NCBI GenBank assembly: GCA_018670085.1
Contig: JABHRS010000029.1
Location: forward strand, 1 to 64,000
Direction of reading: 5' to 3'
Length of the DNA stretch: 64,000 nt
From: an archaeon
GTDB taxonomy: Archaea > Nanobdellota > Nanobdellia > Woesearchaeales > GW2011-AR9
Positions 1 through 64,000 of the stretch are shown piece by piece. The notes below the pieces were generated by a model. It did not search any database and was not told where the DNA came from. It saw only the letters and a program-made list of their open reading frames with translations. Numbering within the stretch: the stretch's first letter is position 1; each line of letters starts with the position of its first letter. The translations under genes and the position numbers were made by a program.

Positions 1-527
1 ATATTACAACAGAGTCTGCTAACAGTAAAGGGGAACTTGGTGGAGAACTTTGGGTAAAATGTGATGGATTGATGCCAGGATATTTGGATGATGCTGAGAT
101 GACAGCGAAAGTAATTCAAGATGATTGGTTTAATACTGGTGATTTGGCGTCTTGCGATTCTGATGGCTTTGTATTCTTGAAAGGACGTAAAAAAGATATT
201 GCGATAATTGGGGGAAAAAATGTTTCATTAAAAGAAGTTGATGAGATATTGTATGAACATCCAAAAGTCATAAATGCTATTTCAATAGCTGTGCCTGATG
301 AACTTAGTTCAAATAAAATTGTGGCTTGTATTCAAATAAATCCAAAAGGCCCTTTGAGTAGTAAAGAAGAGTTGTTTCATTTTTTCGGACAAAAAGTAGC
401 TAGTTTTAAATGTCCAAAGGAATTTTGTTTAGTTAATAGTTTTCCACTTGGCGGTGGAGGGAAAATTTTAAGAGCAAAGGTTAAAGAAAAATATCTGCAA
501 GGTGCTTATGATGACAGTAAACTATAA
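1..527 (+). CDS. AMP-dependent acyl/aminoacyl-CoA synthetase (ANL family), C-terminal part, 5' truncated by window edge
   Basis: Frame is open to the window start (ITTESANSKGELGGELWVKCDGLMPGYLDD...). ANL motifs NTGDLAS, GRKKDIAIIGGKNVS and C-terminal lysine region GGGGKILRAKVKEKY. Confidence 0.88.
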   Translation, partial: ITTESANSKGELGGELWVKCDGLMPGYLDDAEMTAKVIQDDWFNTGDLASCDSDGFVFLKGRKKDIAIIGGKNVSLKEVDEILYEHPKVINAISIAVPDELSSNKIVACIQINPKGPLSSKEELFHFFGQKVASFKCPKEFCLVNSFPLGGGGKILRAKVKEKYLQGAYDDSKL

Positions 528-795
528 TGATTCAAAAGAGGAACTTGGTTCAGATAAAGTAATTGATTTGAAGAAATTGTTTTCAGAAATTTTACATTTG
601 CCAAGTTCAGAGATATCCTCAGCAATTAATTCTGAAACTTGTAGCCAATGGGATTCGATAGCTCATATTGACATTATTATAGCACTTGAAAAAATAACTG
701 GAAAAAATATTGGACCTGAGAAAGTGTCTGAATTGGTTTCTTATGCAGTAATTGTTTTATATTTAGAAAAGTTAGGTTTTGTGCTGAGTAAGTAA
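502..795 (+). CDS. Acyl carrier protein-like (phosphopantetheine attachment) protein
   Basis: Small acidic protein with WDSIAHIDIIIALE (DS[LIM] motif). Overlaps the end of the adenylating enzyme; true start probably ATG at 508 or 511. Confidence 0.75.
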   Translation: MLMMTVNYNDSKEELGSDKVIDLKKLFSEILHLPSSEISSAINSETCSQWDSIAHIDIIIALEKITGKNIGPEKVSELVSYAVIVLYLEKLGFVLSK

Positions 796-825
796 AAATT
801 ATTTGATTTAATTTTATTCATAATT

Positions 826-2622
826 TCAACTATTATCAGTAGTACAATGATATATTTCTCCCATTAACATTCCTTCACTAGTATAGAACTTTTTCTCGTC
901 TTTAACACAGTCTTCAAATAGCTCATAGATGCCAGTGTCTTCTGGAATTGGTAACCAATGAAGTAGGATTACAGTTCCACCGCGCTCTTGTAAACTTTCT
1001 TGTTGCTGGGGCATTTCATCGTAGGGATAAATAGTCCCAAAGCCCATCGTAGTTGAATAATTGTGCCAGAATGCATTATTGAAATGCCAGATGATGTGTT
1101 CGCTATTGGAATAAACGGGGGTGTTAAATTTATTTTCTTCAACGTAATCAATCATTTGGTAAACTGTAGGGGTAACATCAACTGTTGTTGGGTGAAATAA
1201 GTACTCTGAAACTAGAAAAATATTGAAGCTGAGCGCAATAATTAGGAAGCAAGCTAAGAAGATATTTTTGTGTTTTTTGCTGAGAAAGTAAAAAGCTAAA
1301 AATCCAAATGATAAACCAAAAGCAAGTAAAATTGTGATAAATGAAACACTAAGTAAGGGGCCAGAAGCTGATGAATAACTGAAAAGAAAAAATGGATTTA
1401 AATTCTTTAGGTATGAAATGTACAAGGAAATATCTCGGTGAATGAATTCTACTGGGAACTTGTTGATGATGAAGAAAACTGCAGTTGTGAATAAAGTAAT
1501 TATTCCTACTTTAAACAGAGATTTTGAGGTTATTTGATTTTGGTATTTTTGATAAAAATTAGCGAGGACAAAACCGCCAACCATAGCTAAAGCTGGAATT
1601 GTATGCATTAAATATTTGTCAATAGCTCCGAAAGTGATAACGAAAGTGTAAAAGAACAGTGTAGAGATAACCCAAATGAGAGGTAGGGTGAGGAATTGAA
1701 TATGTTGTTTGATAAAATCTTTTCTGAAAATAAGTAAAAAAAGTCCAATTAGTAGTGGAGTTGCCCAAAGCAAATATACAGATGGTCCAACAATTGAGAA
1801 ATGATCCACATAATATCTACCAACATCTGGTGAAATTACAGCTGAAAATGAGTCTAAACTGGTCCCACCAGTACCTTCTAGTTTTCCAAGAAATGTCCAG
1901 AGAAAACTAAGAGAAAAAGTGAGAACTGCACTTATCCCTAGAATTAGAGAATCTTTGCAGTAATTTTTGAATTGTGTAATTCTTGTTTTTTCTTCTTTAT
2001 TTTTGAAGTTAATAATTAAAGCGTAGATCAAGAATATGATGGCAATGATTGCGGCATTTTGTTTTGCAATAATGGCAATCCCTAAGATGATCCCGGCTAA
2101 GATTTGAAGATAAACTTTGCTTTGTTTTTTAATATTTGAGATTAATGATTTATCATAAAGGTAAAAAGTAAGAATTGCGCAGAACATGATTAAATTTCCT
2201 TCAACATCAAATTGAAGTGCAGCCAAAGTTGGGTAAAATGAGATGAGCATTAGTAATCCTGAGAAAAATGCTGCGTTGTTACTCTGTTCATTTGTGTATC
2301 CTGAATTTTTGGTTTTGTCTTTAGTGTAGTAGTAAATTAGTAGTGTATTAACTACAGAGAAAATTAATGGGATTAATCTGAATACCCAAATTTTTAGTCC
2401 AAAAATTGCAATGATTGGCAGATAGATTAAATTCAAAGGAATTGGTGAATGATAATCTGGATTGATACCCATAGAATCCATTACTGAAAGTGAATGTGCA
2501 AAGTTTGATTCATCATCATACATTGCTTCTGTTAGAGAAGTTGCTCTAAGTACTGTGATAATAACTAGTAGAATTAAAAAAATAAAGAATAATTTTTTGT
2601 TTTGTTGATTTGGGATTGACAT
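826..2622 (-). CDS. Multi-pass membrane glycosyltransferase (GT39/PMT-like)
   Basis: About 12 hydrophobic segments, N-terminal YDDESNFAHSLSVMDS acidic loop after TM1, C-terminal soluble domain. Confidence 0.7.
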   Translation of the reverse strand: MSIPNQQNKKLFFIFLILLVIITVLRATSLTEAMYDDESNFAHSLSVMDSMGINPDYHSPIPLNLIYLPIIAIFGLKIWVFRLIPLIFSVVNTLLIYYYTKDKTKNSGYTNEQSNNAAFFSGLLMLISFYPTLAALQFDVEGNLIMFCAILTFYLYDKSLISNIKKQSKVYLQILAGIILGIAIIAKQNAAIIAIIFLIYALIINFKNKEEKTRITQFKNYCKDSLILGISAVLTFSLSFLWTFLGKLEGTGGTSLDSFSAVISPDVGRYYVDHFSIVGPSVYLLWATPLLIGLFLLIFRKDFIKQHIQFLTLPLIWVISTLFFYTFVITFGAIDKYLMHTIPALAMVGGFVLANFYQKYQNQITSKSLFKVGIITLFTTAVFFIINKFPVEFIHRDISLYISYLKNLNPFFLFSYSSASGPLLSVSFITILLAFGLSFGFLAFYFLSKKHKNIFLACFLIIALSFNIFLVSEYLFHPTTVDVTPTVYQMIDYVEENKFNTPVYSNSEHIIWHFNNAFWHNYSTTMGFGTIYPYDEMPQQQESLQERGGTVILLHWLPIPEDTGIYELFEDCVKDEKKFYTSEGMLMGEIYHCTTDNS

Positions 2623-2640
2623 GATTTTTGAAATTATTAT

Positions 2641-4053
2641 CTACTGTTCTCTTAAAGAATATGTTTTCACATTACTGAACTCTTCTTTAGTATAATCAGT
2701 AAATTTTTGATCTTTAAACGCTTGTTTAATTTCTTTAATCCCGTCACGTACTGATTTTTGAGCTTTGAACCCTAAAGCAGACTCAATCTTGTGAAAATCT
2801 ACACAATAATTACGTTTATCAACATCTTTTTCTTGAATAACTAACTCAGCTTCTGGAAAAGCGTCTTTTACCATCACACCAATATCGTTAATTGTATGAT
2901 TATTTTCCTTACTGCCAACATTAAAAACTTCACCACGAACTTTTTCTAAAGGAGATTCTAATGTTTTAACAATTGCTAGAGCGACGTCCTCAACATGAAC
3001 TAAAGGTCTCCATTGGTCTCCACCAAAAACAGTGATTTTTCCATCAGTTGCAGCTTTTGCAGATAGAATATTTACAACTAAATCAAAACGCATTCTATCA
3101 GATAATCCAAAGACTGTTGCAAATCTGAGAATTGTAGGGCTGAAAACATCGTCCATCATGTTTCTGAGAACTTTTTCTGATTCAATTTTCATCCTTGCAT
3201 ACAAAGATACTGGATTTAGTTTTGAACGTTCATTAAGCAAAGATTTTCCTTCACTAGCACCATAAACGCTACATGAAGATGCGTAAACAAATCTAGGGAT
3301 ATGCAAATACTTGCAGACTTGAGCTAATACTGAAGTTGAGAGAAAATTTACCTGTTGAGTTGTTTTTGGGTCAACGCTGCAAGCAGGATCTCCTACAATC
3401 TCAGCTAAATGAACAACAGAATCAACACCGTCAATTGCTTTCATAATGTCAGCAACGTTACTTACATCTCCTTCAATGATCCGAAGTGAGTTATTATTTT
3501 TTAAATTATTTTTTAAGTTTTTGACACTGTTTGTTCCAAAAACGAACTTGTCTAATATTGTAACTTTGTTACCTTTTTCTAAAAGAATTCTTGCAAGGTG
3601 GGTTCCGATGTATCCAGCTCCACCAGTAATTAAGGTGTGTTTTGCAATTTTTGCAAGTGGTTTGTGAGAAAAAAGTTCACTGACACTTTTAGGAAGTTTA
3701 TAATGTAATTTGTCTCTTTGATGAATGTTGACAATTTTTCCCTCTGAATTAGTGGCTGGGATATGAGAAATTGCAATTTCACTTTTTTCAAAAAGATCAT
3801 AGACTTCTTGAATATCTGCTGAGTTAGAAATTGTAGTTGGGTTGTGGTTCATAACATTTGTGACTGGATCATTAATGTTTACACCATTTAAAATTGATCT
3901 ACGAATATCACCATCTGTGATTGACCCCTTAAGATTTTGGTCGTGGTCTATTACAAAAACAACATTACCATTATTTCTAGTAATATTCTTCATTGCTTGG
4001 CTGGTAGTTTCGTCAGCGTTAATTAAAAAATAATGTGGTACCTGTTCTTCCAT
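2641..4053 (-). CDS. CBS-pair domain fused to NAD-dependent nucleotide-sugar epimerase/dehydratase (SDR)
   Basis: N-terminal tandem CBS (GSITDGDIRRSILNG, DPVTNVMNHNPTTIS); then TGGAGYIGTHLARILLEKG Rossmann motif, SSCSVYG and YARMK (SDR YxxxK). Confidence 0.88.
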   Translation of the reverse strand: MEEQVPHYFLINADETTSQAMKNITRNNGNVVFVIDHDQNLKGSITDGDIRRSILNGVNINDPVTNVMNHNPTTISNSADIQEVYDLFEKSEIAISHIPATNSEGKIVNIHQRDKLHYKLPKSVSELFSHKPLAKIAKHTLITGGAGYIGTHLARILLEKGNKVTILDKFVFGTNSVKNLKNNLKNNNSLRIIEGDVSNVADIMKAIDGVDSVVHLAEIVGDPACSVDPKTTQQVNFLSTSVLAQVCKYLHIPRFVYASSCSVYGASEGKSLLNERSKLNPVSLYARMKIESEKVLRNMMDDVFSPTILRFATVFGLSDRMRFDLVVNILSAKAATDGKITVFGGDQWRPLVHVEDVALAIVKTLESPLEKVRGEVFNVGSKENNHTINDIGVMVKDAFPEAELVIQEKDVDKRNYCVDFHKIESALGFKAQKSVRDGIKEIKQAFKDQKFTDYTKEEFSNVKTYSLREQ

Positions 4054-4121
4054 GTTTAAAACCTGTTTTGTTTGTATTATTTTGTTTATTTTTTTTGTAT
4101 GATTTTTTTTGTTTTTGTTTT

Positions 4122-5297
4122 TTATTCTATCCCATTTACCTTTTGATCATTTATCTCTTGATGATTAGGACTTTGTTTATATTTATGATGTATTTGTTTC
4201 ACAGCAGCTACAACTTGGATAATCTCTTCTGTTGGCATATGTGAATAAAGTGGTAAACTAATGGTTTCTCTGGAAACTTTTTCAGTCAAATCTAATTTAC
4301 CTTGATAAATTTGAGAATATTCTTGATACGCATCTTGTTCATGAAGTGGTGGGTAAAAATAAGGTTTTGATTGAATTCCAAGTTCCAACAATTCAGAAAT
4401 TAAGATGTCTCTGTTACAACCAAATATTTCACTATTAATAAAAAGAGCAAAATCTTTGAAACTTGAAACACAGTTATCTGGAACAGTTTGATAAGTAATT
4501 CCAGGAATTGATTGAAGTAATTCTTTGTATATTTGAACTAAACGATTTCTAGTAAGCACATTATTGTTTAACATTGCAAGGCTATGTTTTCCAACAATTG
4601 CGTTGAATTCAGTCATTCTAGCATTGATACCAGTAAGTTTACAATTGTAATCTCCTGGGTCACCATAGTTTCTAGCATATCTTAATGTTTTAGCTAACTC
4701 ATCATCATTTGTACAAACAATTCCACCTTCTGTTGTAACAAGTAGCTTGGTTGGTGAACAACTAAAAACTTCAGCGTCTCCAAAATTTCCAATCGCTTTT
4801 CCATCATATGTAGAACCCATTGCATGAGCTGCATCAAAAATAAGTTTTAGATTATGTTTTTTAGCAATAGCTTCAAGCTCTTTGATTTTAGCTGGACAAC
4901 CATAAAGGTGAACTCCTAAAATTGCTGAAGTTTTATCGGTGATTGCAGCTTCAACAGCTGCTGGATCAATTGTTTGAGTGATCGGATCAACCTCTACAAA
5001 AACTGGGGTTAAATTATTCCATTTAATTGCGTGACCAGTTGCTGAAAATGTGAAACTTGGTAAAATTACTTCTCCAGTTAAACCCCAAGCTTTCATACAA
5101 AGCATTAATCCGGAAGTACATGATGAAAGTGCAACTACATTTTTCACATTTAGTTTAGCTTTTAACATGGACTCAAATTCACGGACATGTTTGTAATTTG
5201 TGAGCATACCACTCTCAAGAATTTCTCTGACCTCTTCCTTCAGTGAATCAAATTTTGGAAGAGTTGGTTTTGTAATTGGGATTTTTATATTTGCCAT
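4122..5297 (-). CDS. DegT/DnrJ/EryC1/StrS-family PLP aminotransferase
   Basis: LPSFTFSATGHAI, IFDAAHAMGSTYDGKAIGNFGDAEVFSCSPTKLLVTTEGG motifs. Confidence 0.9.
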   Translation of the reverse strand: MANIKIPITKPTLPKFDSLKEEVREILESGMLTNYKHVREFESMLKAKLNVKNVVALSSCTSGLMLCMKAWGLTGEVILPSFTFSATGHAIKWNNLTPVFVEVDPITQTIDPAAVEAAITDKTSAILGVHLYGCPAKIKELEAIAKKHNLKLIFDAAHAMGSTYDGKAIGNFGDAEVFSCSPTKLLVTTEGGIVCTNDDELAKTLRYARNYGDPGDYNCKLTGINARMTEFNAIVGKHSLAMLNNNVLTRNRLVQIYKELLQSIPGITYQTVPDNCVSSFKDFALFINSEIFGCNRDILISELLELGIQSKPYFYPPLHEQDAYQEYSQIYQGKLDLTEKVSRETISLPLYSHMPTEEIIQVVAAVKQIHHKYKQSPNHQEINDQKVNGIE

Positions 5298-5340
5298 CGT
5301 TATTTTTTTGCCTTTTTTGCTTTTTAAACTTTCTGAACTA

Positions 5341-6321
5341 CTAACCTTGATTAAGAAGATGTAAAGCTATTCTTAGAGTCTGCAGACCAACTATTCCATC
5401 CACTAATGGTGTTTTGCGATTATTAACAGATTCTAAGAAGTCTTCCAATTCTAACTTTAATGGTTCATCATGTTCAACCCCAACAATTGTTTTGTCAGCT
5501 AAAGCGAATTTTACTACATGGTCACCATACTCGTCAGTACCTTCTTTGGTAAAATTGCTAGCGTAAACAACTAACTCTTGGGTGATATAATTTAATTCTG
5601 CGTAACCTTTACTACCAGTAACAGTTAAATTTCTAATTTTTACTGGTGTGATCCAATTAACTTGAATGAATCCGGATTTATTATTATATTTCAGAAAAAT
5701 ATCAGCATAGTCTTCACGTTTTTCAATAATTGCTTTCCCAATATTTCCACCGATTGCAGTTGGCTGTGAATTGTAAAGATAATTAATAATATCAATATCG
5801 TGTACTGCAAGGTCAATAATTACATTCATATCTCTTACTTGGACCGGAACTGCACCCACACGCCTTGCGATAATTGAAGTAACTTCTCCTAATTTACCCA
5901 TGTCTAAAAGTGCTTTTAATTTTTGAACTGCAGGGTTATACCTTTCAATATGACCAATTTGTAAAATTCTGTTATTTTCTTTTGCGGATTGAATAATCTC
6001 TTCTGCCTCTTGAATAGTTGGGGCTATCGGTTTTTCAACTAAAACATCAATTCCTCTTTTCATACATTCTATTGCAACTGATGCATGAAATTTAGTAGGT
6101 ACAACAATTGAGACTGCTTGAATTGATTCATTGTCAAGCATCTCTTGATAAGTTGCGTAAGCTTTACAGTTGAATTTTTTTGCAGTGGTTTTAGCTAAAT
6201 TCTCATTGAGGTCACAAACCGCTATTAGGTTTGCAGAGTCTATTTGAAAATAATTTCTAGCATGATGTTTACCCATGTTGCCAAGACCGATGACTGCTAC
6301 ATTAATTGGTGTTTGAATCAT
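5341..6321 (-). CDS. Gfo/Idh/MocA-family oxidoreductase (WbpB/WlbA-like UDP-sugar 3-dehydrogenase)
   Basis: VAVIGLGNMGKHHARNY Rossmann start, LVEKPIAPTIQEAEE, DLAVHDIDIINYL. Confidence 0.88.
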   Translation of the reverse strand: MIQTPINVAVIGLGNMGKHHARNYFQIDSANLIAVCDLNENLAKTTAKKFNCKAYATYQEMLDNESIQAVSIVVPTKFHASVAIECMKRGIDVLVEKPIAPTIQEAEEIIQSAKENNRILQIGHIERYNPAVQKLKALLDMGKLGEVTSIIARRVGAVPVQVRDMNVIIDLAVHDIDIINYLYNSQPTAIGGNIGKAIIEKREDYADIFLKYNNKSGFIQVNWITPVKIRNLTVTGSKGYAELNYITQELVVYASNFTKEGTDEYGDHVVKFALADKTIVGVEHDEPLKLELEDFLESVNNRKTPLVDGIVGLQTLRIALHLLNQG

Positions 6322-7514
6322 TGTGAGTTACCTGTTTCATTATTTTGTTGGGTGTTGGAAAATTGTTGTTTTTTGGTCCACTGATTGATTGTGTTTGTGA
6401 TTCTTTGAATATTTTCATTTGTGATGCTGGGATGAACCGGGAGAGCTAAGATCTCTTCGGCTGCTTTTTCTGAATTTGGAAAAAACTGATGATTGTATCT
6501 CTCGTAGGCAATTTGTTTGTGAATTGGAATTGGGTAATAGACTTCGGAGCCAATTTTGTGGTCTTTAAGATGTTGTTTAAGACTATCTCTCAAGTCGCTT
6601 TTTACTCTGATACAATATTGATGAAAGACATGCCCATTTGAGATTAGTGGAACTTGAATCATTGGGTTCATAGCAAGATTACTGTTGAGTTGAATTGCAT
6701 TGTCTTTTCTTTTTTGATTGAATCCATTTAGTTTTTGAAGTTGTACTCGACCAATTGCAGCTGCAATGTTTGTCATTCGAAAATTGTGCCCTACGATATC
6801 ATGGTGGTAACGTTTTTCAGATCCATGGGAGATCACCTTTCTGAGTTTTTTTGCGATTTTGTCATCGTTAGTTGTGATGATTCCACCTTCACCAGTTGTC
6901 ATGTTTTTGGTAGGGTAGAAGGAAAAACAAGCTGTGTGTTCAGATCCTGCCTTTTTGACTTCTTGGTTTTGATTTTGATACTCTGCACCATGTGCTTGCG
7001 CAGCGTCTTCGATAATGATTAAGTTATGTTTATCTGCGATCTGTTGAATCTCTTTCATGTTGGAAGCTTGTCCATAAAGGTGAACTGGTAGAATAGCTTT
7101 AGTGTTCTTAGTGATTTTTGCTTCGATTTCTTTTGCGTTGATGTTGAATGTGTTTGGATTGATGTCGCAGAAGATTGGGGTTGCGCCAGTTAGTTTAACA
7201 GTATTAGCTGTTGCGATGAATGTGAATGGGGTTGTGATTACTTCATCTCCTTTTCCTATGTTGTGTGCTAGAAGTGCTGCGTGTAGAGCAGTGGTTCCGT
7301 TACTGGTTGCGATAGCATGTTTTGCCCCAATGAAATTTGCAAACTCTTCTTCGAATTCTTTTACTTCACTACCTTGTGCTAACATACCAGAATCTAAGAC
7401 CTTCATTACTGCTTGTTTTTCAGCATCTTGGATGATTGGTTTTGCAATGTGGATTGGAGAAGAGTCTATTGTCAGATTATTTGTAGTAGTAGCTGTCTGT
7501 TCCTCAAAAACCAT
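6318..7514 (-). CDS. DegT/DnrJ/EryC1/StrS-family PLP aminotransferase (WbpE-like)
   Basis: ATSNGTTALHAALLA, TTPFTFIATANTV, IEDAAQAHGAEY, FSFYPTKNMTTGEGGIITTND; 4-nt overlap with the Gfo/Idh gene. Confidence 0.92.
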   Translation of the reverse strand: MVFEEQTATTTNNLTIDSSPIHIAKPIIQDAEKQAVMKVLDSGMLAQGSEVKEFEEEFANFIGAKHAIATSNGTTALHAALLAHNIGKGDEVITTPFTFIATANTVKLTGATPIFCDINPNTFNINAKEIEAKITKNTKAILPVHLYGQASNMKEIQQIADKHNLIIIEDAAQAHGAEYQNQNQEVKKAGSEHTACFSFYPTKNMTTGEGGIITTNDDKIAKKLRKVISHGSEKRYHHDIVGHNFRMTNIAAAIGRVQLQKLNGFNQKRKDNAIQLNSNLAMNPMIQVPLISNGHVFHQYCIRVKSDLRDSLKQHLKDHKIGSEVYYPIPIHKQIAYERYNHQFFPNSEKAAEEILALPVHPSITNENIQRITNTINQWTKKQQFSNTQQNNETGNSQ

Positions 7515-7758
7515 AGAATATTTTTTGGATTTTTGCTTTATAAAGTTTGAGGAATAGTGGTCAGATTAGTTGGTCCGTTATTTGATGTTATCTTTGAGTT
7601 TTTTTTATGGTGGAGTTGTACTCTATTTTCATAAACTTTAAAAGGTGACATTGACAATTTTTGATTAGTTTTAGATGGTTCTGTAGTTATTAGATAAATA
7701 ACTAAATATTAAAAAAATATGATTATAATAAAATATCATATATGTGGGGAAAAATAAA

Positions 7759-7809
7759 ATGGCATACGCAAAAATATATAATAACATTTTTGGTCGCCAT
7801 TTTGTGTAA
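7759..7809 (+). CDS. Possible 16-aa upstream ORF/leader peptide (MAYAKIYNNIFGRHFV)
   Basis: ATG-to-TAA micro-ORF ending 9 nt before the ATG of the 7819 gene; start context AAAATGGCATAC resembles the downstream start AAAATGGCATTATAC. Confidence 0.25.
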   Translation: MAYAKIYNNIFGRHFV

Positions 7810-7823
7810 AAAGATAAAATGGC
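7796..7823 (+). promoter_or_regulatory. 8-bp perfect inverted repeat GCCATTTT-N12-AAAATGGC overlapping the start codon of the next gene
   Basis: Read directly: gccatttt (7796-7803), gtgtaaaaagat, aaaatggc (7816-7823); ATG at 7819. An identical AAAATGGC lies at 7756-7763. Confidence 0.45.
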
Positions 7824-8805
7824 ATTATACAAAGCAATTAAAGGCGGCGAAGTACTTTGGCGAGTTGAAGCAGATTTAAGAGGAATGAAGGTTGGTCGTG
7901 ATTTTAATTTTGTTAAAGGGAATTCTCCTGGAAATTTTGAACAAGAATTAGCATTTGCTAATGTAACATTTACAGAAAATCCATTTAGTTGGCACGTGGT
8001 TAATGATTGGGGCAGAAGAGTGAGAGCGGCAGCAGAAGTTGGTAGAAAATTAACCTCAGGACCACTTGCACATATGTCAGGAATGTCTAGAACTGCTGAT
8101 GGTAAATTGGAAATTGCGCTTGGAAAAACCGATTATGCAGTTCATCATACAACAACTCCACTTCAAGGAGAACATACAGATTGGACTCGTGAAAATAATC
8201 CTACTTATAAAATTGAAGTTGTTGATTCTAAATTGGCTAAAGCTGTTTTTAATTCTCCAAAATTTTTGGGAACTGCATTCGCAGCTGCTGTTCTCACAGA
8301 ATCCAATGATGGAAAATTAGTTTATGGAATTAGAAATGCTGCTGTTGATTGTTATCGAGATACATGGTCTTTGCCATCAGGTGGAAGATTTAGTGGTAAC
8401 GCACATGAAGCCGTTGATGAATTAATTAAAGATGCTACCAGTATTGAAAAACATCTTAAGATGATGTTAGGTTTAGAATATCCAGGGATTGATTATTTAA
8501 GTCAAAAAATTAAGGAAATTTCTCCACTTGGAATATTTCGAGCAAATGATTATGATGTAACTCTTGCTATGCATGCTAAAGTTGATGCTAGCGCAGAAGA
8601 GTTACAAGAAGCATTCCTTGAAGATAAATATATTGGTGCAGGATCAGTTAATGCAAACTCTGATGGAATGGTTAGACTACTCCACGGACTAGGACATTTT
8701 CCCCCAACTATTCAAGGTGTAATTGGACTTGCTGCAGCTCAGTATGGAGTTGATGCAACAGATAGACCAACTGAGAATGGTATTCAGATTATACCTTATG
8801 TATGA
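7819..8805 (+). CDS. Uncharacterised protein with possible divergent Nudix-like fold
   Basis: C-terminal half (GTAFAAAVLTESNDGKLVYGIRNAAVDCYRDTWSLPSGGRFSGN...) resembles Nudix beta-strand/loop order but lacks a canonical Nudix box. Confidence 0.5.
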   Translation: MALYKAIKGGEVLWRVEADLRGMKVGRDFNFVKGNSPGNFEQELAFANVTFTENPFSWHVVNDWGRRVRAAAEVGRKLTSGPLAHMSGMSRTADGKLEIALGKTDYAVHHTTTPLQGEHTDWTRENNPTYKIEVVDSKLAKAVFNSPKFLGTAFAAAVLTESNDGKLVYGIRNAAVDCYRDTWSLPSGGRFSGNAHEAVDELIKDATSIEKHLKMMLGLEYPGIDYLSQKIKEISPLGIFRANDYDVTLAMHAKVDASAEELQEAFLEDKYIGAGSVNANSDGMVRLLHGLGHFPPTIQGVIGLAAAQYGVDATDRPTENGIQIIPYV

Positions 8806-8873
8806 ATGAAGTATTAAGAATTTTTTTATTTTTTATTTTTTAATTAATTTTTATTAAAACAGAAATATTTGAT

Positions 8874-9398
8874 TTACTCTTCTTCTTCTAATGCTATTGC
8901 TTCAAAACAAATAGGAGCCATATCATCTCCCCACACTCTTGAACTTATTGAAGCATAACTATCTACACAAGTCCAGACATCTTTGTTTGGAACACAGATT
9001 GGCAAATTCATTGGATCTGATATTGGGAGAGAAGACCTTTGATATAAATCTGTCATCATATCTGCTTTCAAGTAGTAATCCTTTTTTCCTTCTGCACAGT
9101 TTTGAGCATACAATTCAAAATAATCTGCTAGTACATCAACATAATCTGGAAAATCAACATATGCTGTGTTATCAAAATAATGTTCTCTTGCATTGATTAA
9201 ATGTGTTTGCAAATCTTCTTCAAGAATATTATCTGGTAGTTTAGGAATTTCTGTTTGATTCTTTGATCTTGGTATGATTTTGTCTTTTTGAACATATGGT
9301 TTTATCTTTGATTGATAAATAATGGTTGAATCATATGAGATACTATGTGGATATAAGCACAGCCCTAAAGGGATCAGTCTAGCTAAGTTCATGTTCAT
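8874..9398 (-). CDS. Hypothetical, possibly secreted protein
   Basis: Short hydrophobic N-terminus (NLARLIPLGLCLYP); no recognised family. Confidence 0.5.
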   Translation of the reverse strand: MNMNLARLIPLGLCLYPHSISYDSTIIYQSKIKPYVQKDKIIPRSKNQTEIPKLPDNILEEDLQTHLINAREHYFDNTAYVDFPDYVDVLADYFELYAQNCAEGKKDYYLKADMMTDLYQRSSLPISDPMNLPICVPNKDVWTCVDSYASISSRVWGDDMAPICFEAIALEEEE

Positions 9399-9538
9399 TA
9401 GTTATCAATATTAGACCAGTTTTATAAGTTTATCTCTTGTGAGTGACAAATCTGTGGACAAGGCAAACTTAAATCTAATTGAATTTTATATATAAAAGAA
9501 AGATATTAAGAAATTATAAAAAAAAAAGATAAAAAAAA

Positions 9539-17898: not shown

Positions 17899-18984
17899 TT
17901 AACTAAACTGACGAATAATTGGTGGACTGATAAGGTTGATGACAGATTTTGGTAATTTACTCCAAACTTTCCCATATAACTTGTACATACTTAGTGATGA
18001 GTCTAAATTTGGTAGATTTTTTGGATTTTTTGCATAGTAATAGTAAGGGATTTCTTCTTCTCTATTACACCAACGTTCTTTGTATTCGGTGAGTTTTCCA
18101 TCATTTAACTGTTTTGAAGATCCACCATAATCAATGTGAGTATAACCATGTTTGAATCCGTACTGAATCATTTTCCATACAAGTAAAAAATAAGGCCTAA
18201 GATGTAACTTGCTGTAATCTGCTCCACTAAAACCATAGAGAATTTCTTTTCCATGAAAATGAAAAAATCCAGCAACAATTGCTTGGTCATCTTTGTAGAT
18301 TATAGCTATTTTTGAATTTGTGGTTTTGAGTGCTTGAGAGAATATAGCTTTTGGCCAAGCTGGAACTCCGCGTTTTTTTCTAGTGTTTAAATATAAATCA
18401 TAATAAATTTCCAGAGATTCGTTGTCATTTTTGATTTCAAATTTTAAATTATTATTTGTTGCTTTTTTGATATGTTTTCGGATTTCAGGGTGTAAATTAG
18501 ACCAAGTATCTTCTAGGCTTTGATGGAAATCAATAAAGAAGTCAGTGATTGGTGTTTGTTTGGCGAAATTTTCTGGATATTGATCTTTTAGTGAAGTTTC
18601 AATTTCAGAATTTAATCCTCCACGTTGCCTGATTTCTAAGAACAAATAGTCATCTGCCATTTTAATTGCAGCATCAATAAGTTGCTTTTTTATTTCTACA
18701 GTGTCTGCAAGAATTCCACCAAAAGGAAAAAATGGAATTGAGACTAAACGTTTTCCTTCAACGAAACTTTTTGCTTCAAATAAAGGAAGAATTCCTTGAA
18801 TTTTAAGCATATCATCAATTGCCACTAAATATTTAGGAGTGAATTTGAAATGTTTTTGAATCAAATCACGAACTGCTAAACTGTGTTCGAATAGTGAATC
18901 TGGATGATTTTTTAGAAAAAGACCATATTTTGTGTGATCTGACTCTTTCATTAACCTAACTTCTAACATATTGTGAATTGGCAC
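17899..18984 (-). CDS. FemAB/GNAT-like ligase or acetyltransferase (peptidoglycan-bridge-like family)
   Basis: SLEDTWSNLHPEIRKHIKKATNN, HIDYGGSSKQLNDGKLTEYKERWC typical of FemAB-like proteins. Confidence 0.78.
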   Translation of the reverse strand: MPIHNMLEVRLMKESDHTKYGLFLKNHPDSLFEHSLAVRDLIQKHFKFTPKYLVAIDDMLKIQGILPLFEAKSFVEGKRLVSIPFFPFGGILADTVEIKKQLIDAAIKMADDYLFLEIRQRGGLNSEIETSLKDQYPENFAKQTPITDFFIDFHQSLEDTWSNLHPEIRKHIKKATNNNLKFEIKNDNESLEIYYDLYLNTRKKRGVPAWPKAIFSQALKTTNSKIAIIYKDDQAIVAGFFHFHGKEILYGFSGADYSKLHLRPYFLLVWKMIQYGFKHGYTHIDYGGSSKQLNDGKLTEYKERWCNREEEIPYYYYAKNPKNLPNLDSSLSMYKLYGKVWSKLPKSVINLISPPIIRQFS

Positions 18985-19152
18985 ATTTGCCTTTAAGAAT
19001 CTTGTTAAATGAAAATCGTATAAATGTGTATATCGTAGCTCGGAATGAATTTTTCTTGGAATACGTTTTTCATTTTCAAAAATTAAGATAAGAAAATTTA
19101 AAGATAGTTCTTACTTTCAGGATTTTTGTTAAATAGCTCTTTTAGTACTATT

Positions 19153-20262
19153 TTAATTGAACCTTTTGATAATTAATGGGCTTATCTGGTTGATAATTGG
19201 AGATGGGAGAATTTTCCAGATCTTAGTTGCTATCTTGATGAAACCGGATTCTTCAGTATTTGGAATTTTTTTTGTGTTATTAAGATAATAGTAATAGGGG
19301 ATTTCTTCAATAGTATCAGACCAACGTTTTTTGAAAGTTAATAGGCCACCATTATTGGTTGAAGTAGTTGCACCACCTAAATTGAATACTTTGTATCCTT
19401 GTTCAGTTGCATCTTTGATTGCCTCCCACATGATTAAATGGTATGGTTGCATGGAAAGTAATTCGCGGTTGTAAGTTGCACCAGCTGCGAAGTAACGCAT
19501 TTCTGAATTGTAATAGATTAAAAAAATTGCAGCTATTGGGTCTTCATTGTGGTAAGTGATATAAATTTTGACATCACTATGATCTTTTGCTTTTGAGGAT
19601 TCTTGGTAATCAAATGAACTATTGTTACCAAAACCGTTAATAATATCTTGAAAATATTTTTTAGGATAAGCTGGAACTCCTCGATGTTTTCTAGTGCTTA
19701 AAAATAAATTGTAAAATTGATCCAAATGCATTGGAGCAACTCCTTTACTAAATGAAATTTTACTTTTTTCAGCTTTTTTGATGCCCCAACGAATGCTGCT
19801 TTTTGGAAGCTTTTTCCAGGTGATGTTAATATCTGAATCTAATTTTAAAGACATGTTGAATACATTTTTTTTTTCAATTAAATTAACTGAATTGAATATT
19901 TGATCTTGATGCTGACTGCGAATTTGTAAAAATCCTAACTCTTGATCTTTGCAGTGATCAATTGCCTTTTTGATTAATTCAGTTTTGCTTTCTGAATTAT
20001 TTGCAAGAATATTTGTGAAAATTGAATATGGACTGGAGATAAGATTTTTTGGACCAAAAAAACCTTGACACTCAAATAAAACAATGCAAGCTTGAATTAT
20101 CCCAGCGTCATCTTTTGCAATAAAATTTATTGGTTTATGTTTAAAATTATCTTGTAGAATTTTAGCCCATGTTAGGCTGTGTTCAAACTGGGCAGAACTA
20201 TTCTGACTGATAAATTTAGAATAATCATCATATTCGCTTGGTTCTAGAATTTTGATATTCAT
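19153..20262 (-). CDS. FemAB/GNAT-like ligase or acetyltransferase (paralogue of 17899..18984)
   Basis: Same architecture: ITWKKLPKSSIRWGIKKAEKS, FNLGGATTSTNNGGLLTFKKRWSDTIEEIPYYYYL. Confidence 0.78.
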   Translation of the reverse strand: MNIKILEPSEYDDYSKFISQNSSAQFEHSLTWAKILQDNFKHKPINFIAKDDAGIIQACIVLFECQGFFGPKNLISSPYSIFTNILANNSESKTELIKKAIDHCKDQELGFLQIRSQHQDQIFNSVNLIEKKNVFNMSLKLDSDINITWKKLPKSSIRWGIKKAEKSKISFSKGVAPMHLDQFYNLFLSTRKHRGVPAYPKKYFQDIINGFGNNSSFDYQESSKAKDHSDVKIYITYHNEDPIAAIFLIYYNSEMRYFAAGATYNRELLSMQPYHLIMWEAIKDATEQGYKVFNLGGATTSTNNGGLLTFKKRWSDTIEEIPYYYYLNNTKKIPNTEESGFIKIATKIWKILPSPIINQISPLIIKRFN

Positions 20263-20373
20263 ACTAATTTTTTTGATTCTCTGTTTTTAAGCTTAATGAA
20301 TTTGTGGATTATTTCTTGGGTTTAATACCCCAGAGTTCTGTTCCGAGGGATAGCCAATTTTCGGATTTCTATT

Positions 20374-21321
20374 TTATTCTTGCTTATTTTTTGATTTCTG
20401 ATTGATATACTCTTTTGAAGGAATAATCTCATGGGTTCTGGTCAGAATTTTAAGCACAGTTTCGATTCTGTTGATCCTAAGCTCAACTGGGTGTCCCTTT
20501 AGATGGGCAAGTCTTTTGTCATCAACTGTGTCAGAAAGATCAGCTGCATGAAATTCATAATTAATATCTTGGCAAAGTAGTTTTGTGAGCCAAAGGGTTG
20601 GGATAATGAATGGGCTGCCAAGTTTTAAGGCGAAGGTTGCGTGAATAGGAAATCTAAAAATTGGTGCAACAGTGCAAGGAAACTCTTTGATCTTTCTTTC
20701 ACGAACGGTTTCTTTCCATTCCTTTTTGCTGTTTGGAGAATATATTCTATTTTTAGCAAGACCCCAAATTGCTTTTGGTCCATGACTTGGGCTTTTTGTT
20801 CTAGTTAGAAATGCGTAAGTTTTGAGAATTAAAGGATAAGACCAAGTCGGAATTACTGATGAATCGTATTGATAATTAAGTGTTTCTAACAGATTTATAG
20901 TGGCTGCGTTGGCATCGTAACCTGGGGCTTTGAATCCAACGGGATCAACTCCGATTGTTTTTTTGATCAGTTGATGTGCTTTTTGAATCTGATTTTTTTG
21001 AATTTCGATTGGAAGGGATCTAAATCCAAAGGGGTGATCGTATGTATGATTTGCAATTTCGTGTCCAGAGCTATGAAGTTGTCTGATCAACTCTGCTTTT
21101 TCTGGGTCTTCAAGATCTTTTGCAATAGTAAAAAATGTGGCTTTGATGTTATATTTGTCAAACAGTTTAATGAACCTTGGAATTGAAGACATAAAAACTG
21201 GGTCAGGTGAAATTGGAGCTTCGTGCCCATAATATCCAAGATTAGTCCAAAGACCATCAAGATCAACTTGTACTGTTGCGAAGGGTTTTTGTTTTGTCTT
21301 TGTTTGTGACATTTTATTCAT
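20374..21321 (-). CDS. Polysaccharide deacetylase (NodB homology)
   Basis: VQVDLDGLWTN, KATFFTIAKD, GHEIANHTYDHPFGF, GFKAPGYDAN, HAADLSDT. Confidence 0.9.
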   Translation of the reverse strand: MNKMSQTKTKQKPFATVQVDLDGLWTNLGYYGHEAPISPDPVFMSSIPRFIKLFDKYNIKATFFTIAKDLEDPEKAELIRQLHSSGHEIANHTYDHPFGFRSLPIEIQKNQIQKAHQLIKKTIGVDPVGFKAPGYDANAATINLLETLNYQYDSSVIPTWSYPLILKTYAFLTRTKSPSHGPKAIWGLAKNRIYSPNSKKEWKETVRERKIKEFPCTVAPIFRFPIHATFALKLGSPFIIPTLWLTKLLCQDINYEFHAADLSDTVDDKRLAHLKGHPVELRINRIETVLKILTRTHEIIPSKEYINQKSKNKQE

Positions 21322-21395
21322 GTTTTTTTTATTTTAATATTTTATTTTAATATTTTATTTTTAATAATTTGTGATATTAACTAATTGTTAATTAA

Positions 21396-23396
21396 CTAGA
21401 TTATAGAAGGAACAAATGAGCCTTGATCTAGTTTGAAGATGAATATAATTGTACTCTCTTGAACGGCTTCACTAGTGTCAAGATCTCTTACAACAACATG
21501 TTGTAGTTGAAACCCAACGGATGAAAAATAATCTAAACTGCCTTGGGTTAACCTTTCTCCACCGCAGTAATCATAATACCATCTTGGTTGAGTATATTCC
21601 CAAATATCAATCTCTAACCAGATTGTATTGTCAGCACTCAAATTTTTCATATCTTTTTCAAAATTTTGTTGACCATTAGAGTTTAACACTTGATCACAAT
21701 AATCATAGTCTCTAAAATTTTCATGATATCTTTCGCCTCTGAGCCAATATAAATTACCACCAAGTATCGGACTATCAAGAGCTCCTTCACTGTAATAATC
21801 TACTCCTGAAAAAGCGTGCATCATTCTAGGAGACCCGGAAAACAATAAATCATCATCACCCATGTTATCCATTAGAAAGTCTCCAGCCTCTTGTAACCCA
21901 GCATAAGACATTGATCTTGCTTCAATAATCTGGTCAGCAACAGTGTAAGATGGAATTGCCAGGAATAAAGTAATTATAACAATTAAAATTACTTTAACAT
22001 GTTTTGTGGAAAATTTGGATGCAATAGAAGAGATTTCTTCAATTGCAAATGCGGCTAGCAATACAGCAATTGAAAGAAGAGGAAGCATATAACGGTCTTG
22101 TGTATGATCGACACTAGTTTCAAAATAAAGATAATATGTAAATCCAATTATCAATAACGGATAGATCTTTTTTTGTTTGTATATGAAAGTAAATATTAAC
22201 CCTATTATGAAAAGGATTATCAAATATGTTCCAAGAATATATTTTAACTGATCCAAAGCTTCTAAACCGAAAGGCATTCCTCTTTGCTGAGTCATTAAAC
22301 CAAATAAACGCCCAAGTAAATTTGCGTTAAAAAAAGTATTTGCAATTAAATGAGCTGATATTACAGTCCCAACTGGAATTAGCCAGGAGATTAGAACAGC
22401 TTTATCTTTGAACATATTTTGTCTTTTTATTAGAATGTTGTAGATGAAAAATCCTAAAATAAATAGAACTGCTTGCATTTTATGAAATAAAGTTGCAATC
22501 AAAGAGATTGCAGTTAGAAAGGCCCAATAGTACCTAGGATTATTTGTAGTCCAAGCTTTAACAGATTTCAAAGTAATGGATTTTAAGTTAATGGAGTTTA
22601 AATTAAAGGATTTTAAGTTTAATTTATTATTTTCATGATCTGATTTAATTTTATGTTTGTGTGTAACCTGCGATGCATTCTTTGTCTGAACTACAGCTTC
22701 AGTTGAATCTTGATTATTTTCTGCTTCACTGTTTAATTCTAAATTTTCTTTTTCTGGATGAGTATCGATTAAATCTTTTGTTTCTTTTTTTACTGTTTCT
22801 TCCTTTATTTCCTCTACATCTGTTAACTTTGTAATCTCTGGATTTTTTGATTTCTCAAATCTAATTAGACAATATAGAAAAATGACTAAACTTACAGTTA
22901 CTGGGGCGTCACCGAGTGGTCTTACTGAATAAAATGAAAATATATGATTAAATGCAAATAAAGTTGCTGCAATCAAACCAGTAAATTTTCCGTTTAACTC
23001 TTTTCCTAAGAAATACATAAATGTAATCCCAACAATTGAATAGGTTAATGCCATTAATTTTCCAGCTACAAAGATATCTCTAATAAATAAATAATAAACT
23101 GCAGTAATAGTTTGTGGTAAGGCATAATCTCCAGTATAATAATCAATATTGAATATCATTGAAAGAGGATCAGTTGCTGCTTTGAATGAATACCAAAGAT
23201 GTACTGCAGCATCATTCCAGATACTCTCCATAGAAAAATATTTGAGTCTAAATACGATCGCTAAAGATAAAATTATCAGAAAAGTGAGAAAATAATAGTC
23301 TTTTGATAGGGTAGAGAATAATTTTGTAAGCTTTTTTTTAAAATCATTAAAATGATTCAAGCTTTTCTTTTCTTCTGTTGGAATATTTTCTTCCAT
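21396..23396 (-). CDS. Multi-pass membrane glycosyltransferase (GT39/PMT-like)
   Basis: SIWNDAAVHLWYSFKAATDP loop after TM1, many TM helices, soluble C-terminus; close paralogue of the next gene. Confidence 0.72.
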   Translation of the reverse strand: MEENIPTEEKKSLNHFNDFKKKLTKLFSTLSKDYYFLTFLIILSLAIVFRLKYFSMESIWNDAAVHLWYSFKAATDPLSMIFNIDYYTGDYALPQTITAVYYLFIRDIFVAGKLMALTYSIVGITFMYFLGKELNGKFTGLIAATLFAFNHIFSFYSVRPLGDAPVTVSLVIFLYCLIRFEKSKNPEITKLTDVEEIKEETVKKETKDLIDTHPEKENLELNSEAENNQDSTEAVVQTKNASQVTHKHKIKSDHENNKLNLKSFNLNSINLKSITLKSVKAWTTNNPRYYWAFLTAISLIATLFHKMQAVLFILGFFIYNILIKRQNMFKDKAVLISWLIPVGTVISAHLIANTFFNANLLGRLFGLMTQQRGMPFGLEALDQLKYILGTYLIILFIIGLIFTFIYKQKKIYPLLIIGFTYYLYFETSVDHTQDRYMLPLLSIAVLLAAFAIEEISSIASKFSTKHVKVILIVIITLFLAIPSYTVADQIIEARSMSYAGLQEAGDFLMDNMGDDDLLFSGSPRMMHAFSGVDYYSEGALDSPILGGNLYWLRGERYHENFRDYDYCDQVLNSNGQQNFEKDMKNLSADNTIWLEIDIWEYTQPRWYYDYCGGERLTQGSLDYFSSVGFQLQHVVVRDLDTSEAVQESTIIFIFKLDQGSFVPSII

Positions 23397-23487
23397 ATTA
23401 TCTCCATGATTATATTATTTTGTTTTTATTCTTTATATTATAAATATGTGTGTTTAAATTTGCCTGTTTAAATTTATGTCAAATATT

Positions 23488-25503
23488 TTATTCAGATTGT
23501 TCTTTTTTGAATACAAAAATAACTGGGACATTCCTATTTGCTTCACCTGGACCAACATCTCTGATAACATAATGAACTAATTCAAAACCAAGTGAAGTGA
23601 AGTAATCTAAACTATCTTGTTGTAGTCTACTTCCACCACAATGATCATAATACCACCTAGGTTGGGTGTACTCCCAGATATCAATCTCTAACCAGATTGT
23701 GTGTTCTGTTGTAAAATTGGCAATGTCTGTTTCAAAATTTTCTTGTGCGTTAGGATTAACCACTTCATCACAATGATCAAAGTTTCTAAAATTTTCATGA
23801 TACCTCTCACCACGAAGCCAATACAAATCACCACCTCTTAACGGACTATCAACTGCACCGTTACTATAGAATTCCATATTAGTAAAAGGTCTCATCATCC
23901 TTGGAGAACCGGCAAAGAGTATGTCATTCTCACCCATGTTTTCTTGTAGAAAATCACCTGCTTCTTCTAAACCTAAATATCCATATGAATTATAATCAAT
24001 TAATGGAACAGCAATAGCTAAAAATTGGAACACTATACAAATAGTTATCAATATAGCAACTGGCATTTTGAGTTTCTTGTGTGAGAAGTTAGAGATAATT
24101 GTGCTCAACTCTTCTATTGCAAAAGCTGCAAGTAATATTCCAACTGCAAGAATTGGTAACATATATCTCTCTTGAGTATGATCAACATTGATTTCAAAAT
24201 ATAACCAGTAAAAAATACTCATGGTAATAAGTGGATAAAATTTTTTCTGTTTGTATAAGATTACAAATAACAATCCTACAAAAATGAATGGAATTAGGTA
24301 CCAAGAAAACATTCCTTGAATTCTCCCTAATGCTTCTAAACCAAACGGCATGCCCCTAAATTGAGCCATTAACCCAAAGAGTCTACCTAAAAGATTTTTG
24401 CCAAAAAAAGTAACGGCTACAATATGAACTGCAATCACACCAAACACTGGGATGAACCAGGTTGCGAAGATTCCTTTGTCTTTGAACATCTCTTTTCGTT
24501 TGAAAATGATCATATATATTGGGATGCTTAATACTAAAATTGAAGCCTGAACTTTATGCAACATTGTTGCCAATAAAGAAATCCCTGTTAATATTCCCCA
24601 AAATAATTTTGATTGAGTAATTTTATTGATTGATAAACCCTTAACTTTTTCAGTAATGGATTTTATATTATAATTTTGAATTTTTAGTAAATCTTTGAAC
24701 TCAAAAGATGACGAATGGTCCTTTGGCATACTTTCTGTTCTAATCAAACAGTAAAAGAAAAATATCACACTAACAGCTAGTGGGGCGTCTCCAAGTGGTC
24801 TAATGGAATAATGTAGGAAAGCATGATTAAATCCAAACAATATAGCTGCTATAAGTCCAGTAAACTTATTTCTAAGTTTTGTTCCAATGATGTATATTAA
24901 TATTGAAGCTAAAACAGCATAAGTTAGTGCCATTAATTTTCCTGCTAAAAATATTTTGTTAGTGAATAAATAATAAAATGCAGTAAGTGTTTGCGGAATT
25001 GCATAATCACCAAGATAGTAATTAATTGAAAAAAATGAAGCTATTGGTTCAGTCACAGCCTCAATTGCAAACCACAAATGAACCGCAGAATCATTCCAAA
25101 TACTTTCTATTGAGAAATACTTCAAATGAAATAAAACTGTTAATGTTAAAATGATTAAAAATGCTAAATTATAATGATCAAGGATTAACTTGGTTTTTAA
25201 AAAGGTGAAGATATTATTGATTTTGGAATTTAATTTACTTGGTTTAGATTTTTTTGAATCAGTTTTTTTTGGATTTTGGTTTATTTTATGACTCTCACTT
25301 GAATGTTTCGGTTGAGAGATGATTGGATTATTGGATTTAGTTTTACTTTTAACGGTTTTTACAATTGGATTAGAAATATCTATTTTGAAATCAGGGAGAT
25401 TTTTTTCTATGTTGACAGTTTTTATCTCTTCAATTCCTGGAAAATTATCTTGACTATTTTCTTTTTTCGCCATAAAACACCAAAACTCAACATATTTGCA
25501 CAA
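23488..25503 (-). CDS. Multi-pass membrane glycosyltransferase (GT39/PMT-like), paralogue
   Basis: SIWNDSAVHLWFAIEAVTEP, same C-terminal block TIWLEIDIWEYTQPRWYYDHCGG as the previous protein. Confidence 0.72.
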   Translation of the reverse strand: MCKYVEFWCFMAKKENSQDNFPGIEEIKTVNIEKNLPDFKIDISNPIVKTVKSKTKSNNPIISQPKHSSESHKINQNPKKTDSKKSKPSKLNSKINNIFTFLKTKLILDHYNLAFLIILTLTVLFHLKYFSIESIWNDSAVHLWFAIEAVTEPIASFFSINYYLGDYAIPQTLTAFYYLFTNKIFLAGKLMALTYAVLASILIYIIGTKLRNKFTGLIAAILFGFNHAFLHYSIRPLGDAPLAVSVIFFFYCLIRTESMPKDHSSSFEFKDLLKIQNYNIKSITEKVKGLSINKITQSKLFWGILTGISLLATMLHKVQASILVLSIPIYMIIFKRKEMFKDKGIFATWFIPVFGVIAVHIVAVTFFGKNLLGRLFGLMAQFRGMPFGLEALGRIQGMFSWYLIPFIFVGLLFVILYKQKKFYPLITMSIFYWLYFEINVDHTQERYMLPILAVGILLAAFAIEELSTIISNFSHKKLKMPVAILITICIVFQFLAIAVPLIDYNSYGYLGLEEAGDFLQENMGENDILFAGSPRMMRPFTNMEFYSNGAVDSPLRGGDLYWLRGERYHENFRNFDHCDEVVNPNAQENFETDIANFTTEHTIWLEIDIWEYTQPRWYYDHCGGSRLQQDSLDYFTSLGFELVHYVIRDVGPGEANRNVPVIFVFKKEQSE

Positions 25504-25600
25504 AATTATCTTTATAAGATTATTGTAACTAGGATTATTTTTTAGAAGTTTAGATGAATTTTAGTTAATAAAAAAAGAATAAAAAAGAATAAAAAAATGA

Positions 25601-26875
25601 TCAAAATAATCGATTTTTCCAAGTTTTAGGAGTTTTCTCATTAATGATCTCCAAATCAAGGTGATATCGAAATTTCTTTGCGCCCTTAGCCTTAATATGA
25701 TCAATCATAGATTGAAGACCTTCTCTTAATGTGACTTTGGTTGAATAGTTGAACAATCTTCTTGCTTTATTAGCACTACATGAAGCCAACTTCACTTCTT
25801 GTGGACGACCTGGCATGAAAATTGGTTTTAAATCAAAGTTGAGTAGCTCAGCAATTGTTTTTGCTAGTTCATTAATTGAGATAAACTCTTCATCTGGACC
25901 AATATTAATAATTTCACCATTAAGCCCATCTTTGAATCCTAACTGCAGTAGACAGTCAATATCATCTTCAACAAATGAGAAACATCTTTTTTGCTCACCG
26001 TCACCATAAATAATTGGTTGTCTTCCTTGAAGCATCAAATTGATCATAATTGATGCTACATTTCTGTAAGGGTCATCATATTTTTGCCTTGGACCGATAA
26101 TATTGTGAGGAACAGCAATGACATATTCCATCCCATGTACTTCTGAAAGATTTTTTAATAATAGTTCTGAAGCGTATTTTGCAATCCCATACGGGTCTTG
26201 TGGTTTTGGAGTCATGTCTTCAGTGAATGGAACGACATCTTGGGTTCCATATCTTGCCATTGATGAACAATAAACAAATCTTTTCACTTTATTGGTAATC
26301 GCAGCTGTGATTAAAGTAGCTGAGATTTGACTAGTATTTTGACAAACTAAATGCGGAGAAAAAACGGATAAACCTTCATAGGCTGTGCAAGCTGTATGGT
26401 AAACGATGTCACAACCTTTCATTAATTTATTCATGGTATTTAGATACCTACAATCCACTTGATAAAATTCTACTTCATCAGGCACATTGTCCATGTAACC
26501 ACCAATTAGATTATCACAACCAACAACTTCATGACCTTGTTTTAGAAGTGCGTCTGCTAAATGGCTTCCAAGAAACCCTGCAACTCCGGTGATAAATATT
26601 CGTTTCTTTTTTCGAAGTTGACTAATTTGAAAGGTTTCTTGCCCATTAGATTGAACTTTTGAAATATTAGCATTATTGAAAATTAGTTCTTTTCCATCTA
26701 CATTAATTGTAACTTTGGCGTTTGAGAATTCTTGTTGAATATTTGCTTGATTATTTGTTTGATCACTAGGCTGATCTGCTGAATTGTTTAAGGAATCTGC
26801 TGACTTATTTTCTTCTTGAAACATTGTTTTTTCTCCATAAATCTCTTTGTTTATGTAGCAATTTTTGATGCACAA
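25601..26875 (-). CDS. NAD-dependent nucleotide-sugar epimerase/dehydratase (SDR) with N/Q-rich N-terminal extension
   Basis: IFITGVAGFLGSHLADALLKQGHEVVGCDNLIGG, YCSSMARYG, DPYGIAKYASE (YxxxK). Confidence 0.88.
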   Translation of the reverse strand: MCIKNCYINKEIYGEKTMFQEENKSADSLNNSADQPSDQTNNQANIQQEFSNAKVTINVDGKELIFNNANISKVQSNGQETFQISQLRKKKRIFITGVAGFLGSHLADALLKQGHEVVGCDNLIGGYMDNVPDEVEFYQVDCRYLNTMNKLMKGCDIVYHTACTAYEGLSVFSPHLVCQNTSQISATLITAAITNKVKRFVYCSSMARYGTQDVVPFTEDMTPKPQDPYGIAKYASELLLKNLSEVHGMEYVIAVPHNIIGPRQKYDDPYRNVASIMINLMLQGRQPIIYGDGEQKRCFSFVEDDIDCLLQLGFKDGLNGEIINIGPDEEFISINELAKTIAELLNFDLKPIFMPGRPQEVKLASCSANKARRLFNYSTKVTLREGLQSMIDHIKAKGAKKFRYHLDLEIINEKTPKTWKNRLF

Positions 26876-26908
26876 GCTATTTAAATCTTATGAATTGATA
26901 CTCGTAAA

Positions 26909-28048
26909 ATGGATTCAAGAATCTTAATGTTAATCGAAAGGAAAAAAAATGATAATATTACTTTTGCTAGAGATAAATTTTTGATATATGGGATGGAACA
27001 TCTCGGTTGCAAGATATCTTTTTTCGAGCAAAAATCAAACTGGATACTTCGACAGTTGAAATTGATTAAATATTGCTTTAGTAAAAGAAACACTTTTGAT
27101 GCTTTATTTGTGTCTTCAAGATGTAAGACTGATCTATTGGTAGCTAAATTATGTTCAATCATGCTTAGAAAACCATTAATCGCAGATGTGTTTATCTCAA
27201 CTTACAACACCCAAGTTGAAGATAGAAAATTAGTCTCTAGTAAATCTGTTAAGGGAAGATTGCTGAAACTATTTGATCTGGTTGTGGTTTTGTTATCTGA
27301 TGCTGCTTTACTTGACACGAATTCACATATTAACTATTTTGAAGAAAATATATGGAAAGCAAAGAAATCTATAAAGAAGTATAGTCGTTCTTTATTTAAT
27401 AATAAATATTATCGAGTTTTAATCGGGTCTGATAGCCGTGAACATCCAGTGGACCCTGATAATCTGCCTAAAAAGGATAAAAAGTGTATTGTGTTTTACA
27501 ACGGAACATATATCCCATTACATGGAGTTGAGTATTTGTTGGAGGCTGCTGCGATCTTACAAAAGAACCCAGAAGCCAATAATGTGGAATTTTTATTTTA
27601 TGGAGATGGTCAGCAACGTAAAGAGATGGTGGCACTATCAGAAAAATTGGGATTAAATAATGTGAAATTTAATTTTGATTTTAAAGAGGAAGAGTTACAA
27701 AATTATATTCATAAATCTACTATCTATTTGGGAATTTTTGGTAATACAGATAAAGCAAAAAGAGTTATTCCTTGTAAAGTTTACAAAGGTATGGTGATGC
27801 ATGCTTGTGTACTTAGTGGACACTCGGATGCGATGGGTGAATTATTTGTTGAAGGGGAAGAATATTTAGGAGCCAAATTTGCAGATGGCTCTGACATTGC
27901 TGAAAAAATATTGTTGCTTGCAAATAATAATCAACTGCGTGAGAAAATTGCGGCTGCTGGATACCATGCATTCTTAGAAAAATCTGACATTTCTTCAGTT
28001 GCTAAGGAGTTAAAAAAGGTATTTTTGGATTTTGGATTGATTACTTGA
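26909..28048 (+). CDS. GT4-family glycosyltransferase (GT-B)
   Basis: CIVFYNGTYIPLHGVEYLLEAAAIL, FLFYGDGQQRKEMVALSEKLGLNNVKF, IHKSTIYLGIFGNTDKAKRVIPCKVYKGM. Confidence 0.85.
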   Translation: MDSRILMLIERKKNDNITFARDKFLIYGMEHLGCKISFFEQKSNWILRQLKLIKYCFSKRNTFDALFVSSRCKTDLLVAKLCSIMLRKPLIADVFISTYNTQVEDRKLVSSKSVKGRLLKLFDLVVVLLSDAALLDTNSHINYFEENIWKAKKSIKKYSRSLFNNKYYRVLIGSDSREHPVDPDNLPKKDKKCIVFYNGTYIPLHGVEYLLEAAAILQKNPEANNVEFLFYGDGQQRKEMVALSEKLGLNNVKFNFDFKEEELQNYIHKSTIYLGIFGNTDKAKRVIPCKVYKGMVMHACVLSGHSDAMGELFVEGEEYLGAKFADGSDIAEKILLLANNNQLREKIAAAGYHAFLEKSDISSVAKELKKVFLDFGLIT

Positions 28049-28094
28049 GAATAAAAAATAATTTAAATAGGAAAAAGATATTCTTGTATAAAAA

Positions 28095-28877
28095 ATGGTT
28101 TTAAAAAAATTACGCAAGGTAGCAAAATGGTTTTACGATAGATTTTATGTAAAAATATTTGCAGATTACCGAACTGAACTTTGTCTGGCTGTGGGAGATT
28201 GTAAGACACTATTAGATGTTGGTTGCGGAGCGTATTCACCTATTCAAAATTTTTCTAATCAACTTCATTGTGAGGGAGTAGATGGCTTTTTACCATCAAT
28301 TGAAACTTCACAGGCAAAAGGGATTCATAAAAAATATCACCAGATGGATTTGTTTGATATTGGTGAAAGATTTTTACCTAACACCTATGAATGTGTTTTA
28401 GCATCTGATGTGATTGAACACTTTGAAAAAGAAGATGGTTGGAAATTGCTTGAACACATGGAAAAAATTGCATCAAAGCGAGTAATAATTTATACTCCAA
28501 ATGGATTTTTGCCACAAGGAGAGTATGACAATAATGCTTGGCAAGTTCACAAATCTGGCTGGGAAATTGAGGAGATGGAAAAGCGGGGGTACCGAGTGCT
28601 TGGAATTCATGGGCATAAAATTTTTCGAGGAGAATATGCTAAAATTAAGTGGAAACCATGGTTTTTTTGGCAAATAATTTCTGATGTTAGTCAGCTTTGG
28701 ACACGTAGTCATACAAAGAATGCTTTTCAAATACTTTGTGTGAAAGATATGCCGGAAATTAGTAAAGATTCCAAATCTAATGTAGAAAAATCAAATGATT
28801 TGGATTCCGGTTCTGAGGATTTGGAATCAGATGAAGATTTGGCTTCTGTTGAACCATCAGTTGAACCTTCGTCTTAA
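28095..28877 (+). CDS. SAM-dependent class I methyltransferase
   Basis: KTLLDVGCGAYSPIQNF, YECVLASDVIEHFEKEDGWKLLEHMEKI. Confidence 0.85.
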   Translation: MVLKKLRKVAKWFYDRFYVKIFADYRTELCLAVGDCKTLLDVGCGAYSPIQNFSNQLHCEGVDGFLPSIETSQAKGIHKKYHQMDLFDIGERFLPNTYECVLASDVIEHFEKEDGWKLLEHMEKIASKRVIIYTPNGFLPQGEYDNNAWQVHKSGWEIEEMEKRGYRVLGIHGHKIFRGEYAKIKWKPWFFWQIISDVSQLWTRSHTKNAFQILCVKDMPEISKDSKSNVEKSNDLDSGSEDLESDEDLASVEPSVEPSS

Positions 28878-28926
28878 AAGATATGGGTTCACAACACTTT
28901 TAAATGATAATTTCTAAAATTTCTAC

Positions 28927-38787: not shown

Positions 38788-40089
38788 ATGATCAAAACAA
38801 CTGCTACAAAAGTGAAAAATTTTGTTCAAAAAGCTGTAAGTGGCACAACTTCTAAACATTTGCTGAAAACTTATTTTGTCTATGTATTTGTTGCTTTATT
38901 GATGGTTGCAACTAAAGTTGTGATTGCCAGGTTTTATGGGCAGGAAGAACTTGGAGTCTACAGTTACTTTTTTGCAATTGGAAGTTTTTTGTTTCTTTGG
39001 ACCAGTTTTGAGTTTGGTGAGGCCTTGACTCAGTTAATTGTGAAAGGTAAACATGATCTTAAACAATCATTTTGGCAATCTGTGAAGTTGGGATTATTAA
39101 CTACAATAGTTGCGATTGGAATTTTGTACCTTTTGAATCGTCAATTTGAACTGTTTGCAAATTATCCATTCATTTTTTGGTCTTTAATCTTGTTTATTGT
39201 TAGTTATAGCGCTTATTATCTACTGTATTCAGTATTACGTGGAGATAAACAATTTGCAAAATCAAGCTCATATTCACTTGTTTGGCGGACTTTGTTTGTT
39301 ATTGGAATTTTGTTCTTTGCTTTATTTGGATTGCCATTTTGGCAAGTTCTGATATTTTTGTCTGTTTGTATTCTAATTGCAGCGGTTTCAATGTTACCTA
39401 GTTTTTTGAAACTTTGGAACAGAGTTGATGGAGCTGTGAAATCTGTGGTTTCAAGTTCTGAACTTTGGAAATTGGCTTTTGCCTTATTCTTAGTACAAGT
39501 TGGGTTCTATTCTCTTAGAACAATTGATATTTATGTTTTGGAAATGTTGTTATCATTTTCAGAAGTAGGATATTACTCAGCGTATGCGTCACTAACTAAT
39601 GTGATTAGGTTACTTGCTTATGTTTTTCCAGTAGTGGTTTTGCCAATGGCAGCTGTGAGTAACTATAAAATTCGTAAATCTTTGAGTCGACTGTTGATGT
39701 TTGTGATTCCATTTGCAGCATTAGTACTTGTTGGAACTGTGATTTTTGTTCCTTTATTTTATGGACCAGAATATGCTAATGGATTTTGGTTATCATTTGC
39801 TTTGGTTATGAGTGCAAGCATATTATTGTTATATTCTTATTCTAGTTCAATTTTTGCTGGTGAAAACGATGTTAGTTCAAAATATTTGTGGGTACTTGGA
39901 ATTGATTTTTTGTTATCAATTGTAGGGAACGCTGCTTTGAATTATTGGTTAATTGGAAGTTATGGAATCATTGGAGCACCGATTGCAACTGGAATTGTAG
40001 TGTTTGTTAAGTTGCTGTTTCTTTTGGGTGCTATTAAGTGGTTTCGTGTGAGTGCTAGGAAAGCTAAGAATTCAAAAATTATAACTTAA
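38788..40089 (+). CDS. Wzx-type polysaccharide flippase (MATE/MviN-like)
   Basis: About 12 TM helices; FYGQEELGVYSYFFAIGSFLFLWTSFEFG; FYGPEYANG. Confidence 0.87.
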   Translation: MIKTTATKVKNFVQKAVSGTTSKHLLKTYFVYVFVALLMVATKVVIARFYGQEELGVYSYFFAIGSFLFLWTSFEFGEALTQLIVKGKHDLKQSFWQSVKLGLLTTIVAIGILYLLNRQFELFANYPFIFWSLILFIVSYSAYYLLYSVLRGDKQFAKSSSYSLVWRTLFVIGILFFALFGLPFWQVLIFLSVCILIAAVSMLPSFLKLWNRVDGAVKSVVSSSELWKLAFALFLVQVGFYSLRTIDIYVLEMLLSFSEVGYYSAYASLTNVIRLLAYVFPVVVLPMAAVSNYKIRKSLSRLLMFVIPFAALVLVGTVIFVPLFYGPEYANGFWLSFALVMSASILLLYSYSSSIFAGENDVSSKYLWVLGIDFLLSIVGNAALNYWLIGSYGIIGAPIATGIVVFVKLLFLLGAIKWFRVSARKAKNSKIIT

Positions 40090-40111
40090 ATTAGAAAAAA
40101 TAAATGCTTGA

Positions 40112-40408
40112 TTAATTATCAGGAAAAACTTTCTCACCAGTTTCGTTATCATATATTTCGATAATTAGAACTGGACATACTCTTGCTGAATCCAAATAGG
40201 CTTCGTATTGCTCCTCTGTGATTATGAGTTCTTCTACTTCATCAGTTTTTTGAGTCTTAGGATCTTTTAGAGTTGCGATACTGGTTTCTTTATCAAAAAA
40301 CCATCCTTCAGGGAATGCGAATTCACAAGCGCCTGCACCGATGCATTCACTTTTTTTGTAGTGGATCTTGTATGTTTTTGCCATTGTGTTATTTTTATTA
40401 CTATGCAA
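40112..40408 (-). CDS. Single-cluster ferredoxin
   Basis: SECIGAGACEFAFPEGW ... SARVCPV: Cx5C...CP; start likely MAKTYKIHYKK. Confidence 0.82.
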   Translation of the reverse strand: MHSNKNNTMAKTYKIHYKKSECIGAGACEFAFPEGWFFDKETSIATLKDPKTQKTDEVEELIITEEQYEAYLDSARVCPVLIIEIYDNETGEKVFPDN

Positions 40409-40541
40409 AAGCTCAAAAATGATTTATTTTTGTTGTTTTTGCTATTGTGTTTGTATTTTGTTTGAGTTTGTTATAAAGATTGCTGTTTCTTGAACATCAA
40501 AGCGTAGATTGTGATTCTTAGAATTTTGAATTCTCTGTTCC

Positions 40542-41351
40542 TCAAAACAGTTGCAATCTTGGAGTTGTTGTTTCTTCTGAGGATTTAATCTTCAAATAAG
40601 CAACTGCTTTGCTATTCACGAATCTGTTCTCTCTTAATATCCAACCATGTACCAAGCTTACACCAAATCCATATAACGATTGATCAGTATTAAGGTCTTT
40701 TGCTAAACCAAGAGGTGGAATAAAATACCTATCAGCATATTTAGCTAAACTATCTCCTTGGGAGAAAAAAGATAATGTGATTTCAGGCATTTTTTCTGCT
40801 TCAAGAAGTTCTTTTAAATCTCTTTCAATTCTATTTGTAATTATTCTGCTAACTCCTTGGGTTGCAGAATGTTGTCTTAATCGTCCAAGAACTGTGCTAT
40901 GAATGTTATACCCAATTTGCAGTAGATCTGAATGTAAAAAATCATCGTCATTTAATTTTTTTAAATCATGATTTTTGTCAAATGCTTCCGTAAAATAATC
41001 TTTCAATTCACCAACTTTTATACTAGCACCTTGTGGACCAGAATAAAATGGATAAACTGTAAACCTATTTGCATCTGACCATGAAGTATTATTTGAATGG
41101 TCAGTAATTAATTTGCCCTTTTTTAAAACTGGATGTAAAACGTGTTGATCAAATGCGCAACCAATATTAAATGCTTGAACTAACTGATCTCTACTCATCT
41201 TCTCAATAACTTCATCGCATTTATCCGAAACATCAACTAAAGTATCTAATATCTTTTTTCCAGAAGGGATTCCATCAAGACCAAAGAGCTTTTGGTATAA
41301 CATATTACGGGGTGCACGTATTGCTTTAGAAGTTAATCGACTTAATTGCAT
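40542..41351 (-). CDS. Hypothetical protein
   Basis: Intact 269-aa ORF without recognised motif. Confidence 0.5.
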   Translation of the reverse strand: MQLSRLTSKAIRAPRNMLYQKLFGLDGIPSGKKILDTLVDVSDKCDEVIEKMSRDQLVQAFNIGCAFDQHVLHPVLKKGKLITDHSNNTSWSDANRFTVYPFYSGPQGASIKVGELKDYFTEAFDKNHDLKKLNDDDFLHSDLLQIGYNIHSTVLGRLRQHSATQGVSRIITNRIERDLKELLEAEKMPEITLSFFSQGDSLAKYADRYFIPPLGLAKDLNTDQSLYGFGVSLVHGWILRENRFVNSKAVAYLKIKSSEETTTPRLQLF

Positions 41352-41544
41352 AACATTTCCATATGAATCATGTTTATATATTTTTATATTCAGGGGGATG
41401 TAGTTGAAGTATTACAACAAACTTACTGTGTCTTCCCATAAACCTTTTAAACAGTAAAATAAAAAATTAACTATAGTTAAATTGTGGCTGTTGTGGTGAT
41501 TATTCTCTACAAGAATACAAAACTTTATATTTAGATTAGTCGGG

Positions 41545-43245
41545 GTGACTACTATGGGTCCAAGTGAAGCTGAAAGAATGAGTGATGAAGAGTTTATTTC
41601 TATATTAGATGCAGATGCACATTTAGATTCAGATGAGGAAGCTAAAAATATGCGTGATCGTCAGCGGGCTGCTGAAAAAGTAGAAGCTGAGAGTAAAAAA
41701 GAAGCAATTGTAGAAGAAGTAAAAAAATCTAAAACAACTGAAGCTGAAGAAAAACCAAATTATCCTAAAAGATTCAAAAAAGTTCTATTTGTAGTAACTG
41801 ATGTTGCTGCAAGTTATGGGAAAGCATTGAACCCTCACCTTGGAATTGCAATGCTAATGAGTTTCTTAGAAAAAGAAGGCGTTGATTCCGAAGTAATTGA
41901 TTTACAACTTGGATACACAACTGATGATGTAGTAACAAAAGCTAAAGAAATTGGAGCGGACTTAATTGGAGTTACAATGTTTAGTTTTGATTTTGATAAC
42001 ACTTACAAAAAAATTAGATATATGAGAGAAAAATTATCTGATATTCCATTTATTCTTGGCGGTGCACATATTTCAACTGTGAAAGGCGAGGCTCTTGAAA
42101 AAACAGGAGCGGATTTTGGAATTACTCGAGATGGAGAAATTCCACTTGCACAACTTTGTTTAGGATACCCACTTGAAGATATCAAAAGTTTGATCTATCG
42201 AAAAAATGTTGGTTCTGCTGATGAAGAAATAGTTCTGAATTCTACTCGTAAATTAAACTGGAAATTGGATGAACTCCCTTATCCAGCATTTGATAAGTTT
42301 GAACTTCCAAAATATATTCATTCAATTGATAAAAGGATTCCGTTCGAATCTTCTCGTGGATGCCCTTACAGTTGTACATATTGTGATGTAAAAATGAGTA
42401 TGGGTCAAGCATTTAGGCCACGAAGCCCAGAACACATTGTGGAAGAATTAAAACATTGGCATAACAAAGGTTATCGGTATTTTGAATTTGTTGATGATGT
42501 ATTTACTATGAACTTAGATCGGGCGAAAAAAGTATGCCAATTAATTATTGATTCAAAGATGGAATTCCGATGGAATTGTGCAAACGGAATTCGAGCTGAT
42601 AGAATTGATGAAGAACTTCTGATTTTAATGCGTAAAGCTGGATGTGAGTTTGTAGCTTATGGCCTGGAAACTGGAAACCCTGAGATGCTTAAAGTAATCA
42701 AAAAAGCAATTACACTTGAAAAAGCAACAGCTGCTTTTCACTTAACTAAAAAAGTAGGATTAAAATTTGCTGTGAATTTTATTATCGGCCATCAAGATGA
42801 AACATATGAAAGGGCAATGGATTCGATTAAGTATGCAAAATCAATTCCAGCTGATTATGTGAATTTTTCAAATATGATTCCATACCCTGGAACTGAAATT
42901 TATCAATGGCTAGTAAAAGCTGAGAAAGAAGGACGAGCAAGATTTTTAATGCCAAAAGAAGAATTTTTGAAAAATTCTACAACAAAACTTGGCTTGCCGG
43001 TGTTTGAAACTCGGGAATTTAGATATCATGAAAGAGTGAAGGCTTTGAAGATGGGTCGGGCATTAGCTAAAAAAAGCCATTTAAAGTATCGCTTGGGAAA
43101 TGTTGTTGGAACGGTTGCGTATCAAGTATCACGTAACAATACTTTGTATAATGCTATTCGACGTGGTGTAACTGGAAACAAATATGGGAAACATTTGTAT
43201 AATGTGTTTCGTCGCCAGTATGCTGTTGGTAAAGACGTTAAGTAG
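41545..43245 (+). CDS. B12-binding-domain radical SAM protein (class B)
   Basis: SRGCPYSCTYCDVKM CxxxCxxC; N-terminal B12-binding-like domain; charged N-terminal extension. Confidence 0.9.
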   Translation: MTTMGPSEAERMSDEEFISILDADAHLDSDEEAKNMRDRQRAAEKVEAESKKEAIVEEVKKSKTTEAEEKPNYPKRFKKVLFVVTDVAASYGKALNPHLGIAMLMSFLEKEGVDSEVIDLQLGYTTDDVVTKAKEIGADLIGVTMFSFDFDNTYKKIRYMREKLSDIPFILGGAHISTVKGEALEKTGADFGITRDGEIPLAQLCLGYPLEDIKSLIYRKNVGSADEEIVLNSTRKLNWKLDELPYPAFDKFELPKYIHSIDKRIPFESSRGCPYSCTYCDVKMSMGQAFRPRSPEHIVEELKHWHNKGYRYFEFVDDVFTMNLDRAKKVCQLIIDSKMEFRWNCANGIRADRIDEELLILMRKAGCEFVAYGLETGNPEMLKVIKKAITLEKATAAFHLTKKVGLKFAVNFIIGHQDETYERAMDSIKYAKSIPADYVNFSNMIPYPGTEIYQWLVKAEKEGRARFLMPKEEFLKNSTTKLGLPVFETREFRYHERVKALKMGRALAKKSHLKYRLGNVVGTVAYQVSRNNTLYNAIRRGVTGNKYGKHLYNVFRRQYAVGKDVK

Positions 43246-43265
43246 AATTATTTTTTCTTTTCTCT

Positions 43266-43544
43266 TCACAAATATGCTTTATCATGATGATCAAAAGAAT
43301 AAATATCAATAATTTTTTTCTGACGATCTATTTTGAAGATAAGAACAAAATGTTTGTCAATATGAACTCGGTTAAAACTGTGGAGTGGTTTACGTAAAAA
43401 TTTGTAACCAAAAGGATTTTTTCTAATTTCTTTGATCTTTTTCCCAATGATCATTAATTGTTTTGGATTCTTTTTTGCTAATTTAGAAAATATTTTATCT
43501 GCTTTTGGTTTAATTTCTAAATCGTACATAATTTTCCTCTTCAT
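43266..43544 (-). CDS. RelE/ParE-superfamily toxin-like protein
   Basis: YDLEIKPKADKIFSKLAKKNPKQLMIIGKKIKEI ... FVLIFKIDRQKKIIDIYSFDHHDKAY. Confidence 0.8.
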   Translation of the reverse strand: MKRKIMYDLEIKPKADKIFSKLAKKNPKQLMIIGKKIKEIRKNPFGYKFLRKPLHSFNRVHIDKHFVLIFKIDRQKKIIDIYSFDHHDKAYL

Positions 43545-43783
43545 TAGAAATTATTTGAAGCATATCTTTTTTCAAAAGAATCTACCTTAATACTTTTTTG
43601 TTTCTTGATTTTTTGCATTTTTTTAATAAAATCTGGTTGAAGTTCAGGTTCATTTTTGTAATCAATATACTCAGAAACAATGTGCTGAATAGCTTGAGCT
43701 TTATCTTTAAACCCAAATTGAGCTTTTACAATGTTAAGTACTCGATTTGTGTTATTGTCTAATGTAATTAATGCTTGGACCAT
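43544..43783 (-). CDS. DUF2683-like antitoxin partner
   Basis: MVQALITLDNNTNRVLNIVKAQFGFKDKAQAIQHIVSEY; directly upstream of and abutting the toxin-like gene. Confidence 0.75.
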   Translation of the reverse strand: MVQALITLDNNTNRVLNIVKAQFGFKDKAQAIQHIVSEYIDYKNEPELQPDFIKKMQKIKKQKSIKVDSFEKRYASNNF

Positions 43784-43890
43784 ATTAGTTTACCTAAGTT
43801 AAGATTAGTTGAGCTTATTTATAAACTTTTGTGTTGAAAATGGATATATAACAACAATCTTTAAAACAAGCAAGGATCTTTTTTAGTATA

Positions 43891-44643
43891 ATGGTAGCAA
43901 TTGATTACGAAAAACTTTACTCTGGAGAGCATCTTAAGAAAATAGATCCTAACTGGAGTTTTCGAAGCTGGAGTTATCGTCACACTTTTGTATCAAAGAT
44001 GAAAAAAGTAATTAGTCATGTTTTGTCTTTACCTAAGGAAACTAAAATCTTAGATGCTGGCTGTGGTCAGGGTTTACTTGTAGAGTATTTTAAGAACGAA
44101 GGGTATGATGTTATTGGAATTGATGCATTTTATGATAACGAACATGTGAAGTGTGAGAGTATTATGAATTCAAATTTTGCAGACGATACTTTTGATTTGG
44201 TTCTTTGTTTGGATGTGATCGAACATATTCAATTAAATGAACAGGAGAAAGTTATTAAGGAATTAACACGAGTTTGTAAAAGTGGAGGGACAGTTCTTTG
44301 GAGTATTCCGAATATGGGGAATTTGTCTTCTAGGTTTTTATTTTTATTTACTGGATATTTATTGCGTACAGCTAACGCCAAAGCATATTTATTGGATCGG
44401 CCTGGTAAAGATGGTTATGAACTGTATCATCCAGGAGATCGACCGATTAATGAATATTATCGATTGATTAGTAAGTATTCTGATATTTATTTGAAGCGAG
44501 GAATTTCAGCTGAGATTCCAATTCTTTTTCAGTTAACGCAAGTTTGGCCACATTATTTTGGATGGCTGTATTTTCTGTTAAAACCTTTTCAAGTTTTTTC
44601 TGGTTGGTGTTTTAATGTGTTAGTGTTTGCGAATAAGAAGTAG
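43891..44643 (+). CDS. SAM-dependent class I methyltransferase
   Basis: TKILDAGCGQGLLVEYF, FDLVLCLDVIEHIQLNEQ. Confidence 0.88.
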   Translation: MVAIDYEKLYSGEHLKKIDPNWSFRSWSYRHTFVSKMKKVISHVLSLPKETKILDAGCGQGLLVEYFKNEGYDVIGIDAFYDNEHVKCESIMNSNFADDTFDLVLCLDVIEHIQLNEQEKVIKELTRVCKSGGTVLWSIPNMGNLSSRFLFLFTGYLLRTANAKAYLLDRPGKDGYELYHPGDRPINEYYRLISKYSDIYLKRGISAEIPILFQLTQVWPHYFGWLYFLLKPFQVFSGWCFNVLVFANKK

Positions 44644-44739
44644 ATTTTGATGTTTTTTTGGTAATATCAAAAGTCATTCATCAACCAAAGCTTCCTAGTA
44701 TCAAAACATTTAATAGCATCAAGACTTTAATCTTTTATA

Positions 44740-45492
44740 ATGGATGCATCTGATTTAACACCTGAACAACGCAAAGAAATGGAAGAGAAGCTCAAGAACA
44801 TGAGCCCCGAAGAACTTGCACAATTACAGGCACAACAGTGTATTTTTTGTCAAATAATCTCAGGAAAAATTCCTTCTAAAAAAGTTTATGAAGATGATAC
44901 TTGTTTTGGGATATTAGATATTAACCCAGCAACAAAAGGACATATTCTATTAATGCCAAAAGCACATATCGCAATTATGCCACAACTTGATGAGAAAATT
45001 GGTGGGCATTTAATGCAGGTTGCACGTGAGTTATCTCGTTCACTTTTGAAGAATTTACGAGCAACAGGATCAACTATTTTTATCGCAAATGGTTTAGCTG
45101 CAGGACAACGCGCTCAACATTTTATGTTACATATTATTCCAAGAGTAGATGGAGATGGAATTTTTAAATATGAAAAACATATCATTGACTTAGAAAAACG
45201 TAAGGCACTTCGTGGCTTGGTAGCTGCAAGGATGGAACAATTAACTGATTGGGAGGACACTTATGCCTCTGAAGTTGTCGAAGAATCTAAGGTTGAAGCT
45301 GAGGAGAAAGAAGAAGTTGTAGCTGAGATTGAAGAGCCTGCGGATGAAGATGAAAGTGAAGATGATACTGAAGATGATGAATCAGACGAAACTGAGGAAG
45401 ACGAAACTGAGGAATCTGAACCAGAAAAACCAGGTAGACCAGGTGAGATAGCTGATTCAAGTTTAGATGATATTGCAAATTTGTTTAAATGA
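44740..45492 (+). CDS. HIT-family protein with acidic C-terminal tail
   Basis: CIFCQIISGKIPSKKVYEDD, GHILLMPKAHI, AQHFMLHIIPR (degenerate HIT triad); D/E-rich tail. Confidence 0.85.
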   Translation: MDASDLTPEQRKEMEEKLKNMSPEELAQLQAQQCIFCQIISGKIPSKKVYEDDTCFGILDINPATKGHILLMPKAHIAIMPQLDEKIGGHLMQVARELSRSLLKNLRATGSTIFIANGLAAGQRAQHFMLHIIPRVDGDGIFKYEKHIIDLEKRKALRGLVAARMEQLTDWEDTYASEVVEESKVEAEEKEEVVAEIEEPADEDESEDDTEDDESDETEEDETEESEPEKPGRPGEIADSSLDDIANLFK

Positions 45493-45507
45493 AATTATTT
45501 AATAAAA

Positions 45508-46050
45508 ATGGTAAGTGACTACGAATTAATCGGACAGGGACGAGGTTACACAGAGGTTGTTTTCGAAAACGATCGTTTTGTAGCTTTTGTTCAAGAGAAA
45601 GCAATTTCTCCTGGGCAGATCACAATCATCCCAAGGGAGAAGTATACTATTTTTGAAATGTTGCCTTCACAAATGCTTGCTGAGTTATCAACTGTGATAA
45701 AAACAGTTAGTGAAGCTGTGTTTGAAACTTTAAAATGTCATGGAACTAATGTTCTAATTGAAAATGGAATCTCTGCTGGGCAAGATCAACCAGTGTTAAG
45801 TATCCATATTATTCCGCGTTTTACTGATGATGGCTTGCCTTTGGATTGGGAGGCAAAACAAATTGAAGAGTATGATATGGAAGACGCTATGGTGCATTTG
45901 ACATCGAATAAAATCAGGCTTGGCGATGACATTGTCGCTTCTGAAGATTCTGATATTGAGGTTGCTGATGGCGTTGAAATTGTTGATGATAAGAAGAAAG
46001 CTAAGAAGGAAGAGAATTATTTGATTAAGAGTTTGAGGAAAATTCCTTGA
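45508..46050 (+). CDS. Degenerate HIT-family paralogue
   Basis: PGQITIIPREKYTIFEML, QDQPVLSIHIIPR; tandem to the previous HIT gene. Confidence 0.75.
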   Translation: MVSDYELIGQGRGYTEVVFENDRFVAFVQEKAISPGQITIIPREKYTIFEMLPSQMLAELSTVIKTVSEAVFETLKCHGTNVLIENGISAGQDQPVLSIHIIPRFTDDGLPLDWEAKQIEEYDMEDAMVHLTSNKIRLGDDIVASEDSDIEVADGVEIVDDKKKAKKEENYLIKSLRKIP

Positions 46051-46115
46051 GTATATTCATATATTTATTGAATATGTGAAAGATTCATAACTAAGGAGTT
46101 ATTTTTTATTTCTAC

Positions 46116-46358
46116 ATGGTTGCTTCAAAAGATTTGTTACTGGCAGCAGTTGGTTTTGTAATCAGTTTGTATGGAGGGTATGCTCAAGACTTGTTTATTG
46201 CAATACTTGGGATGGTAACACTTATATTCATGATCTACTTGGCTCTAGATACTCATGAGTCAGAAATTCAATTATTGAAGACGCATATTCAAATTGTGTT
46301 GGAAATGGATAATGTTAGGAGGAGACTGGATGCCATCGAAAAAAGAGGAAATTTATAG
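46116..46358 (+). CDS. Small membrane protein
   Basis: Two hydrophobic segments and charged C-terminus. Confidence 0.5.
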   Translation: MVASKDLLLAAVGFVISLYGGYAQDLFIAILGMVTLIFMIYLALDTHESEIQLLKTHIQIVLEMDNVRRRLDAIEKRGNL

Positions 46359-46428
46359 TGCAATAATTAAAACATTGTTTATCATATTGATTCTTTTCTT
46401 TCTAGGTAAGGCACTTGGTTTGTTTTGA
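46330..46428 (+). CDS. Candidate 32-aa single-TM microprotein (MPSKKEEIYSAIIKTLFIILILFFLGKALGLF)
   Basis: Read manually: ATG 46330, TGA 46426-46428, overlapping the 3' end of the preceding ORF in another frame. Confidence 0.4.
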   Translation: MPSKKEEIYSAIIKTLFIILILFFLGKALGLF

Positions 46429-46492
46429 ATATTTGTTTCACTTTTTATTACACCAAAAGCTTAATAAATGGCGAATATTCTAAAAGTTTTAT

Positions 46493-46564
46493 GCGGAAGT
46501 AGTACAGTGGTTAGTACGCGGCGTTGCCAACGCTGTGACCTGGGTTCAAATCCCAGCTTTCGCA
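46493..46564 (+). tRNA. tRNA-Gly (GCC), no encoded CCA
   Basis: GCGGAAG ... CGGCG TTGCCAA CGCTG ... CTGGG TTCAAAT CCCAG CTTTCGC A; complete cloverleaf. Confidence 0.92.
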
Positions 46565-46576
46565 CTTTTTTTAATT
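46550..46576 (+). repeat. 27-bp direct repeat, copy 1 (3' end of tRNA-Gly): atcccagctttcgcactttttttaatt
   Basis: Exact copy at 46637-46663. Confidence 0.85.
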
Positions 46577-46636
46577 AAATTGTGCTACCAAGGGTGCACT
46601 TCTTTTTAACAAATGTTTTGTAAACATTTGGTGAGG

Positions 46637-46663
46637 ATCCCAGCTTTCGCACTTTTTTTAATT
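46637..46663 (+). repeat. 27-bp direct repeat, copy 2 of the tRNA-Gly 3' end
   Basis: Exact match to 46550-46576, 87 bp downstream. Confidence 0.85.
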
Positions 46664-46681
46664 TAACGGGTTAACATAACA

Positions 46682-47068
46682 ATGGCACATATGAAAACAA
46701 AAATCGGGGAATATGCAATCATTACTAATTCTAAAAATGAATTTCTGATGCTGGAAATGCTTGGAGAAGATAGAGGTTGGCATTTTCCTGGTGGAAGACT
46801 TGATAAAGGCGAAGAAGCTGTTCATGGTCTTTTGCGCGAAGTTAAAGAAGAGACAAATTTGGAAATAACTGATATTAAACCGGTGTTTTGTAAAATATTT
46901 ACTAGAGAGAATAAATATGGTGTTTGGTTTACAGCAAAGGTAAAAGAACCTTACAAAGTCAAACTTGATCATGAACATGAGAATTTCAAATGGTTCAAAA
47001 TAGAAGATATTGATTCAATTGATTTTTGGCAAGATTTCTATTGTCAAATGCTTAAAGATAATTTGTGA
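46682..47068 (+). CDS. Nudix hydrolase
   Basis: Nudix box GGRLDKGEEAVHGLLREVKEETNL. Confidence 0.93.
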   Translation: MAHMKTKIGEYAIITNSKNEFLMLEMLGEDRGWHFPGGRLDKGEEAVHGLLREVKEETNLEITDIKPVFCKIFTRENKYGVWFTAKVKEPYKVKLDHEHENFKWFKIEDIDSIDFWQDFYCQMLKDNL

Positions 47069-47202
47069 TGTATTCTATACAAACATAGTCAAACAAGAAA
47101 TCCACTCGTCTTCTTTGCAGCACTCAAAAATCTTAATTTGTGGTTTAATTACTTTTTTGAAGCGCTATATTTAAAAAAGAATTCTGAGCTGTAGTTATAT
47201 GT

Positions 47203-47358
47203 GGGCTAGTAGCTTAACCTGGTGGAGCGCTCGGCTTATATGCCACATATGGAGATCTGTAAAAGAATTCCATGTGCTGAAGATTCCGTGTGGTTGGGGG
47301 TTCAAAAGATCCTTGGTCAGCAATGATTCAAAGAATCATGGAAGTCCCCCCTAGCCCA
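47203..47358 (+). tRNA. tRNA-Ile (probable anticodon UAU) with two introns (anticodon loop about 47241-47284; T-loop, about 38 nt within 47301-47345)
   Basis: Acceptor GGGCTAG/CTAGCCC+A; D-arm GCTT/GAGC; anticodon stem CTCGG/CCGTG; T-stem GGGGG/CCCCC. Removing 44 nt and 38 nt leaves a standard 74-nt tRNA. Confidence 0.75.
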
Positions 47359-47417
47359 CTACCTTTTAACTTCAAATCTCTTCCTCATGTTTAACAGTAA
47401 GCAAAGCTTTCTGAACA

Positions 47418-47693
47418 TTGCTAACAGAATTTTATATATTCTTAGCCGTCTGTATGGGGGATACAGAGTGGCAGAACTTCTACAAACTGATTCCAATCTG
47501 GGAAATGAAAGACTTAAGTTATGTTCGCAGAGTTAGATTACTCAATGTGATGGTGATGATCAACATCTTTATGTCATTTTTTGCTTCACTAATATTCTTA
47601 GTAGGATCAATGCTATTTGAGACCACAATTTTTTCTGACACAAAAATGCTCGTGATGATTTACTTCATATTCTTTGAACAAACTAGTAAATGA
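47418..47693 (+). CDS. Hypothetical small membrane protein
   Basis: Hydrophobic segments; real start uncertain (perhaps ATG in VCMGDTEW). Confidence 0.4.
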   Translation: MLTEFYIFLAVCMGDTEWQNFYKLIPIWEMKDLSYVRRVRLLNVMVMINIFMSFFASLIFLVGSMLFETTIFSDTKMLVMIYFIFFEQTSK

Positions 47694-47766
47694 ATTGTAA
47701 CGATTGCAACAAGATACTACTTAAAAGTAGATAATATTTATAACTAATAAGTATTTTGGAATAAAT

Positions 47767-64000: not shown

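Follow-up and report, generated by a model that had tools for sequence, protein, structure and literature searches.

How does an archaeon read the isoleucine codon AUA when the usual machinery for it appears to be missing? This question is raised by a gene at positions 47203-47358 (+) of the window, by which we mean the whole 64,000-nucleotide stretch of DNA analysed. Most archaea read AUA, but not AUG, through TiaS, which acts by way of agmatidine, together with tRNA-Ile2(CAU). AUA accounts for 16% of the Ile codons in window ORFs of at least 150 amino acids, so that it must be read in this host, whose genome is available as 37 contigs (1.48 Mb, 94% complete). The gene consists of three exons and two introns, a structure confirmed to base level (Table 1). 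Very probably it encodes an AUA-reading tRNA-Ile(UAU) with two bulge-helix-bulge (BHB) introns, replacing tRNA-Ile2(CAU) and TiaS, with an alternative exon-intron arm in the precursor that may aid folding or the modification of U34/U36.

Table 1. Coordinates of the tRNA-Ile(UAU) gene parts and of the upstream element, given as window positions.
Feature	Position	Strand	Remarks
TATA-like sequence tatatttaaaaaa, putative promoter	47166..47178	+	about 30 bases upstream of the tRNA; seen in the sequence
Exon 1	47203..47240	+	acceptor 5' strand, D-arm, anticodon stem 5' strand, loop bases 32-37
Anticodon TAT (UAU), bases 34-36	47237..47239	+	ARAGORN on the spliced sequence; kept in congener L077
Intron 1 at 37/38, 44 nt	47241..47284	+	GCC at bases 2-4 is complementary to the exon's GGC at 30-32; GAAG in the 3' part pairs with loop bases 32-34
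Exon 2	47285..47306	+	base 38, anticodon stem 3' strand, variable loop, T-stem 5' strand, T54-A59
Intron 2 at 59/60 (T-loop), 38 nt	47307..47344	+	hairpin ATGATTC-AAA-GAATCAT inside; TGGAAG is the 3' end
Exon 3	47345..47358	+	base 60, T-stem 3' strand, acceptor 3' strand, discriminator A73; CCA not encoded

The sequence-only reading had proposed a tRNA-Ile with a UAU anticodon and two introns, one of them in the T-loop, and this was borne out, the spliced sequence being called by ARAGORN as a tRNA-Ile (74 nt, anticodon TAT) and 2000 mononucleotide shuffles of it yielding no tRNA at all. The removals it had specified (44 nt following A37; 38 nt within the T-loop, here located at 59/60) are exact to the base and leave the complete 74-nt cloverleaf, and the hairpins it had named in the inserts, CACAT..ATGTG and the one listed in Table 1, are present. 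Unspliced, the gene was called neither by ARAGORN nor by Rfam RF00005 at the gathering score. The ends of intron 1 can be shifted by a single base, the T being either that of 47241 or that of 47285, which leaves the mature tRNA unchanged. Intron 2 was placed at 59/60 because TTCA (T54-A57) and the intron's TGGA pair there as in a BHB. Against the gene reading stands one mismatch of the anticodon stem, U28.U42; it is common to the congener L077 and to another genus of the family.

Comparison with other genomes points in the same direction. The congener L077 (G202; contig JABHSG010000001.1) has nearly identical exons, but its intron 1 (47 nt) differs in sequence and intron 2 is absent; between the two genes, acceptor pairs 5-68 (C-G against U-A) and 6-67 (U-G against A-U) are changed with pairing kept. 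Introns of 20 and 30 nt (L054, in G063) and of 34 and 40 nt (L053, in G120) occupy the same sites as in the window gene. Such a pattern, of conserved exons and of introns that differ in length and sequence and are sometimes absent, is what would be expected of true introns. A pattern for the 5' half of the gene matched in 84 of the 149 genomes of the order, some of the matches being clearly non-tRNA, and a similar pattern found at least 118 loci across GTDB r220. Among the matches listed, the titles are almost all from DPANN archaea (Woesearchaeota, Nanoarchaeota, Pacearchaeota, Micrarchaeota, Diapherotrites and Aenigmatarchaeota), with a few labelled otherwise (Euryarchaeota, Marsarchaeota or only 'archaeon').

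Altogether, 158 distinct complete tRNA-Ile(UAU) genes were parsed, with a 37/38 intron in 149 (the other nine lacking intron 1), a 59/60 intron in 41 and discriminator A73 in all of them; in the first batch, 112/112 became tRNA-Ile(TAT) for ARAGORN once spliced. The sequence-only view of UAU tRNA-Ile as an exception of a few archaea thus turns out to be too narrow, this being the usual arrangement of the lineage and one found throughout DPANN. Its remark that T-loop introns are rare needs qualification, as site 59/60 had already been described (PMC4090602) and is occupied in about a quarter of these genes, the 3' end of the intron often being TGAAAG. When run unspliced with introns enabled, ARAGORN named many of the tRNA-Ile(UAU) genes (loci L061-L178) Ser(UGA), Thr or Ala, because the intron was misplaced. 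Automatic tRNA annotation of DPANN genomes could be wrong at these genes, and such miscalls may explain why tRNA-Ile(UAU) has been under-reported.

Both introns fit the standard bulge-helix-bulge layout, in which 3-nt bulges flank a central helix of 4 bp, at described archaeal sites, which comprise 37/38 and non-canonical positions such as 53/54 and 59/60 (PMC4090602); the window gene shares with these known introns both the positions and the pairing. At 37/38, intron bases -3 to -6 are pairable with loop bases 32-35 in 100%, 97%, 93% and 75% of the 149 genes, C32 being pairable with intron base -3 in every one. The central helix of intron 1 in the window gene has three of four pairs, a relaxed form that counts against it, and that of intron 2 has all four. 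Among 47 introns at 59/60 (41 from tRNA-Ile(UAU) and six from elongator tRNA-Met), T54-A57 pair with intron bases -6 to -3 at 4/4 positions in 35 and at 3/4 in 12, a mean of 3.74 pairs against 1.66 in shuffled introns (maximum 2.09). The host genome contains a splicing endonuclease of the EndA type (L179, 269 aa, PF01974 and PF02778), the only PF01974 gene found in it, with a sequence closest to the Nanoarchaeum equitans enzyme (chain 3iey_A, E 4.8e-36), and the latter is reported to cut non-canonical BHB sites (reference list of PMC4090602). The endonuclease would remove intron 1 at 37/38 with loop bases 32-35 paired to the 3' end of the intron, and intron 2 at 59/60 with T54-A57 paired to TGRA at the corresponding end.

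A further pairing involves the opposite end of intron 1. In 122 of 149 genes, bases 2-4 of the intron complement bases 32, 31 and 30 of the exon, compared to an average of 8.9 and at most 19 when the introns were shuffled; among elongator tRNA-Met introns, only 4/34 show it. These served as the control, other introns called by ARAGORN being unfit since many 'Ser(UGA)' calls are the UAU genes themselves. For each of the pairs at 31, 30 and 29 the observed value lies above that of all 5000 permutations; these ignore relatedness, so that some of the covariation counts are inherited. In the window gene the GGC at 30-32 pairs with the GCC at 47242-47244 around a loop of UUAUAU, and when the anticodon region is folded by itself, this alternative arm is part of the minimum-energy structure. 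The arm excludes the BHB pairing of base 32, and the precursor would then switch between two forms. It is missing in many Micrarchaeota UAU genes, which together with the nine genes devoid of intron 1 indicates that neither arm nor intron is essential everywhere. A second alternative hairpin, between the 3' end of the intron and exon 2, was rejected because its covariation was not consistent.

Whether the UAU gene really stands in for the common archaeal system was addressed with the profile PF08489 (TiaS_FLD), to which four archaeal controls were positive every time. Absence of tiaS had been proposed as a check by the sequence-only reading, and none was found in the host genome with this profile, nor in any of 382 sampled genomes of the phylum or 37 named DPANN genomes (Micrarchaeota and Diapherotrites included). 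Within the order, a single genome out of 149 gave a match (G128, 73% complete), likely by contamination; this lone gene (L030, G128:C73:535-876) sits on a 12-kb contig. The tRNA-CAU genes of the order carry Met-type acceptors (e.g., GCCG or GGCG) and resemble elongator Met, not Ile2, and the UAU genes mostly begin with GGGC or GAGC. One CAU tRNA was found in the host genome (L025) and read as initiator tRNA-Met, with no other detected by Rfam tRNA at a permissive E-value and only one match, apparently by chance, to two CAU patterns. That TiaS and tRNA-Ile2(CAU) are present but were missed in the draft, the UAU gene being an accessory or decaying copy, could be argued from the U28.U42 mismatch and from the 94% completeness of a genome in which the searches that failed to find tRNA-Ile2(CAU) missed elongator tRNA-Met as well. 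Such an explanation is nevertheless very improbable given the lack of PF08489 matches in the 382 phylum genomes and in the 37 named DPANN genomes, the Met-type acceptors of the CAU matches in relatives, and the acceptor changes with respect to L077, which keep pairing and speak against decay. We favour the reading that the gene provides a DPANN archaeon of the Woesearchaeota type (Nanobdellati in the NCBI taxonomy) with its AUA-reading tRNA-Ile(UAU), which would be charged with Ile, read AUA directly through U34 once mature, and take the place of tRNA-Ile2(CAU) and TiaS, which the whole lineage appears to lack.

The same reading has the first bases of intron 1 paired, before splicing, with anticodon-stem bases 29-32, so that UUAUAU would be displayed in a hairpin loop, and this arm may help folding, or the modification of U34 or U36, with the result that AUG (Met) would not be misread. 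Many of the sequences compared are related, and covariation with -7 and -8 is also seen for intron bases 2 and 3; there is hence a real, if lesser, chance that the complementarity to bases 29-32 does not reflect a functional hairpin but arises from common descent together with the inner helix of the BHB, in which intron bases 2-3 face -7/-8. Such a helix has no need of intron base 4, yet this base covaries with exon base 30 (C30 occurs with G4 in 12/12 cases), and compensated combinations are also seen as G31-C3 (3/3), A31-U3, C31-G3, A29-U5 and C29-G5, while the elongator Met introns of the same lineage lack the complementarity. A yeast-like role, in which Psi34 and Psi36 would be introduced by a Pus1-type enzyme only while the intron is still in the precursor, is suggested by the same tRNA with the same anticodon, by the intron in 149/158 genes and by the yeast precedent for intron-dependent modification (PMC4090602). 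It appears improbable in that form, as some UAU genes have no intron and PF01416 (PseudoU_synth_1, the TruA/Pus1 family) was found in 0/61 genomes of the order, the host genome included, against 12/14 control genomes. As this family was not found, it should be considered that modification involves another enzyme or an RNA guide, or does not occur. Intron-assisted modification as in yeast is still plausible, and we advance tentatively, as a rather unlikely extension of the favoured reading, that the DPANN intron is a functional part of AUA decoding, providing a temporary anticodon arm on which an enzyme that is neither TiaS nor Pus1 would modify U34/U36 ahead of splicing. If true, this would be an independent archaeal solution for telling AUA from AUG.

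Several known systems can be set beside the window gene. The TiaS/agmatidine tRNA-Ile2(CAU) system does the same job, reading AUA but not AUG, but its enzyme was not found in this lineage, where the anticodon UAU is already in the gene. Yeast tRNA-Ile(UAU), whose intron is needed for the formation of Psi34/Psi36 by Pus1 (PMC4090602), shares the intron-bearing precursor and the problem of AUA versus AUG, and differs in the enzyme, for which no TruA/Pus1-family gene was found here. Closest are the tRNA-Ile3(UAU) genes of Nanoarchaeum equitans and Korarchaeum cryptofilum (PMC8450103, PMC6000648), which are reported to take the place of tRNA-Ile2(CAU) and which, like the window gene, encode UAU in the gene itself; the Korarchaeum gene was reported with one intron, compared to two in ours. 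In a published survey covering 167 genomes of archaea, only two had tRNA-Ile(UAU), and it was suggested that this tRNA had not arisen in their common ancestor (PMC6000648). Against this two-exception view, the window gene is one of a DPANN-wide set, with the 5' end of intron 1 pairable to the anticodon stem. Archaeal tRNA-Ile(UAU) and 59/60 introns were therefore already known, while we came across no mention, in the papers searched, of the DPANN-wide replacement, of the frequency of T-loop introns or of the covarying exon-intron arm; our literature search, which was incomplete, found no publication on DPANN tRNA introns or DPANN AUA decoding with such a pattern. It appears that, over a very large portion of the diversity of archaea, tRNA-Ile(UAU) is what normally reads AUA, and that it escaped notice because its introns make ordinary tools miss or misname the gene. 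This raises the question of how a UAU anticodon avoids misreading AUG without either agmatidine (TiaS) or Pus1/TruA.

Some observations concern other tRNAs. Rfam RF00005 gave 25 tRNAs above its cut-off in the host genome, with Phe, Tyr, Glu, Gln and elongator Met not among them, perhaps because introns hide these five from the model. The initiator tRNA-Met of this genome (L025 1501-1606; G000:C32:8601-8706) has an apparent T-arm intron of about 31 nt near 53/54. Elongator tRNA-Met introns of the order (L180-L208 and L210-L222) have in common a conserved TGAGYGATGAGNC...GNCGATGA element that is similar to box C / kink-turn motifs. Given that N. equitans encodes a C/D box sRNA inside its elongator tRNA-Met intron (PMC3491384), this element may be a lineage-wide guide RNA nested in the intron.
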